Source: Phytohabitans rumicis
GTDB lineage: Bacteria; Actinomycetota; Actinomycetes; Mycobacteriales; Micromonosporaceae
DNA: 64,000 nucleotides
Assembly (NCBI RefSeq): GCF_011764445.1
Contig: NZ_BLPG01000001.1
Span: forward strand, 2,542,001 to 2,606,000
Reading direction: 5' to 3'
Below, one piece after another: positions 1-64,000 of this stretch. Every line of letters starts with the position of its first letter. Position 1 is the first letter of the stretch. Under the pieces are notes generated by a model. That model was not told the DNA's origin and did no database searches. It saw only the letters and a program-made list of their open reading frames with translations. The position numbers and the translations under genes are program-made.

Positions 1-155
1 CCAAGGGCGGCGCGCATGTGCTGGTCGGCGACCCCGGCCGTGCCTACCGGCCGGTGGGCCTGCACGAGGTGGCGGCGTACGACGTGCCCGTGGTGGCGAC
101 CTTGGAGGACGCGTCCGTGAAGCGCACGACTATATGGCAGGTCCGGGCCGGATAA
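1..155 (+). CDS. C-terminal fragment of a SAM-dependent methyltransferase
   Basis: The window opens inside a gene whose last 50 codons are readable and end at TAA 153-155. The fragment contains GAHVLVGDPGRAY, then AAYDVPV, LEDASVKRTTIWQV and a short basic end. This arrangement (VLVGDPGRAY, a few residues, YDVPV, LED, RRTTVW) is typical of the C-terminus of the small class I methyltransferases annotated as Nnt1/ETFB-lysine-methyltransferase-like in actinomycetes. The SAM-binding glycine motif lies upstream, outside the window, so the substrate cannot be inferred. About 95 nt separate its stop from the small precursor gene downstream, which has its own ribosome binding site, so it is probably not part of the peptide cluster. 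Confidence 0.6.
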   Translation, partial: KGGAHVLVGDPGRAYRPVGLHEVAAYDVPVVATLEDASVKRTTIWQVRAG

Positions 156-250
156 CGCATATGCATCGGCGCCGATTCCAGGTACATTCGTTTGAACGAT
201 GCCGCCACCGCTGTGGGATCCCTTCGCAAACGTGACCGGGAGGCAGCCAA

Positions 251-424
251 ATGACGCAGAACGACGATTCCGATGTCATCTGCCTCCCGAGATTGGAAGA
301 TCTCTCACCGCGACAGTTACTCGCGCTTGATCGCCCGGTGCTCGCGGACGTAATCCGGGACGAGATCGAGAAATCCGCGGCCGACGACAAGATGGCACGC
401 TTTTCGAACTACCTGTCGCTATAG
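251..424 (+). CDS. fxsA: Fxs-type cyclophane RiPP precursor peptide (variant C-terminal core)
   Basis: A 57-codon gene starts at ATG 251 after a good GGGAGG site six bases upstream and ends four bases before the FxsB-type radical SAM gene. The peptide is acidic, begins MTQNDDSDVICLPRLEDL, and ends KMARFSNYLSL at the C-terminus. Fxs precursors are named for a C-terminal FxSxx-COOH motif, on which FxsB makes a three-residue cyclophane between an aromatic side chain and the third residue. This one lacks an exact FxSxx ending but carries two overlapping candidates, F-S-N and Y-L-S, right at the end. The precursor assignment rests on size, position and the aromatic-x-x terminus. The ring pattern is inference. 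An unrelated small leader protein is the main alternative. Confidence 0.7.
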   Translation: MTQNDDSDVICLPRLEDLSPRQLLALDRPVLADVIRDEIEKSAADDKMARFSNYLSL

Positions 425-428
425 GCCG

Positions 429-1598
429 ATGACCCCCGGGCGGTACGGCGACGCCGGCAGACCGGCGCCGTTCCGGCAGGTGTTACTCAAAATCCACAGT
501 CGCTGCAACCTCTCGTGCGACCACTGCTACATGTACCAGCACGCCGATCAAAGCTGGCGGCACCGGCCGTTCGTGATGTCGAAGCGGACGCTGGATCACA
601 CAGCGGCCCGGATCGCCGACCACGCCATCGAGCATGACCTGCGCTCCGTCGCCGTGATCCTGCACGGCGGCGAGCCGCTGCTGGCCGGTGCGCACACGAT
701 CGACTACGCGGTCCGCGCGATAAAGCGTGCCGTGGGCGACCGCGCCGAGGTCCGCTTCGGGCTCCAGACGAACGGCCTTCTGCTGGACGAACGGTTCCTC
801 GACCTATTCGCCCAGCACGAGATCGGCGTGGGGGTGAGCCTCGACGGTCCCTCGGACGACAACGACCGGCACCGCCGGTACGCGGACGGGCGCGGCAGCC
901 ACGACGGCGTCGTGCCGGCGTTGCACCTGCTCAGGAACGAGCGCTACCGGCACCTGTACGGCGGGATCCTGTGCACAGTGGACCTCGCGAGCGACCCGGA
1001 AGGCGTCTACGCCCACCTGCTCGACTTCGAGCCACCGGAGATCGACTTTCTGCTGCCGCACGGCAACTGGACCAAGCCGCCGCCGGGACGGGTGGACGAC
1101 CCGATCGCGACGCCGTACGCCGACTGGCTGATCACCGTTTTCGACCGGTGGTACCGCGCGCCCGAACGCCGTACCAGGATCCGACTGTTCGAGTCGATCA
1201 TGGCCCTGCTCCTCGGCGGTCGCAGCGGCACCGAGGCCGTCGGGCTCAGCAAGATCGATCTGATCACCGTCGAGACCGACGGCGCCATCGAGCAGGGCGA
1301 CGCCCTCAAGACCACGGAAGAGGGAATGGCGGCGACCGGGCTGCACGTCGCCCGGGATTCGTTCGACCGCGCCCTCGCGCACCCCGCGATCGCCAGCCGG
1401 CAGAGCGGCCTGACCGGACTCTGCGCGACCTGCCGGGACTGTCCCGCCGTGGCGGTCTGCGGCGGCGGCCTGTACGCCCATCGGTATCGCATCGACAATG
1501 GATTCGACAACCCGTCCGTGTACTGCGCCGATCTGCTCGCGATGATCCGGCACATCGCCGTCACGATGTCCGCCGACCTGAATTCGACGCTCGTGTAG
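429..1598 (+). CDS. fxsB: FxsB family cyclophane-forming radical SAM/SPASM peptide maturase
   Basis: This 389-aa protein is a radical SAM enzyme with the CxxxCxxC cluster motif near residue 30 (SRCNLSCDHCYMY), preceded by PFRQVLLKIH, and the HGGEPLL motif that follows in this family. Family hallmarks include QTNGLLLD, GVSLDGPSDDNDRHRRYADG, DFLLPHGNW, YADWLITVFDRWY and RIRLFESIMALLLGG. The C-terminal SPASM-like part (LCATCRDCPAVAVCGGGLYAHRY, residues ~335-357, then FDNPSVYCADLL) supplies auxiliary iron-sulfur ligands. FxsB enzymes link an aromatic ring to the beta carbon of a residue two positions later in a partner peptide, and the 57-aa gene four bases upstream is the obvious substrate. The length is normal. 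The start lies just behind the precursor stop with no strong Shine-Dalgarno site, suggesting translational coupling. Confidence 0.93.
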   Translation: MTPGRYGDAGRPAPFRQVLLKIHSRCNLSCDHCYMYQHADQSWRHRPFVMSKRTLDHTAARIADHAIEHDLRSVAVILHGGEPLLAGAHTIDYAVRAIKRAVGDRAEVRFGLQTNGLLLDERFLDLFAQHEIGVGVSLDGPSDDNDRHRRYADGRGSHDGVVPALHLLRNERYRHLYGGILCTVDLASDPEGVYAHLLDFEPPEIDFLLPHGNWTKPPPGRVDDPIATPYADWLITVFDRWYRAPERRTRIRLFESIMALLLGGRSGTEAVGLSKIDLITVETDGAIEQGDALKTTEEGMAATGLHVARDSFDRALAHPAIASRQSGLTGLCATCRDCPAVAVCGGGLYAHRYRIDNGFDNPSVYCADLLAMIRHIAVTMSADLNSTLV

Positions 1599-1688
1599 CA
1601 CGCCGCCATGCGGTACTAATAGAGGGATGCAGCGGCACTCCTACCTGGCCGTATCCGCAGCGCTTGACGGCCCGGAAGGGGCTGGCTC

Positions 1689-2873
1689 ATGCGACATTTC
1701 TTCCTCAGCTACTCCCCCGGCACCGATGATCTCTATGTCGCCCGGTTCTTTTTGGATCTATCCGCGGCCGTTCGACGCGAACTCGATCTAGAGCCGGACC
1801 GTGCGGTCGGCTTTCTCGACAACGGCAATACCAGCGACCATTGGCCCAACGAAGTGCGCAACGAGCTGGCCACCTGCCAGACGCTCGTCGTGCTCTACTC
1901 GCCCAAGCTGTTCCTGGACGAGCGCTGCGGTCGGGTCTGGACGGTCTTCGGTGACCGCCTCCGCCGGTACGAGCGGGCCACCGGGCGGCGCGCCCCGGCG
2001 CTGATCCCCGTGACGTGGTCCCGCAGCGGACTGCCGAAGGGCCTGGACCCGGAGGGCGCGGCGACGCCGTACCCGCCCACCGACGACGACGTCCGGGTGC
2101 TGATCCGCCTGCACAGCCGCCAACCGGCGTACCGCGAACTGGTGAATTCCCTCGCCCGGCGGATCGTCGAGACCACCCGCGCGCACCGCATCCCAGCCGC
2201 GCCGCCCGAGGCGGATCTGCCCACCGCGCGGGACGCCTTCGCGTCGTGGCGGAGCAAGGTCGCCCGCGCCGAGCGCCCCCAGCAGATCCACATTGTCGTG
2301 GCCGCCGGCACCCGCGACCAGATGCGGGTGGTGCGCCGGGATGTGGGCTTCTACGGCGACCGGCAGGAGGACTGGGCGCCGTACCAGCCCTCGACCCCGC
2401 TGCCGCTGGCCAGCCGGGCACGCGGGGTGGCCGCCGAGCAGCTGTTCGAGTCGGAGGTCATCCCCATCGGAGCGATCGGTGAGCGGATCGCACGCGCCCG
2501 GGAGCGAAACGAGATCATCGTCCTCCTGGTCGACGCGTGGATCGCCGACGTGGAGCCGTTCCGGGCGGCGCTGGCCTCATTCGACCAGGTCGGCGAGTCA
2601 GCCGTCGCGATCCTCGTCCCCACCAGCCGGGACGACGCCGAGACCACCGACCACCGCTCCGCGCTCCACGTCAGCCTGCTGAACGCGTTCCCGCGCTACG
2701 CACGGCGGCGCGATCCCCTCTTCCGGACGGAGATCGAGACGCCCGGCGGGTTCGACGAGGACCTGGCCGCGGCCCTGGAGGAGGCACAAAATCGGATCTT
2801 CGCGAAGGGCCGGGTGTTCCGCCGGCCGCCGGGTGGCCCGGCCAGCGCCCGCCCCATCCTCGAAGGACCCTAG
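1689..2873 (+). CDS. fxsC: FxsC: TIR-like domain protein of the FxSxx-COOH system
   Basis: A 394-aa protein starting MRHFFLSYSPGTDD at ATG 1689, with GGAAGGGG upstream. Residues 1-160 form a TIR-like fold (FFLSY strand, GFLDNGNTSDHWPNEV, TCQTLVVLYSPKLFLDERCGRVW, ALIPVTW). Residues ~195-385 form the FxsC C-terminal domain: QIHIVVAAGTRDQM, GFYGDRQEDWAPYQP, IGERIARARERNEIIVLLVD, VAILVPTSRDDAET and LLNAFPRYARRRDPLFRTEI. This two-domain combination is diagnostic of FxsC, which accompanies FxsB and FxsT in actinomycetes. Its function is unknown. TIR folds elsewhere act as NADases or protein-interaction modules, and whether it is catalytic here cannot be read from sequence. It lies 90 nt after fxsB and 64 nt before the next TIR-like gene. 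Confidence 0.9.
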   Translation: MRHFFLSYSPGTDDLYVARFFLDLSAAVRRELDLEPDRAVGFLDNGNTSDHWPNEVRNELATCQTLVVLYSPKLFLDERCGRVWTVFGDRLRRYERATGRRAPALIPVTWSRSGLPKGLDPEGAATPYPPTDDDVRVLIRLHSRQPAYRELVNSLARRIVETTRAHRIPAAPPEADLPTARDAFASWRSKVARAERPQQIHIVVAAGTRDQMRVVRRDVGFYGDRQEDWAPYQPSTPLPLASRARGVAAEQLFESEVIPIGAIGERIARARERNEIIVLLVDAWIADVEPFRAALASFDQVGESAVAILVPTSRDDAETTDHRSALHVSLLNAFPRYARRRDPLFRTEIETPGGFDEDLAAALEEAQNRIFAKGRVFRRPPGGPASARPILEGP

Positions 2874-2937
2874 GCGTGACTGGCGTCGATACCCTGTGGG
2901 CGTGCCGCGCCAGCTACCCACGGTGCGAGGAGGAGGG

Positions 2938-3630
2938 ATGCGGTACTTCTTCTTGAGCTACGCGCACGGATCGAGCGACCACCTGGTTGAGGAGTTCTTC
3001 GCGGATCTCTCCGGCGAGGTGCGCGAGCACGCGGGGCGCGAGCGCCAGGAAGAGGTCGGCTTCCTCGACCGCATCCACCTCCACGCCGGCGACCGCTGGC
3101 CGCCCACGCTCATCGAGGCCCTGCAGACCTGCCGCACGTTCATCGCGCTCTGCTCGCCGCGGTACTTCCGCAGCGTCCCTTGTGGAAAGGAATGGGGCGT
3201 CTTCTCCCGGCGGCTGGCCGCCGACCCGTGGCCCGGCCCGCCGTCGCCGGCGTTGATCCCGCTTTTCTGGCTGCCCGCCGAGGTGCCCGCGCACCTTTCC
3301 GACCTGCAATACCGCGACCGGTCGTTCGGCGCGCCCTACGCGGAGCACGGGCTGCGAAAGCTGCTCCAACTGCGGAAGTACCGCGACGACTACCTCGAAT
3401 TCCTCGCCTCCCTCGCGATCCGGGTGACCGCCACGGCGCATGCCCGCAACCCGCCGCCGCTCGCCCCGCCGCCGACGTTCGCGAGCGCGGTCAACGCGTT
3501 CCTCCCCGCGCCACCCGAGCGAAACTCGCCGCCCCGGTCCGCCACCAGACCCGCGAGTACCCGCGGTCCACGGGCGAAGCTCCCCCTTGTCAGCTACGAC
3601 GAAACCAGGGACGAAGATGGATATCGCTGA
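2938..3630 (+). CDS. Stand-alone TIR-like domain protein of the Fxs cluster
   Basis: A 230-aa protein starting MRYFFLSYAHGSSDH at ATG 2938, immediately after a GAGGAGGG ribosome site. It is clearly paralogous to the N-terminal half of FxsC: FFLSYAHG, EEVGFLDRIHLHAGDRWPPTL, TCRTFIALCSPRYF, CGKEWGVFSRRL, ALIPLFWLP and YAEHGLRKLLQLRKYRDDYLEFL line up block by block. It lacks the FxsC C-terminal domain and instead has a proline- and arginine-rich tail from about residue 175. Its end overlaps the start of fxsT by 14 nt, so the two are probably translated together. It was likely made by duplication of the FxsC TIR-like region. No catalytic role can be assigned. Confidence 0.8.
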   Translation: MRYFFLSYAHGSSDHLVEEFFADLSGEVREHAGRERQEEVGFLDRIHLHAGDRWPPTLIEALQTCRTFIALCSPRYFRSVPCGKEWGVFSRRLAADPWPGPPSPALIPLFWLPAEVPAHLSDLQYRDRSFGAPYAEHGLRKLLQLRKYRDDYLEFLASLAIRVTATAHARNPPPLAPPPTFASAVNAFLPAPPERNSPPRSATRPASTRGPRAKLPLVSYDETRDEDGYR

Positions 3631-6600
3631 GTCCGCCGACCGCAATGGACGGATCATCACCTTCTACTCGTTCAAGGGCGGGGTAGGACGGACGATGGCG
3701 CTGGCGAACGTCGCCTGGATCCTCGCCAGCACCGGCCGCAAGGTCCTCACCGTCGACTGGGACCTGGAGTCTCCCGGGCTGCACCGCTACTTCGCGCCGT
3801 TCCTGCTCGACCGGCAGCTGCGCGAGTCTCCCGGGGTCATCGACGCGGTACGCGAGTTCGCCCGGCTCAGCACCCGCCCGGACGCCGGTGAGGTGGTGCG
3901 CGACCTGCGCCCGGAGGACGTCCACGAAGCGGCGCAGATCCAGCGGTACGCCAGCTCCCTGGAACGGTACGAGTTCCCCTACGGCGGCTCGATCGACTTC
4001 GTGCCCGCGGGCCGGCAGGATCGGGCCTACTCGCCCGCGGTGAGCACGTTCAACTGGGACGACTTCTACGAACGGCTCGACGGCGCGGCGTTCCTCGACG
4101 CCCTCGCCGACGACATGCGGCGGCACTACGACGTGACGCTCATCGACAGCCGGACCGGGCTGAGCGACAACGCCGGGATCTGTACCGTGCAGCTCCCCGA
4201 CGCGGTCGTCAGCTGCTTCACCATGAACAACCAGAGCATCGACGGCGCGGTGGCGGTCGCCAACTCGATCCGCCACCAGCGCGGCGACGGCGTGCAGATC
4301 TACCCCGTGCCGACCCGGGTGGAGGACGGCGAGCTCGGCAAGCTGGAACGCGGCCGAAACTACGCGCGGCACCGCTTCGAGGAGTTCGTCCGCCTGCTGG
4401 GGCACCCCGACCCGGAGAAGTACTGGGGACTGGTGGAGATCCCGTACAAGGTCTTCTACGCGTACGAGGAGACGCTGGCGACCTTCGGCGACCGGCCACA
4501 GCAGGAGAGTTCGCTGCTGGCGGCGTACGAACGACTCACCGGTGAGCTGATCGGCGAGCCGATCGAGTTCAGCGGACCGGCCGAGCACGTACGCCGGGGC
4601 TGGCTCGCGGAGTTCGAGCAGCGCGGGTCCGCGGACTCGGCGCCGCTCCTGATCGCGTACACGCCACGGGACCGGGTCTGGGCGGAGTGGATCGCGTTCC
4701 AGCTCCGGCAGATCGGCCAGCGCAGCACGCTGCAGGACCTCTCCAGCCCGCCGGTGCTGGACAAGGTCGGCCGGGTGCTGGTGCTGCTGTCCCGCGAGTC
4801 GGTCCGGCTGCCGCACACTCGCCTGTTCTGGCAGGCCGCGATGGCCCGGGAGACGCCCGGTCCGGGCCGGTTCCTGGTCCCGTTGCGGCTGGAGGGGTTC
4901 CGGGTGCCGCCGCCGTTCGACAACCGCGAGCCGGTCGACCTGTTCAACATCACCGCCGGGCACGCCCGCGAGGCGCTGCTGGCCAAGCTGAACCTGCGCG
5001 ACGCCGCCCTGGCCGTGACCCCGTCCATGAGCAGCGGCCCGCAGCCGCGGTTCCCGGCCGAGCCGGCCCGGGTCTGGCGGGCCCCCGCCCGCAACTCGTC
5101 CTTCACCGGGCGGGACGCCATCCTGGAGTTGCTGCGCGAGCGGCTGAACGCGAGCACCGCCCTCACCGGTCCGGCCGTGCTGCAGGGCATCGGCGGGGTC
5201 GGCAAGACCCAGATCGCGACCGAGTACGTCCACCGGTTCGCCGCCGACTACGACATCGTCTGGTGGATCTCCGCGGACCAGCCCACGCTGATCCGTACCG
5301 CCCTGGCGGATCTCGCCATCGAGCTCGAGCTGCCGGTCACCGGCGGCGCCGCGGAGCAGGTGCAGGCGGTGCTTGAGGCGTTGCGGCTGGGCAAGCCGTC
5401 CAGCCGCTGGATCGTGGTCTTCGACAACGCGGGGACCCCGATCAGATCCGCGAGTTCGTGCCCAGCGGGCTGGGCGACGTGATCATCACGACGCCCGGAC
5501 GGGAGTGGGTACGGGAGGCGTGGACCATCGACGTCAACGTCTTCGAGCGCGCCGAAAGCGTGGCCCTGCTCGCCCGCCGGGTCGAGACGCTCGCCGCCGC
5601 CGACGCGGACGCGATCGCCGAGAAGCTGGGCGACCTGCCCCTCGCGGTGGAGCAGGCGGCCACCTGGTTGGCCACCACCGCCATGACCGCGCGCGGCTAC
5701 TTGGAGCTACTCGACGAGCACCTGCCCCGCATCCTCAACGAGCCGCCGCCACCCGGATATCCGCATCCGGCCGCGAATACCTGGCGGCTTTCCCAGGAGC
5801 GGCTGCGCCAGTCGAACAGAGCCGCTGCTCAACTGCTAGAACTGTTCGCCTTCTTCGCGCCGGAACCGATTCCCACGAAACTGCTGGAAAGCCCCGGAAT
5901 GATCGACACGCTCGAAAAGTTCGACCCAGGGCTGCGCGATCCGCTCCTGCATGGTTCACTCATCCGGGATATCAACCGTTACGGCCTGGCCCGGGTGGAT
6001 CCGGCGATTCCGGCGATACGAATTCACCGCTTGGTGCAGAGTGTCGTCAGGAGTGATCTGTCGGTGACCGTTCAAGAGGAAAGACGGAGACAAGTGCAGC
6101 TGATCTTGGCGGCCGAGCGGCGCGGAGACCCGAGGACTCGGGCGAATTGGCCTACGTACCAGTCGCTCCGCATCCACCTGGAGCCGTCCGGAGCGCTCGA
6201 ATCCGACGATCCCAAGGTCCACGCGCTGGTCATCGACATGGTGCGCTACCTGCGCTACCGCGGCGACCTGGCCGGCAGCCGCGAGCTGGCCGAGCACGCC
6301 GTCGCCAGCTGGCAGCCACGGCTCGGTCCCGACGACGTCGACGTGCTCCGGATCCGGTTGGAACTGGCCAACACCCTGAAGTCGCTGAGCCAGAGCCGCG
6401 ACGCGTACGAGATCGACAACGACATCCTGCCGCGCCTGGAGAGCAGGCTGGGCGCCGAGCATCCGTACGCGCTGCGGGCCCGCCAGGGCCTCGCCTTCGA
6501 CCTGGCCGGTCTCGGCGAATACCGCCGGGCATTCGAGCTGGCGGAAAAGACCTTGCCGACCTGGCGGGAGACCCACGGCGACGATCACGACGAGACCCTC

Positions 6601-7554
6601 AAGGCGTCGAATAACCTGGCCGTGACCTGCCGATTGGTGGGCGACTTCGACCGCGCACTCGAACTCGATGAAGACACCCTCCGCCGGCGGGTCACGCAGT
6701 TTGGTCCCGCCGATGTGCTGACCCTGCAGGTCGCCACCATGTACGGTCGCGACCTGCGTGAAGTCGGCGAGCTGGAAAAGTCCGAGGAGCGGCTGCAAGC
6801 CACTTTCGAGCTGAGCCACAAGGAGTTCGGCGCCGACCACCCGACCACCCTGATCGCCGGAAAGAATCTCGTCGTGACCCGGCGCCGGCGTGGGCGCATC
6901 GACGAGGCCCATGAGCTGATCACCGCGGTACGGCAGGGCTATGCGCGCACCATTCCGCCGATGGGGCCGACGACGCCGGAGGCCGTTCTCGCGTGCACCC
7001 TTGAGGCGGCCTGCGTCCGGTCCGCGCGCGGCGACCACGACGAGGCGCACACGCTCGCCCGGGACGTCCTGGAGAGCTGCCGGGAGCAGCTCGGCCCCGA
7101 CCACCCGTACACCCTCGCCGCCGCCAACGACGTCGGCATCTTCCTCATGCGCGCCGAAGGCCACGAGGAGGCCCGGCCCATCCTCGCGGACACCGCCACC
7201 AGGTTCGCCAACGCCGTCGGCGCCGACCACCCGTACACGCTCGTCTGCCAGATGAACGTGGCCAACGCTCACTTCGCGGCTGGCGAGATCACCGAGGCGC
7301 TCCGCCTCGACCAGCACTGCCACCGGCACTTGGCGGGCAAGTTCAAGAAGGAGCACCCCACCGTGCTCGCCGCCACCGGCAACCTGGCCGCCTCGCTCCG
7401 AGCCACCGGCGCCCGGCACGAGGCCGACGTGCGATCCGACGAGGCCCTGGAGATCTCCCGGCGGGTGCTCGGCGCGGAGCACCCGAGGACGGTCGCCATC
7501 GAAGAAGGCGCCCGCATCAACAGCGACATCGAGCCGGCCGAGACGACGACGTAG
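3617..7554 (+). CDS. fxsT: FxsT: ParA-like/TIR-like/NB-ARC/TPR protein of the FxSxx-COOH system (apparent 1-nt frameshift)
   Basis: If one missing base is restored this is a ~1310-aa protein. It opens GRIITFYSFKGGVGRT, a ParA/SRPI-type ATPase with a deviant Walker A, followed by VLTVDWDLESPGLHRYF. Around residues 340-470 is a second TIR-like segment (LLIAYTPRDRVWAEWIAFQL). An NB-ARC module follows, with a P-loop GIGGVGKT near residue 525, WWISADQPTLI and, across the break, a predicted GLGDVIITTPGREW. From about residue 860 it is a long array of NB-ARC-linked tetratricopeptide repeats (for example GDLAGSRELAEHAV, ALRARQGLAFDLAGLGEYRRAFELAEK). The reading frame is lost at the GGGG at 5431-5434 (after VVFDNAG) and resumes in the next frame (DQIREFVPSGLG), as expected for one missing G. 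In the given sequence the first part stops at 5482. The architecture is that of an NLR-like sensor, but its trigger and output are unknown. Confidence 0.88.
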
Positions 7555-7557
7555 AAA

Positions 7558-8355
7558 TCACCCGGTACCCGGCGGCCGCCGGTGCTCCGACATCCACGTC
7601 ACCGCGTAAGCCACCGCTTCGCGGATGCGCAGGAATCGGGCGGCCGCTCCCCCGACGGCACCCTTGACAACGGATCCGTTGCCGCGTTCGAGTTCCGCTC
7701 CGATCACGGGGAAATCGTCCGCGTTCAGTTCCATGCCCTGGTAATCCAGCCAGCGCCGGCCCGCCGGGCCCAGCACGACGCATCGGTTCGGCCGGCGCCG
7801 CTGCCAGGGCAGCCGGTACTCGGCCAGGTGCAGGGCGGTGCACCGGTCGTACCCGACGCCGAGCAGCAGCGTCCGCGCGTCGGCGGCCTCCAGCGCCGCC
7901 AGTGGGGATGACTCGCCCAGCTCCGATTCGAGGTCGTGCACCGCCATGAGGTCGGCGGCCCGCGCCCCTATCGCGACGAACGACGTCTGGGGATGAGCGC
8001 TGCGGACGGCGCCTGGCCAGGTCCGGACCGTCTCGGCGACCAGGCCCATCGCCCGGCAGTCGCTGATGGCGGGATCGAACCCGGGCAGATGGTCCCGGAT
8101 CACCGGCCACCACTCTTCCGGCACCGGGCGGTGTGACCAGCGCGACGGGTCGCGATTGTCCGAGGTCTGGGCGAAGACGGCGAGCGTTCCGCGGTCACCC
8201 AGGACGTCCAGGAACGCGTGCACCACCGCCGCCGGGCCCCCACACACCCATCCGACGGCCCGCAGCGACGAGTGGAGCAGGATCGTGTCGCCCGCCCGCA
8301 CGCCCAGCGCCGACAGATCCGCCGCCAACGAGGAGCGCGTATGGGGAGGAGCCAT
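7558..8355 (-). CDS. AAC(3) family N-acetyltransferase
   Basis: A 265-aa protein read from ATG 8355. It shows the antibiotic N-acetyltransferase family pattern: ILLHSSLRAVGWVCGGP near the start, then GTLAVFAQT, HPQTSFVAIGA, LGESSPLAAL and LLLGVGYDRCTALHLAEYR. Enzymes of this family move an acetyl group from acetyl-CoA to the 3-amino group of 2-deoxystreptamine aminoglycosides, but many members have other amine substrates. It ends three bases from the convergent end of fxsT. AAC(3)-like genes recur beside FxSxx-COOH clusters, so a role in tailoring or immunity for the peptide is as plausible as aminoglycoside resistance. Its start codon overlaps the first possible ATG of the divergent P450 gene, so one of the two starts is probably misplaced. 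Confidence 0.85.
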   Translation of the reverse strand: MAPPHTRSSLAADLSALGVRAGDTILLHSSLRAVGWVCGGPAAVVHAFLDVLGDRGTLAVFAQTSDNRDPSRWSHRPVPEEWWPVIRDHLPGFDPAISDCRAMGLVAETVRTWPGAVRSAHPQTSFVAIGARAADLMAVHDLESELGESSPLAALEAADARTLLLGVGYDRCTALHLAEYRLPWQRRRPNRCVVLGPAGRRWLDYQGMELNADDFPVIGAELERGNGSVVKGAVGGAAARFLRIREAVAYAVTWMSEHRRPPGTG

Positions 8356-9565
8356 GGGCCGGATTCTGCCAAGCGACCGGCGCGGTAGCGTGGCCGGCGT
8401 GCTGTTCCGGACCTGGGCCGAGCCGGTGGCGCGGGAGTGGCCCGACGTCGCGACCGTCGCCGACCACACCGGTGTCGATCACCTCGTGGTCACCCAGCAC
8501 GCGCTGGTCCGCGCGGTGCTGGCCGATCAGGAGGCGTTCCGCCCCGACAACGCGCTCGACGCGGTCAGCCCGATCCCGGTCGCCGCGCTCCGGATCCTCA
8601 CCCACCACGGCTTCCGCCTCCCGCCGACCCTGGCCAACAACGGCCACCCCAGCCACCCCGCGATCCGCGCGATCGTCGCCGACGCGCTGCACCCGCACCG
8701 GGTCGAGGAGCAGAGACCCTGGCTGACCGCCGTCGTGCGGGAGCGGGTCCGCCGCCTCGGCGCCGACCTCGACACCGGCAAGAGCGTCGACGTGTACGCG
8801 GAGCTGGCAGCCGACCTGCCGCTGCTGGTCCTGGCCCGGCTGGTCGACCTGCCCGAGGCGGACGCGGCGGTGGTGAAGGAGTTCGCGCGGGCCGCGCTGG
8901 AGCTCTTCTGGGCGCCGGTCGACCTCGACCGGCAGGTGGCCCTGGCCGAGGCGGTGGGACGGTTCCACGCGGTCCTGCGGGAGTTCGCCGCGTCGGCTCC
9001 GGGGCTGCCGGCGCGCCTGCGGGCGTACGCCGGCGACGACGACCTCGTGGTCGGCGCGCTCTTCTTCCTCTTGGTGGCCGGGCAGGAGACGACGTCGCAG
9101 TTCCTGACCCTGCTGCTGCACCGGCTGGCCGGCGAGCCGGCGGTGCTCGACGGCCTGCGGGCCGGTACGGTCAGCGTCGACGACGTCGTCGAGGAGGGCC
9201 TCCGTCTGGAGCCGCCGATCGTCACCTGGCGCCGGGTCGCGGCCCGCGACACGAGCATCGGGGGTACGCCGGTCGCGCGCGGCACGAGCATCGTGTTGTG
9301 GCTGGCCCGGGCCGGTCGCGACAGGGCGGTCGTGTCGAATCCGGACGAGTTCCGCCCGGGTCAACGCGGATCCCGCCGCCACCTCGCGTTCGGCGCCGGC
9401 GCCCACCGCTGCGTCGGCGCCCAGCTGTCCCGGATGGAGGCGTCCGTGGTGGTGGCGGAGACGTTCCCCCTGCTCCGCGACGCGGTAGTGATCCGCGAAC
9501 CGTGGTGCCCCGACAACCTGAGCTTCCGCATGCCAGACGCCTTCGTCATCTCCCGCCCCCAGTAG
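8354..9565 (+). CDS. Cytochrome P450
   Basis: A P450 of about 403 aa with all diagnostic motifs: I-helix LLVAGQETTSQ, K-helix ExxR within EEGLRLEPP, and the heme loop FGAGAHRCVGAQLSR with the thiolate cysteine near residue 352. No membrane anchor is present, so it is a soluble bacterial class I enzyme needing ferredoxin partners, and none is encoded nearby. ATG 8354 overlaps the divergent acetyltransferase start. GTG 8390 or GTG 8399 (before LFRTWAEPVAREW) are better-spaced alternatives. Its position just outside the Fxs peptide cluster makes a tailoring role possible but unproven. An independent secondary-metabolism or catabolic enzyme is equally possible. Confidence 0.9.
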   Translation: MGRILPSDRRGSVAGVLFRTWAEPVAREWPDVATVADHTGVDHLVVTQHALVRAVLADQEAFRPDNALDAVSPIPVAALRILTHHGFRLPPTLANNGHPSHPAIRAIVADALHPHRVEEQRPWLTAVVRERVRRLGADLDTGKSVDVYAELAADLPLLVLARLVDLPEADAAVVKEFARAALELFWAPVDLDRQVALAEAVGRFHAVLREFAASAPGLPARLRAYAGDDDLVVGALFFLLVAGQETTSQFLTLLLHRLAGEPAVLDGLRAGTVSVDDVVEEGLRLEPPIVTWRRVAARDTSIGGTPVARGTSIVLWLARAGRDRAVVSNPDEFRPGQRGSRRHLAFGAGAHRCVGAQLSRMEASVVVAETFPLLRDAVVIREPWCPDNLSFRMPDAFVISRPQ

Positions 9566-9638
9566 GGGTGAAACGCTGGCTAGACGGCGTCCTCGGCCCA
9601 GACGCGCCAGTCGTCCAGCACGCCGTACAGCGGTGGGG

Positions 9639-10304
9639 TCAGCCAACCGGGGCGCTCCGCTGGAAGACGCCCGGGTCCATGGAGCCGGCGCCGTCCGGCA
9701 GGGCGCCGACCAGGGTGGGGAGCAGCTCGGCGAGGTTTTCCCAGTGGACCAGCTCGGGTTCCGGGGGCCAGGCGCCCAGGACGACGCCGGCCGCCACGCT
9801 CCGGCGGGACAGGGCCTCCAGGGTGAGCGCGGTGTGGTTGAGGGTGCCCAGGCCGGCACGGTTGACGACGATCGCGCGGGCGTCCAGCGACACCGCCAGG
9901 TCGGCGACCGTCCATGGCTCGCCGGACGGGCGCAGCCCCATCGGCACGAGCAGCCCGCCGGCGCCCTCGACCAGCACCAGGTCGTGCTTTTCCGCCTCGG
10001 CCCGCACCTCGTCGACCACCGTGTACAGCTCCAGCGGAGGCAGCTCCGCCACCCGGGCCGCCGCGAGCGGCGCCAGCGGATCCGGGTACGACGCCAGCGT
10101 CCGTGCCGTCGTCGGGGCGGCCAGGTGGTTGACCACGTCGACGTCGGAGGTGCCGCCGGCGGCCGTACCCGTCTGGCCCGGCTTGACCACCGCGACCCGC
10201 AGGCCGGCCGCCTGCGCCGCGGCGGTGATCGCCGCGGTCACGATCGTCTTGCCGACGTCGGTGTCGGTGCCGGTCACCACGATGGGACCGCGCCATTCCG
10301 TCAT
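9639..10304 (-). CDS. bioD: ATP-dependent dethiobiotin synthetase BioD
   Basis: A 221-aa protein starting MTEWRGPIVVTGTDTDVGKT at ATG 10304. It carries the P-loop GTDTDVGKT, AVVKPGQTG, the substrate loop VEGAGGLLVPMG and VVNRAGLGTLNHTALT, all characteristic of BioD, which closes the ureido ring of 7,8-diaminononanoate using CO2 and ATP. Its start overlaps the stop of bioF by four bases (ATGA), so the two are translationally coupled on the minus strand. The aminotransferase gene bioA is not in the window, so the pathway is completed elsewhere in the genome. Confidence 0.95.
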   Translation of the reverse strand: MTEWRGPIVVTGTDTDVGKTIVTAAITAAAQAAGLRVAVVKPGQTGTAAGGTSDVDVVNHLAAPTTARTLASYPDPLAPLAAARVAELPPLELYTVVDEVRAEAEKHDLVLVEGAGGLLVPMGLRPSGEPWTVADLAVSLDARAIVVNRAGLGTLNHTALTLEALSRRSVAAGVVLGAWPPEPELVHWENLAELLPTLVGALPDGAGSMDPGVFQRSAPVG

Positions 10305-11518
10305 GGTGCGCACTCCACGATTACGTCGACGGCCCGGTCGAAGTCGGCCCGCGGCACGCCGACGTTGACCGTCAACCGCAGCCGGGCCCGACTGTCCGGA
10401 GTGGATGGTGGACGGAAACAGCCTACGGCCACACCGCGGTCGAGGCAGTCCGCCGCCCAGGCCACCGCGGCCGCGGAGCCAGCTGGCGCTCGCTCCGCTC
10501 GCGCGGGTCCCCGATCCAGGGAGGCGCCGTCTTCCCTCGTCGCTTCGCTCCTCAGTCCAGACGGCGCCGGCCCGGGGACCATCACCGAGACGACCGCACC
10601 GGCGGGCGTGGACACCTCGAACCCGGCGGCACGCAGCCGTCGTACCAGCGTGGCGGCGCGGTCCGCGAGCTCCGCGCGGCGGCCGTCGGAGGCGCGGGCC
10701 AGGTCCAGCGCGGCGAGTGCGCCCGCCGCGACCGCCGGCGGCGGCGCGGTGTCGTAGATGAACGTCCGGCCGGTGTCGACGAGGTGGCGGATGAGCGCGG
10801 CGGGGCCGGCCACGACGCCACCGGCCGCCCCGAGCGACTTGGACAGCGTGGCGGTGATCACGACGTCCGGTTCGCCGGACAGCCCCGCGGCCGCGACGCC
10901 GCCCGCCCCGCCCGGACCGATCACCCCGAGCGCGTGCGCGTCGTCGACCAGCAGCAGCGCGCCGTGCCGGCGGGCAGCCGCGTGCAGCTCGGCGAGCGGG
11001 GCCAGGTCCCCGTCGACCGAGAAGATCGACTCGGTCACCACGACCGCCGGGTCGCCCTGCACCGCCTTCTCGACGGCCTCGACGTCGGCGTGCGGGACGA
11101 CCTCGGTCCGCGCGCCGCTGATCCGGCAACCGTCGATCAGCGAGGCGTGGTTGTACGCGTCGGAGACGAGCACGGTACGGGGCCGGGTGAGCGCCCGCAC
11201 GGCGCCCATGTTGGCCAGGTAGCCGGAGGAGTACACCAGCGCCGCCTCGACGCCCAGCCAGTCGGCCAGCCGCCGTTCCAGCTCGCGGTGCACATCGGTG
11301 GAGCCGCGCACGAGGCGGGAGCCGGTGGCGCCCAGGCCGTACGCGGACAGCGCCTCCCCCGCCGCCGCCACCACGTCGGGGTGCGCGGCCAGGCCCAGGT
11401 AGTCGTTGCCGGCGAGGTCGACCACCGCGTCGCCGGCGCCGCGCGGCCGCAGCCGCCGGGACAGGCCGGCCTTGGCACGCAGGTCCGCGCGCCGGTCCAG
11501 CGCCTCCAGCCAGCTCAC
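10301..11518 (-). CDS. bioF: 8-amino-7-oxononanoate synthase BioF with a hairpin-encoded insertion
   Basis: A 405-aa PLP enzyme that condenses pimeloyl thioester with alanine. It shows NDYLGLAAHP, GSRLVRGSTDVHRELER, YSSGYLANMGAV, DAYNHASLIDGCR, LLVDDAHALGVIGPGG and the PLP lysine in ATLSKSLGAAGGVV. The C-terminal VGCFRPPSTPDSRARLRLTV is normal. Between VVSVMVPG and GSAAAVAWA, however, there are about 30 extra residues (APSGLRSEATREDG, then SLDRGPARAERAPA) that other BioF proteins lack. These are encoded by a GC-rich inverted repeat at 10483-10580. The insertion keeps the frame and lies in a surface region of the small C-terminal domain, so the enzyme may still work. It is divergent from bioB with only 56 bp between. 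Confidence 0.93.
   Translation of the reverse strand: MSWLEALDRRADLRAKAGLSRRLRPRGAGDAVVDLAGNDYLGLAAHPDVVAAAGEALSAYGLGATGSRLVRGSTDVHRELERRLADWLGVEAALVYSSGYLANMGAVRALTRPRTVLVSDAYNHASLIDGCRISGARTEVVPHADVEAVEKAVQGDPAVVVTESIFSVDGDLAPLAELHAAARRHGALLLVDDAHALGVIGPGGAGGVAAAGLSGEPDVVITATLSKSLGAAGGVVAGPAALIRHLVDTGRTFIYDTAPPPAVAAGALAALDLARASDGRRAELADRAATLVRRLRAAGFEVSTPAGAVVSVMVPGPAPSGLRSEATREDGASLDRGPARAERAPAGSAAAVAWAADCLDRGVAVGCFRPPSTPDSRARLRLTVNVGVPRADFDRAVDVIVECAP
10483..10580. repeat. GC-rich inverted repeat inserted in frame within bioF
   Basis: Nested arms are visible: GGTCCCCG (10506-10513) pairs with CGGGGACC (10573-10580), and GGCGCCGTCT (10523-10532) pairs with AGACGGCGCC (10559-10568). To the left, GCTCGCTCCGCTC (10488-10500) is the reverse of the GAGCGGAGCGAGC signature also seen beside the hairpins at 12569 and 37395. 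The segment encodes the extra ~30 residues of BioF. It is probably a relative of the hairpin family that landed inside a gene, though similarity to the intergenic copies is limited to the arms and flank. Confidence 0.6.
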
Positions 11519-11562
11519 GTTGCCTCCTGGGTCGCGTGAGTTAGCCCCTCACGTCGTGCTTG

Positions 11563-11568
11563 TAAGGT
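11563..11568 (+). promoter_or_regulatory. Probable -10 of a leaderless bioB promoter
   Basis: TAAGGT lies six bases before the ATG of bioB at 11575, which would place transcription start on the A of the start codon. No strong ribosome site is present. In the same 56-bp divergent region CGTGAG (11535-11540) and CTCACG (11548-11553) form an inverted repeat that could bind a regulator. Confidence 0.5.
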
Positions 11569-11574
11569 ACGACC

Positions 11575-12570
11575 ATGCCAGAGATCCTCGACCGTGCCCG
11601 TACCCAGGTGCTCGAACAGGGCGTCGGTCTCGACGAGGCCGGTGTCCTGGAAGTGCTGCGGCTGCCCGACGAGCACGTGCCGGACGCGCTGCAGCTCGCC
11701 CACGAGGTACGCATGCGGTGGTGCGGGCCCGAGGTCGAAGTCGAGGGCATCGTCTCGCTGAAGACCGGCGGCTGTCCCGAGGACTGCCACTTCTGCTCGC
11801 AGTCGGGCCTGTTCACCTCGCCCGTGCGGTCGGTGTGGCTGGACATCCCGTCGCTGGTCGAGGCCGCCAAGCAGACCGCCGCCACCGGGGCGACCGAGTT
11901 CTGCATCGTCGCCGCCGTACGCGGTCCGGACGACCGGCTGATGAAGCAGATGCGCGAGGGCGTCGCCGCCATCAAGGCCGAGGTGGACATCCAGGTCGCC
12001 GCGTCGCTGGGCATGCTCAGCCAGGAGCAGGTCGACGACCTCGTGGAGATGGGCGTGCACCGCTACAACCACAACCTGGAGACGTGCCGCTCCTACTTCC
12101 CGAACGTGGTCACCACGCACAGCTGGGAGGAGCGCTGGGAGACCCTGCGCATGGTGCGCGAGTCCGGCATGGAGGTGTGCTGCGGCGGCATCCTGGGCCT
12201 CGGCGAGATGGTGGAGCAGCGGGCCGAGTTCGCGGCGCAGCTCGCTTCGTTGGATCCTCATGAGGTGCCGCTCAACTTCCTCAACCCGCGGCCGGGCACG
12301 CCGCTGGGCGACCGGCCGGTGGTCGAGGGCAAGGACGCGCTGCGGGCCATCGCCGCGTTCCGGCTCGCCATGCCGCGCACGATTCTCCGGTACGCGGGCG
12401 GGCGCGAGATCACCCTCGGCGACCTGGGCACCCGTGACGGCCTCCTCGGCGGGATCAACGCGGTGATCGTGGGCAACTACCTGACCACGCTCGGCCGGCC
12501 GGCCGGCGAAGACCTGGCGCTGCTCGACGACCTGAAGATGCCGGTCAAGGCCCTGTCGGCGACACTGTGA
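11575..12570 (+). CDS. bioB: Biotin synthase BioB
   Basis: A 331-aa radical SAM enzyme that inserts sulfur into dethiobiotin. The CxxxCxxC motif is in [12 protein letters not shown] at residues ~68-79, followed by [56 protein letters not shown] and [10 protein letters not shown], which carry the ligands of the auxiliary [2Fe-2S] cluster and substrate contacts. Its length matches the family. It is divergent from bioF-bioD and probably leaderless. The next gene on the same strand encodes the auxiliary protein BsaP, separated by a long hairpin element that starts at the bioB stop codon. Confidence 0.97.
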
Positions 12571-12695
12571 GCGAGCGGAGCGGCGCCGGTGGCGCGTTCC
12601 CGGCCGCGTCACGAACCCCGCCAACCACGGACCCCACCGCGGCTGGGAACGCGCCACCTTCGGGGCGCCGCGGAGCGAACGAACCATCGGACTCT
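12569..12695. repeat. Long GC-rich hairpin element between bioB and bsaP (family copy 1)
   Basis: Starting at the bioB stop with GAGCGAGCGGAGCG, this segment contains two 21-nt arms, 12588-12608 and 12638-12658, complementary at 20 of 21 positions, with a 29-nt loop. The loop contains CACGAA and ACGGACCCCAC, resembling the loops of the two copies at 37424-37608. It ends with GGGGCGCCGCGGAGCGAACGAA. It could act as an attenuator or mRNA stabiliser between the two genes, or simply be a selfish element. Confidence 0.75.
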
Positions 12696-12881
12696 GTGAA
12701 CGAAGTGTGGTGTGACCGCTGTGGCGCCCCGCGAGCCGAGGGCGACCACGCGGCCTGCGCCGCCGCGCGCCAGCTCGAACCGCCCCGCTTCTGCCCCGCC
12801 TGCCGCCGCCGGATGAAGGTGCAGGTGCTCCCGGCCGGCTGGTCGGCCGTGTGCGTGGAACACGGGACGGTACGCGCGTAG
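12696..12881 (+). CDS. bsaP: Biotin synthase auxiliary protein BsaP
   Basis: A 61-aa cysteine-rich protein read from GTG 12696: [16 protein letters not shown], then [19 protein letters not shown] and [17 protein letters not shown] ending EHGTVRA. The CxxC pairs and following cysteine match the small iron-sulfur protein BsaP found directly downstream of bioB in actinobacteria and needed for biotin synthase activity in mycobacteria. The frame is open back to ATG 12567, but the extra 43 residues come from the hairpin element and are low-complexity, so the GTG start is preferred. The four-base ATGA overlap of that upstream ATG with bioB is probably fortuitous. Confidence 0.82.
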
Positions 12882-12895
12882 CAAGCTCCTCGGGG

Positions 12896-13744
12896 CTACG
12901 CCGCCGGGGCCCGGTCCAGGTGCGGGTCGGCTTCGACACGTACGGCGAGGCACTCGGCGGACATCGTGTCCACGGCGGTGCCGGCACCGTCGGAGCAGCG
13001 GTACCGGACCAATGCGGCCCAGCCCGACGCGCCTTCGACCACGCCGGCCCGCCGGATGCCGTTCCGGTAGACCCAGACGAGGTCGCCCCGGCGGTAGGTG
13101 GCCGAGGGCGGCACGCTGTCGCCCGGACCGACCAGCCACGCCGTAGCGACCTGGCCGGTGGCTCGCGCCCGCCGCTTCGCCCGGTACATCGCCTGGTCCG
13201 CCCGGCGCAGCAGGTCGGCGAGGTCGGCGGGAGACCCGGCCGGTACGACACCGATCGACGCGGTGACCGTCAGCGTGTGCTCGCCCACCACCATCGCCGG
13301 CGCGACCGCGGCGCACAGCGTGGCGGCGATCTCCGCGCAGTTCACCCGCGGGCCGACCACCAGCGCGGCGAACTCGTCGCCGCCGAACCGCGCCACGAGG
13401 TTGTCGCCCAGACACGCGACGATCCGCCGGCCGACGGTGCAGAGCACCTCGTCGCCGACGTCGTGGCCGAAGGTGTCGTTGATGGGCTTGAAGCCGTTGA
13501 GGTCCAGGACCACCATCGCGGCCGCCTCGTCCTGCCGCAGCAGGGTCGGGGCGAGCACGTCGAAGAGGCGCCTGTTCGCCAGTCCGGTTAACGCATCGTG
13601 ACCGGCCATCCAGCGCAGCGCGCTCCGCTCGGTTTCCAGCCGCGCGACATGCGCCTCAAGCTGGTCGATGCGTGCCTGAAGCCGGGCCGCGTCGGCCTCG
13701 GCCCCCAGCTGTCCACCATCCGCGGTGGGGTGGTGGATCTGCAT
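12896..13744 (-). CDS. GGDEF domain protein, probable diguanylate cyclase
   Basis: A 282-aa protein from ATG 13744 with GAGGGG upstream. A short coiled coil (LQARIDQLEAHVARLETER, residues ~22-40) leads into a GGDEF domain: DALTGLANRRLFD, MVVLDLNGFKPINDTFGH, and the active-site loop ARFGGDEFAALV, followed by TASIGVV and a final ADQAMYRAKRRAR. GGDEF enzymes make cyclic di-GMP from two GTP molecules. The intact GGDEF suggests it is active. No RxxD inhibitory site was noticed before it. About 80 residues follow with no recognised domain. There is no membrane segment, so it is cytoplasmic. The gene converges on bsaP with 14 bp between. Confidence 0.88.
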   Translation of the reverse strand: MQIHHPTADGGQLGAEADAARLQARIDQLEAHVARLETERSALRWMAGHDALTGLANRRLFDVLAPTLLRQDEAAAMVVLDLNGFKPINDTFGHDVGDEVLCTVGRRIVACLGDNLVARFGGDEFAALVVGPRVNCAEIAATLCAAVAPAMVVGEHTLTVTASIGVVPAGSPADLADLLRRADQAMYRAKRRARATGQVATAWLVGPGDSVPPSATYRRGDLVWVYRNGIRRAGVVEGASGWAALVRYRCSDGAGTAVDTMSAECLAVRVEADPHLDRAPAA

Positions 13745-13928
13745 CGGCCATCCCCTCGTGAGTGTGGTGAACCTCATCTGAATCATGACAGCAAGCATGG
13801 GCTCGTGCAAGATTTCATGCCGACAACTCTCCAAAATGACATCGTGCATGCCGACCGGATTCGGCTACGCTAGGTGCGTCTATCTTTCGTGGTGAAAGAA
13901 AGACGTTGGGACGCACGAGGGAGTCACC

Positions 13929-14135
13929 ATGAGCAGCGACACCAGCTGGATCATGTCCAGCAGGTCAACCGGCAACGGCGGTAGTTGCGTCGAGGCCCGG
14001 CGGCACGACGGTCTCATCGAGGTCCGCAACAGTAAGGCACGGCAAGCCGGCACCGTACAGTTCACCACTGAGGAGTGGGACTCGTTCCTGTACGGCGCCA
14101 AGCGCGGCGAGTTCGACCGGCTACTGGGCGACTGA
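13929..14135 (+). CDS. DUF397 domain protein
   Basis: A 68-aa protein: MSSDTSWIMSSRSTGNGG, CVEARRHDGLIEVRNSK and VQFTTEEWDSFLYGAKRGEFD. This is the DUF397 pattern (a W-x-K/S-SS start, CVEVA centre, and F-T-x-x-E-W-x-x-F end). DUF397 proteins are nearly restricted to filamentous actinomycetes and usually sit next to a Scr1-type HTH regulator carrying DUF5753, as here, where the regulator lies 0.9 kb downstream on the other strand behind a methyltransferase. They have been proposed to work as a pair. A weak hairpin TCTTTC/GAAAGA lies at about 13880-13896 upstream. Confidence 0.85.
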   Translation: MSSDTSWIMSSRSTGNGGSCVEARRHDGLIEVRNSKARQAGTVQFTTEEWDSFLYGAKRGEFDRLLGD

Positions 14136-14191
14136 GACGCGGTTACAGCCCGCTACGGCGGGCCACTCGAACGGAGCGAAAGGCCGGCTAG

Positions 14192-15004
14192 CTAAGGCAG
14201 CCGGCCAACGCCCGCCAGCATCCGCGAACGCCAAGGCTCGTCGCGGAAGTCCGCCGGGTCGGTGGGCTCGGGGCGCCACTCGGGCAGCCACGCCAGTCCG
14301 GGCTCGATCAGCTCGAAGCCGCCGAAGAACCGCTCGATCTGGGCCCGGGAACGCACCGACAGCGGCGTCGCGGTCTGCCGGCGCCAGATGTCCGTCGTGG
14401 ACTGGAGCTGGCGCTCGTCGACCGGCTCGCCGTCGACCGTGCCGTGCGAAATCACCACGTGGCTGCCCGGCACGCACGGTGCGAGCAGCCGCTCCATCGC
14501 GGGGTACGCCTCGGCGTCGTCCGGCACGAAGTAGAGAACGCCCACCAGCAGCACCGCGACGGGCTGGGTGAAGTCGAGCACCTTGCGGACCTGCGGGTGC
14601 TCGATGATCTTTTCCGGCTCGCGCAGGTCACCGCGGACCGCCGTGGCGTACGGGTTGCCCTCCAGCAGCTCCTGGCTCTCCGCCACCGCCACCGGGTCAA
14701 TGTCCACATAGACCACTCGGGCGTCGGGGACGACCTGCTGCGCCACCTCGTGCACGTTGCCCTCGGTCGGGATGCCCGAGCCGATGTCCAGGTACTGCCG
14801 TACGCCGGAGTCGGCCAGGTAACGGATGGCCCGGCCCAGGAACGCCCGGTTGGCGCGCGCAATGGCCACGATGGACGGCGCCTTGGCCAGGATGGCCTTG
14901 GCCGCCTCCTGGTCCGCGGTGAAGTTGTGGATGCCGCCCAGGTAGTAGTCGTAGATGCGGGCCGCGGTGGCTGGCTTCTGGTTGGTACCCGGTCCCCCGG
15001 TCAT
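14192..15004 (-). CDS. SAM-dependent methyltransferase of the DUF574 family
   Basis: A 270-aa protein from ATG 15004 with GGAGGAG just upstream. Family signatures are AARIYDYYLGGIHNFTADQ, ANRAFLGRAIRYLADSGVRQ, LDIGSGIPTEGNVHEVAQ (the SAM-binding loop), VVYVDIDPVAV, VGVLYFVPD, SHVVISHGT and GLAWLPEWRPE. These enzymes are abundant in Streptomyces and Micromonospora and their substrates are unknown. The start overlaps by four bases (ATGA) the predicted true stop of the HTH regulator, which makes the two a coupled operon and explains the regulator's expected end. Confidence 0.9.
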   Translation of the reverse strand: MTGGPGTNQKPATAARIYDYYLGGIHNFTADQEAAKAILAKAPSIVAIARANRAFLGRAIRYLADSGVRQYLDIGSGIPTEGNVHEVAQQVVPDARVVYVDIDPVAVAESQELLEGNPYATAVRGDLREPEKIIEHPQVRKVLDFTQPVAVLLVGVLYFVPDDAEAYPAMERLLAPCVPGSHVVISHGTVDGEPVDERQLQSTTDIWRRQTATPLSVRSRAQIERFFGGFELIEPGLAWLPEWRPEPTDPADFRDEPWRSRMLAGVGRLP

Positions 15005-15839
15005 CGGTACTCCTCCACCGGCACGGCGTTCTTGTTGATCAGGTCGAAGATCCGACGGTACTCGTCCACCTCGGCCTGCTCTTCCAGGTACAGGGCGCCC
15101 ACATGGGACTCCAGATAGACGACGTCCGGATCGTCGGGTCATCGAACTCTAGTATCCGGAACGCGCCCGCCATCGCCGCATGGGCCCCCACCCCGAACGG
15201 CAGCACACGGACGTCCACCGTGTCCTCTTGGGACAGCCGCCGCAGATGCTCGATCTGCGCCTTCAGCACCTGCTCGCCGCCCACCGGTCGCACGAGGACA
15301 CCCTCGCCGAGCACGGTCACCAGCCGGGGCGGCGGCTTGCGCCCGAACAGCGTCTTCTGCCGCTGCATGCGCAGCTTGATGTGGCGCTCCCCGACCTCCG
15401 GGTCCTGCGGCTGCTCCGCGCCGAACAGCGCCCGCGCGTAGTCCGGCGTCTGCAGCTCGCCCGGCACGACCTCGCCCTCGTAGCTGAACATCCGGGAGGC
15501 CGACGCCTCCAGGCCGACGTACAGCTTGAACCACTCCGGGATGACCGGGCTGGCGTCCCACCACTCCGGCTGGGAGGTGCCCAACGCCAACTCCGCCAGC
15601 GCGTCGGTGATGCTCTGGTCGGCGCCGTACAGCCAGCAGAGGGCGCGCACGTTGGCCGCCGTCACCGGGACCTTTCCGGTCTCGATCCGGTGCAGCGTCG
15701 GCTCCGAGATGCCGAGCCGCTGCTCCGCTACCTCGCGACGACTCATCCCAGCGGCTGTGCGCAGCCGCGTCAACCGGCGGCCCAGCGTCCGCCTTACGAC
15801 GCGCTGCCCTGTGACCGGCACACCCCACCTCCGCCCCAT
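15001..15839 (-). CDS. Scr1-type XRE HTH regulator with DUF5753 (apparent 1-nt frameshift near the end)
   Basis: The N-terminal 80 residues form a helix-turn-helix domain (LGRRLTRLRTAAGMSRREVA, ISEPTLHRIETGKVPVT) and the rest is the DUF5753 sensor region (YVGLEASASRMFSYEGEVVP, GELQTPDYARALF, RQKTLFGRKPPPRLVTVLGE, LRRLSQEDTVDVRVLPFGVG). At FRILEFDDP (about 15135-15139) the frame fails, and the ORF would end in a non-family tail. Restoring one base gives DPDVVYLESHVGALYLEEQA, then EVDEYRRIFDLINKNAVP and EEYR with a stop overlapping the methyltransferase start, which is the normal family ending. ATG 15839 or the in-frame GTG 15821 after GGAGG may be the start. Confidence 0.82.
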
Positions 15840-15936
15840 GGTCCGGTCTGCTCCGACGAAAAATGTGACGCCGAATACCGTACCCGCAACGCGGTGTCGT
15901 CAACAGGCGACCCGGGGTCGGGTTCTAAGCAGGAGT

Positions 15937-16566
15937 TTATGACACCGCAGTAACCAGGTGGTACATACCGGACGACGGGTTGTCGTGCGGGAAGCGGACG
16001 CCGTTCAGAAGGTGCATCCGCTCCAGCGCGGCGGCCCGTCTGGTCGCCACGTCCCGGCTCGCCATGTAGGTCGCGCCGTCGACACCCTTGTCCCCCTGGC
16101 CGTCGCAGGAACGCCGAAGCCTGCGCGCCGCGTCGTTGTCCAGCCAAGCCCGGTGGTCCCGGAAGTGAAGGACGAGCCACAACTCAAAGCATGGATTGGA
16201 GACCGCGACCTCGATGCCGTGCTTGCGGGCCAGCTCCAGCGCCTCGACGAGCCCGGAATGGTTCGTCGGCCACTCCACATCGAACACACACCAGACCTCA
16301 TCGACCTCGCCCTCTTCGCGGTCGGCCCGGTCCTTGGCCGCCACCGCCATCCGTACCAGGGCCAGTGGGGCCGACTCACCAGCGTGCCGCTCGATCCGGA
16401 GGTCGACCGCGGCCACGTCGCGGACCGCGGGCTCGCGCTTCAGCGCTTCGAGGTACTCGGGCTCGCTGCGCCGGCCCTCGCAGAACACCACAACGGTCTT
16501 GCGGGGCTCTCGGATAGCTACCTTGCGCCGAAGCGGCTTTCCGGTCTTGCGACGCCCGTGCCCCAT
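15937..16566 (-). CDS. RloB family protein, AbiLii-like
   Basis: A 209-aa protein starting MGHGRRKTGKPLRRK. The RloB pattern is visible: VVVFCEGRRSEPEYLEAL near residues 26-43, VDEVWCVFDVEW with its acidic pair (a Toprim-like D-x-E/D) near 90-101, and ISNPCFELW-like VAVSNPCFELWLVLHF near 123. RloB proteins are putative Toprim-fold nucleases that pair with an AAA ATPase (RloA), and the pair corresponds to the AbiL abortive-infection system of lactococci. It overlaps the upstream ATPase gene by one base (TGATG), so the two are co-translated. Together they are a candidate phage-defence unit, which is an inference from family membership. Confidence 0.85.
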   Translation of the reverse strand: MGHGRRKTGKPLRRKVAIREPRKTVVVFCEGRRSEPEYLEALKREPAVRDVAAVDLRIERHAGESAPLALVRMAVAAKDRADREEGEVDEVWCVFDVEWPTNHSGLVEALELARKHGIEVAVSNPCFELWLVLHFRDHRAWLDNDAARRLRRSCDGQGDKGVDGATYMASRDVATRRAAALERMHLLNGVRFPHDNPSSGMYHLVTAVS

Positions 16567-17792
16567 CAGCCTTCGCCTGCCCGGCGATCTCGTGAGCGGG
16601 CCGCCGCGCCCAGGGCGCTTCGCAGCAGCCGCTGATCCAGCTCCGGGACGGCCCCGAACCGACCCTGGAGGTACGCCTTCTCGAGGTTCAGGGAGCGACG
16701 CACCTTGTCTCCGCCGTACTCGGCCAGCGCGGTTAGCGTCGTGGCACCGTTCGGGCCCTTCTCCGTCAGCCAGACCTCATCCCGGTTGAGGTGGTTGAGG
16801 AGGCTGGTGTCGTGCGTGGTGAAGATCAGCTGCGCGCCGCGAGGATTCGTGTCGGGATCCTGGAAGAGCTCCACGAGCCGTGCCGACAACCGAGGGTGCA
16901 GGCTGGCGTCGATCTCGTCGAACAGCAGCACCTGGCCCGCGCGAAGGGCTTGCAGGATCGGCCCGATGAGCCCGAACCAGGTCCGGGTGCCCTCGGACTC
17001 CTCGTCGAAGCCGAAGGGCACCTGCTGGCCCTCGACCTGGTGCATGAACCGCAGCCCGCGCCCCGTCTCCCCGGCCGAGCCGGCGAACTCGTCCACGACG
17101 AGCACCTCGTCGATGCCCAGGTCCGCGAACCGCAACAGGGCCAGCGCCGGCTCGACCTCGGTGCGGTCGAAGAACAGCCGCCCGGTGGTCAGCAGACCCT
17201 GCGTGTTGTGGCGAAGGCCGAGCACACCGATGCCGGCCAGGGCGCGGGCGAAGCCGCTGACCTCGGGCTCGTCAAGTCTCATGGCGGCCGAGAGAGCGAG
17301 CGTCGTCGGCGTCAGGAGCTCCCGCGTTCCCGACAGCCCGCCCAGACCCCGCCTGAAGCTGATCTCCAAGCCTTCGCGCTCGAAGAGCGAGCGCCGCCGG
17401 CGTTCGGGATAGCCGTAGAGGCCCTCGAACCGGACCTGGGCGTCGTCCACCTCGACCTGGTATTCGTACCTGACTCCGTCGACCACCAATTCCAGCTCGT
17501 ACGTCGACGGGGCGCTGGGCCCGCCGCCGAACTTGAAGGGCTCCCTCGGGATCGTCCGGTCCCACTCCCGCAGCGACCTGCTCACCGCCGCCGAAAGCCA
17601 GGCGATGGCATCCAGCACATTGGATTTTCCGGAAGCGTTGGAGCCATAGATGCCCGCGACGGTGAGGACGCCCTCGTTGAGCCGGTCGAAGGACCGCACC
17701 GCCGGCCGGTCCGCATCGACGGCGATCATCGACAGCTCCACTGGATCCATGATCGAACGGTGGTTGGAGACCTCGAACCGCAGCAGCACCAT
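16566..17792 (-). CDS. AAA ATPase (RloA/AbiLi-like), partner of RloB
   Basis: A 408-aa protein from ATG 17792 (MVLLRFEVSNHRSI). It is an OLD/ABC-class ATPase: the Walker A is GSNASGKSNVLDAI near residue 50, the signature and Walker B region is GQVLLFDEIDASLHPRLSARL near residue 300, and the H-loop is LIFTTHDTSLL. The N-terminal NHRSI and the FxF(D/E) arrangement match the AAA_21/RloA group. It has no Toprim domain of its own; that function would be supplied by the RloB-like protein encoded immediately downstream with a one-base overlap. A role as sensor or switch in abortive infection is inferred. Confidence 0.85.
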   Translation of the reverse strand: MVLLRFEVSNHRSIMDPVELSMIAVDADRPAVRSFDRLNEGVLTVAGIYGSNASGKSNVLDAIAWLSAAVSRSLREWDRTIPREPFKFGGGPSAPSTYELELVVDGVRYEYQVEVDDAQVRFEGLYGYPERRRRSLFEREGLEISFRRGLGGLSGTRELLTPTTLALSAAMRLDEPEVSGFARALAGIGVLGLRHNTQGLLTTGRLFFDRTEVEPALALLRFADLGIDEVLVVDEFAGSAGETGRGLRFMHQVEGQQVPFGFDEESEGTRTWFGLIGPILQALRAGQVLLFDEIDASLHPRLSARLVELFQDPDTNPRGAQLIFTTHDTSLLNHLNRDEVWLTEKGPNGATTLTALAEYGGDKVRRSLNLEKAYLQGRFGAVPELDQRLLRSALGAAARSRDRRAGEG

Positions 17793-17887
17793 TCGCCCAC
17801 TTCCTGCACCACGACCGCACGCCCAGACCACTGTACGTCAAGATCTGACGAAAACAGCGGCCTGAGCGCAGCAAGTCGGCGCATTGG

Positions 17888-20311
<2,424 letters not shown>

Positions 20312-20327
20312 TCATTTATGTCCGTTA

Positions 20328-20341
20328 TGGGAGCGCTCCCA
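20328..20341. promoter_or_regulatory. CebR operator upstream of the GH9 cellulase
   Basis: TGGGAGCGCTCCCA is a perfect palindrome identical to the CebR box of Streptomyces, where cellobiose or cellotriose releases the repressor. It lies 83 nt upstream of the cellulase start, next to a TATATA that could serve as the -10. The rest of the 20246-20583 divergent region shows no gene. Confidence 0.85.
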
Positions 20342-20583
20342 TATATAGACAGCAATGTTCCCACACTGTTTCGCGTTTGTGAAGGGATCGACAGCGGGCA
20401 ACCTCACACCATCGACGCCCATCTCCGAATGGGCCTCGAAAAGCCCTGATCACGAGGCTTAACTACCGCTAAGTAACCCACAAAAGTGCAGGTCAGGCCG
20501 TCTTGGCATACGAGCGTACGGTTGCCGACACCCCGCGTAGCCGCCACCCTCACCCCAACGACAGCCGAGCCGAGGAGGCAGCG

Positions 20584-22119
20584 ATGGGCTTGCGCCTTGC
20601 CCCGGGCACCGCGTGGGAGGACGTACTCACCCGCGCGGTCGCCACAACGCCCGAAGCGTTCACCGGTGGGACCCTGCGAAACCTGGTCGAGGGCGGATGG
20701 CAGCCCGTCGGCACGCCCAGCCCTGTGCGAACTCCGATCGACAACGGCGTACTCGTGAATCTGTCCCGTGTGGACGCGGCGGCCGCGCGTGCGGCGGTGG
20801 CATCGGCGGCGGCCGCGCACCGCGCCTGGGCCGCGACGCCGCTGGCGGAGCGCAAGGCGCGGGTCGTCGCGGCCCTCGACGAGCTGGCCCGCCACCGCGA
20901 CCTGCTCGCCACCCTGCTGGTCTGGGAGATCGGCAAGCCGTGGCGGCTGGCCTGCGCCGACGTGGACCGCGCCCTCGACGGCGTCCGCTGGTACGTCGAC
21001 CAGATCGACCGCCAGCTCGCCGGCCGGCAGCCACTGCCCGGGCCGGTGAGCAACATCGCGAGCTGGAACTACCCGATGAGCGTGCTCGTGCACGCCGAGC
21101 TGGTGCAGCTGCTGGCCGGCAACGCGGTCATCGCCAAGACGCCGTCGCAGGGCGGCGCGGTCTGCCTGACGGTGGCGCACGCCCTGATGCACCGCGCCGG
21201 GCTGCCCGTCACCCTGCTGTCCGGCGGCGGCGAGGAGCTGTCCGAGGTGCTCGTGCGGGCGCCGGAGATCGGCGCGGTGGCGTTCGTCGGCGGGCGCTCC
21301 AACGGCGGCAAGGTCGCCGCCGCGCTGCTCGACACGAACAAGCGCCACATGATCGAGCAGGAGGGCCTCAACGCCTGGGGCATCTGGAACTTCTCCCAAT
21401 GGGACTCGCTCGCCGCCCACCTCAAGAAGGGCTTCGAGTACGCCAAGCAGCGCTGCACCGCGTACCCGCGGTTCGTGGTGCAGCGCGACCTGGTCGACTC
21501 GTTCCTGGACATGTACCTGCCGGTGGTCCGCTCCGTCCGCTTCGGACACCCGCTGGCCGTGGCCGCGGCCGGCGACCCGCTACCCGACCTGGACTTCGGG
21601 CCGCTGATCAGCGCGGCCAAGGCCGACGAGCTGCGCCGCAAGGTCGACGAGGCGGTACGCGGCGGCGCCGTCCCGCTCTACCGCGGGCGGCTGGACGGGG
21701 CGCCGTTCCTGGACGGGCAGGACCGGTCGGCGTACGTCGCGCCCACCGTGCTCCTCGCCCCGCCCGGCCGGTCCCGGCTGATGCACGCCGAGCCGTTCGG
21801 CCCGGTCGACACGATCGTGGTGGTGGACACCGAGGACGAGCTGCTCGCCCAGATGAACGCCTCCAACGGCGCGCTGGTCGCCAGCCTGGCCTGCGACGAC
21901 GGGGACGAGGCCGGCAAGCTGGCGGTGGACCTGCAGGCGTTCAAGGTGGGGATCAACAAGCCACGGTCCCGGGGCGACCGCGAGGAGCCGTTCGGCGGGC
22001 GGGGCGCCTCCTGGAAGGGCGCCTTCGTCGGCGGCGACCTCCTCGTGTCCGCCGTGACCGAGGGTCCCACTCCCCTGTACGGCAACTTCCCCGACTACTC
22101 CTCGTACCCGGCGACCTGA
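20584..22119 (+). CDS. Aldehyde dehydrogenase family protein
   Basis: A 511-aa protein from ATG 20584 with a strong GAGGAGG site. The family features are TPIDNGVLVNLSRVD, AHRAWAATPLAERKARVV, VSNIASWNYPMSVLVHA (cofactor region), a catalytic cysteine in YAKQRCTAYPRFVVQ, FGPLISAAKADELR, MHAEPFGPVDTIVVVD and FGGRGASWKGAFVGGD. The usual glutamate motif LELGGKSP is replaced by MIEQEGLNAWGIW, so the enzyme belongs to a divergent branch and its substrate is unclear. It lies divergently from the cellulase with its own upstream region. Confidence 0.88.
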   Translation: MGLRLAPGTAWEDVLTRAVATTPEAFTGGTLRNLVEGGWQPVGTPSPVRTPIDNGVLVNLSRVDAAAARAAVASAAAAHRAWAATPLAERKARVVAALDELARHRDLLATLLVWEIGKPWRLACADVDRALDGVRWYVDQIDRQLAGRQPLPGPVSNIASWNYPMSVLVHAELVQLLAGNAVIAKTPSQGGAVCLTVAHALMHRAGLPVTLLSGGGEELSEVLVRAPEIGAVAFVGGRSNGGKVAAALLDTNKRHMIEQEGLNAWGIWNFSQWDSLAAHLKKGFEYAKQRCTAYPRFVVQRDLVDSFLDMYLPVVRSVRFGHPLAVAAAGDPLPDLDFGPLISAAKADELRRKVDEAVRGGAVPLYRGRLDGAPFLDGQDRSAYVAPTVLLAPPGRSRLMHAEPFGPVDTIVVVDTEDELLAQMNASNGALVASLACDDGDEAGKLAVDLQAFKVGINKPRSRGDREEPFGGRGASWKGAFVGGDLLVSAVTEGPTPLYGNFPDYSSYPAT

Positions 22120-22150
22120 CCGGCCGGGGTTAGCGCCCGCGCCCCGCGGC

Positions 22151-22252
22151 GATCAAGGACTTCCGCGCCGATCAAGGGCATACGGTCGTGGATCAGAGAT
22201 CAAAGCACGACCGTTCGCCCTTGATCGACGGCAGTGTCCTTGATCGGCGCGG
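22151..22252. repeat. GATCAAGG palindromic intergenic repeat, copy 1
   Basis: A ~100-nt element framed by GATCAAGGACTTCCGCGCCG on the left and its approximate inverse ending CCTTGATCGGCGCGG on the right. An inner pair, GATCAAGGGCATACGG and CGTTCGCCCTTGATCG, flanks an asymmetric centre (GTGGATCAGAGATCAAAGCAC). It can fold as a long cruciform. Four more copies lie at 31781, 38681, 39016 and 54715. Confidence 0.88.
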
Positions 22253-22302
22253 CGCACGAGCGCGCGGCACGGGGCACGGCGCGGCGCACGCGTGGCGGGG
22301 CG

Positions 22303-23349
22303 CTACGTTGCGGGAGCGGTGGTGGTGGCTCGGGCGGCGGCCAGCGGGACGGTCACGCTCAGCATCGTGCCGTCGCGGTCCACCGGGCCGGGGCGGTCCA
22401 GGCGGCGCAGCGTCGCCAGCATGCCAACGTTGTCCGCCTGGGTGTGGGCGACCACGGCCGCGTACCCGGCCCGGCTCGCGTGGGCCACCAGCCGGCGCAG
22501 CAGGGCCGTGCCGACCCCGCGCCGCTGCCACGCGTCCTCGACCAGCAGCGCGATCTCGCCGATCGCGCCCTCCGCCACCAGGTTGCCGACCGCCACCACG
22601 CGGTCGTCTTCGGCGAGCGCCACCAGGGTCACTCCGCGCGCCGGCTCGATCAGGCGGGCGAGCAGGGCGGGCGACGGGCCGGACGTACCGGCGAGGTAGC
22701 GGCGGTGCCGGCTGCGCGGCGTGCACCGCTCGTGCATCGCGCGCACGGCGGCCAGGTCGTCGCGGACCGCGGGGCGTACCCGCACCTCGACGCCGTCCGG
22801 CAGGACCAGCGTGACCTGGTCGGCCGCCTGGCGTACGACGGTGGCGGCCAGGTCGACCAGGGCCTGGGCGCGGGCGTACTCGGCGGGCGTGAAGGCCGGC
22901 GCCGGGCGGCTGATCTCGTACGTGCCGCCGGTCGGGTCGACCAACCGCATCTGGCCACGGTTCGCGCCGTACCGGTCGTCGCCGGGCCTGGGCCGCCAGA
23001 TGACCGCCTCGGCGCCGAGCAGCGCGGACAGCACGTCGCCCAGCGAGTGCGGGTCACGGACCAGCCGGCTGGCCAGGGACAGCGTCTTCGTCGGCCAATC
23101 GGCCAGCTCGCGGGCCTCGGTGCGGCTCACCCAGGGGTCACGGCCGCGGCCCTTCTCCACCGCGGCGATCAGGTCGGCCTCGGTCATCGCGTCCGGCGCG
23201 TCCACCAGGAAGTCATCGACGGCCCCCGCCGTCGTCGTGTGCACCTGCACCGCCAGGATGTTGACCGACTTCAGTGCCAGGCTCGCCGTCAGCACGGCCA
23301 GGTAGCCCGGCCGGTCGTCCACGGTCGCCCTGATCCGCCACAGTCCCAT
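22303..23349 (-). CDS. GNAT acetyltransferase with N-terminal ACT domain
   Basis: A 348-aa protein after a strong GGAGGT site. Residues 1-75 form an ACT-type regulatory domain (WRIRATVDDRPGYLAVLTAS, LKSVNILAVQVHTTTAGAVDDF). Residues ~185-335 form a GNAT domain (VRPAVRDDLAAVRAMHERC, EIALLVEDAWQRRGVGTALL, with the acetyl-CoA loop RRGVGT). ACT domains usually bind amino acids, so the acetyltransferase may be under amino-acid control, as in actinobacterial PatA-like lysine acetyltransferases. It is ten bases downstream of another ACT protein in a two-gene operon. The substrate is unknown. Confidence 0.88.
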   Translation of the reverse strand: MGLWRIRATVDDRPGYLAVLTASLALKSVNILAVQVHTTTAGAVDDFLVDAPDAMTEADLIAAVEKGRGRDPWVSRTEARELADWPTKTLSLASRLVRDPHSLGDVLSALLGAEAVIWRPRPGDDRYGANRGQMRLVDPTGGTYEISRPAPAFTPAEYARAQALVDLAATVVRQAADQVTLVLPDGVEVRVRPAVRDDLAAVRAMHERCTPRSRHRRYLAGTSGPSPALLARLIEPARGVTLVALAEDDRVVAVGNLVAEGAIGEIALLVEDAWQRRGVGTALLRRLVAHASRAGYAAVVAHTQADNVGMLATLRRLDRPGPVDRDGTMLSVTVPLAAARATTTAPAT

Positions 23350-23359
23350 GAGGACCTCC

Positions 23360-24106
23360 TTACCCGGTGGTTGCCGCCGGTGACGCCGTGACCAGGTCGA
23401 GCCGATCGCCGAGGATCACCGCGGCGGCGCGTACGAGCTGCGCGACCCGGTCGACCTCGGTCACGTGGAACGCGGCCGCCGGCAGGTCCTCGACCTCGCC
23501 GCGGGCCACCATCAGCACCAGGCCGGCGCGGCCGAACGGCGCCACCGCGTACCGGGTGCGGTCCGGCCCGGTCAGCGACCGTGCCCGCAGCGGGGTCACC
23601 TCGGGCAGCAGCAGCGGCGCCGGGGCACGCCAGCTCGCGTACGCCACCGCGGGCTCACCGCCACCGGCCACGAGCGGGTCGTCGCTCGCCAGCGCACGCG
23701 GGGCGGTCCCGCTCCGTGCGGCCCAGTCAGCGGGTACGACGGCAGCGGCGGCCCAGTCGGCGGCGAGCAGCCCGGGGACGGCGTCCACGAGCGTGGCGAG
23801 CCCGTCGGCCGGGTTGGCGGCGACCTGGGCGAGCAGCTCCGCGTCGTGCCCACTGGTCACCGGGGCGCCGATGGCCCGCCAGATACCGTCGACCTGCACA
23901 CCCGGGATCGCGGCGAGGCCGGCCCGCAGGCGGTCGATGCGCGACGCGCCCGGCCACACCACGGTGAAGTCGTCAACGGCCCGGCCACCCAGCCGTTCCA
24001 GGACGACGACCTGGACGATGTCCGCTCCGGCGACGCCGAGCGTGCGCGCCACCTGCCCCAACGCACCAGGCCGGTCCGGCAGGGTCACCCGAACCCGCAA
24101 CAACAT
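23360..24106 (-). CDS. ACT domain-containing protein
   Basis: A 248-aa protein from ATG 24106 after GGGAGGC. The N-terminal ACT domain reads MLLRVRVTLPDRPGALGQVA, TLGVAGADIVQVVVLER, DDFTVVWPGAS. The remaining ~165 residues (AVPGLLAADWAAAAVVP, LTGPDRTRYAVAPFGRAGLV) are conserved among actinomycetes but have no assigned function; they resemble a degenerate GAF-like sensor. It is co-transcribed with the ACT-GNAT gene, suggesting the pair senses an amino acid and adjusts protein or metabolite acetylation. This coupling is inference from the operon. Confidence 0.8.
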   Translation of the reverse strand: MLLRVRVTLPDRPGALGQVARTLGVAGADIVQVVVLERLGGRAVDDFTVVWPGASRIDRLRAGLAAIPGVQVDGIWRAIGAPVTSGHDAELLAQVAANPADGLATLVDAVPGLLAADWAAAAVVPADWAARSGTAPRALASDDPLVAGGGEPAVAYASWRAPAPLLLPEVTPLRARSLTGPDRTRYAVAPFGRAGLVLMVARGEVEDLPAAAFHVTEVDRVAQLVRAAAVILGDRLDLVTASPAATTG

Positions 24107-24217
24107 GGCAAGCCTCCCGTCGGTGGGCCGGCGTCCAGCGCCGGTGTCCCCTACCAGGGTGCCTGATGACCATTTCGTCCCTGTTGCATAGCCATGTCTC
24201 GGCGCGTTCACCAGCCG

Positions 24218-25264
24218 TTAAGCGGAGGCGCGTTGCACCATGTGGGTGTTGAGGAGCACGAATGGCTCTTCTAGCTCATCGCGCCGAATGAGCGACATGA
24301 GCAGGTGTGCCATGTGCTGACCCATCTCCTCGACCGGCTGGTAGACCGTGGTCAGCGGCGGGTCGGCCTGGCGGGCGATCTCGGCGTCCTCGAAGCCCAC
24401 GACGGCGACGTCGTCTGGGACCCTTCGGCCGGACTCGCGCAGCGCCCGCAGCGCGCCGCTCGCCATGAGGTCGGACGCCACGAACACCGCGTCGAGGTCG
24501 GGGGTGTGCTCCAGCAGCCGGCGCATCGCCGCCGTGCCGCTGGCCTCGCTGAAGTCGCCGTACGCGATGAGGTCCTCGCTCACCTGGCCGCCGTGGTCGC
24601 GGATGGCCTGCTCGTAGCCGGCCAGCCGGGTCATGCCCACGCCCATGTCCTGCGGGCCGGCGATGGTCGCGACCCGGGTGCGCCCCCGGTTGATCAGGAA
24701 CTCGACGGCCTGCCGCGCGCCGCCGGCGTTGTCCACGTCGACGAAGTTGGCCGCCTGCGCCCCGGGCTGCAGCATCCGCGCCGGGCGGCCGCCGAGCACG
24801 GTGGGCAGGCCGCGCTGCTCCAGCAGCGTCGGCAGCGGGTCCGCGTCATGCAGCGACAGCAGGAGTACGCCGTCGACGTGCTGCGTGGTGAGGTGGTGCT
24901 CGACCTTGTCCCGCTCGGCGGGGGACTGGGCGAGCGCCAGCCACAGCTGCATCGGCGTGTCGAGCAGGCCGGCGTGGATGCCGCGGACGATGCCGGCGAA
25001 GAACGGCTCGCCGAACAGCCGCTCCCCCGACTCGGAGATGACCAGCGCCACCGAATCAGTACGCTGAGTAACCAACGCCCGCGCCGCCCGGTTCGGGACG
25101 TATCCGAGTTCCTCGATCGCCTGTAGGACGGCGGCGCGGGCCTCCGGGCTGACCTGCGGAGAGCTGTTGACCACGCGGGACACCGTGCCCCGGCCAACAC
25201 CGGCGCGGGCCGCGACCGCGTCCAGAGTGGGACGGCCGAGCGACCGGGTCCGCTGCGTAGTCAT
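24218..25264 (-). CDS. cebR: LacI family repressor CebR
   Basis: A 348-aa LacI-type regulator from ATG 25264. The HTH is RPTLDAVAARAGVGRGTVSRVVN, followed by a LacI hinge (YVPNRAARALVTQRTDSVAL) and a periplasmic-binding-like sensor (VDGVLLLSLHDADPLPTLLE, NFVDVDNAGGARQAVEFLI, VAVVGFEDAEIARQADPPLT). Its place 29 bp downstream of bglC in a cebEFG-bglC locus, and three CebR-type boxes nearby, identify it as CebR, which represses cellulose and cellobiose genes until cellobiose or a related oligosaccharide binds. Confidence 0.92.
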   Translation of the reverse strand: MTTQRTRSLGRPTLDAVAARAGVGRGTVSRVVNSSPQVSPEARAAVLQAIEELGYVPNRAARALVTQRTDSVALVISESGERLFGEPFFAGIVRGIHAGLLDTPMQLWLALAQSPAERDKVEHHLTTQHVDGVLLLSLHDADPLPTLLEQRGLPTVLGGRPARMLQPGAQAANFVDVDNAGGARQAVEFLINRGRTRVATIAGPQDMGVGMTRLAGYEQAIRDHGGQVSEDLIAYGDFSEASGTAAMRRLLEHTPDLDAVFVASDLMASGALRALRESGRRVPDDVAVVGFEDAEIARQADPPLTTVYQPVEEMGQHMAHLLMSLIRRDELEEPFVLLNTHMVQRASA

Positions 25265-25293
25265 CGGCTGCTCCTCATGTCGGCTGACCTTGC

Positions 25294-26721
25294 CTATTGT
25301 GCGCGTTGCGGCCGTTCTTGGCCGCTGCGGCCCAGCCCGTTCTGTCGAATCACCCCGGCATACCACTTCGCGCTCGACTTGGGGATCCGAAGCTGGCTCT
25401 CGTAGTCGACGTAGACCATGCCGAAGCGCTTCGAATAACCCCACGCCCATTCGAAATTATCCATGAGCGACCACGCGAAGTAACCGCGTAGCGGGACACC
25501 GGCCGAAATGGCCTCGTGGCATGCCCGCAGGTGGGAGTCGAAGTAGGCCAGCCGGTCGGGGTCGTCCACCTCCCCGTCGACCACCGTGTCGACGAACGCC
25601 GAGCCGTTCTCGGTCACATAGAGCGGCAGCGCCGGGTATTCGCGGTGGACCCGCTCCAGCACCTCCACCAGGCCCGGGGCGTCGATCTCCCAGTTCATGT
25701 CGGTCACCGGGGCGCCACGGGTGACGAAGCGCACGCCCTCGCTGCCGGGCCAGTTCGACGGGGCCCGCCAGTAGGACTCCGGCGCGCCGCCGTCCGGGGC
25801 GGCCACGACGTACCGGCTGTAGTAGTTGATCCCCAGCACGGACAGCGGCGTGGAGATCACCGCCAGGTCGCCGTCCCGGACGTGCCCGAAGTCGCTGACC
25901 TCGGCGAGGTCCCGCAGCACGTCGGCCGGGTACTGCCCGCGCAGGACCGGGTCGAGGAAGAACCGGTTGGCGAGCCCGTCGATGCGCCGGGCGGCGTCGG
26001 CGTCGCCGGGCGAGTCGGTCTGCGGCGAGATCGCGTACAGGTTGAGCGTGATGCCGAGCTGGTCGTCCGGGCGGGCCGCGCGCATGGCCTGCACCGCCAG
26101 CCCGTGGCCGAGCATCAGGTGGTGCGCCGCACGCAGCGCGTCGGCGCCGTCGCTGCGACCCGGGGCGTGCGCGCCCGAGCCGTACCCCAGGAAGGCCGAG
26201 CACCACGGCTCGTTGAGCGTGGTCCAGTACCGCACCCGGTCACCCAGTGCGCCGTGCGCCAGCTCGGCGTACTCGGCGAACCGGCCGGCGGTGTCGCGCA
26301 CCGGCCAGCCACCGGCGTCCTCCAGTGCCTGCGGCAGGTCCCAGTGGTAGAGCGTCACCCACGGCTCGATGCCGTGCTCGAGCAGGTCGTCGACCAGCCG
26401 CCGGTAGAAGTCGAGGCCCTCGGAGTTGAGGCGGCCCGACCCGTCCGGCTGGATCCGCGGCCAGGCCAGCGAGAAGCGGTACGACTTGAGGCCCAGCTCG
26501 GCCATCAACTTCACGTCGTCGGGCGCCCGGTGGTAGTGGTCGCACGCGACGTCCCCGGTGTGCCCTCCCGTGACCTTCCCCGGCGTACGGCTGAACGTGT
26601 CCCAGATCGACGGCGTCCGGCCGCCTTCGGTGGCGCCGCCCTCGATCTGGTAGGCGGCGGTAGCCGCGCCCCAGAGGAAGTCCGGCGGGAAGGCCACACC
26701 ATGGCCGTTGGGGCTGATCAC
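25294..26721 (-). CDS. bglC: GH1 beta-glucosidase BglC
   Basis: A 475-aa intracellular glycosidase that cleaves imported cellobiose to glucose. It starts [20 protein letters not shown] and shows the GH1 acid/base motif TLNEPWC near residue 165 and the nucleophile motif YVTENGSAF near residue 369, plus [18 protein letters not shown] near the end. There is no signal peptide. The start overlaps the cebG stop by four bases, so it is the last gene of the transporter operon and shares its control by CebR. Confidence 0.95.
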
Positions 26722-27569
26722 GCTTTAACTGCACCTTCCATGATGCCGCCGATGATCTGGCGGCCGAACAGGATGAATACCACGATCAGTGGCACCGTGC
26801 CGACCGCCGTCGCCGCGAACACCATCGAGTAGTCGGTGTAGTACGCGTAGGAGAGCGTCGCGAGCGACACCTGCAGCGTCGGGTTCTCCGAACTCAGGAT
26901 CGCGAACGGCCAGACGAATTCGTTCCAGGTCTGCATGAACGTGAGCAGGCCCAGCACCGCGGCGGCCGGCCGCAGGGCGGGGAGCACGACGTTCCAGTAG
27001 ACGCGCCAGGTGGAGCAGCCGTCGATGCGGGCGGCCTCGATCAGCTCGTCGGAGACCGCGGAGCTGGCGTACTGGCGCATCATGAACACGCCGAACGCGC
27101 TGGTCATGAACGGCACGGTGACAGCGAGCAGGGAGTCGTACCAGCCGAAGTCCTGCATCAGGCTCCACAGCGGGATGATGCCGAGTTGGGTGGGCACCAT
27201 CATCGTGCCGACGACGAACAGCAGCAGCGCGTTGCGGCCGCGGAAGCGCAGCTTGGCGAACGCGAACCCGGCCAGCGAGCCGGTCAGCACCACCGACACG
27301 GTCACCACGCTGGAGACCAGGATCGAGTTGATGACGCCCTGGAGCAGGTTGGCTGTCTCGTTGTCCAGCGCCCGGCCCAGGTTGTGGCCGAACGCGCCGG
27401 CCGGGGTGAACGGCGGCGGCGTGTCGTTGATCGCGTCGTTGCTGCGGGTCGCGATCACGAACATGTAGTAGAGCGGGTACAGCGAGCTCAGCACCGCGAG
27501 GATGAGCGCGATGTAGGTGAGCGGGCTGGTACGCCACAGCCGCCTCGATCCCGCCGAGATGGTGGTCAT
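26718..27569 (-). CDS. cebG: Cellobiose ABC transporter permease CebG
   Basis: A 283-aa inner-membrane permease of the MalG type with six predicted helices ([20 protein letters not shown] first) and the EAA loop [20 protein letters not shown] that contacts the ATPase. It pairs with CebF; the energising ATPase MsiK is not encoded here and is normally elsewhere in actinomycete genomes. The gene is coupled to bglC by a four-base overlap. Confidence 0.92.
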
Positions 27570-27579
27570 CGCAGTCTCC

Positions 27580-28551
27580 TCACTTGACCGAACGGCGGGT
27601 GATCAGGAAGTTGAGCACCGACACGATCACGATCATCAGGAAGAGCGCCCAGGCCACGGCGGCGCCGTAGCCGGCCGTACTCAGGTTGTGGATGCTCTTC
27701 TCGAACATGTACATCTGCACGGTCTGGAACTCGCGCTGGGTGCCGCCGAGGATGTTGCCGTTGTTGAAGATCAGCGGCTCGACGAAGAGCTGCAGCCCGC
27801 CGATCGTCGACAAGATCACGACGAAGATGAACGTCGGCCGCAGCATCGGCAGCGTGACGGTCCAGAACTGCCGCCATGGCCCGGCGCCGTCGATCGCGGC
27901 CGCCTCGTACAGGTCGCGCGGGATCGCCTGCATGCCGGCCAGCAGGATCAGCGTGTTGTAGCCGGTCCAGCGCCAGTCGACCATCACCGAGATGGCCGTC
28001 CACGACGACCACCGCTCCTGACGCCAGTCGATCGGGCTGATGCCGACGAGGTCGAGCCCCCAGTTGATGACGCCGAAGTCGCGCTGGAAGAGCATGCCGA
28101 AGACGATCGCCACGGCCGCGACCGAGACGACGTTCGGCACGAAGATCGCCATCCGGAAGAAGGTCCGCATCCGCAGCAGCGGCCGGTTGAGCAGGTTGGC
28201 CAGGAAGAGCGCCAGCAGCAGCTGCGGGATGGTGGCCAGGAAGAACATGCCGAACGTGTTGCGGACGGCGTTCCAGAAGTACTCGTCCTTGATCAGGGCC
28301 GTGTAGTTGTCCAGCCCGATGAACGTGTGCGCGCCGACCAGGTCCCAGTCGTGCAGCGACATCCACAGCGTCCACACCATCGGGTAAAACCCGAAGATCG
28401 CGAAGAGCACGAAGAAGGGGGCGATGTAGAGGTACGGCGAGTACTTGAGGTCGATGCGGGCCAGCCGGGTCGAGAACCGGTGGCGCTTGGGCTGGGCATG
28501 TCTGTGGGGTGCGCCGCGGGAGGGCGGTGCCTGGGTGGCCGACAGGCTCAT
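27580..28551 (-). CDS. cebF: Cellobiose ABC transporter permease CebF
   Basis: A 323-aa MalF-type permease. ATG 28551 with GAAGGA upstream is preferred over the ATG at 28602. After a basic proline-rich N-terminus the first helix is YLYIAPFFVLFAIFGFYPMV, and the EAA loop is YEAAAIDGAGPWRQFWTVTL. Ten bases separate it from cebG. It forms the translocation channel with CebG for cello-oligosaccharides delivered by CebE. Confidence 0.92.
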   Translation of the reverse strand: MSLSATQAPPSRGAPHRHAQPKRHRFSTRLARIDLKYSPYLYIAPFFVLFAIFGFYPMVWTLWMSLHDWDLVGAHTFIGLDNYTALIKDEYFWNAVRNTFGMFFLATIPQLLLALFLANLLNRPLLRMRTFFRMAIFVPNVVSVAAVAIVFGMLFQRDFGVINWGLDLVGISPIDWRQERWSSWTAISVMVDWRWTGYNTLILLAGMQAIPRDLYEAAAIDGAGPWRQFWTVTLPMLRPTFIFVVILSTIGGLQLFVEPLIFNNGNILGGTQREFQTVQMYMFEKSIHNLSTAGYGAAVAWALFLMIVIVSVLNFLITRRSVK

Positions 28552-28666
28552 GGGGATGTCCTTCCCGGGTGCGGCCGGCGTGAGGGGAGGGTGGGTGGGC
28601 ACGGGGCTCGGTGGCGCCCGGGCAGTGCCCGGACGCCACCGAGGCCGTCATTGGCGCTGATGGGTG

Positions 28667-29959
28667 CTAGAAGGCGCCCTGGGTAGCGGCGTCCTTGGTG
28701 AACTGCTCCCATGCCTTGGCCTTGCTGGCTTCACCCTTCTCGTACGCCCGGAGAGCTGGCTCGAGCGCGTTCTCCTTCACCGCCTGGTGCTTCGGGCCCA
28801 TGTACGTCGGCACGATCTTCAAGACGCTGTCGCCGAAGATCTTGCCGGTCGGCGCGTCGCTGAAGTACTTGTTCGTGTACGACGTGAAGGCCGGGTCCTC
28901 CAGGGCCTTCAGGTTCGTCGGCAGCGGGCCGCTCTTCTTGAACGCGGCGACCTGGCCCTGCGCGTTGGTCAGGAACTCGATCAGCTTCGCGGCCTCGGCG
29001 TGGTGCTTGCTCTGGTTCGGCACGCCGAGCCACGAGCCGCCCCAGTTACCGGAGCCACCGGGCACCGCGGCGAGGTCCCACTTGCCGGCGTTCTCCGGGC
29101 CGGAGTTGCTCTCGACGATGCCGAGCATCCAGGACGGGCACGACGTGACGGCGAACGTGCCCTGCTTGAAGCCGGCGCTCCACTCCGGCGACCACGTCGT
29201 GATCTTGGCCGTGATGCCGGCGTCGGCAAGCGCGACCGCCTGATCCCACGCCGCCTTCACCGCGGGGCTCTTGTCCGCGATGACGTTGTTTTCCTTGTCG
29301 TAGAACAGGTCGGCGCCGTTCTGCTGGAACATGACCGCGTTGACCGCCATCGTCGACGAGTCGACGAACGCCTTGCCGGTCTTGGCCTTGTAGTCCTTGC
29401 CGGTCTGGATGAACTGTTCCCACGTCGGCCACAGCGCGCCGACCTTGTCACGCTCGGTCGGCAGGCCGGCGGCCTTGAAGAGGTCGGAGCGGTAGCAGAT
29501 GCCGAGGCTGCCCACGTCGGTCGGCAGGCCCATCAGCCGGCCGTCGGGGGCCTTGCCCAGTTCGTACTTCCAGGACAGGTAGTCCTTGCTCTTGTCGCCT
29601 ACGAGCGGGGCCAGGTCGACCCAGTTGGCCGGGTTCGACTTGAGCTCGTTGAGGATGCCCTCTTCCAGCATGATCACGTCGGCGGCGCCCTTGCCGGTCG
29701 CGAGTGCGCGCACGATCCGCGGCCGGAACTCGTTCAACTGCGCGACCTTGCGCAGCTCGATCTTGATGCCGGACTGCTGCTCGTACTGCTTGACCAGGTC
29801 GTCGTAGCCAGCCTCGCCGAAGGTGTCCACGACCAGCTTGTCTGGCTTCTGTCCGGTGTTCGATCCGCTGTTGTCGTCATCGCCGCAAGCCGCGACCGCG
29901 AGCACCGCGACCGAAGCGAGCGCGACCGCCGCAAACCGCCGGCGCGTCGAAACGCTCAT
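28667..29959 (-). CDS. cebE: Cellobiose-binding lipoprotein CebE
   Basis: A 430-aa extracellular solute-binding protein. Its N-terminus (MSVSTRRRFAAVALASVAVL) ends in the lipobox AVAAC at residue 25, so it is anchored in the outer leaflet. The mature protein is of the cluster-1 sugar-binding type (LRKVAQLNEFRPRIVRALAT, ADVIMLEEGILNELKSNPAN, GLPTDVGSLGICYRSDLF). It is the first gene of the cebEFG-bglC operon. Two CebR-like boxes lie 154-220 nt upstream, consistent with repression in the absence of cellobiose. Confidence 0.93.
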   Translation of the reverse strand: MSVSTRRRFAAVALASVAVLAVAACGDDDNSGSNTGQKPDKLVVDTFGEAGYDDLVKQYEQQSGIKIELRKVAQLNEFRPRIVRALATGKGAADVIMLEEGILNELKSNPANWVDLAPLVGDKSKDYLSWKYELGKAPDGRLMGLPTDVGSLGICYRSDLFKAAGLPTERDKVGALWPTWEQFIQTGKDYKAKTGKAFVDSSTMAVNAVMFQQNGADLFYDKENNVIADKSPAVKAAWDQAVALADAGITAKITTWSPEWSAGFKQGTFAVTSCPSWMLGIVESNSGPENAGKWDLAAVPGGSGNWGGSWLGVPNQSKHHAEAAKLIEFLTNAQGQVAAFKKSGPLPTNLKALEDPAFTSYTNKYFSDAPTGKIFGDSVLKIVPTYMGPKHQAVKENALEPALRAYEKGEASKAKAWEQFTKDAATQGAF

Positions 29960-30112
29960 CCCTGACCCCTCTCAGGTCTTTGATGTGTGTGGTGGGGGTG
30001 TGCCCGATGCACGCCACCATCGGCAGTCGCACAACAAAGGGGCCCGCGACCGTTTCTGGGGGCATGCCTGGCGCCACACGGTGCCCGGTGTGTGGCTCTC
30101 ACCACACCCCGC

Positions 30113-30126
30113 CGGGAGCGCTCCCA
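30113..30126. promoter_or_regulatory. CebR-like operator 1 upstream of cebE
   Basis: CGGGAGCGCTCCCA matches the CebR palindrome at 13 of 14 positions. With the box at 30166-30179 it forms a pair 53 nt apart in the 346-nt cebE upstream region, which holds no gene. Nearby GCCACAC and GTGTGGC at about 30073-30096 form another inverted repeat. Confidence 0.75.
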
Positions 30127-30165
30127 TGAGATTGCCGGCACGTTTCTGGGGTGTCAAGGCCCAAG

Positions 30166-30179
30166 TGGGAGCGTTCCCA
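30166..30179. promoter_or_regulatory. CebR-like operator 2 upstream of cebE
   Basis: TGGGAGCGTTCCCA matches the CebR palindrome at 13 of 14 positions. It is 207 nt upstream of the cebE start and paired with the box at 30113. Confidence 0.75.
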
Positions 30180-30305
30180 TTTCGTTACTCGCCGCAGCGG
30201 GATGAACCGCCATATGCGCGGTATATGGGATCAAACTAGGACGAGAAAATAGTACAAAAGCCACAAAAGGTACTGCCGAATACCGGCTATATCACGGGAA
30301 TTCGG

Positions 30306-30851
30306 CTACGCCAACCGGCGTAAGAGCGTCGAAGTCCGCTCCATAGGAAAATCTGCGGGGTCGAACGAACGGCCCATCCAGCCGACCATCGCCTCGTACT
30401 CCGGGTGCTCCGGGTCGGCGATCGCGGCGAGGAACCGGGCGTACCCGAACGCCCCGCCGACGTCTTCCGGCGGGCACGCGCGCTCGCCGCCCACGCAGGC
30501 CGGGTAGCGCTCGTCCGGCTCCGCACCGACGACGTCCTCCACCGTGACCTCGTGCTCCCACCAGTCCCCGAAGTCGTACGTGTAGAGGAACCGGCCGCCC
30601 TTCGCCGCCACCGCGTCGAGCCGCACGTCCAGCTCGTCGCGCAGGGCCAGCTCACCGTCCGGATCGGGCTCGCCGTACTGCACCCCGTCGATGTCGAACG
30701 AATGCAGGTGGCAGTCCTGCCAGCCCATCGCGAGCTGGATGACCCGGTGCAGGCGGTCGAGCGTGTAGCCGCCCGGCACGAGCACCCGCCGCCACACCGG
30801 CGGCGCGACGTCCGCCAAAGACACCCTCAGCTGGAAGATCTGGCGCGGCAT
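30306..30851 (-). CDS. Plasmid pRiA4b ORF-3 family protein
   Basis: A 181-aa protein from ATG 30851 (MPRQIFQLRVSLADVAPPVW). The family pattern is clear: PPVWRRVLVPGGYTLDRLHRV, IQLAMGWQDCHLHSFDIDG, FLYTYDFGDWWEHEVTVEDV and YPACVGGERACPPEDVGG. This fold is shared with IS1096 TnpR passengers and with domain proteins scattered across bacteria. The biochemical function is unknown. No transposon ends or transposase were seen around it, so there is no sign that it is on a mobile element here. It is divergent from the reductase gene at 31016. Confidence 0.88.
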   Translation of the reverse strand: MPRQIFQLRVSLADVAPPVWRRVLVPGGYTLDRLHRVIQLAMGWQDCHLHSFDIDGVQYGEPDPDGELALRDELDVRLDAVAAKGGRFLYTYDFGDWWEHEVTVEDVVGAEPDERYPACVGGERACPPEDVGGAFGYARFLAAIADPEHPEYEAMVGWMGRSFDPADFPMERTSTLLRRLA

Positions 30852-31015
30852 GGTTGGCACGGTCCCCCGTTCTTGACTTACGAGCCGTAGGGTTTCCACA
30901 TGATCTGCCGGGCGTGCCGGGCGAAGCGACACGCGGACTGCCGGGGTGGCAGTTGGTGCGACTGTCAGCACCGTACCCCGGCACCGACCCCACCGGTCAC
31001 TGGTCCGGCCGGCGA

Positions 31016-31746
31016 ATGAGCGCCGCACTGGTCCGGCTTTCGTCGGGCGAGCCGCTCGACGACGCCGCGCTGACCGACCTGTACGCCATGGACGAGCCGG
31101 GCGTACGGGTCAACTTCGTGACGAGCGCGGACGGCGCGGTCGAGCTGGACGGCTTTTCCGCGGGCCTGTCCGGCGGCTCGGACAAGCGGGTCTTCGCCCT
31201 GCTCCGGATGCTCTGCGACGGGCTGCTGGTCGGCGCCGGCACGCTGCGCCACGAGGGCTACAACGCGCTGCGCCTGGACGAGAAGCGGCGCGCCTGGCGC
31301 CGGGAGCACGGGCTCCCGGACTACCCGACGCTGGTCGTCGTCTCCGGCGCGCTCGACCTCAACCCGGCGCAGGCCGCGTTCGCCGACGCACCCGTGCGCC
31401 CGATCGTGCTCACGCACGGCCGGGCGCCCGCCGACCGGCGGGCCGCGCTGGAGCCGGTCGCGGAGGTGCTGACCGTGGGTGCCGACGCCGTCGATCTCAC
31501 CGACGCCCTGGTACGCCTGCGCGAACGCGGCCTGCGCCACCTGCTGTGCGAGGGTGGGCCGCATCTCCTCGGCACGCTCACCGCCGCGGACCTGGTCGAC
31601 GAGGTGTGCCTGACCGTGTCACCGCTGCTCACCGGCCCCGGCGCCGGCCGCATCACCGCCGGCCCGCCAACCCTCCCCGTCCTTTGGCCCTCCACCACGC
31701 ATTGCAGTCGGACGACACCCTCCTCCTCCGCTACACCCGCCCCTAA
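31016..31746 (+). CDS. RibD C-terminal-like pyrimidine reductase family protein (apparent 1-nt frameshift)
   Basis: A ~242-aa dihydrofolate-reductase-fold protein from ATG 31016. Signs are VRVNFVTSADGAVELDGFS, DKRVFALLRMLCDGLLVGAG, YNALRLDEKRRAWRREHGLP, and HLLCEGGPHLLGTLTAADLV, as in the RibD C-terminal domain that reduces a pyrimidine ribityl precursor with NADPH. After RITAGPPT the frame fails in a C run at about 31673-31678. One added base restores PPRPLALHHALQSDDTLLLR and a stop at 31746, the normal family ending. No other riboflavin genes are nearby, so the true substrate is uncertain. Confidence 0.82.
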
Positions 31747-31780
31747 CGGCACCCTTTTCGCGTCGCCCACGGCCCCCTTT

Positions 31781-31866
31781 TCGCGTCGATCAAGGGCAAA
31801 TGGTCGTGCTTTGATCTCCAAACCACGGCCATTTGCCCTTGATCGACGCGAAAATCCTTGATCGGC
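31781..31866. repeat. GATCAAGG palindromic intergenic repeat, copy 2
   Basis: Inner inverted pair CGTCGATCAAGGGCAAATGG and CCATTTGCCCTTGATCGACG flanks the centre; the right outer arm (AAAATCCTTGATCGG) is present but the left outer arm is degraded (CACCCTTTTCGCGTCGCCC region). The asymmetric centre is in the opposite orientation to copy 1. Confidence 0.85.
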
Positions 31867-31922
31867 GAGCCCGCCGGGCCGCCCTTTGAAGCAAAGGCGG
31901 GGCGGGCGGCGACCACAGCTTC

Positions 31923-31963
31923 TTGTGGATAGAGCTGTGGATTACCACAAGTTCTTGTGGATA
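31923..31963. promoter_or_regulatory. Clustered TTGTGGATA/CCACAAG motifs upstream of the HerA-SbcCD operon
   Basis: TTGTGGATA occurs at 31923-31931 and 31955-31963 with TGTGGATTA at 31936-31944, all in the same orientation and each close to a DnaA box. CCACAAG and CTTGTGG (31945-31951 and 31954-31960) form a perfect inverted repeat two bases apart. They lie 50-90 nt upstream of the HerA-like gene. They may be an operator for a repair regulator or DnaA-binding sites. Confidence 0.4.
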
Positions 31964-32012
31964 TCGGTGAGTCGGCTGCCGGGATGTCGGTGGGGTGGGG
32001 CACGATGTTGGC

Positions 32013-33759
<1,747 letters not shown>

Positions 33760-33760
<1 letters not shown>

Positions 33761-34911
33761 TGAAGATTCTGCACACGTCCGACTGGCACGTCGGCAAGGT
33801 CCTCAAGGGACAGTCCAGGGTGGAGGAGCACATCGCCGTGCTCGCCCAGGTGGTGGACGTGGCCCGCACCGAGCGGCCCGACCTGGTCATCGTGGCCGGC
33901 GACCTGTACGACACGGCCGCCCCCACGCCGGAGGCGACGCGCCTGGTCACCCGGGCGCTCTCCGCGCTGCGCGGCACCGGGGCGCAGGTGGTGGCGATCG
34001 GCGGCAACCACGACAACGGCGCCGCGCTCGACGCGCTGCGCCCGTGGGCCGAGGCCGCCGGCATCACGCTGCGCGGCACCGTCCGCGACTCGGCCGCCGA
34101 GCACGTGCTGACCGGCGAGACCGCCGGCGGCGAGCCGTGGCGGCTGGTCGCGCTGCCGTTCCTGTCCCAGCGGTACGCCGTACGGGCCGCCGAGATGTAC
34201 GAGCTGACCGCCGCCGAGGCCACCCAGACGTACGCCGACCACATCGGACGGCTGATCGGCGTGCTCGCCCGGGACTTCGGGTCCGGCACCGTCAACCTGG
34301 TCGCCGCCCACCTCACGGTGGTCGGCGCGACGATGGGCGGCGGCGAGCGCGAGGCGCACTCCGTCCTCGGGTACGCCGTGCCCGCGACCGTCTTCCCGGG
34401 CAGCGCGCACTACGTGGCGCTCGGCCACCTGCACCGGGCCCAGCAGGTGATCGGGCCGTGCCCGATCCGCTACTGCGGGAGCCCGCTGGCCATCGACTTC
34501 GGCGAGGGGGAAAACACGCCCTCGGTCGCCGTGGTGGAGGTCACCGCCGAGACCACGGCCAAGGTGCGCGACGTGCCGATCACCGCGGCCGTCCCGCTGC
34601 GCACCGTCCGGGGCACGCTCGACGAGCTGTCCACGATGGATCCCGACCAGCCCGGCTGGCTGCGCGTGTACGTCCGCGAGGCACCCCGCGCCGGCCTGCG
34701 CGAGGAGGTCCAGGCGCTGCTGCCCCGCGCCCTGGAGGTGCGCATCGACCCGGACATGCTGCCCAGCAGCGATGCCGCCGCCCGCGCCGCCCAGCGGTCC
34801 GGCCGCTCCCCGCGCGAGCTGTTCGCCGACTACCTGGACAGCCGCGGCCACGCCGACGACGGGGTGCGGGACCTCTTCGACAAGCTGTACGAGGAGGTGT
34901 CTTCGACATGA
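33760..34911 (+). CDS. sbcD: Exonuclease SbcD (Mre11-like nuclease subunit)
   Basis: A 383-aa calcineurin-like phosphoesterase. It starts MKILHTSDWHVGK and carries the metal motifs DWHVG, VAGDLYDT, GGNHDNG, VAAHLTVVG and ALGHLHRAQ that bind two Mn ions. With SbcC it forms the nuclease that cleaves hairpins and protein-blocked ends. It overlaps the HerA-like gene by one base and sbcC by four (ATGA), so the operon is tightly coupled. Confidence 0.96.
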
Positions 34912-37394
34912 GGCCGCTGCGGTTGGACATGGCCGGGTTCACCGTCTTCCGCGACGAGACCACGGTCGACTTCACCGACGCCGACTTCTTCGCCCTGGTC
35001 GGCCCGACCGGCTCGGGCAAGTCGACGGTGCTCGACGCCATCTGCTTCGCGCTGTACGGCCAGGTGCCCAGGTGGGCGAGCAGCCGGGGCATCGTGAACG
35101 CGCTCGCCCCGTCCGCCACCGAGGCGCGGGTGCGGCTGGTGTTCGAGTCCGCGGGGGCGCGCTACGTGGCCACCCGGGTCGTGCGCCGGGACGGCAAGGG
35201 GCGGGTCTCCACCGGCGGGGCCGGCCTGCAGCTCATGCCGGCCGGGTTCGATCCGTCCAAGCTGGACGCCGGGCTGACCCCCGACGACCTGGGCGAGGTG
35301 CTGGCCGGCACACCCGGCGAGATGGACGACGCGGTGCTGGACGCGGTCGGCCTGCCGTACGAGCAGTTCACGAGCTGTGTGGTGCTGCCGCAGGGGCAGT
35401 TCGCCGACTTCCTGCACGCCAAGCCGGCCGCCCGCCAGGAGATCCTGGTCAACCTGCTCGGGCTGCACGTCTACGAGGCGATCCAGAAAAGGGCATCCGG
35501 GCGGGCGATGCAGGCGGACGCCCAGCTCGCCGCCGTCGACAAGCTCCTGGGCGACATGTCCGACGCCGACGACGACGCGCTGGCCCAGGCCGCCGACCGG
35601 GTCACCGCGATGCGCGAGCTGGCCGCCGCGGTCGAGGCCGACGTGCCGGCGCTGCGCGAAGCCGAGCTGGCCGCGGAGGGCGCGTCCGCGACACTGCACG
35701 ACCTCGGCCGCGAGATCGAAGACCTCACCGCGATCCGGCCGCCGGACGACCTGGCCGGCGTGGCCGGGGCGGTGGCGACCGCCCGAGCCGCCGTCGCGGA
35801 GGCGACCGCCGCGGTCGCGGTCGCCGAGGAGCGCGAGGAGAAGGTCCGCGGCGAGGTGGCCGGGGCGCCCGACGCCGCCGCCCTCCGCATGCTGCTGGAG
35901 GCGCACGCCGAGCACGACCGGCTGACCGGCCAGGCCGCCACGCTCGCCGACGCGGTGACGGCGGCCGGTCGGGAGCATGCCACCGCGGCACAGTCCCTCG
36001 ACGAGGCGAAAGCGGATGCCGCCCGGGCGGCCGAAATGCTGGAGGAGGCCAGACGCTCCTATCAGGACGCACAGGCGGCTGACCGGGCCGCCTCGCTGCG
36101 CGTACACCTGGTTGTCGGAAAGCCCTGCCCGGTGTGTGAGCAGGCGGTGCCGGCGGTGCCCGAGGTGGTCGAATCGGTCGTGGCCAACGCGGAAGCGGCC
36201 GGAAAGGCCGCCCGCAGGGCCGCGGACCGCGCGGCCGCGGTCGTGGAGCAGCGCGACAAGGCGCTGCGCGAGCTCGACCGGGTGCTGGAACGGGCTCGCG
36301 CGCAGCACGACCAGCTCGGCGCGCGGCTGACTGAGCTGTCAGACAAGGTCGCGGAGTCGCCCGGCCCGGCCGCGCTGCGCCGCGAGCTGAAGGCGCTGGA
36401 TGTCCTGCAGGGCCGGCTGGACGAGGCCGGCGCCGCGGTGCGGGCGGCGCGGGAGGCGCAGCGGCGGGCCCGGTCCACGGCCGACGCCGCAGACAAGGAG
36501 CTGCGGGGGGCGTGGATCCGGTTCGATCTGGCCCGCGACCGGGTCGGGCGGCTGGCCCCGCCGGCCGCCGACCGCGACGACCTGGCGGTGGCGTGGGCGG
36601 CGCTGTCGGCCTGGGCGGCGGAGCAACGCGCGGAGCGGGCGGTCTGGCGCGAAGAGGCGGACGGCCGGCTGAAGGCGGCCCGCGCGGCGGTCGAGACCGT
36701 CCAGAAGCGGCTGACCGCGCTCTTCACCGGCGCCCACCTACAGGTCCCGGAGCGATCGGACGGCGAGGGGTTCAGCCGCACGGCGGTGGTCGCGGTGGCC
36801 CGCATCGAGGCCGCCCACCAGCGCATCGTGGAGCGCCGCGAGCAGGCCGAGCAGCTGCGCGAGCAGCGGACCGAGCACGAGCGCGACGGCCAGGTCGCCA
36901 AGGCGCTGGCCGGTCACCTGCGGGCCAACAACTTCGAGCGCTGGCTGCTCGAAGAGGCGCTCGACCTGCTCGTCGACGGCGCTTCCCGGATCATGCGCGA
37001 GCTGACCAGCGGGCAGTACGAGCTGGTGCACGACAAGGGCGAGTTCTTCGTGATCGACCATCACGACGCGGGGCTGCGCCGGGGCGTGCGGACACTGTCC
37101 GGCGGCGAGACGTTCCAGGCGTCGCTGGCCCTCGCGCTGGCGCTGTCCGAGCAGCTCGCCGGCATGTCGACCACCGCGGCCAGCCTGGAGTCGATCGTGC
37201 TGGACGAGGGCTTCGGCACGCTCGACACGGCCACGCTCGACACCGTCGCGGCGACGCTGGAGGGCCTGGCCGCGCGCGGCGACCGGATGGTCGGCGTGGT
37301 AACCCACGTGCCGTCGCTGGCCGAGCGGGTGCCGGTCCGCTTCGAGGTGCGCAAGGACACGCGCACGGCACGGGTCGAACGGACCGGCCTATGA
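34908..37394 (+). CDS. sbcC: SMC-like ATPase SbcC (Rad50-like subunit)
   Basis: An 828-aa SMC-type ATPase. The N-terminal half-site has Walker A VGPTGSGKSTVLDAI at residues ~33-47 and CVVLPQGQFADFL. Two long coiled-coil arms flank a zinc hook at GKPCPVCEQAVP near residue 405. The C-terminal half-site has the signature LSGGETFQASLALALAL and Walker B SIVLDEGFGTLDTATLD. The length is normal for the actinobacterial protein. The stop codon TGA at 37392-37394 is followed directly by a hairpin element starting GCGAGC, just as at the bioB stop. Confidence 0.96.
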   Translation: MRPLRLDMAGFTVFRDETTVDFTDADFFALVGPTGSGKSTVLDAICFALYGQVPRWASSRGIVNALAPSATEARVRLVFESAGARYVATRVVRRDGKGRVSTGGAGLQLMPAGFDPSKLDAGLTPDDLGEVLAGTPGEMDDAVLDAVGLPYEQFTSCVVLPQGQFADFLHAKPAARQEILVNLLGLHVYEAIQKRASGRAMQADAQLAAVDKLLGDMSDADDDALAQAADRVTAMRELAAAVEADVPALREAELAAEGASATLHDLGREIEDLTAIRPPDDLAGVAGAVATARAAVAEATAAVAVAEEREEKVRGEVAGAPDAAALRMLLEAHAEHDRLTGQAATLADAVTAAGREHATAAQSLDEAKADAARAAEMLEEARRSYQDAQAADRAASLRVHLVVGKPCPVCEQAVPAVPEVVESVVANAEAAGKAARRAADRAAAVVEQRDKALRELDRVLERARAQHDQLGARLTELSDKVAESPGPAALRRELKALDVLQGRLDEAGAAVRAAREAQRRARSTADAADKELRGAWIRFDLARDRVGRLAPPAADRDDLAVAWAALSAWAAEQRAERAVWREEADGRLKAARAAVETVQKRLTALFTGAHLQVPERSDGEGFSRTAVVAVARIEAAHQRIVERREQAEQLREQRTEHERDGQVAKALAGHLRANNFERWLLEEALDLLVDGASRIMRELTSGQYELVHDKGEFFVIDHHDAGLRRGVRTLSGGETFQASLALALALSEQLAGMSTTAASLESIVLDEGFGTLDTATLDTVAATLEGLAARGDRMVGVVTHVPSLAERVPVRFEVRKDTRTARVERTGL

Positions 37395-37513
37395 GCGAGC
37401 ACAGCGAGTGGGCGCCGAGGCGCGGCGGTGCCTTCCCAGCGGCGCCGCGAACCGACGGCGCACGGACACCGCCGCCGTTGGGAAGGCACCGCCATCCTGC
37501 GCCTCGGCGCCCG
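37395..37513. repeat. Long GC-rich hairpin element downstream of sbcC (family copy 2)
   Basis: Arms 37424-37444 and 37473-37493 (21 nt, one mismatch) form a long stem, extended outward by GGCGCCGAGGCGC (37411-37423) pairing with GCGCCTCGGCGCC (37499-37511). The 28-nt loop contains CGCGAACC and ACGGACACCGC, resembling the loops of copies 1 and 3. Confidence 0.75.
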
Positions 37514-37530
37514 CGAGCCGGCTGGCTCAG

Positions 37531-37632
37531 CGGCGCGGCGCCGTTTTACCAACGGCGTCGCGAATGCCCCACCCCGACGGGCACCGCCGCCGTTGGTAAG
37601 ACGGCGCCTTTCGGCGCCGCTGCGCTCGCGAA
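37531..37632. repeat. Long GC-rich hairpin element upstream of the NurA-like gene (family copy 3)
   Basis: Arms 37537-37557 and 37588-37608 (21 nt, one mismatch) flank a 30-nt loop with TCGCGAAT and ACGGGCACCGC. Copies 2 and 3 are in tandem, so about 250 nt between sbcC and the next gene consist of hairpins. Confidence 0.75.
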
Positions 37633-37644
37633 TCGGGCAGGCCC

Positions 37645-38601
37645 ATGACCCGGCTGTTCGTGGACACGTGGGACCCGGCGTACGGGGCGTCGTTCGAAGG
37701 GGACACCGGTGGTGGGCCGGCCACGCCGAGCACCGCCCAGGTCGACACCGACGCGGAGCTGCCCGCCGCCGAGTGGCGCCCGCTGACGGCCCCGCCCGAC
37801 CTGCGCCCGCCGGACGTCGTACTGCTGGTCGACGGGGTGCGCCGCATCGACGCGGGCCTGTGGACCGAGGAGGAGGACGGCGCGTCGTACGCGGGGCTGG
37901 CCGCCTCGTACGCGGCCGGCGTGGTGCGTTGCGACCTGGCCCGCGGTGCCGCCGAACTGGTCGGCAAGCAGGTCGCGCGCGGTCTGTTCACCGCCAGCCC
38001 GTCCGCTCGGGACGTCGTCGCCGGCCAGATCCGGTACGCGCTGCACAAGGTCAGCGGCTCCGGCGAGCTGAGCAAGCTGCCCGCCTCCGTCCAGGGCCCG
38101 CTGACCGCCCTGGAGGTCGAGGTCTCGGGCGCCGCGCGCACCGACGGCGACCTCCTGGTGGTCGACGGCCCCTTGCGCAACCGCCGGCACCTCCCGCGCA
38201 CGCTGGGCTACGTCAAGACTCAGCACAGCCAGTACCTGCCGGCGACACTGTCCGCTGTGGTCACCTCGCTGCGGGCGGGGCAGCGTTCACCGGTCTTCGC
38301 GCTGGGTACGGCCTGGGGCGGCTGGTCCTGGTACCTGCGGCTGCCCGGCTCGGGCGGTGCCCCGTGGGCCGGCATCGTCCGGGTGGAGTGCTCCCCCGAC
38401 CTGACCGTGGCGCAGGCGGTCGAGCTGGCGCATTTGTCGCTGGTGACGCTGCCCCGGTTCGCGTCGACGCCGTACAAGGATCCGCGTGCGCCGCAAAACC
38501 TGATCCCGATCGCCGGGCTGGAACGGCGGCTGCGCGGGCTGCTCGGCGATGCCCGTCTGCTGCACCGCGCGCTCACGCTGGCCGCATCCCGCACAACGTA
38601 A
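37645..38601 (+). CDS. NurA-like nuclease domain protein
   Basis: A 318-aa protein from ATG 37645. It reads MTRLFVDTWDPAYGASF, then VVLLVDGVRRIDAGLW, GDLLVVDGPLRNRRHLP, RTLGYVKTQHSQYLPA, and LPRFASTPYKDPRAPQNLIP, AGLERRLRGLLGDA. The order D-G near the start, a second D-G-P-L, and a following G-Y-V-K-T is the arrangement of NurA, the 5'-3' nuclease that works with HerA. Annotation pipelines usually call it hypothetical. Its position after HerA-like, SbcD and SbcC genes supports the assignment, since archaeal operons have the same four genes. The proposal rests on short motifs and context. Confidence 0.6.
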   Translation: MTRLFVDTWDPAYGASFEGDTGGGPATPSTAQVDTDAELPAAEWRPLTAPPDLRPPDVVLLVDGVRRIDAGLWTEEEDGASYAGLAASYAAGVVRCDLARGAAELVGKQVARGLFTASPSARDVVAGQIRYALHKVSGSGELSKLPASVQGPLTALEVEVSGAARTDGDLLVVDGPLRNRRHLPRTLGYVKTQHSQYLPATLSAVVTSLRAGQRSPVFALGTAWGGWSWYLRLPGSGGAPWAGIVRVECSPDLTVAQAVELAHLSLVTLPRFASTPYKDPRAPQNLIPIAGLERRLRGLLGDARLLHRALTLAASRTT

Positions 38602-38680
38602 CGCCCCGCTCCCCTTCACCTCGGCTTCCGCTCCGCAGCCCACGCCGCGCGGGCCAGCGCGGGCCGTTGCGCGGGCCGCG

Positions 38681-38786
38681 CGTCGATCAAGGACTTTTGC
38701 GTCGATCAAGGGCATACGGCCGTGCTTTGATCTCCAAACCACGGCCGTTTGCCCTTGATCGACGCGGAAGTCCTTGATCGGCGCGG
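38681..38786. repeat. GATCAAGG palindromic intergenic repeat, copy 3
   Basis: Full copy: outer left CGTCGATCAAGGACTTTTGC, inner left GTCGATCAAGGGCATACGGC, asymmetric centre CGTGCTTTGATCTCCAAACC, inner right GCCGTTTGCCCTTGATCGAC, outer right GAAGTCCTTGATCGGCGCG. Its centre has the orientation seen in copy 2. It lies in a 623-nt stretch (38602-39224) without genes. Confidence 0.9.
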
Positions 38787-38892
38787 TGGGGGCACGGGGA
38801 GGTTGCCCACTTGGCGGCGGACGCCGGCGGGTGGGGCCCGGGGCTCGGTGCGAGGTGTTACCCGCGAGTAGGGGTCCCCTCCTGGGGACGGG

Positions 38893-38919
38893 CCGTGAGT
38901 GGGGCGCCCCCACTCACGG
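38893..38919. terminator. Perfect 12-bp hairpin in the repeat-rich intergenic region
   Basis: CCGTGAGTGGGG (38893-38904) pairs with CCCCACTCACGG (38908-38919) around a three-base loop. A second half-copy GCGCCCCACTCACG follows at about 38936-38949. There is no T run, so it would be an actinomycete-type hairpin terminator of the NurA-like operon or simply part of the repeat cluster. Confidence 0.45.
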
Positions 38920-39015
38920 CATAGCGGGTACAGGGGCGCCCCACTCACGCCCGAGCGCCCAACAAGGGTCCCCTTTTGAGGCTCGCCAGCCCAGCGCCGC
39001 CCCACCTCGCCCACC

Positions 39016-39120
39016 GCGTCGATCAAGGATTTCTGCGTCGATCAAGGGCAAACGGCCGTGGATCGGAGATCAAAGCACGACCATTCGCCCTTGATCGACG
39101 CAAAAGTCCTTGATCGACGC
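39016..39120. repeat. GATCAAGG palindromic intergenic repeat, copy 4
   Basis: Full copy: CGTCGATCAAGGATTTCTGC, GTCGATCAAGGGCAAACGGC, centre GTGGATCGGAGATCAAAGCA, then CATTCGCCCTTGATCGACGC and AAAAGTCCTTGATCGACGC. Its centre has the orientation of copies 1 and 5. A stretch of almost pure G and C follows to about 39190. Confidence 0.9.
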
Positions 39121-39211
39121 GCACAAGGCGCGGGCGCGCGGCGCCGGGCGCGCGGGCGCGGGCGCGGGGCGAGGCGGGCGCGGGGTGGGCGTTGGGTGGA
39201 GAGTGGGCGGG

Positions 39212-39217
39212 GATACT
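39212..39217 (+). promoter_or_regulatory. Probable -10 of a leaderless promoter (spermidine-synthase-like gene)
   Basis: GATACT lies seven bases before GTG 39225 with no ribosome site between them. Confidence 0.4.
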
Positions 39218-39224
39218 TGCGCGC

Positions 39225-40078
39225 GTGGGGCGTGGGCGGCGGGCGGCGGGGCGGATCTCGGCACAGGTCGACTCGGGCTGTGTTGAGCTGGTTCCCGACC
39301 CTGACCGGGCGCGGTCGTACACGCTGCTGCTCGACGGGGCGCCACAGTCACACGTCGACCTCGACGACCCGAGGTACCTGGACTTTGAGTACGTGCGACG
39401 GATGGCGATCGCCATCGACCTGGCCGCGCCGGATGGGCAGCCGCTGCGGGTGCTGCACCTGGGTGGGGGCGCGCTGACCCTTCCCCGGTACGTCGCGGCG
39501 ACCCGGCCCGGGTCGCTCCAGCGGGTCGTGGAGGTGGACGGGGCGCTGGTCGAGTTCGTGCGGCGGGAGTTGCCGTGGCCGCGGGATCCCCGGTTGCGGG
39601 TGCGGGTCGCCGACGCGCGGGCGGCCCTCGGGGCGTTCCAAGATGCCCATTTTGACCTGGTTGTCACCGACGTGTTCGCCGGTGCGCGTACCCCGGCTCA
39701 TCTGACGTCCGTGGAGTTCGCGGGCGAGGTGGCCCGCGTGCTCGCGCCCGGCGGCGCCTATCTGGTCAACGTCGCCGACGGGCCTCCGCTGGCGTACGCC
39801 CGCGGGCAGGTCGCCACCGTGCGCGCGGCGCTGCCGCACGCCTGCATGATCGCGGACTCAGCGGTCCTGAACGGCCGGCGGTATGGCAACCTTGTGATGG
39901 TGGCCGGCCGGACCGAGCCGCCGATCGGCGATCTGGCGCGGCGGGTGGCTGGCGACTGGTTCCCCGGACGGGTCGTACACGGGAGCGAATTAGACCGGTT
40001 CGTCACGGGTATTCGGGTTGTCGATGACGCCCGCGCCCAGCCGTCCAACCCTCCCCGGCCAGTTTCGGCCGCGGTTGA
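39225..40078 (+). CDS. Spermidine-synthase-like methyltransferase-fold protein (stop probably lost by a 1-nt deletion)
   Basis: A ~284-aa Rossmann-fold protein of the spermidine synthase/spermine synthase type: YTLLLDGAPQSHVDLDDPRY, LDFEYVRRMAIAIDLAAP, VLHLGGGALTLPRYVAATRP, VVEVDGALVEFVRRELPWP, LRVRVADARAALGAF and HFDLVVTDVFAGARTPAHLT. Such fused-family members often act on unknown substrates in actinomycetes. In the given sequence the frame runs on into the sigma factor gene to 40865. The protein similarity ends near DDARAQPSNPP, and one extra C in the run at 40053-40056 would give a stop at 40076-40078. I therefore end the gene there. A genuine fusion is possible but unlikely. GTG 39225 fits a leaderless start. 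Confidence 0.7.
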
Positions 40079-40175
40079 TCCGTGGGGCATCTATAGCCGT
40101 ACCAGAGCATGGTCCGAGGATCTCGAACCTGCGATGCCCGATGGAGGACTGCATGCTGACGCCGCTGGAGAGCCT

Positions 40176-40865
40176 ATGTACGCGGTAGCCGCCGAGTGGC
40201 GCGGAAGCCGGGCGACGGACCGGGTGTCCGCCGTGCCACCGCAGCGCTCGGCGAATCGTTGGCAGGCTATCGACGGAGGCGCGGCAGCACGCCATGATGA
40301 GGCCGTGACGCCACGCCCCGCCCCCGGGCGCCACCATGCCGGGTCTACGGCACCGAACCACGACGACGCTCTGGTTCGCGAGCTGTACGAGGAGCACGCC
40401 GGTCCGCTCCTGATGTTCGTGCTGCGCCTGACCGGCGGCGACCGCCAGCGAGCCGAAGACATCGTGCAGGAGACGCTGCTCCGCGCGTGGCGCAACGCCC
40501 ACCGACTCGGCGCGCAGGGCCAGTCGTCGTTGCGCCCGTGGCTGGTCACCGTGGCCCGGCGGATCGCGATCGACGACCACCGCAGCGAGAACGCGCGGCC
40601 ACCGGAGACGTACGGACGGGATCTGGAGAGCTTCTCCGAGCCGGACGAGACCGAGCGCGTGCTGCGGCTGATGACAGTGACGGACGCGCTGCGTACGCTC
40701 AGCCAGCCGCATCGGGAGATCATCCTGGAGACGTACTTTCGAGGTAAGACCGTGCCCGAGGCCGCCGAGACACTGGGGCTCCCGTTGGGTACGGCCAAGT
40801 CGCGGGTCTATTATGCGCTCCGTGCATTACGGAGCGCGCTACAGCAACGGGGTGTGACCGGATGA
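40176..40865 (+). CDS. ECF sigma factor (SigL-like)
   Basis: Sigma region 2 is DDALVRELYEEHAGPLLMFV, LRLTGGDRQRAEDIVQETLL, RAWRNAH; region 4 is LRTLSQPHREIILETYFRGK, TVPEAAETLGLPLGTAKSRV, YYALRALRSALQQ. It resembles the SigL/SigK branch of ECF sigma factors. The start is uncertain: ATG 40176 has GGAGAG four bases upstream and adds ~45 variable residues; GTG 40305 gives 186 aa, closer to the family norm. It overlaps the anti-sigma gene by four bases (ATGA), the usual co-translation that keeps the sigma factor inactive until signal. Confidence 0.88.
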   Translation: MYAVAAEWRGSRATDRVSAVPPQRSANRWQAIDGGAAARHDEAVTPRPAPGRHHAGSTAPNHDDALVRELYEEHAGPLLMFVLRLTGGDRQRAEDIVQETLLRAWRNAHRLGAQGQSSLRPWLVTVARRIAIDDHRSENARPPETYGRDLESFSEPDETERVLRLMTVTDALRTLSQPHREIILETYFRGKTVPEAAETLGLPLGTAKSRVYYALRALRSALQQRGVTG

Positions 40866-41665
40866 GCCGGGCAGCGCATTGGGACGTCGCTGCGTACGCC
40901 CTCGGCGTGCTCGACGCGAAAGAGGCGGAGCGCTTCGAGGAGCACCTCGCCGGTTGCTGGGCGTGCGCGGGCGAGCTGGAGTCGATGCTGCCCGTCGTCA
41001 ACCTCCTGTCCGAGGTGGACAGTGAGAGCCTCGTCACCGCGGAGCAGTCCAGATCGGACGGTCACCTGCTCGACCGGATGATCGTCGAGGTCGGCGCACA
41101 CCGGCGCCGCGCCCGCAGCCGCCAACTCCTCGCCGCCGCGGCCGCAGTCGTGGTCCTCGCGTTGGCGACCGGGCTGTCGCTCTTCGCCGGCGGTCGCCTC
41201 TTCGGCGAGAGCAGCACGCCCCGCGATGTCGTCGCGCAGAGCAACAACACCCCGTCGACGAGCGCGCCGGCCACCCCTGCCGACCCGGACACGAACGGCC
41301 CCGGCATCGGTGGCCCCGGCGGGCTGAGCGAGGACGGCGAGGAGTTCAGCGCCACCGACGTGCAGACCGGGGTGGACGCCAAGCTGGTGCTGGAGACGAA
41401 GATCTGGGGCACCCAGGTGTCGTTCCAGCTGACCAAGCTGAGCGGGCCCCGCCAGTGCCGGCTGATGGTCTTCCACGAGAACGGGAAGAGCGAGATCGTG
41501 AGCAGCTGGACGGTCCCCACGTCCGGTTACGGCACGAAGGACGAGCCGCAGCCGCTGGTGCTCCAGGGCAGCACCGCCACGCCACGCAACGAGATCGACC
41601 GCCTCCAGGTGCAGGCGGTAAGCGACGCGGGCGTTGTCGAGTCGCTGGTTACCATCCCCGTTTAA
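40862..41665 (+). CDS. Zinc-binding anti-sigma factor (RslA-like)
   Basis: A 267-aa protein. The ZAS motif HxxxCxxC is in HLAGCWACAGELE near residue 28, preceded by HWDVAAYALGVLDAKEAERF. One membrane helix (LLAAAAAVVVLALATGLSLF, residues ~85-104) splits a cytoplasmic sigma-binding part from an extracytoplasmic domain, with KLVLETKIWGTQVSFQLTKL and a cysteine in SGPRQCRLMVFHENGKSE. As in RslA/RskA systems it should release the co-encoded sigma factor on an envelope or redox signal. Two strong hairpins follow its stop. Confidence 0.9.
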   Translation: MSRAAHWDVAAYALGVLDAKEAERFEEHLAGCWACAGELESMLPVVNLLSEVDSESLVTAEQSRSDGHLLDRMIVEVGAHRRRARSRQLLAAAAAVVVLALATGLSLFAGGRLFGESSTPRDVVAQSNNTPSTSAPATPADPDTNGPGIGGPGGLSEDGEEFSATDVQTGVDAKLVLETKIWGTQVSFQLTKLSGPRQCRLMVFHENGKSEIVSSWTVPTSGYGTKDEPQPLVLQGSTATPRNEIDRLQVQAVSDAGVVESLVTIPV

Positions 41666-41682
41666 GGATTAGTTAAGAATTA

Positions 41683-41716
41683 GGGGTGTGGCCGCCGGAA
41701 TCGGCGTCCACACCCC
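41683..41716 (+). terminator. Hairpin terminator after the anti-sigma gene
   Basis: GGGGTGTGG (41683-41691) pairs with CCACACCCC (41708-41716), followed by TTAACTTCTCTTAA. A second hairpin follows at 41737. Confidence 0.75.
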
Positions 41717-41736
41717 TTAACTTCTCTTAAGAATTC

Positions 41737-41752
41737 GGGGTGTACACACCCC
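41737..41752. terminator. Second hairpin downstream of the anti-sigma gene
   Basis: GGGGTG and CACCCC enclose a four-base TACA loop. Together with the first hairpin it isolates the sigma operon from the gene at 41899. The remaining ~150 nt to that gene show no coding signal. Confidence 0.55.
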
Positions 41753-41898
41753 TCGCATACCTGCACACGCACGCTGACCAGCCCTGGTTCAAGGTCTGCC
41801 TGTGAAATTGTTCTCGGTCGATCATTCATCCTTCCCGACCGTTCTCCCGTACTCACTGTCGACAAGGCCCATGTGGACGAAAGCATCAGGGAGGGCAA

Positions 41899-42570
41899 GT
41901 GATACCGGGAAAGCGAACCGCTATCCTCGCAGGCGCTCTGGCAGGTGTGGCACTCGCCCTGCAAGGTTGTGCTCCGGCTGGCTACGACCAGGCCGACGGC
42001 GACCAGGTTGAGGTTGCCAACCAGGCGGCTGCGGCGGCGGAGGCGACTCCCACGCCCGACGCCACCCCAGACGCCGCCGAGGACGCCGAGGAGACCGGCG
42101 ACGAGGCCACCAAGGACGTCCCGATCACGACGAAGCTGACCGCGAAGACCCTGCCCCGGATGGGGAAGGTGGTCCTCGACCAGGACGGCTGGATCCTGTA
42201 CCGGTTCGACAAGGACACGGTCAACCCGGCGGCGAGCAACTGCGAGGACAAGTGCGCAGCGGTCTGGCCGCCGTCATACACCGACGACGGCAAGCCCGAG
42301 CTCGAGGGCATCGACGAGGACAAGGTCGGTGTGCTCACCCGTTCGGACGGCACCAAGCAGCTCACGCTGGGCGGATGGGCCCTGTACCGCTACATCGGCG
42401 ACAAGAAGCCGGGCCAGTGGAAGGGCCAGGGCGTCGGCGGCACCTGGTTCGTGGTCGCCCCCGACGGCAAGCGCAACCTGACCTGCTTGCCGACCGGTAC
42501 GCCGAAGGCCGTCGCGCCGCCGGCGGACAGCGACGACAAGGAGAGCGGCAGCTCGGACTACAGCTACTAA
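41899..42570 (+). CDS. Secreted lipoprotein with two COG4315 repeats
   Basis: A 223-aa protein starting MIPGKRTAILAGALAGVALA, GTG start after GGGAGGG. The lipobox LALQGC places the lipidated cysteine at residue 24. An acidic Ala/Pro/Thr-rich spacer follows, then two copies of the Yx(F/W/Y)xxD secreted repeat: VVLDQDGWILYRFDKDTVNP with SNCEDKCAAVWPP, and TLGGWALYRYIGDKKPGQWK. COG4315 lipoproteins are envelope proteins of unknown function, often beside ECF sigma/anti-sigma pairs in actinomycetes, which suggests regulation by the sigma factor upstream. Confidence 0.88.
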   Translation: MIPGKRTAILAGALAGVALALQGCAPAGYDQADGDQVEVANQAAAAAEATPTPDATPDAAEDAEETGDEATKDVPITTKLTAKTLPRMGKVVLDQDGWILYRFDKDTVNPAASNCEDKCAAVWPPSYTDDGKPELEGIDEDKVGVLTRSDGTKQLTLGGWALYRYIGDKKPGQWKGQGVGGTWFVVAPDGKRNLTCLPTGTPKAVAPPADSDDKESGSSDYSY

Positions 42571-42583
42571 GCACGCGCGCAAT

Positions 42584-42628
42584 GGCGGCGGCCGGTCGTA
42601 ACCCTCGTGGGTACGACCGGCCGCCGCC
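42584..42628 (+). terminator. Strong hairpin terminator after the lipoprotein gene
   Basis: A perfect 17-bp stem (42584-42600 with 42612-42628; arms GGCGGCGGCCGGTCGTA and TACGACCGGCCGCCGCC) and an 11-nt loop, followed by GTTT. The rest of 42571-42969 holds only the promoter below. Confidence 0.85.
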
Positions 42629-42908
42629 GTTTGGCCGTCCCCAAGAGGGCCTGTCGCCGCGCAGCACGATGCCTCCGACCCGGGGGCGAGCCAGCGCGGA
42701 AAGTACGCCGTGAATCGCGTTTGAGCAGCTATTCCGCCCGGTGCCGTGAGCCAGTATGGTCAAACTTGGGAAATGACAGGACCACGACCTTGGCCAGCGG
42801 TTGAACCGCCGACATCAGCCGAACGGCCGATGCCCCCAAGATGAATCCCGCCGCCATAAGTTCGCTTTAAATGTCACCTAAGAAATCCCTATTTCTGGCC
42901 CCGCCAGA

Positions 42909-42937
42909 TTGACGATTCCTTGAGGTCGCAATACCGT
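42909..42937 (+). promoter_or_regulatory. Promoter of the DUF4142 gene
   Basis: TTGACG (42909-42914), 17 bases, then TACCGT (42932-42937). A GGAGG site lies about ten bases before ATG 42970. Confidence 0.6.
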
Positions 42938-42969
42938 TTCTCCCAGCTTCGACGTTGGAGGTTGAATAG

Positions 42970-43707
42970 ATGTACAGGGGACGACTCGCGGCACCCGCAT
43001 CGCGCCGGGCGGCAGCCGTCCTTGCCGGCCTGGTCATCGGCATGCTCGGCTCGCTGGCCGTACCGATGGCCGCGCAGGCCGCCCCGGACACGCCCCTCAC
43101 CGCTGCCGACAAGAACCTGCTGTCGGCGGTACGGCTCGCCGGCCTCTGGGAGATGCCGGCCGGCAACATGGCCGTGGAGAAGGGCGGGCGCGTCCGGGTC
43201 CGCCAGGTTGGCGAGGAGATCGCCAAGCAGCACGCCCAGCTCGACCGGCTCGTGGTGGACGCGGCGAACAAGCTGAACTACCAGCTTCCCAACGAGCCGA
43301 ACCAGGACCAGCAGAAGTGGCTGGCCGAAATGGAAGAGGCCAAGGCTGGCACCGACTTCGACCAGGTCTTCGTCGACCGGCTGCGGGCCGCGCACGGCAA
43401 GATCTTCCCGGTCATCGCCGGCGTCCGCACCGGTACGCGCAACGACGTGGTCCGCAAGCTCGCGCAGGACACCAACGGCTTCGTCATGAACCACCTGACC
43501 CTGCTGGAAAGCACCGGCCTGGTGAAGTACTCGGAGCTGCCGCTGCCCCCCGAGCCCGCCAACGCGCAAGCGGCGAGCGGGATCCTCAACAGCGCGCAGG
43601 CCCGGTCCCAGATCGGCGGGGTCGACCCGGCGGTGATCTGGGTAGTGCTCCTGGTGGCCCTGGTGGCCGGCGGGGCGACGACGTTCCGACTGTTCCGCCC
43701 TCGGTAG
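42970..43707 (+). CDS. Secreted DUF4142 domain protein
   Basis: A 245-aa protein. The signal peptide is RAAAVLAGLVIGMLGSLAVP with cleavage after AAQA. The DUF4142 four-helix bundle spans ~40-200: LTAADKNLLSAVRLAGLWEM, KGGRVRVRQVGEEIAKQHAQ, LNYQLPNEPNQDQQKWLAEM, FDQVFVDRLRAAHGKIFPVI, TNGFVMNHLTLLESTGLVKY. A C-terminal helix (VIWVVLLVALVAGGATTFRL) anchors it to the membrane facing out. DUF4142 proteins are ferritin-like in fold and of unknown function. The gene stands alone between terminators. Confidence 0.88.
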   Translation: MYRGRLAAPASRRAAAVLAGLVIGMLGSLAVPMAAQAAPDTPLTAADKNLLSAVRLAGLWEMPAGNMAVEKGGRVRVRQVGEEIAKQHAQLDRLVVDAANKLNYQLPNEPNQDQQKWLAEMEEAKAGTDFDQVFVDRLRAAHGKIFPVIAGVRTGTRNDVVRKLAQDTNGFVMNHLTLLESTGLVKYSELPLPPEPANAQAASGILNSAQARSQIGGVDPAVIWVVLLVALVAGGATTFRLFRPR

Positions 43708-43953
43708 TGAGCAGAGCGGAACAACCCAAAGTAAATAAGAAGACTTTCTAGAGCGGATCGCACACCCGCCCACCGGCCAGTCGACATCGTGTCGGAGAGC
43801 CCACGATGTAGACGCAGGTCGCGCACCAGCCAGCGGGCGGTGGCGCCAAGTTCCCCCAAACGAGGCGCCCCACGGGAAGGGCCTGGAGACCCCAGCGCGA
43901 AGGGAGAGGTCAGGGTACGACCGCCGGGCCTCGCGAAACGCTCCGGAAAGGGC

Positions 43954-43986
43954 AGCACCGGGACACCCCGTCCGTGTCCCGGTGCT
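43954..43986 (+). terminator. Hairpin downstream of the DUF4142 gene
   Basis: AGCACCGGGACA (43954-43965) pairs with TGTCCCGGTGCT (43975-43986) around a nine-base loop. It lies ~250 nt after the DUF4142 stop and ~35 nt before the glycosylase start. The rest of 43708-44021 shows no gene. Confidence 0.65.
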
Positions 43987-44021
43987 CGCCGTCTCAGCCA
44001 CCCTACCCCGCATGGCACAGT

Positions 44022-44927
44022 GTGCAGGTGCGCCGGGTACTGGATCCGCCGGATGACTACCACCTCGCCGGCTCGGTGGGGCTGCTGCCGATGGGCCGGC
44101 ACGATCCATGCGCACGGTTCGTCGAGGGCGTTTTCTGGTACGCCAGCCGCACTCCGGACGGTCCCGGCACCCTCGCGTTGAGCCGGGACGGCGCCGCGTT
44201 GACCGCCACCGCCTACGGTCCCGGCGCGAGCTGGCTGATCGACCGGGCCGGCGCGATCGCCGGGCTGGACGACGACGTCACCGGCTTCCCCGCACTCGCC
44301 GCCGCTCACCCCGTCGTCGCCCAGCTGGCCCGCGCCCACCGCGGCGTACGGCTGCCGGCGACCGGTCAGGTGTTCCCGCGCCTGCTGCGGGCGATCTTCG
44401 AGCAGAAGGTGACCGGCAAGGAGGCGTACCGGGCGTACGCGGCCACGGCCCGGCACTTCGGCGAGCCGGCGCCGGGTCCGGTCGAGCGGTTGCTGCTGCC
44501 GCCGCCCGCCGAGGCGGTCGCGGCCACGCCGTACTGGGTCTTCCATCCGTTCGGCGTCGAGCAGCGCCGCGCGGACACGCTGCGCCGCGCGGCCGCGGTC
44601 GCCGCCCGCCTGGAGGCGTGTGCCGACAGCCAGGAGGCCACCAGGCGCCTCACGGCCATCGCGGGAATCGGGCCCTGGACCGCCGCCGAGGTCGTCAGGA
44701 CCGTGTACGGCGACGCCGACGCGGTAAGTGTCGGCGACTATCACATTCCCAACACGGTGGCGTGGGCGCTTGCCGGAGAAGCGCGTGGAGACGACGCGCG
44801 GATGTTGACTTTGCTTGAGCCGTTTAGCGGTCATCGGGGCCGAGTGTGCGTACTCTTGGAAGCGGCCGGAATTGCGGCGCCGCGTTTTGGCCCGCGCATG
44901 CCGATCCGTTCTTTCGCCCGGTTCTGA
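44022..44927 (+). CDS. DNA-3-methyladenine glycosylase family protein (AlkA-like, HhH-GPD)
   Basis: A 301-aa protein from GTG 44022. The N-terminal part resembles the AlkA TBP-like domain, and the HhH-GPD region includes LLRAIFEQKVTGKEAYRAYA, FHPFGVEQRRADTLRRAAAV, the hairpin LTAIAGIGPWTAAEVVRTVY and the catalytic aspartate in DAVSVGDYHIPNTVAWALA. It should remove alkylated purines in base-excision repair. The N-terminus is tentative, because in-frame upstream starts (43974) exist. Confidence 0.88.
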   Translation: MQVRRVLDPPDDYHLAGSVGLLPMGRHDPCARFVEGVFWYASRTPDGPGTLALSRDGAALTATAYGPGASWLIDRAGAIAGLDDDVTGFPALAAAHPVVAQLARAHRGVRLPATGQVFPRLLRAIFEQKVTGKEAYRAYAATARHFGEPAPGPVERLLLPPPAEAVAATPYWVFHPFGVEQRRADTLRRAAAVAARLEACADSQEATRRLTAIAGIGPWTAAEVVRTVYGDADAVSVGDYHIPNTVAWALAGEARGDDARMLTLLEPFSGHRGRVCVLLEAAGIAAPRFGPRMPIRSFARF

Positions 44928-45115
44928 CCACTCTCCGTCAGCGATCGAGGGCGGACGGCATCGGCCCTGCTCAGGGCGCTGACCAGGGATTTCAAAAAAG
45001 TTCCAAGATCGTTGAACCGCCGGGATCAACCGATCGGACGATGCTGGCGCGATGAAGCGCCTAGCATAAATCTCAATTAAAGAACCGGCCGGAACCTTAA
45101 TTCCTTCTTCGTCGC

Positions 45116-45145
45116 TTGACACTAATCGACGGCCGCTTTTAGGTT
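45116..45145 (+). promoter_or_regulatory. Promoter of the secreted protein at 45299
   Basis: TTGACA (45116-45121), 18 bases, then TAGGTT (45140-45145), followed by a ~150-nt untranslated leader. It lies in the 371-nt gap 44928-45298, which holds no gene. Confidence 0.6.
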
Positions 45146-45298
45146 TGGTCTGCGGATAGACGTGGTGCGTACTCGTCGCGTTTGGAGCCTCGGACGTTAA
45201 TCGGCACCCGCCTCCGGCACGTACTACAGCGAGGCAATCCCTCAACGGACGACGCCTGCCCACCGCGCCGCCCTTGACGAGAAGGAGAAGGACCCCAC

Positions 45299-46255
45299 AT
45301 GTACAGGTCGGCACAACGGCGCAGATCGACCACCAGCGGGCGAAACAAGCGCATCATTGCCGTGCTTGCGACGCTCGTGGTGTTCGGCGGCATCATCACC
45401 GTGACGCAGGTCTCTTCCGCGGAGAGCCGGCGGGAACGCAACCGCGGGCGTGCCCCGGCCGCCGCGTGCCGCCCGGCGCCCAACGGCACCGCGCCGCAAG
45501 GGCAGCAGAACGTCACGACGAGCCGCCAGAACGGCCGCACCGTCCGCAACTACTGGGGTGACGGCCAGGCGTGCACCGGCACCGGCAACCCGACGCCGGG
45601 TGCGACGACCACGTCGGGCACCAACAACGGCGGGAACAACAACGGCGGCAACAACGGTGGGGGCAACAACCAGCCCGCGACGACCGCGCCGACGACCGCA
45701 CCGCCGCCCCTGGACTTCGGCCCGGACGAGTGCTCCGAAGGCAACGGCCTGCAAATCCACGACGGCTTCCAAAACGGCAACCGCTGCGTCGACACCGAAA
45801 TGGGCGAAGTCGGCAACGCCGACACCAACCCCTCCCTACTGATCACCAGCGCACCCCGCAACGTCGGCGTCAACGAACCATTCGTCATCCGGGTCAGCAC
45901 CCGCAACCTGGTCCGCGACCGGTTCCTGCCCGCCGGACAAGGCGGCTACTACGTCGACATGTCCATCCTCAACGCCCAGGGCCTGGTCCGCGGCCACTTC
46001 CACACCAGCTGCCGACTGCTCAACAACACCAACAACGCCCCCGACCCCGCACCCGCACCCGCGTTCTTCGTCGCCACCGAAGACGGCGGCGGCAACGCCC
46101 AACCCGACACCATCGAAATCCGGGTACCCGGCCTCGCCCAACGCGGCACCTTCCAATGCGCCTCCTGGGCCGGCGACGCCTCACACCGCATCCCCATGAT
46201 GCAACGAGCCAACCAACAACCCGCCTTCGACGCGGTCCGCGTCCAGGTCCGATAG
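45299..46255 (+). CDS. Secreted protein of unknown function with Asn/Gly-rich linker
   Basis: A 318-aa protein after GAAGGAGAAGG. The N-terminal hydrophobic segment IIAVLATLVVFGGIITVTQV (residues ~19-38) is a signal anchor. A low-complexity linker rich in NNGGN and TTAPTT spans ~95-140. The C-terminal ~175 residues form a compact domain: FGPDECSEGNGLQIHDGFQN, NRCVDTEMGEVGNADTNPSL, ITSAPRNVGVNEPFVIRVST, GGYYVDMSILNAQGLVRGHF, HTSCRLLNN and GTFQCASWAGDASHRIPMMQ. Four cysteines suggest disulfides. I do not recognise the family, though close relatives are expected in Micromonosporaceae. Codon use in the C-terminal domain is unusually rich in AAC/ACC/CAA relative to neighbours. Confidence 0.75.
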   Translation: MYRSAQRRRSTTSGRNKRIIAVLATLVVFGGIITVTQVSSAESRRERNRGRAPAAACRPAPNGTAPQGQQNVTTSRQNGRTVRNYWGDGQACTGTGNPTPGATTTSGTNNGGNNNGGNNGGGNNQPATTAPTTAPPPLDFGPDECSEGNGLQIHDGFQNGNRCVDTEMGEVGNADTNPSLLITSAPRNVGVNEPFVIRVSTRNLVRDRFLPAGQGGYYVDMSILNAQGLVRGHFHTSCRLLNNTNNAPDPAPAPAFFVATEDGGGNAQPDTIEIRVPGLAQRGTFQCASWAGDASHRIPMMQRANQQPAFDAVRVQVR

Positions 46256-46271
46256 CGGCAGACACGCGTAC

Positions 46272-46299
46272 GGGGCACGGACCACCTGGTCCGTGCCCC
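46272..46299 (+). terminator. Hairpin terminator between the secreted protein and YcnI genes
   Basis: GGGGCACGGACCA (46272-46284) and TGGTCCGTGCCCC (46287-46299) form a perfect 13-bp stem with a two-base loop. Confidence 0.8.
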
Positions 46300-46321
46300 C
46301 TGCGCAGCTAGGAGGCTCTTC

Positions 46322-47086
46322 ATGCTTCGCAACCGGCGTACCGCTGTCGTGGCGGTGGGGGCCGCCATCTTCGGCGCCTTGGCGTTCGCGTCGCCCGCGG
46401 CGGCGGACGTGACCGCGACCCCGTCTGAGGCCATCCGCGGCGACGGCACCAAGGTGACGTTCCGGCTTACCGAGGACCGGCCCGGGGCGTACACGACGAA
46501 GGTCCAACTCTTGGCGCCCGAGACGAACGTGGTCGCCGAGATCTACCCGATGTCGCAGAACGACTGGGCCCCCGCCACCACCATGCGGAAGGCGAACCAG
46601 GCGGTGGACGGGCTCCACGGCATGCCGGTCTCCGAGGTGACGGCGACGATCACGTGGACCCGGGTGTCCGGCGCGCCCAAGGCCGGGCAGGCGCCGGAGC
46701 TGACCGTCTCCATGGGACCGATGCCCACCCAGGGCGACGAGGTCGTGTTCACGCTCGTGCAGACGTATTCGGACGGCACGGTGGTCCGCTGGGCCGACCC
46801 GGCCGGCGGCGCCCACCCGGCCGTCGTCGTACGCCTGACCGGGGCGCCCGTGGCCGGCGGAGGCAACCACCACGGCGGCGGCACCGAGCAGCAGGCCATC
46901 CAGCCCGCGGCGACGGCGTCCGACGATGGCGGCGGCGCGTACGGCATCCTCGCGGCCGGGCTGCTCGCCGGCCTGGGACTGGGCGTGGCGGGCGGCTGGC
47001 TCATCCTGCGCAGCCGCCGCGGCGGCACCGACGCGCTCACCGCGCCGCTAGAACCCGAGCGCGAGAAGGCCACCGCCGACGCCTGA
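46322..47086 (+). CDS. YcnI family (DUF1775) membrane-anchored protein
   Basis: A 254-aa protein after AGGAGG. The signal peptide ends ASPAAA. The DUF1775 domain follows (DVTATPSEAIRGDGTKVTFR, YTTKVQLLAPETNVVAEIYP, VSEVTATITWTRVSGAP, LTVSMGPMPTQGDEVVFTLV, VRWADPAGG), then a His-rich spacer (GGGNHHGGGTEQ), one helix (YGILAAGLLAGLGLGVAGGW) and a basic tail. Classical YcnI copper chaperones begin the mature protein with histidine, a copper ligand; here that position is aspartate, so it may belong to the actinobacterial branch with altered metal binding. Confidence 0.85.
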   Translation: MLRNRRTAVVAVGAAIFGALAFASPAAADVTATPSEAIRGDGTKVTFRLTEDRPGAYTTKVQLLAPETNVVAEIYPMSQNDWAPATTMRKANQAVDGLHGMPVSEVTATITWTRVSGAPKAGQAPELTVSMGPMPTQGDEVVFTLVQTYSDGTVVRWADPAGGAHPAVVVRLTGAPVAGGGNHHGGGTEQQAIQPAATASDDGGGAYGILAAGLLAGLGLGVAGGWLILRSRRGGTDALTAPLEPEREKATADA

Positions 47087-47143
47087 GTAGGGCGCCCTAG
47101 CTGACTGAGTACACAGGCGGATCCCCGGGTTGCCGGCATTCCC

Positions 47144-47149
47144 TACCGT
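47144..47149 (+). promoter_or_regulatory. Probable -10 of a leaderless acyltransferase promoter
   Basis: TACCGT lies six bases before ATG 47156, with no ribosome site. Confidence 0.45.
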
Positions 47150-47155
47150 CGATGC

Positions 47156-48319
47156 ATGCCTGGGTTCACCCAGCGAGTCGCCGAGGCGACGCCGGACACC
47201 CGCGACCGCGCCGTCGACGGACTGCGCGCCCTCGCGATCCTCGGCGTCGTCGGCGGCCACTGGCTGGTCACCGCGCTCACCGCCCGCCCCGACGGCAGCC
47301 TGCGCATCGACAGCCCGCTGCGCTATCTCGGCGGGCTCGCGCCCGCGAGCTGGCTCCTGCAGACGCTCGGGCTCTTCTTTCTCGTCGGTGGGTTCGCCGC
47401 TGCCAGGTCCGCGTCCACGCACTCGAGTCTCTGGGTACGCCGGCGGCTGGTGCGCCTGGGTGCGCCGGTGCTCGCCGCCACCACCGCGCTCACCGCCGCA
47501 CTCGCGGTGGCGGCGCTCGCCGGGGTGCCGGGCGGGACGCTGCGCACCTGGACCGTCCTGTTTGTCCAGCCACTGTGGTTCATCGCCGTTTACGCTGCGG
47601 TGACCGCCCTTACGCCGTACACGATGCGGCTGGACCAGCGACTGGGCGCGCTCGCCGCGCTGCCTTTCGCCGCGGCGGTGGCCGTCGTCGACCTGTTCCG
47701 GTACGGGCCGTGGGCGGACGCTGTGCCGGCGAGCCTGGGTTACCTGACCGTGCTGCCGGCGTGGCTTTTCACCTACCAGCTCGGGGTGGCGTGGGCGCGC
47801 GGCCGGCTCGGCCGGCGGGCCGCGTGGGGGCTGCTGGGCGGCGGCGCCGCACTCTTCGCCGCGCTGCTGGGCTGGCTGGACTACCCGGCGAGCATGGTGG
47901 GCGTGCCGGGCGCGGACCGGTCCAACTCGAGCCCGCCGTCGCTGCTGGTGCCGGCGCTGGCCGCGGTCCAGGCCGGCGCCGCACTGCTGCTGCGCGAGCG
48001 GTTCGACGCGCTGCTGCGCCGGCGGGCCCGGCTGTGGGCGGCGGTCGCGGCCGTCAACCTGAACGCGATGCGGGTGTTCTGCTGGCACCTGACCGCGGTG
48101 GTGGTGCTCTGCCTCGCGGTGCGTGCGCACGGCCTGACCGACCGGCCGGCTGCCCATTCCTGGGTGCTGGCCCGCGCCGCCTGGCTGCCGGTGCTGGCGG
48201 CCGTGCTGGCCGGGCTGGTGGCGCTGGCCCGGCGGATCGAGGCGCTCACGGACGCCCACCGGATGCTCGCGGGCGCGGTGGCGATGGCGTTCGCGGCGTA
48301 CGCCCTGACGGTCTACTGA
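47156..48319 (+). CDS. Acyltransferase 3 family membrane protein
   Basis: A 387-aa polytopic membrane protein. It begins DRAVDGLRALAILGVVGGHW, with the histidine of the acyltransferase-3 active site near residue 34, and continues with about ten hydrophobic helices (SWLLQTLGLFFLVGGFAAAR, WVRRRLVRLGAPVLAATTAL, PLWFIAVYAAVTAL, MRVFCWHLTAVVVLCLAVRA). Members O-acylate polysaccharides, lipids or secondary metabolites at the membrane. The acceptor cannot be inferred. The gene appears to be transcribed alone. Confidence 0.85.
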   Translation: MPGFTQRVAEATPDTRDRAVDGLRALAILGVVGGHWLVTALTARPDGSLRIDSPLRYLGGLAPASWLLQTLGLFFLVGGFAAARSASTHSSLWVRRRLVRLGAPVLAATTALTAALAVAALAGVPGGTLRTWTVLFVQPLWFIAVYAAVTALTPYTMRLDQRLGALAALPFAAAVAVVDLFRYGPWADAVPASLGYLTVLPAWLFTYQLGVAWARGRLGRRAAWGLLGGGAALFAALLGWLDYPASMVGVPGADRSNSSPPSLLVPALAAVQAGAALLLRERFDALLRRRARLWAAVAAVNLNAMRVFCWHLTAVVVLCLAVRAHGLTDRPAAHSWVLARAAWLPVLAAVLAGLVALARRIEALTDAHRMLAGAVAMAFAAYALTVY

Positions 48320-48330
48320 GCGGGCGCGGG

Positions 48331-48336
48331 TAGCCT
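48331..48336 (+). promoter_or_regulatory. Probable -10 of a leaderless hydrolase promoter
   Basis: TAGCCT lies six bases before GTG 48343, with no ribosome site. Confidence 0.45.
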
Positions 48337-48342
48337 GGCCGG

Positions 48343-49903
48343 GTGGCTCGCACCCAACGCCGGGTTCTGACCGGCATCGTCGTCGGGGCGCTCATCGCCG
48401 CCGGCTGCACCCTTCCGGTGTACGCGCCGAACACCGACGGCGACGACAACGCCGCGCCCGGCACGCCGGCGCCCGCGGCCAGCGGCGAGACGGTGCGGTG
48501 GCGGCCCTGCTCGGACATCCCGGAAGACCTGGTGGGGCGCACCGCGGACGGCATGACGTACGAGTGCACGACCATCGCCGTGCCCGAGGACTGGGCCAGC
48601 CCGGGCAACGGCGAGACGTTCCAGATCGCGTTGCTGCGGGCCCGGTCCGACCAGCAGAAGGACCGGATCGGATCGCTCGTGGTCAACCCGGGCGGGCCCG
48701 GCGGCTCCGGCATCGACACGGCGGTCTACCTGTCGTTCGGGCGCGGTTCGGCGGCCTGCCCGCCGAGATCACCGACCGGTTCGACATCGTCGGCTTCGAC
48801 CCGCGCGGCGTGGCCCGGTCGTCCCCGGTGGAGTGCATCTCGGACGCCGACCTCGACGCCACGTTCGGCGCCGACCCGGATCCGGACACGCAGGCGGAGT
48901 TCGACGCGTACGCCGGGCTCAACCAGCGGATCGGCCAGAGCTGCGGCACGAAGTACGGCGCCGACCTGCGCCTGTTCGCGACGGAGCAGGCGGCCCGCGA
49001 CATGGACGCGGTACGCGCCGCGGTGGGCGACGAGAAGCTGACCTACCTGGGGTACTCGTACGGGACGCTGCTCGGCGCCACGTACGCCCAGCTTTTCCCG
49101 AACAAGATCCGCGCGTTCGTGCTCGACGGCGCGGTCGACCCGGGCCAGGACTTCGTCGCCGGGTCGGAGGGCCAGGCGAAGGGGTTCGAGCGGGCGTTCG
49201 GCAACTTCGCCACTTGGTGCACGCAGAACGCCGGCCGCTGCCCGATCGCGCCGGACGCGAAGGGCGCGGTCACCGCCGCCATCGACAAGGCACGCGTCTC
49301 GCCGGTGCGCTCGGGTTCGCGCGAGGCCACCGCGGGCTGGGTGTTCTACGCGGTGATCTCCTCGCTCTACACCGAGCAGGGCTGGGAGCAGCTGGCCAAG
49401 GCGATCGACGACCTGCAGGCCGGCGACGCGAGCGGCGTGTTCGAGCTGGCCGACTCGTACGCCGAGCGGGACGCCGACGGGCAGTACTCCAACCTCTTCG
49501 ACGCCAACGCGGCGGTGAACTGTGCCGACAACGCCAAGAAGCCGTCGGTGGCGCAGATCAGGTCGCTGCAGTCCCAGTGGCGGGCCAAGTACCCGCTCTT
49601 CGGGGCGCCGCTGGCGGTCGGGATGCTCACCTGCGCGTACTGGCCGGCCGAGCGCGACCCGTACCCGACGGGAGAGGCCAAGGGCGCGCCGCCGATCCTG
49701 GTGGTCGGCACGACCGGCGACCCGGCCACGCCGTACGAGCAGACGGCCAAGCTCGCCGACATGCTGGGCGTCGGCGTCGTGCTGACCTGGGAGGGCGAGG
49801 GCCACACCGCGTACCCGCAGACCTCCTGCGTCACCGAGACGGTCGACAACTACTTCATCTCGCTGGAGGTGCCCCGGCCGGTCGGCGCTGCCCACCCCGT
49901 TGA
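48343..49903 (+). CDS. Secreted alpha/beta hydrolase, tripeptidyl-aminopeptidase type (two apparent 1-nt frameshifts)
   Basis: With two bases restored this is a ~520-aa lipoprotein of the SlpD/TAP family. It starts ARTQRRVLTGIVVGALIAAG with a lipidated cysteine (IAAGC). Motifs are DWASPGNGETFQIALLRARS, SLVVNPGGPGGSGIDTAVYL (oxyanion loop), DRFDIVGFDPRGVARSSPVE, the nucleophile serine in LTYLGYSYGTLLGATYAQLF, AYWPAERDPYP, ILVVGTTGDPATPYEQTAKL (acid) and EGEGHTAYPQTSCV (histidine). The frame fails at the GG of 48745-48746 (GRG should continue FGGLPAEIT) and again at the CCCC of 49872-49875, where one more C gives ...EVPPAGRRCPPR and a stop at 49903. Members clip N-terminal peptides. Confidence 0.85.
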
Positions 49904-50291
49904 GCTGCTCGACCATCGCCCGGATGGCGCGCAGGTTCTGCTTGATCTCCTCCTGCTCCTCGTGCCGGAACGCGTCCGCGTCGACGATCAGCCGGCTCGC
50001 GAAGTGGGCGGTGATCAGCGGGATCACCAGCAGCACCATCGTGGAGATCAACAGGCCGGCCAGGACGCGCCCTTGCCACGTCGTCGGGTACGTGTCGCCG
50101 TACCCGACCGTGGACGCCGTCACGACCGCCCACCACACGGAGTCGCCGACGCTCTTCTTCTCGGCGAGGCTGTAGAGCGAACCGCTGATGACGATCATCC
50201 CGAGGTACGCGAGTATCAGCGTGCGCGGCGAGTTGGCCAGCCACACGATGCCGCGATAGACCTGGTGCAGCGGCCAGAACAGCAGCTTCAT
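49855..50291 (-). CDS. Two-helix potassium channel protein (apparent 1-nt frameshift near the end)
   Basis: A ~145-aa ion channel from ATG 50291. Two helices (LILAYLGMIVISGSLYSLA and VLAGLLISTMVLLVIPLITA) flank the pore loop WWAVVTASTVGYGDTYPTTW, with the selectivity filter TVGYGD. A cytoplasmic tail follows (DADAFRHEEQEEIKQNLRAI, RAMVEQLNG). In the given sequence the frame stays open far into the opposite hydrolase gene. Restoring one base at 49872-49875 gives an ending RPGAPPAR and a stop at 49855, 48 nt inside the hydrolase end. The same base repairs the hydrolase. Four such subunits form a K+ pore. Confidence 0.82.
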
Positions 50292-50329
50292 GCCGCATGA
50301 TGATGCCCGGTGCCGGCGGGCCCCTGCCA

Positions 50330-50335
50330 TAGGCT
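50330..50335 (+). promoter_or_regulatory. Probable -10 of a leaderless GNAT promoter
   Basis: TAGGCT lies six bases before GTG 50342, with no ribosome site, and between the divergent channel and acetyltransferase genes. Confidence 0.45.
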
Positions 50336-50341
50336 GGCCGG

Positions 50342-50791
50342 GTGAGCGACACCGTCTTCCGCCCGGCCACCCACGCCGACGTACCCGGGATCGTGGCCCT
50401 GCTGGCCGACGACGCCCTCGGCGCCACCCGCGAGAGCCCCGACCAGGCCGCCTACCTGCGGGCCTTCGAGGCCATCGACGCGGACCCGCGCAACGCGCTG
50501 GTCGTCGCCGACCGGGACGGCGAGCTGGTCGGCACGATGCAGCTGACCTTCATCCCGGGCCTCAGCCACAACGGCGCCGAGCGCCTTCAGATCGAAGCCG
50601 TCCGGGTACGCTCCGACCTCCGCGGCCAGGGATTGGGCCGCGAGATGATCACCTGGGCCCTGGAGCAGGGGCGCGGCAGAGGCTGCCGCACCGCCCAGCT
50701 GACCACCCACAAGTCCCGGGTGGACGCCCACCGCTTCTACGCCGGCCTGGGCTTCGCGGCGTCCCACGAGGGCATGAAGCTGGTGCTCTAG
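50342..50791 (+). CDS. GNAT family N-acetyltransferase
   Basis: A 149-aa single-domain GNAT: FRPATHADVPGIVALLADDA, NALVVADRDGELVGTMQLTF, the acetyl-CoA loop VRSDLRGQGLGREMITWALE, and HKSRVDAHRFYAGLGFAASH. It resembles small actinobacterial acetyltransferases of unknown substrate. It converges with the CGNR gene, overlapping it by four bases at the 3' ends. Confidence 0.9.
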   Translation: MSDTVFRPATHADVPGIVALLADDALGATRESPDQAAYLRAFEAIDADPRNALVVADRDGELVGTMQLTFIPGLSHNGAERLQIEAVRVRSDLRGQGLGREMITWALEQGRGRGCRTAQLTTHKSRVDAHRFYAGLGFAASHEGMKLVL

Positions 50792-51285
50792 GCGCGGGCC
50801 GGGCCCACGATCCGGCGCTGGCGGTACGCGCGGGTCTTGTTGCGGTTGCCGCACGAGGCGCCGCACCAGGTCTTCGAGGAGTTCTTGGACCAGTCGTAGA
50901 ACGCGTACTGGCAGGTGTCCTCGCGACATATCTTGAGCCGGGTCCACGCGCCCTCGCGCTCAGCGAGCACCACCTCGGCGACCACGCTCGCCAGCGCGCC
51001 GCGTACGCCTGCGCCCACCGCGGCCAGTTCCACGCCGTCCGCGGTGAAGCGGGCCCGCAACGGCAGGCCGGCGGCGAGCCGGTCGAGCTCGGCCCGCACC
51101 GCGCCGTCGTGGTCGGTGAGCTCGGCCCGCAGCGCCGTACGCAGGGCGAGCGCCAGGTCGGCGTCGCCCGGCTCGACGGGACCGCGCGCGGCCAGCCACT
51201 GAGCCAGCTCGTCCGTGCCCTCTTCGACGTCGAGGGTGTTGACGAACGCACCCACCAACGCGAGCTGACCCGGAATCTCCGACAC
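50788..51285 (-). CDS. CGNR zinc finger regulator
   Basis: A 165-aa protein from GTG 51285, spaced correctly from a GGAGGT site. The N-terminal part is the ABATE domain (LVGAFVNTLDVEEGTDELAQ, LALALRTALRAELTDH) and the C-terminus is the CGNR finger: LKICREDTCQYAFYDWSKNS, SKTWCGASCGNRNKTRAYRQ. Members are predicted transcription regulators responding to small molecules through the ABATE domain. No target is apparent. Confidence 0.9.
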   Translation of the reverse strand: MSEIPGQLALVGAFVNTLDVEEGTDELAQWLAARGPVEPGDADLALALRTALRAELTDHDGAVRAELDRLAAGLPLRARFTADGVELAAVGAGVRGALASVVAEVVLAEREGAWTRLKICREDTCQYAFYDWSKNSSKTWCGASCGNRNKTRAYRQRRIVGPARA

Positions 51286-51376
51286 CAGTAAACCTCCTTG
51301 ACCCGTAACACCGATCGTACTACCGTCAAAGCAACACCAGCAAAGCGCGTTCACTAGTGTCGGAGGGACGGCTCTC

Positions 51377-51565
51377 ATGCATCCGCTCATCGCCTCGATG
51401 TGGCTCAAGGCGTACGAAGAGGATCTCCGCGACGAGGCCCGCGACGCGCGCCGCGCGGCGGCCCTGACCAGCGATGACTCCCTGCGGGCACGGACCGGAC
51501 GCGGCCTGATCCGCCTCGGCCAGCGCGTCGGCGGCGAGGCCGTGCGCCGCCCCCAGGCTGTTTAA
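51377..51565 (+). CDS. Small hypothetical protein (62 aa)
   Basis: A 62-aa ORF: MHPLIASMWLKAYEEDLRDE, ARDARRAAALTSDDSLRART, then [20 protein letters not shown]. It is highly charged and predicted alpha-helical, with GGAGGG nine bases before ATG 51377. It sits divergently from the CGNR gene, and its stop overlaps the LigD-polymerase stop by four bases. The helix-rich composition and ribosome site suggest a real gene. No family is recognised. Confidence 0.6.
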   Translation: MHPLIASMWLKAYEEDLRDEARDARRAAALTSDDSLRARTGRGLIRLGQRVGGEAVRRPQAV

Positions 51566-52584
51566 GCCTTGCGGTCGCGGTCCTTGGACGGCTGCACCCG
51601 CTTCGGCTCGCCGGGCATCTTGGGGTGGTCCGGGGGGTACGGCATGTCGCCCAGCCCGTCCCGATCGTCCCGCGCCGACCACTCCAGCAGCGGCGTGATG
51701 TCGAACGGCTCGTCGTCGATCGACGCGTGCGGGTCACCCACCTTGGCGAAGCGCTCCGGCACCGTACGCAGGTCGAAGTCGTCCGGCTCCACCTCGGCCA
51801 GCTCGTCCCAGGTCACCGGCGTCGAGACGGTCGCGCGGCGGTTGGCCCGCAGCGAGTACGCGCAGGCGATCGTGCGGTCCCGGGCCATCTGGTTGAAGTC
51901 GATGAACACCCGCTCCCCGCGCTCCTCCTTCCACCACGAGCTGGTGACCAGGTCGGGACGGCGCCGCTCCACCTCGCGGGCGAGTGCGATCACCGCCCGC
52001 CGTACGCCGACGAAGTCCCACTCGGGGCGGATCCGCACGTAGACGTGCACCCCCCGGCCGCCGGACGTCTTGGGGTAGGCGGTCGCGCCCACCCCTTCGA
52101 GCACCTCGCGCACCACCCCGGCCGCCTCGACGGCGTGGCCGAAGTCGGTGCCCGGCTGCGGGTCGACGTCGATGCGCAGCTCGTCCGGATGGTCCACGTC
52201 GGCCTTGCGCACCGGCCACGCGTGGAAGACCACCGTGCCGAGCTGGGCCGCCCACGCCACGTGCGCGAGGTCCGCCGGGCACAGCTCGTCGGCCGGCCGC
52301 CCGCTCGGAAACCGGATCTGCGCCGTCTGCACCCACGGCGGCACGCCCCGCGTCGGGACGCGCTTCTGGAAGAACATCTCCCCGTCGATGCCGTCCGGGA
52401 AGCGCTGCAACGTCGTCGGGCGGTCGTGCAGCGCGCGCACGATGCCGTCGCCGACCGAGAGGTAATACTCGAACACGTCCCGCTTGGTGAAGCCCCGTTC
52501 CGGGAAGTAGACCTTGTCGGGGCTGCTCAGCCGTACCGCATGGCCGGCGACCTCGACCTCGACGGCGCTCGCCTTTGGGCTCAT
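51562..52584 (-). CDS. ligD: LigD-type DNA polymerase/primase domain protein
   Basis: A 340-aa stand-alone polymerase domain from ATG 52584. It belongs to the archaeo-eukaryotic primase superfamily: [40 protein letters not shown], the metal-binding pair in [18 protein letters not shown], and the active-site [12 protein letters not shown] followed by [20 protein letters not shown]. In actinobacteria the Pol domain of LigD works with Ku and a ligase in non-homologous end joining. Here Pol stands alone with no ligase, nuclease or ku gene adjacent, as in many actinomycetes with split LigD. Confidence 0.9.
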
Positions 52585-52594
52585 GCCCGCCACC

Positions 52595-53035
52595 CTAACT
52601 GTGGATGCTCCAATCACGGTGCGTCTCCCACAGGTGGACCAGCATGAAGAGGCGCCGCTCGAAGAACGGGTCCCGCCCCAGCCAGTCACCGTCGTAGGGC
52701 GCGCGCAGCCGCAGGGTCTCCCCCGAGTCCAGGTAGACCACGACGACCGTACGCCGGCGCCGGCGCTCGGCGCGGATGTCCACCACGCGCTTCCACGACG
52801 CGACGCCGCCGGGTGGGGTGTGGCGGATGCCGTACTCGTCGACCTCCGTGCCGCCACGGCGGCCCACGACCGCCACGACCAGGGCGGCCAGCAGCGACGG
52901 CACCAGCACCGCCGCCGGGTGCGGCTCGCCCGGCAGCACCAGCCCGACGAGGTACGCGGCGACGGCGCACGCCACCCCCGCGTACACCCCACGCCCGACC
53001 GCCTGCCGCCACGTCGGCCGGAAACTGATCACCAT
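52595..53035 (-). CDS. Small membrane protein with PH-like domain
   Basis: A 146-aa protein. Two hydrophobic helices ([18 protein letters not shown] and [18 protein letters not shown], residues ~17-57) precede a soluble region, [60 protein letters not shown]. This layout resembles actinobacterial PH-domain proteins annotated as low molecular weight antigen 6-like. It starts divergently from msrB and is 10 bp upstream of the LigD-type gene on the same strand. The function is unknown. Confidence 0.75.
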
Positions 53036-53091
53036 GACTCGTCAACGAGACCGTTCGTGGTTGGTAATCACGGGTCACTCCGGCGCGGTCG

Positions 53092-53097
53092 TACCGT
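53092..53097 (+). promoter_or_regulatory. Probable -10 of a leaderless msrB promoter
   Basis: TACCGT lies seven bases before ATG 53105, with no ribosome site. Confidence 0.45.
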
Positions 53098-53104
53098 TGA
53101 GGGC

Positions 53105-53520
53105 ATGGCTGCTGACGAGATGACCGTGCCCACGACCGAAGACGAGTGGCGGGTCCGGCTGTCGCCCGACGAGTACCGGGTGCTGCGCGAGGCGGGCACC
53201 GAGGCACCCTGGACCGGCGAGTACGTCGACTCGAAGACCAAGGGCGTCTACCGCTGCCGGGCGTGCGGCGCGGAACTGTTCTCCAGCGACACGAAGTTCG
53301 ACTCGCACTGCGGCTGGCCGTCGTTCTTTACGCCGCTGGCGGAGGACCGGGTGCGCTACATCGTGGACAGCACGCTCGGCATGGTCCGTACGGAGGTGCG
53401 CTGCGCCCGCTGCGACTCGCACCTGGGCCACGTCTTCGAAGGCGAGGGCTACCCGACCCGACCGACCAGCGCTACTGCATCAACTCCATCAGCCTTACCC
53501 TGGAGCCCGCCACCGAGTAG
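53105..53520 (+). CDS. msrB: Peptide-methionine (R)-S-oxide reductase MsrB (apparent 1-nt frameshift)
   Basis: A ~138-aa enzyme that repairs the R form of methionine sulfoxide. It reads [50 protein letters not shown] and [20 protein letters not shown], with two CxxC zinc-binding pairs. The frame then fails at the CCC of 53457-53459. One added base restores [18 protein letters not shown] with the catalytic cysteine in RYCIN. As given, the catalytic residue is lost, so the break is more likely a sequence error than a working variant. ATG 53105 fits a leaderless start. Confidence 0.88.
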
Positions 53521-53522
53521 CG

Positions 53523-53788
53523 TCAGCGTGGTCGGTAGACATCCGTGCGCCGCTGAACGTAGGCCACCTCGACGATGACCCTGTCATCGTGGATGGCGTA
53601 GATGACGCGGTACTCGCCACGGCGAGCGGAGTGAAGTCCGGTCAGGTCACCGATCAGCGGCTTACCCACTCGGTGGGGTTCTCCGCCAACGGTCCGGCGC
53701 AAAACTCTAAGACGGCCCAGGCGACCCGTTCAGGAAGCTTCGCGATGTCGCGGCGGGCGGCCCCGGTGAACTCGACCCGGTAGGTCAT
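53523..53788 (-). CDS. RelE/ParE family toxin (apparent 1-nt frameshift)
   Basis: With one base restored this is an 88-aa RelE-fold toxin: [38 protein letters not shown], then [50 protein letters not shown]. The frame fails at the GGGG of 53675-53678 on the plus strand; without the base it stops at VSR. RelE toxins cut mRNA on the ribosome. It overlaps the upstream antitoxin gene by four bases. The pattern [10 protein letters not shown] with a terminal histidine/tyrosine group is typical of YoeB/RelE toxins. Confidence 0.85.
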
Positions 53789-54072
53789 GCCGCTGGTCCG
53801 TCGCCTCCGCTGCGCGCCTCCAGGTCCCGGCGGATTTCATCGACGCTGAACCGCTCGGGATCGGACAGCGACTCGCGGATCGCCTGCGCCGCGCCGCGGT
53901 CGGACAGGATCTCCAGGGTTTCCTCAAGCGATGCAAGATCCTCATAGGACATGAGTACGGCAGACGGACGACCGTTCTTTGTGATGACGACACGCTCATG
54001 AGTCGTCTCGACCGAGTTGACGATCGGCGAGAGGCGTTCACGTACATCGGCAAGCGGCAGGGTCGTCGTCAT
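53785..54072 (-). CDS. Phd/YefM family antitoxin
   Basis: A 95-aa antitoxin from ATG 54072: TTTLPLADVRERLSPIVNSV, ETTHERVVITKNGRPSAVLM, SYEDLASLEETLEILSDRGA. The N-terminal half is the DNA-binding Phd fold and the acidic C-terminal half would wrap the toxin. The stop overlaps the toxin start. CATAAT on the minus strand lies seven bases from the ATG, so it too may be leaderless. Confidence 0.9.
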   Translation of the reverse strand: MTTTLPLADVRERLSPIVNSVETTHERVVITKNGRPSAVLMSYEDLASLEETLEILSDRGAAQAIRESLSDPERFSVDEIRRDLEARSGGDGPAA

Positions 54073-54109
54073 GTACAGAATTATGCCCCTGAGTTGCCAG
54101 GCCGACAAC

Positions 54110-54130
54110 ATGGTACCAAAGTGGTACCAT
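54110..54130. promoter_or_regulatory. Inverted-repeat operator of the CopG-Doc module
   Basis: Two nine-base arms, ATGGTACCA (54110-54118) and TGGTACCAT (54122-54130), are perfect inverse complements separated by three bases. The right arm contains TACCAT, the likely -10, seven bases before GTG 54138. Binding of the ribbon-helix-helix antitoxin here would repress the module. Confidence 0.8.
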
Positions 54131-54137
54131 AGCCGTC

Positions 54138-54341
54138 GTGGCCGTCAACCTCCGCCCCAGCCCCGAGCAGACCGAAGCGCTGCGCTCGATCGCGGCCGCC
54201 GAGGGACGCTCCATGCACGCCGTCATCCTGGCGGCCATCGACGAGTACGTCGCGCGCCACACCAAGCGCGCCATGCTCGACCGCGTCCTCGACACCCAGT
54301 TGCCCCGCTTCGAGGACGCCCTGCGCCGGCTGGGCGAATGA
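54138..54341 (+). CDS. CopG/ribbon-helix-helix-type antitoxin
   Basis: A 67-aa protein from GTG 54138: MAVNLRPSPEQTEALRSIAA, AEGRSMHAVILAAIDEYVAR. The start VNLRPS strand, two helices and absence of other domains fit a ribbon-helix-helix DNA-binding antitoxin. The C-terminal half (HTKRAMLDRVLDTQLPRFED) would bind the toxin. Its stop overlaps the Doc start by four bases (ATGA). A perfect inverted repeat lies over its promoter. Confidence 0.85.
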   Translation: MAVNLRPSPEQTEALRSIAAAEGRSMHAVILAAIDEYVARHTKRAMLDRVLDTQLPRFEDALRRLGE

Positions 54342-54709
54342 TCTACCTCGACCTCGAGGACCTGCTGTACGTGGCCGAGCGGGTCTTGGGCGGCCCCGCG
54401 AAGGTACGCGACATGGGCCTGCTCAACTCCGCACTGGCTCGCCCGCAGACGGTCGCGTTCGGCGTCGTGGCCTATCCGACCCTGGCCGAGCAGGCGGCCG
54501 CCCTGATGCACTCGATCTGCCAGAACCATGCCCTGATCGACGGCAACAAGCGGCTCGCGCTCGCCGGAGTCATCGCCTTCGTCGGCCTCAACGGGTACGA
54601 GCTGCGGATGACCAACGACGAGGCGTACGAGTTGACGATGAGCGTGGCGGCCGGCGGCCGGGACGTACCCGAAATCGCCGCCGCCCTCCAGCACGCAGGC
54701 ATCCCCTAG
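54338..54709 (+). CDS. doc: Doc-type Fic toxin
   Basis: A 123-aa Fic/DOC protein: MIYLDLEDLLYVAERVLGGP, RDMGLLNSALARPQTVAFG and the active-site motif NHALIDGNKRLALAG (H-x3-D-G-N-K-R) near residues 63-77. Doc toxins phosphorylate EF-Tu and halt translation. The canonical HPF is HAL here; the histidine, acidic residue and arginine are kept. It is encoded right after its RHH antitoxin rather than the Phd antitoxin. Nine bases from its stop begins a GATCAAGG repeat. Confidence 0.92.
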   Translation: MIYLDLEDLLYVAERVLGGPAKVRDMGLLNSALARPQTVAFGVVAYPTLAEQAAALMHSICQNHALIDGNKRLALAGVIAFVGLNGYELRMTNDEAYELTMSVAAGGRDVPEIAAALQHAGIP

Positions 54710-54714
54710 TCCCG

Positions 54715-54806
54715 CGCCGATCAAGGACTTCCACGCCGATCAAGGGCAATTGGTCGTGGTTTGGAGATCAAAGCACGACCATTTGCCCTTGATCGACGTG
54801 GAAAGG
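54715..54806. repeat. GATCAAGG palindromic intergenic repeat, copy 5
   Basis: GCCGATCAAGGACTTCCACG, then GATCAAGGGCAATTGGTCGT, the centre GGTTTGGAGATCAAAGCACG, and CCATTTGCCCTTGATCGACG. The right outer arm is missing after GTGGAAAGG. The centre has the orientation of copies 1 and 4. Confidence 0.85.
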
Positions 54807-54908
54807 CGGGAGGTACGTGACGTACGTCTAGCGTGAGCGCTCTGCCGGCTTCAGGGGTGGGTGTCCAGTCGCTACGATCGCCAACCAAGGGTGTACGGGG
54901 AGGACGAC

Positions 54909-56588
54909 ATGGCGCGCACACTGACCGTTTCTTCGCAGCGGGCGGGGGCCTATCCGAGCATCCGGGACGCGCTCGAGGTCGCCTCGGACGGCACGGTCAT
55001 CTCCATCGAGCCCGGCGTGTACGCGGAGTCGATCCGCCTGTCCGGCCGCCGCGTCAGCCTGGTCGCGGCGAAGGAGCCCGGCTCGGTGACGATCGACGCG
55101 AGCGACGCGGGCGGGTCCGCGGTCGCGTCGTCGGGTGGCGAGGTCACGCTGCAGGGGCTGGTGCTCAAGTCCGGCGACTACCCGGCGGTCAGCGCGTACG
55201 GCGGCCGGATCACGATCGAGAAGTGCGAGGCGACCGCCGGGTTCGCGGCGGGGGTGTCGGTGACCGACGGCGCGCACCTGTCCGCGGCCGACTCGAAGGT
55301 CACCGCGGGGCAGTACGGCTTCGTCATCGAAGACGCGGGCGGCCTGATCGACAAGTGCGAGGTCCGCGGCGTCACGGACGACGGCATCATCGTACGGCTG
55401 GGCGCGAACCCGACCATCCGGAACTCGACGATCGCCGGGTGCGGGTACCGGGGCGTCTACGTCTACCAGGCGGGCCGGCCGACGATCGAGCGGTGCGACA
55501 TCTCCAGCACCGGCGACGCGGGGATCTCGGTCGCGCACCAGAGCACGCCGACCATCACCGACAGCTGGGTGCACGACACGCAGGGCGTCGGCATCGCGTT
55601 CGGCCGCGGCTGCGGCGGGCTGGTCGAGGGTACGCGGGTGGAGGACACCGCCGCGCCCGGCATCGACGTGGAGGAGGGTGCCACGCCCACCATCCACGCG
55701 GCCGACAGCGGCGCACACCAGCCCAAGGTCGGAGTCAGCGCGATCGAGGGCGCGACCCAGCAGGACGCCCAGAAGGTCGAGAAGCTGCTCGCCGAGCTCG
55801 ACTCGATGATCGGCCTGGCCGGCGTCAAGGGCGAGGTGCGCGCGCTCATCGACGAGATCCAGGTCAACGAGTGGCGGCGCAGCGCGGGCCTGGCGGTCGG
55901 CGCGGCCAGCAACCACCTGGTCTTCACGGGCGCACCGGGCACCGGCAAGACCACCATCGCCCGCCTGTACGGCCAGCTGCTCAAGGCGCTGGGCGTGCTC
56001 CCGGGCGGTGACTTCAAGGAGGTCTCGCGGCGCGACCTGGTCGGCCAGTACATCGGGCACACGGCGGAGAAGACCACCTCGGTGTTCGAGAGCGCGCTCG
56101 GTGGTGTCCTGTTCATCGACGAGGCGTACACGCTGTCCCGGTCCGCGGGCGCCAGCGCCGACTTCGGCCAGGAGGCCATCGACACGCTGGTCAAGCTGAT
56201 GGAAGACCACCGCGACCAGGTGGCGGTCATCGTGGCCGGCTACACCGACGACATGGCCAACTTCCTGGACGCGAACGCCGGTCTGGCGTCCCGGTTCGCC
56301 AAGACGCTCGAGTTCGAGAACTACTCCCCCGACGAGCTGGTCCTCATCGTCAAGCGGATCGCGCGCAACGACGACTACCTGCTGGGGCTGGGCCTGGACG
56401 AGGCGCTGCTGGAGTGGTTCGGGACGATCGAGCGGGACCAGAACTTCGGCAACGCCCGCGAGGCGCGCAAGCTCCTGGAGGGCATGCGCAAGGTGCAGTC
56501 CGGACGGCTGCGCGGCCTGGGCCGGATGCCCAGCCGGGACGACCTGCGTACGCTCGTCCTGGACGACCTGCTCGGAGCCACCCGCTGA
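54909..56588 (+). CDS. Beta-helix/AAA+ ATPase protein of the type VII secretion locus (EccA-like)
   Basis: A 559-aa chimera from ATG 54909 after GGGGAGGAC. Residues ~1-285 form a right-handed parallel beta helix ([40 protein letters not shown], repeated [20 protein letters not shown] and [20 protein letters not shown] units). Residues ~295-555 are a CbbX/EccA-type AAA+ domain: [20 protein letters not shown], Walker [38 protein letters not shown], Walker [12 protein letters not shown] and the sensor region [20 protein letters not shown]. EccA uses TPR repeats at its N-terminus; here a beta helix takes their place. Its position at the ESX locus supports a secretion role. Confidence 0.88.
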
Positions 56589-56660
56589 CATTCGTACCTA
56601 TGATGGTGAAGCGTCCGGCGAAGGCGCGGGCACCGAGCGAGGCAGGGGGTAGCTGACGGC

Positions 56661-57931
56661 ATGACGGTGTCGCCGCAGACCACGTCGCCACACCAGGTTC
56701 GCGCCGTCGCGCGGGTCAGCAGCGACTCGGAGCAGGCGGGGCCGGCGATCCTGCTCCCCGCCGCCGGCCAGGCCATCTCGGCCCGCTGCACATCACGCAG
56801 CTCCTGCTGGCCGAGGTGGTCGTCGTCGGCGTGCTCGCCAGCCTCGCCAGCGAGATCGTGGCGGTCATCGCCGGGGTGGCGCTCGCCGGCGTACTCCTGC
56901 TGCTGGTCACGCTCGGCCGCCGCAACGGGCGGTGGTGGTTGGAGCGGCGGCTGATGACCCGGCGCTACCGGCGCCGCCGGCAGACCGCCACCGCGACGCC
57001 GTACGGCGATGACGCGCGGCTGGGCGCGCTGCGCCGGCTGGCGCCCGGGCTGACCGTGGAGAACGTCTCCGTGGCGGACGGCGCGCACGTGGGCGTGGCC
57101 CGCGACGACGCCGGCTGGTACGCGGTAGCCGCGGTCACGCCGAGCGCGCCGATGCGCGACGACCCGGGCCTGATCCCGCTGGACGCCTTGGCGGGGGCGC
57201 TCGCCGAGGCCGACCAGCCGGGCGCCGTCCTGCAGGTGGTGACGCAGACCGTGCCGGCGCCCAGCATCGACATGCACCCGTCGTCGGCGGCCGGCCAGTC
57301 GTACCGGCAGCTGCTGGCGCGGTTCGGCACGGTGCCGGTGCCCGCCGACCGGACCATCTGGATCGCGGTGCGACTGGACGCCCGTACCCTCGCCGAGGCC
57401 GTCGCGGACCGCGACGCCGACCTGGACACGGCGCCCGCGGTGGTGGCGGCGCTGGTCCGCCGGGTCGCCAAGTCGCTGCGCCGGGTCGGGGTCACCCACC
57501 GGTTGCTCGACGCCGACGAGCTGCTCGACGTGCTGCTGCGCTCCACCGATCTGGAGCCCACGACGGAGAGCGCCGAGCCGGTACAGCCGCGGGAGAGCTG
57601 GTCGGAGTGGCACTCGTCGCGGCTGGCGCACCGGTCGTACTGGATCCGCGACTGGCCGCCGGTGGAGCAGGCCGCGGCGCTGCTGGACTGGCTGTCCACG
57701 GCGCCGGCGGCGATGACCAGCCTGGCGTTGATCATGGCGCCGGACGAGGACACCCGGATGATCGACCTGCGTGGCCTGATCCGCGTCGCGGCTCCGGCCG
57801 AGGAGCTGAACCAGGTCTGCCAGGCCATCAAGCGCGGCGCCCAGCAGGCGCGGGCCGGTCTCTTCCCGCTCGACGGCGAGCAGGGACCGGCGGTCTACGC
57901 CTCCGCACCGACGGGCGGTGGCGCACGATGA
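56661..57931 (+). CDS. eccE: Type VII secretion protein EccE (apparent 1-nt frameshift)
   Basis: A ~423-aa membrane component of the ESX apparatus. The start (ATG 56661) gives TVSPQTTSPHQVRAVARVSS and ILLPAAGQAIS; the frame then fails at about 56781-56785 and continues in the other frame as PLHITQLLLAEVVVVGVLAS, LASEIVAVIAGVALAGVLLL (two transmembrane helices) and NGRWWLERRLMTRRYRRRR. The rest is the cytosolic/periplasmic EccE domain (TVENVSVADGAHVGVARDDA, RTIWIAVRLDARTLAEAVAD, LAHRSYWIRDWPPVEQAAAL). One missing base accounts for the break. It overlaps the next gene by four bases. Confidence 0.82.
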
Positions 57932-59014
57932 CGCACCCCAGAAACGGCGACGAGCAGTCACCCGCCGTCGGCAAGGCGCACGTCAGCGTCCCGCCGCCGC
58001 CACTACCCGGGCAGTACGCCGCCCAGCAGGCGCCACCACCGCCACGGACGCTGCCCGCGCCGCCGACGCCGCAGCTGCCGCCCGGCGGCATGGTGATCGG
58101 CCGGGACCCGACGCTGTCCTCCCCGCCGTGCAGGCCGTGCCGTCGCAGGCCGCCCCGGCGGCGGGCACGGCCACCCAGCAGGCGGCGCAGGCCGCGGCCG
58201 CCGGCACCTCCACCGCCGCGCGGCGCACCGCCGCGCGCGCGCTGCCCGACATCGGCCAGCAGGAGCCACCCGGCACCGTGTACGACAGCCGCCGCCCGCC
58301 GAACGGCGGTGGCGGTGGCCGCGAAGGGCTGTCCGGCAAGCTCGCCCGGCTGCGCGTCGGCTCGCACACGATCTCCCGCTCGGCCCTGGCGCTGCTGCGG
58401 CTCTCCTCGCCCGGCACCGGCCTGATCCTCGGCGCCGACCGGCAGCAAAAGCCGGTCTCCGTGCGCTTCTTCCGGTCCGAGCCGACCCGCATCGGCCTGG
58501 TCGGCGGGGCGTGGGCGGGCCAGCTCGTGGCGTTCCGGGCGCTCGCGCTCGGCGCCCGGGTGGCGGTGATCACGGCGGATCCCCGTACCTGGCACGGCTT
58601 CGGGGAGCGGGCCACCGGGCGGGGCGACCGGGTGGCCGTGTTTCCGGTCGAGCAGCCGCTGGCCCTGGCCGCCACCGCGCAGCAGCCGGTCCTCGTCATC
58701 TACGACCTCGGGCTGGCCGGGCCGAACGCGCCGCAGTCGCTCGGGCCGTGGCAGACCCAGCTCACCGTGCTGCGCCAGCTCGACCAGACCGGCGTACCGT
58801 CCATCCAGGACTGTGACCTGGTGATGCTGCAGCGACTCGGCAGCGCGGAGTCCGCCCTCGCCGGCGCGGCGCTGCGCCTGCCCGCCCCGAGCACCCAGTT
58901 TCTCCAGGTGATGGCCGACGACATGATCGCCCTGGTGGGCGACGGCGCCGACCGCTACATCTGGCTGTCGCAGACCGACGTCGAGCGCCAGTACGCCGGC
59001 GCCCCCGCCGGTAA
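57928..59014 (+). CDS. Type VII secretion-associated protein of unknown function (two apparent 1-nt deletions)
   Basis: A ~361-aa protein starting MTHPRNGDEQSPAVGKAHVS followed by a long proline-rich segment (VPPPPLPGQYAAQQAPPPPR). The frame fails at the CCC of 58107-58109 (MVIGRDP should continue DAVLPAVQAVPSQAAPAAGT). The C-terminal ~215 residues, SHTISRSALALLRLSSPGTG, LILGADRQQKPVSVRFFRSE, PTRIGLVGGAWAGQLVAFRA, ALGARVAVITADPRTWHGFG, form a Rossmann-like domain without a P-loop, found in ESX loci of actinomycetes. One more base in the C run at 59002-59006 would end the protein at 59014, just clear of the convergent eccC stop; as given it overruns to 59078. Confidence 0.68.
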
Positions 59015-59019
59015 ACCGG

Positions 59020-62000
59020 TCAGGTCGCGGGGGGCGTCCAGGCCAGCTGGACCAGGCGGGCGCCGTGCCGCCGGGTGAAGAGCCAGGCCCGTCCCGGGGG
59101 CAGGAGCTGGGGCTTCATGTTGCCGAAGAGGGCGCCTTCCTCCCGCGGGCCGGACATCATGATGCCCGGCGAGGCCAGCTCGCGGATGCGGCCGATCACC
59201 GGGTCGAACATGGCCCGGCCGGCGCCACCGATCCGGCGGGTGATCACGAGGTGCAGCCCGATGTCGCGGGCCTGAGGCAGGAACTCCAGCAACGGCGCGA
59301 GCGGGTTGTTGGTCGAGCTGGCCACCAGGTCGTAGTCGTCGACCAGGACGTACAGCTCGGGGCCCTTCCACCAGCTGCGGTTGCGCAACTGGTCCGGCGT
59401 GACCTCCGGCCCGGGCAGCCGCTCCTTCATGACCGTGGCCACCTGCTTGATCAGGTCGGTGGTGGTCTGCTGCGACGTCCCGTACCCGATCAGGTGTGCG
59501 GTGTCGACGCAGCCGAGCAGGCTGCGCCGGTAGTCGATCAGCATGAGCCGGGCCTGGCTGGGGTCGTAGCCGGTGGTGACCATCTTGGCCAGGCTGCGCA
59601 GGAACGAGCTCTTGCCGGACTCGATGTCGCCGAAGAGCACGACGTGCGGCTCCGCGTCGAAGTCGAGGTGCACCGCCTGCAGGTCGGCCTCGGCGATGCC
59701 GATCGGGATGCGGCCGCTGACCGGCATGGGCAGCGCGGCGTACGGCAGCTCGGCGGGCAGCAGGCGGACGGCCGGCGCGGGCGCCGCCGTCCAGTACGTC
59801 TGGGCGAGCTTGACGAACTCGGCGACCGCGTCGGCCAGGTCGTCGACCCGCTGCTCCCCGTCGAGGCGCGGCAGGCCGGCCAGGAAGTGGAAGCCGTCCG
59901 GGGTGAGGCCACGGCCGGGCGTCTGCTCGGGCACGTTGACCGCGGCCCGCCGGTTGATGACCGAATCGCTCGGCTCGCCCAGCCGCAGCTCCAGCTTGGT
60001 GCCGAACATGTCCCGCACCGCCGGCCGTACGTCCATCCAGCGGTTGGTGGCGGCGAGCAGGTGGATGCCGTAGCCCAGGCCCCGGTTGGCCAGCTCGTTG
60101 ATCTTCGGTTCGAGGTCTTCGAACTCGGCGCGCAGCGTCGCCCAGCCGTCCACCACCAGGAACACGTCGCCGAACGCGTCCTCGGTGAACCGGCCCTGCT
60201 TCTTGGCCCGCCGGTACGCCGAGATGCCCTCGACGCCGTGCGCGGCGAAGAGCGCCTCACGCGCCTGCATCAGCCCGTGCATCTCGGCGATCGTGCGGCG
60301 CACCTTGTCGACGTCGCGCCTGTTCGCCACGCCGCCCATGTGCGGCAGGCCGGACAGCGCGGTGAGCCCGCCGCCGCCGAAGTCGAGACCGTAGAACTGC
60401 ACCTCGCGCGGCGTGTGCCGCAGGACGAGGCTGCCGACGAGCGTACGCAGGAAGTTGGTCTTACCGGTCTGCGGTCCGCCGACGATCATCACGTTGCCGG
60501 CCGCGCCCGACAGGTCCAGCCACATCGGCTCGCGCAGCTGCTCGAACGGCTTGTCGATGATGCCGGCCAGGCCGTGCAGCGCCCGCTCCGGCGGCAGCGT
60601 CTGGGTGGTCAGGCCGCGCTCCGGCGACTGCACGATCGGCGCCAGCATCTGCCCCAGCGTGACCGGCTCGTCCAGCGGCGGCAGCCACACCTGGTGCGCC
60701 GGCGGGCCCTGGCCCTCCATCCGCTCCACGAGTACGTCGAGGAGCGTCTCGCCGACCGCGCTCTCCTCCGGCTCGATCGGGGCGTTCGGCTCGGGCTTGT
60801 CGTCGCGCTGCGGTGCCACGTAGTACGTCGTGTACTCGCGCACCGGGTCGATCACCCGGCCGCCGGAGGTGGGCCGGGAGCCGTCGCCCCGGACCACGCC
60901 GGAGACGTACGCGGCGCGGAAGCGGATCAGGCCCTCGGTGCCGGTACGCAGGTAGCCGTGACCGGGCGCGCGGGGCAGCTCGTACGCGTCCGGCACACCC
61001 AGCACCGCACGGCTGTCCATGGAGGAGAACGTCCGCAGGCCCACCCGGTACGACAGGTGCGTCTCCAGGCCGCGCAGCCGGCCCTCTTCGAGGCGCTGCG
61101 AGGCGAGCAGCAGGTGGATGCCCAGCGACCGGCCCAACCGTCCGATCTGGACGAACATGTCGATGAAGTCCGGCCGGGCGGTCAGCAGCTCGCTGAACTC
61201 GTCGACGATGACCAGCAGGCTCGGCAGCGGCGCGAGCGGTACGCCGGCGGCGCGGGCCCGCTCGTAGTCCCGCTGGGACGCGTAGTTGCCGGCCTTGCGG
61301 AGCAGCTCCTGGCGGCGTACCAGCTCGCCCTGGATGGCGCCGAGCATGCGGTCCACAAGGGACAGCTCCTCGGAGAGGTTGGTGATGACCGCGCTGGTGT
61401 GCGGCAACCGGTCGAGCGCGGTGAACGTCGCGCCGCCCTTGAAGTCGACCAGCACGAAGTTGAGGATCTCCGAGCTGTGCGTGACCGCGAGCGCCAGCAC
61501 GAGCGTACGCAGCAGCTCGCTCTTGCCGGACCCGGTGGCACCGACAAGCAGGCCGTGCGGGCCCATGCCGTCCTGCGCGGACTCCTTGAGGTCGAGCTCG
61601 ATCGGCCGCCCGTCCGGGCCGACGCCGATCGGCACCCGCAGCCGGTCCCGGTTGGGCCGGCTGGCCCACGTCATCGCCAGGTCGAAGTCGCGCGGCGAGC
61701 CCAGGTCGAGCAGCTCGGAAAGGCCCAGGTCGATGGTCGCGCCGGACGGCTGATCCGCGTACGACGTGGCGGACAGCCGCAGCGGCGCCATCTCCCGGGC
61801 GAGCACCTCGGCCTGGTGAGCGCCCAAGGCGTCCGCCCGGCCCACCTGCGTGGTGCCGTCCATCGTCGTACCCGAAATGGTGCCGTCCTCGGCGATGTCC
61901 AGCACGACCGACGTGTCGTCCAGCAGCCGCGGCGGCGGGTTGGACAGGTCGAGGATCGTGACGCCCTGCACGCCGCCGTCGGTCATCAGGTGGTCCGAGC

Positions 62001-62985
62001 CGGCCGTGGAACCGCCGTCGATGACGACCACCACGTGCGGCCCGGGGAACGAGCTGGCCGCTGTCGGGTCGAAGCGCGGCCGGTTGGCCAGCACGTCGTC
62101 CAGCATGGCCTCCAGCGCGGTGACCGACGGCGCGAAGAGCCGGATCGGGCCAACCGCGTCGAGCTTGGCCGGGTGCTGCGCGTGCGGCAGCCACTTGGCC
62201 CACTCCCAGTGCGGCCGGTGCACCTCCTGCGCGCACAGGCCGACGAGCAGGTCGTCCGGCGCGTGGAACGTCGCCACCTGGGCCAGCGTGGCCCGCACCA
62301 GGTCGCGGACCGCGCCCTCCGGGCCGCGCAGGTAGACGTGCGAGAAATCACGCAGCGCGATCGCGACCGGGAGGTCCGGCACGACGGAGTACGTCGCGAC
62401 GAACTTGCGCAGTGCCATGGCGCACAGCGGTTCGAGCTCGTCGACCGGGCGGGTCTGCGGCGGTACGAGCGGGGTGGCGACCTCCTGCGCGCCCAGCCCG
62501 ATGCGTACCACGGTGAAGTCGGCGTCGCTGCGCCGCCGCTCCCACAGCCGGCCGCCGCTCGCCGACGACCACAGCGCGTCCGGGTCGGGGTGCCGGTAGT
62601 GGATGGCCTCGCGCTGCTGCCGGATGGTGGCGCGGATCTGGGCACGGAGCTGAGCGAGGCGGCGCATGTACTGCCGGCGGGACTCGATCATTTCCTTTTT
62701 GCCCGGACCCGACTGATTCATCATCATCATCCCCATCATCCCGAGGATGGAGATGCCGAACATGCCGCCCGCCACGTACGTCAGCGGGCCGCCACCGCCG
62801 CGCTGGCCGGCCATCATCAGGCCCATGGCCGCACCGCCGGCCGCCATGGGCAGGATCATGAGCATCCTGGTCCACGCCTTGCCGGACGCCTGCGGCACCT
62901 CGGGTGGCGGGTCGAGGACGACCTCGCCGGTCGGGAGCGGCGGCGCGGCACGGCGCGGCGGCCGCTTGACAATCACCGATGTCAC
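59020..62985 (-). CDS. eccC: Type VII secretion protein EccC (fused EccCa/EccCb FtsK/SpoIIIE ATPase)
   Basis: A 1321-aa protein from GTG 62985 with GGGGAGGA upstream. Two N-terminal membrane helices (MLMILPMAAGGAAMGLMMAG and YVAGGMFGISILGMMGMMMM) lead to three FtsK/SpoIIIE ATPase domains with Walker A sites at GLLVGATGSGKSELLRTLVL (near 480), MIVGGPQTGKTNFLRTLVGS (near 835) and LFGDIESGKSSFLRSLAKMV (near 1125). EccC is the motor that recognises ESX substrates by their C-terminal signal and drives export. The fused form is usual in non-mycobacterial actinomycetes. It is divergent from eccD and converges on the gene at 57928. Confidence 0.96.
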   Translation of the reverse strand: MTSVIVKRPPRRAAPPLPTGEVVLDPPPEVPQASGKAWTRMLMILPMAAGGAAMGLMMAGQRGGGGPLTYVAGGMFGISILGMMGMMMMNQSGPGKKEMIESRRQYMRRLAQLRAQIRATIRQQREAIHYRHPDPDALWSSASGGRLWERRRSDADFTVVRIGLGAQEVATPLVPPQTRPVDELEPLCAMALRKFVATYSVVPDLPVAIALRDFSHVYLRGPEGAVRDLVRATLAQVATFHAPDDLLVGLCAQEVHRPHWEWAKWLPHAQHPAKLDAVGPIRLFAPSVTALEAMLDDVLANRPRFDPTAASSFPGPHVVVVIDGGSTAGSDHLMTDGGVQGVTILDLSNPPPRLLDDTSVVLDIAEDGTISGTTMDGTTQVGRADALGAHQAEVLAREMAPLRLSATSYADQPSGATIDLGLSELLDLGSPRDFDLAMTWASRPNRDRLRVPIGVGPDGRPIELDLKESAQDGMGPHGLLVGATGSGKSELLRTLVLALAVTHSSEILNFVLVDFKGGATFTALDRLPHTSAVITNLSEELSLVDRMLGAIQGELVRRQELLRKAGNYASQRDYERARAAGVPLAPLPSLLVIVDEFSELLTARPDFIDMFVQIGRLGRSLGIHLLLASQRLEEGRLRGLETHLSYRVGLRTFSSMDSRAVLGVPDAYELPRAPGHGYLRTGTEGLIRFRAAYVSGVVRGDGSRPTSGGRVIDPVREYTTYYVAPQRDDKPEPNAPIEPEESAVGETLLDVLVERMEGQGPPAHQVWLPPLDEPVTLGQMLAPIVQSPERGLTTQTLPPERALHGLAGIIDKPFEQLREPMWLDLSGAAGNVMIVGGPQTGKTNFLRTLVGSLVLRHTPREVQFYGLDFGGGGLTALSGLPHMGGVANRRDVDKVRRTIAEMHGLMQAREALFAAHGVEGISAYRRAKKQGRFTEDAFGDVFLVVDGWATLRAEFEDLEPKINELANRGLGYGIHLLAATNRWMDVRPAVRDMFGTKLELRLGEPSDSVINRRAAVNVPEQTPGRGLTPDGFHFLAGLPRLDGEQRVDDLADAVAEFVKLAQTYWTAAPAPAVRLLPAELPYAALPMPVSGRIPIGIAEADLQAVHLDFDAEPHVVLFGDIESGKSSFLRSLAKMVTTGYDPSQARLMLIDYRRSLLGCVDTAHLIGYGTSQQTTTDLIKQVATVMKERLPGPEVTPDQLRNRSWWKGPELYVLVDDYDLVASSTNNPLAPLLEFLPQARDIGLHLVITRRIGGAGRAMFDPVIGRIRELASPGIMMSGPREEGALFGNMKPQLLPPGRAWLFTRRHGARLVQLAWTPPAT

Positions 62986-63017
62986 CGCACGTCCTCCCCA
63001 CACTGCTGGCTGGTCAA

Positions 63018-63047
63018 TCCTATAGAAGCGCCAACATGTTAGGTTGG
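63018..63047. promoter_or_regulatory. Divergent promoter region of eccC and eccD
   Basis: In the 98-nt gap TAGGTT (63040-63045, plus) and TAGGAT (63018-63023 read on minus) are candidate -10 elements. CCAAC (63031-63035) and GTTGG (63043-63047) form an inverted repeat over the plus-strand element, so one regulator could control both directions. Confidence 0.45.
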
Positions 63048-63083
63048 GCCCGCTATCGGGCGGGTGACGGGGAGGTGACCAGC

Positions 63084-64000
63084 GTGACGGCCCCGGGCGG
63101 TCTCAGTCTGGCCAGGGTAACGGTCGCAGCGCCGAAGCGACGCATGGACGTCGCGCTGCCCGACAACCTCATCGTCGCCGAGTTGCTGCCGCATCTGCTG
63201 CGGCATGCCGGCGACGACCTCGGCGACACCGGCGAACGGCACGGCGGCTGGGTGCTGCGTCGCGCCACCGGTGCCATCCTCGAACCCACGCGCAACCTCT
63301 CCGTACAGGGCGTGCGCGACGGCGAACTGCTGCACCTCGCGCCGCGCCGCGACGACTGGCCCGAGCTGGCGTACGACGACGTGGTCGAGGTCATCGCCAG
63401 CGGCGCCCGGCGGGCCGGCCACTCCTGGGGCGAGGCCGCCACCCGCCGATGTGGACTGGCGGTCACCAGCGCGATCCTGGGCGCCGGACTCGTCGTACTC
63501 GTGATGTCAGGCCCGTCGTGGCCCGGACCCGCCGGCGTGGCGCTGGGCGTCGCGACCGTCCTCGCGGTCCTCGGCATCCTGCTGTCCCGGGCCCTGTCCG
63601 ACGCCGGCGCCGGCGCCGTCGTGGCCGCCTCCGGCCTGCCCTACGCGTTCGCCGGCGGCGCCTTGCTGGCGGCGCCGAGCGACATCGCGCTGTCGCGCCT
63701 CGGCTCGCCGAGCTTGCTGCTCGGGTCGGCTGCCCTCTTGGTCTTCAGCATCATCGGGTACGCCGGCGTAGCAGCCGTCCAGCGCCTCTTCATGGCGGGG
63801 CTGGCGACCAGCCTGGCCGGCCTGCTCGGCGCGCTGATCTGCTTCGCGGGCGCCTCCCCCGCGGGCGCGGCGGCGGTGACCTTGACCACGGTCATCGGCC
63901 TGCTGCCCAGCTACCCGCTGATTTCCAGCTCGCTCGGCCGCCTGCCGGTGCCCGAGCTGCCCGACCGGCCGGAGGCCATCCTGGAGGACCGCCCGGTCCC
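63084..64000 (+). CDS. eccD: Type VII secretion integral membrane protein EccD, N-terminal part
   Basis: The gene runs off the window end, with 305 codons readable from GTG 63084 after GGGGAGG. The first ~90 residues form the ubiquitin-like EccD domain (SLARVTVAAPKRRMDVALPD, NLIVAELLPHLLRHAGDDLG, LEPTRNLSVQGVRDGELLHL). Then come at least six hydrophobic helices (GLAVTSAILGAGLVVLVMSG, ALGVATVLAVLGILLSRALS, LLLGSAALLVFSIIGYAGVA, LMAGLATSLAGLLGALICFA). EccD forms the membrane pore of the ESX machine. No competing ORF was preferred, because the antisense frames are shadows. Other ESX genes probably follow beyond 64000. Confidence 0.9.
   Translation, partial: MTAPGGLSLARVTVAAPKRRMDVALPDNLIVAELLPHLLRHAGDDLGDTGERHGGWVLRRATGAILEPTRNLSVQGVRDGELLHLAPRRDDWPELAYDDVVEVIASGARRAGHSWGEAATRRCGLAVTSAILGAGLVVLVMSGPSWPGPAGVALGVATVLAVLGILLSRALSDAGAGAVVAASGLPYAFAGGALLAAPSDIALSRLGSPSLLLGSAALLVFSIIGYAGVAAVQRLFMAGLATSLAGLLGALICFAGASPAGAAAVTLTTVIGLLPSYPLISSSLGRLPVPELPDRPEAILEDRPV

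What the first reader, a model, noticed from the sequence alone, without database searches (positions are those of the whole stretch)
251..1598. Fxs-type cyclophane peptide with a non-canonical core, RFSNYLSL
Seen: a 57-aa gene ending RFSNYLSL lies four bases before a clear FxsB radical SAM/SPASM gene. Known: FxsB enzymes act on precursors ending FxSxx and join an aromatic side chain to the third residue of an aromatic-x-x triplet. Here the canonical ending is absent and two overlapping triplets, F-S-N and Y-L-S, sit at the extreme C-terminus. Inference: the product may carry one or two cyclophanes, including a Phe-Asn link more typical of other triceptide classes, so this would be a variant class of FxsB substrate.
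Basis: partly seen in the sequence, partly recalled or inferred. Interest (0 to 1): 0.75.

Follow-up and report, generated by a model that had tools for sequence, protein, structure and literature searches.

The report
Tailed Phe-Asn variant of Fxs peptide
A soil actinomycete carries a small peptide gene next to a ring-forming enzyme; the peptide looks like a known family of ring-bearing peptides, with asparagine in place of serine in the predicted ring and two extra residues at its end, so it is a modest variant rather than a new kind of system.

Summary
In detail: a 57-aa ORF (251-424) ending RFSNYLSL lies 4 bases before a clear FxsB gene (429-1598; TIGR04269, 517.5 bits, cut-off 370). FxsC, a TIR protein, an FxsT-type STAND/TPR protein (split by a frameshift) and an AAC(3)-like acetyltransferase follow; the genome groups with Phytohabitans. 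The ending is less odd than claimed. In 75 FxsB-adjacent precursors picked from 121 upstream stretches of one family, residue 3 of the Phe triplet is Ser in 39, Asn in 31, Ala in 5, and 33 of 75 run past FxZxx. P. suffuscus has a second precursor ending FSNYV. So FSNYL-SL reads as an F-x-N-[Y/F]-[I/L/V] core plus a two-residue tail. The window's FxsB lies in a moderately supported group of 27 (26 Asn) and in a well-supported subgroup of 11 whose 11 precursors have tails. Across 10 of those 11, in the C-terminal part only Phe51 (10 of 10) and Asn53 (9 of 10) are conserved. One Phe-Asn cyclophane is the best prediction; a second Tyr-Leu-Ser ring lacks support but is not excluded. Unexpected: AAC(3)-like genes recur at such Fxs loci.

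The parts
238..243 (+). ribosome-binding site of the precursor gene (GGGAGG)
   Evidence: sequence; GGAGG aligned in four Phytohabitans loci
251..424 (+). 57-aa precursor peptide (FxsA-like) ending RFSNYLSL
   Evidence: positional orthologues; no NCBIfam hit at E <= 10
401..409 (+). predicted ring triplet Phe51-Ser52-Asn53
   Evidence: F 10 of 10, N 9 of 10 in aligned tailed precursors
416..421 (+). two-residue C-terminal tail Ser-Leu
   Evidence: orthologues L002 and L004 end SP at the same distance from Phe
429..1598 (+). FxsB radical SAM/SPASM cyclophane synthase
   Evidence: TIGR04269 517.5 bits, cut-off 370; tree position
1689..2873 (+). FxsC (TIR-like)
   Evidence: TIGR04276 147.5 bits against 55; NF040588 117.2 against 130, below cut-off
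2938..3630 (+). second FxsC-N-type TIR protein
   Evidence: NF040588 156.2 bits against 130; TIR_2
3617..7554 (+). FxsT-type protein: KGGVGR/MinD-like + TIR + STAND NTPase + TPR, split into 3617-5482 and 5458-7554 by a frameshift
   Evidence: NF047398, NF040586, Pfam; one continuous frame at this point in the fetched relatives that span it
7558..8469 (-). AAC(3)-like N-acetyltransferase (PF02522), recurrent neighbour of Fxs loci
   Evidence: PF02522 278.3 bits

Best explanation
It is an Fxs-type triceptide locus. The 57-aa peptide has an N-terminal leader (about residues 1-49), an F51-S52-N53-Y54-L55 core and a Ser-Leu tail. FxsB most likely forms one three-residue cyclophane by joining the Phe51 ring to the beta-carbon of Asn53. 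Tyr54-Leu55 are the aromatic-aliphatic residues that commonly follow Asn in such precursors. The tail goes with this FxsB subgroup; whether it is removed is unknown, and no protease gene was recognised here. The product probably acts as a signal or toxin linked to the adjacent TIR/STAND/TPR proteins, and the AAC(3)-like enzyme may acetylate it. Shown: genes, conservation, tree position. Inferred: ring, processing, function.
For: FxsB identity. Adjacency, ribosome-binding site and aligned upstream region. An adjacent ORF ends F-x-[NSA]-x-x at 45 of 121 FxsB loci against 3 of 121 for antisense ORFs; with the looser test (F-x-[NSA] in the last 15 residues) 76 against 23. Asn at position 3 in 31 of 75 precursors, with Phe or Tyr next in 24 of those 31. 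Asn clusters on the FxsB tree: 5 changes, shuffled mean 23.9, 0 of 500 shuffles as low. Phe51 10 of 10, Asn53 9 of 10. An FNNYI precursor passes TIGR04268, 32.9 against 28 bits. Phe C4-Asn C-beta links are reported for XncB/OscB and Phe-Ser for MscB (PMC11002830, passages). Fxs peptide systems with AP-ATPase, TIR, MinD-like and TPR parts: PMC7159879 section 24.
Against: No experiment. One orthologue, FxsB 73% identical, has Ser instead of Asn (FDSALSP, L004). The window's peptide does not match TIGR04268 (a weak test: the genome's own FQSAI precursor gives no match either). FxsT is frameshifted, so the locus may be decaying or mis-assembled. The Asn group has only moderate support (91/86). Position 3 was counted on precursors picked with a pattern.
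Confidence: 0.68

Rival explanations
1. Two cyclophanes: FxsB joins Phe51-Asn53 and Tyr54-Ser56, giving a bicyclic C-terminus.
For: Both triplets are present. Of 24 Asn-type precursors with an aromatic residue after Asn, 8 have Ser two residues further, among them FTNFVS-COOH (4) and FNNFVS-COOH (1). The nearest solved relative, ChlB (9gm3), is called a multiple cyclophane synthase in a reference title.
Against: Of the same 24, 8 end before that position and 6 have Gly or Pro there (tally by eye from the list). Orthologues L002 and L004 have Ala in place of Tyr54. The aromatic residue is present whether or not a third residue follows.
Confidence: 0.15
2. The ring is Tyr54-Leu-Ser56, as a shortened aromatic-x-S-x ending that mimics FxSxx.
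For: Y-L-S-L is aromatic-x-S-x at the C-terminus; L002, L003 and L004 have Ser at -2.
Against: Tyr54 is not conserved in the orthologues; Phe51 is invariant in 10 of 10.
Confidence: 0.05
3. The locus is decaying and the peptide is no longer matured or used.
For: FxsT is frameshifted; the second FxsA/FxsB module of relatives is missing from this genome's FxsB matches; the genome's other FxsB is also frameshifted.
Against: FxsB, the precursor and its upstream region are intact and aligned across four loci. Completeness of 96, 93 and 89% in this genome and two congeners makes assembly frame errors plausible (inference).
Confidence: 0.1
4. The 57-aa ORF is spurious and the real substrate lies elsewhere.
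For: Precursor sequence is poorly conserved: best match in another genome E 0.029 (G004), the positional orthologue in G031 only E 0.05.
Against: Positional orthologues with Phe near the C-terminus in the three congeners that have this FxsB, aligned upstream region and ribosome-binding site, low chance rate.
Confidence: 0.02

Closest known systems
FxSxx-COOH / FxsB triceptide systems (TIGR04268, TIGR04269; MscB type)
   Same: FxsB over cut-off, small upstream precursor with a C-terminal Phe-x-x triplet, FxsC and FxsT genes alongside
   Different: Asn instead of Ser at position 3, a two-residue tail, no match to TIGR04268. That MscB (IPR026335) is an FxsB is recalled
Asn-type triceptides of XncB and OscB (PMC11002830, passages seen)
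   Same: predicted Phe C4-Asn C-beta link
   Different: other radical SAM families; here the enzyme is FxsB
Second FxsA/FxsB module of Phytohabitans suffuscus (L059, precursor ending FSNYV)
   Same: core FSNY[L/V]; FxsB in the same Asn-type group
   Different: no tail; FxsB 61% identical to the window's
Standalone peptide-processing conflict systems (Kaur et al. 2020, PMC7159879, section 24 read)
   Same: FxSxx-type peptide, radical SAM/SPASM enzyme, AP-ATPase with TIR, MinD/ParA-like domain and TPRs
   Different: no HExxH gene at the window locus; an AAC(3)-like gene present

Membership tests
FxsB (TIGR04269) | score over the curated cut-off of 370 bits | tested here: met
   517.5 bits
FxsB (TIGR04269) | radical SAM CX3CX2C and SPASM cysteines | tested here: met
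   Cys26/30/33 and 332/335/338/344/366
FxsB (TIGR04269) | cyclophane-forming activity | not testable with these tools
   needs co-expression and MS/NMR
FxSxx-COOH precursor (TIGR04268) | score over the cut-off of 28 bits | tested here: not met
   no hit at E <= 10; the model also misses the genome's FQSAI precursor
FxSxx-COOH precursor (TIGR04268) | F-x-S-x-x at the C-terminus | tested here: not met
   F-x-N-x-x plus SL
FxSxx-COOH precursor (TIGR04268) | encoded next to FxsB | tested here: met
   4-base gap
Triceptide | conserved aromatic-x-x triplet near the C-terminus | tested here: met
   F51 10 of 10, N53 9 of 10
Triceptide | aryl to C-beta crosslink | not testable with these tools
   chemistry not observable in sequence
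FxsT (NF040586) | score over the cut-off of 300 bits | tested here: met
   731.9 bits for the 5458-7554 piece; the gene is split
FxsC (TIGR04276 / NF040588) | both domain cut-offs | tested here: inconclusive
   1689-2873: 147.5 against 55 met, 117.2 against 130 not met
Standalone FxSxx conflict system (Kaur et al. 2020) | AP-ATPase with TIR, MinD-like domain and TPRs | tested here: met
Standalone FxSxx conflict system (Kaur et al. 2020) | zincin/HExxH gene in the locus | tested here: not met
   TIGR04267 matches in the genome lie elsewhere, one at the second Fxs locus, none in the window
Multi-ring substrate (ChlB-like) | second aromatic triplet conserved | tested here: not met
   Tyr54 and Ser56 vary

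The most novel reading that the evidence does not exclude
A branch of FxsB, so far seen only in this family, makes Phe-Asn triceptides with C-terminal tails. It is normally paired with a second, short-ended Asn-type peptide and enzyme, with two sets of TIR/STAND/TPR proteins, and an AAC(3)-type acetyltransferase caps the released peptide: a two-peptide, acetylated ligand system for bacterial STAND signalling. The window would be a single-module version.
Probability: 0.2. Interest if true: 0.65.

Novelty: new variant of a known kind. Interest (0 to 1): 0.36.

Why it matters
It points to an FxsB branch that seems to have changed its acceptor residue from Ser to Asn and to accept tails, which would help in reading FxsB specificity from sequence and in annotating precursors that TIGR04268 misses. 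The recurrent AAC(3)-like gene suggests a tailoring or self-protection step for Fxs peptides; I saw no mention of it in the listing (10 of 27 papers shown) or in the passages and section of PMC7159879, but the main triceptide papers are not held.

Tried and rejected
A search with the 57-aa peptide alone gave no significant relative (18 of 61 genomes at E <= 1, own included; best other E 0.029), so precursors were found by position upstream of FxsB. A scan of genome contigs gave 4 loci, 3 of them on contigs also fetched by other calls. PADLOC gave a viperin-family match of 44.7 bits to FxsB and PDC-M28B (95.6 bits) to the ATPase part of FxsT. Promoter and terminator scans found nothing. The P450 at 8066-9565 was considered as a tailoring enzyme and set aside: it sits beside a gene whose best NCBIfam match is bioF (364 bits, below cut-off) and a BATS radical SAM gene, read as biotin genes. 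Papers: the triceptide and FxsB papers tried are not held, so whether an FxsB-made Phe-Asn ring is in print could not be checked.

Rows dropped before counts: of 121 upstream stretches (the window's own included), 75 precursors were picked by eye from the output and 46 were left unassigned, among them L081 (ending FQN) and L058 (FDSAL, gap 171, just outside the limit). The pattern was Phe-x-[NSDTQHA], so other position-3 residues would be missed. L013 was not put in the alignment. L212 was left out of the tree as a repeat of L085. PF02522 matches and FxsB matches were listed by capped tables and compared by eye.

Full report
What is there. An ORF of 57 codons (251-424) with a GGGAGG ribosome-binding site ends RFSNYLSL, and an FxsB gene begins four bases later. 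FxsB passes TIGR04269 (517.5 against 370 bits). FxsC (1689-2873), a second TIR protein (2938-3630) and an FxsT-type MinD-like/TIR/STAND/TPR protein follow; the last is split into 3617-5482 and 5458-7554 by a frameshift, while the fetched relatives that span this point read through in one frame. An AAC(3)-like gene lies at 7558-8469 on the other strand. Upstream are rhamnose genes and a methyltransferase gene, downstream biotin-type genes. No HExxH gene lies in the window; the genome's matches to that family are elsewhere.

Is it more than chance. Of 308 ORFs of 30-140 aa in the window, F-x-N falls in the last 10 residues of one, this ORF; F-x-[NS] does in 5. Across 121 stretches upstream of FxsB genes an adjacent ORF ends exactly F-x-[NSA]-x-x at 45 loci and antisense ORFs do so at 3; with the motif anywhere in the last 15 residues it is 76 against 23. 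The stretch upstream of the precursor, including the ribosome-binding site, aligns in four Phytohabitans loci.

What the ending means. The three congeners whose FxsB is 73-84% identical have precursors ending FQNAPSP, FQNYIGDLRGRMSP and FDSALSP. In 75 precursors picked by position and pattern (of 121 stretches; 46 unassigned) the third residue of the Phe triplet is Ser in 39, Asn in 31 and Ala in 5; 42 stop at FxZxx and 33 run on by 1-24 residues. Asn-type precursors carry Phe or Tyr next in 24 of 31. Examples are FNNYI, FNNFM and, beside the second FxsB of P. suffuscus, FSNYV. RFSNYLSL is thus F-x-N-aromatic-aliphatic plus a tail.

Tree. Asn and Ser precursors sort on the FxsB tree (Asn: 5 changes, shuffled mean 23.9, 0 of 500 as low). 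The window's FxsB is in a group of 27 (26 Asn, 1 Ser; support 91/86) and in a starred subgroup of 11 (98/97) whose 11 precursors have tails of 2-18 residues. None of the 28 FxsB proteins fetched from outside the family fell in the group of 27; 53 of 296 class genomes, a few of this family among them, had a match at E <= 1e-110. Near-copies and shared ancestry inflate such clustering.

One ring or two. In an alignment of 10 of the 11 tailed precursors Met1 and Phe51 are invariant and Leu31 and Asn53 are in 9 of 10; Tyr54 and Ser56 vary. Of 24 Asn-type precursors with an aromatic residue after Asn, 8 end too early for a second triplet, 6 have Gly or Pro there, and 10 could form one (8 Ser, 1 Asn, 1 Ala; by eye). 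One ring is favoured. Two are not excluded, the more so as the nearest solved relative is ChlB, named a multiple cyclophane synthase in a reference title.

Neighbours. Nine of the 11 tailed FxsB loci have a second FxsB 6.8-7.9 kb on; its precursor was found in 7 of 9 (FSNYV, FANRI, FTNFVS in four, FNNFVS) and not in 2; a second FxsT/FxsC set facing it was seen in 8 of 9. The window genome lacks this module. AAC(3)-like genes lie in 13 of 20 fetched Fxs stretches, in 7 of the 13 just upstream of the precursor on the same strand; by coordinates 3 more lie within about 15 kb of FxsB. L059, L060, L061 and L072 have none nearby. The window genome has two PF02522 matches, one at each of its two FxsB loci; at the second the order is FxsA (FQSAI), FxsB (frameshifted) with HExxH, AAC(3), TIR, FxsC, FxsT. 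Against this: PF02522 genes are common (186 of 300 family genomes), many of the listed ones have no listed FxsB nearby (not counted; both lists are capped), and the 20 loci are related, so they are not independent. The closest solved relative of the AAC(3)-like protein is FrbF, a biosynthetic acetyltransferase (function recalled), which fits a tailoring role; this is inference.

Known or new. Phe-Ser rings by MscB and Phe-Asn rings by XncB/OscB are given in PMC11002830 (passages); that MscB is an FxsB is recalled. Kaur et al. 2020 (PMC7159879, section 24 read) describe FxSxx peptide systems coupled to TIR/AP-ATPase/TPR proteins, some standalone with a MinD-like domain, and propose a toxin or signal role. 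An FNNYI precursor already passes TIGR04268. The window's does not, nor does the genome's own FQSAI precursor, so that model is a weak test. The system is known; the tailed Asn-type ending is a variant.

Noticed in passing
window 7558-8469 and L199 6947-7711: AAC(3)-like N-acetyltransferase genes recur beside Fxs loci; both PF02522 matches of the genome sit at its two FxsB loci.
   Followed up: partly
window 5458-5482: Frameshift splits the FxsT-type gene; fetched relatives that span the point read through in one frame, though P. flavus (L060) is broken further on. Real or assembly error not settled.
   Followed up: partly
L199 (G000:C1:6506000-6519000): Second Fxs locus of the genome with an FQSAI-ending precursor, a frameshifted FxsB and an HExxH domain in the same open frame as the FxsB end.
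   Followed up: partly
L059-L065, L068, L070: Two FxsA/FxsB modules 6.8-7.9 kb apart, tailed peptide first and, where found (7 of 9), a short-ended peptide second.
   Followed up: partly
L219, L223: FxsB-upstream ORFs with tandem GNFNSFIE / GNFSSFIE repeats, suggesting multi-core precursors.
   Followed up: no
L107, L129, L147, L150: Four precursors with Ala at position 3 (FNAAPLRR[S/P]) form a tight FxsB group, each with a PF02522 gene within 0.5 kb of FxsB on the same strand by coordinates.
   Followed up: no
window 160-250: Upstream stretch with GGTACATTCG and further blocks conserved in four Phytohabitans loci; possible regulatory element.
   Followed up: no
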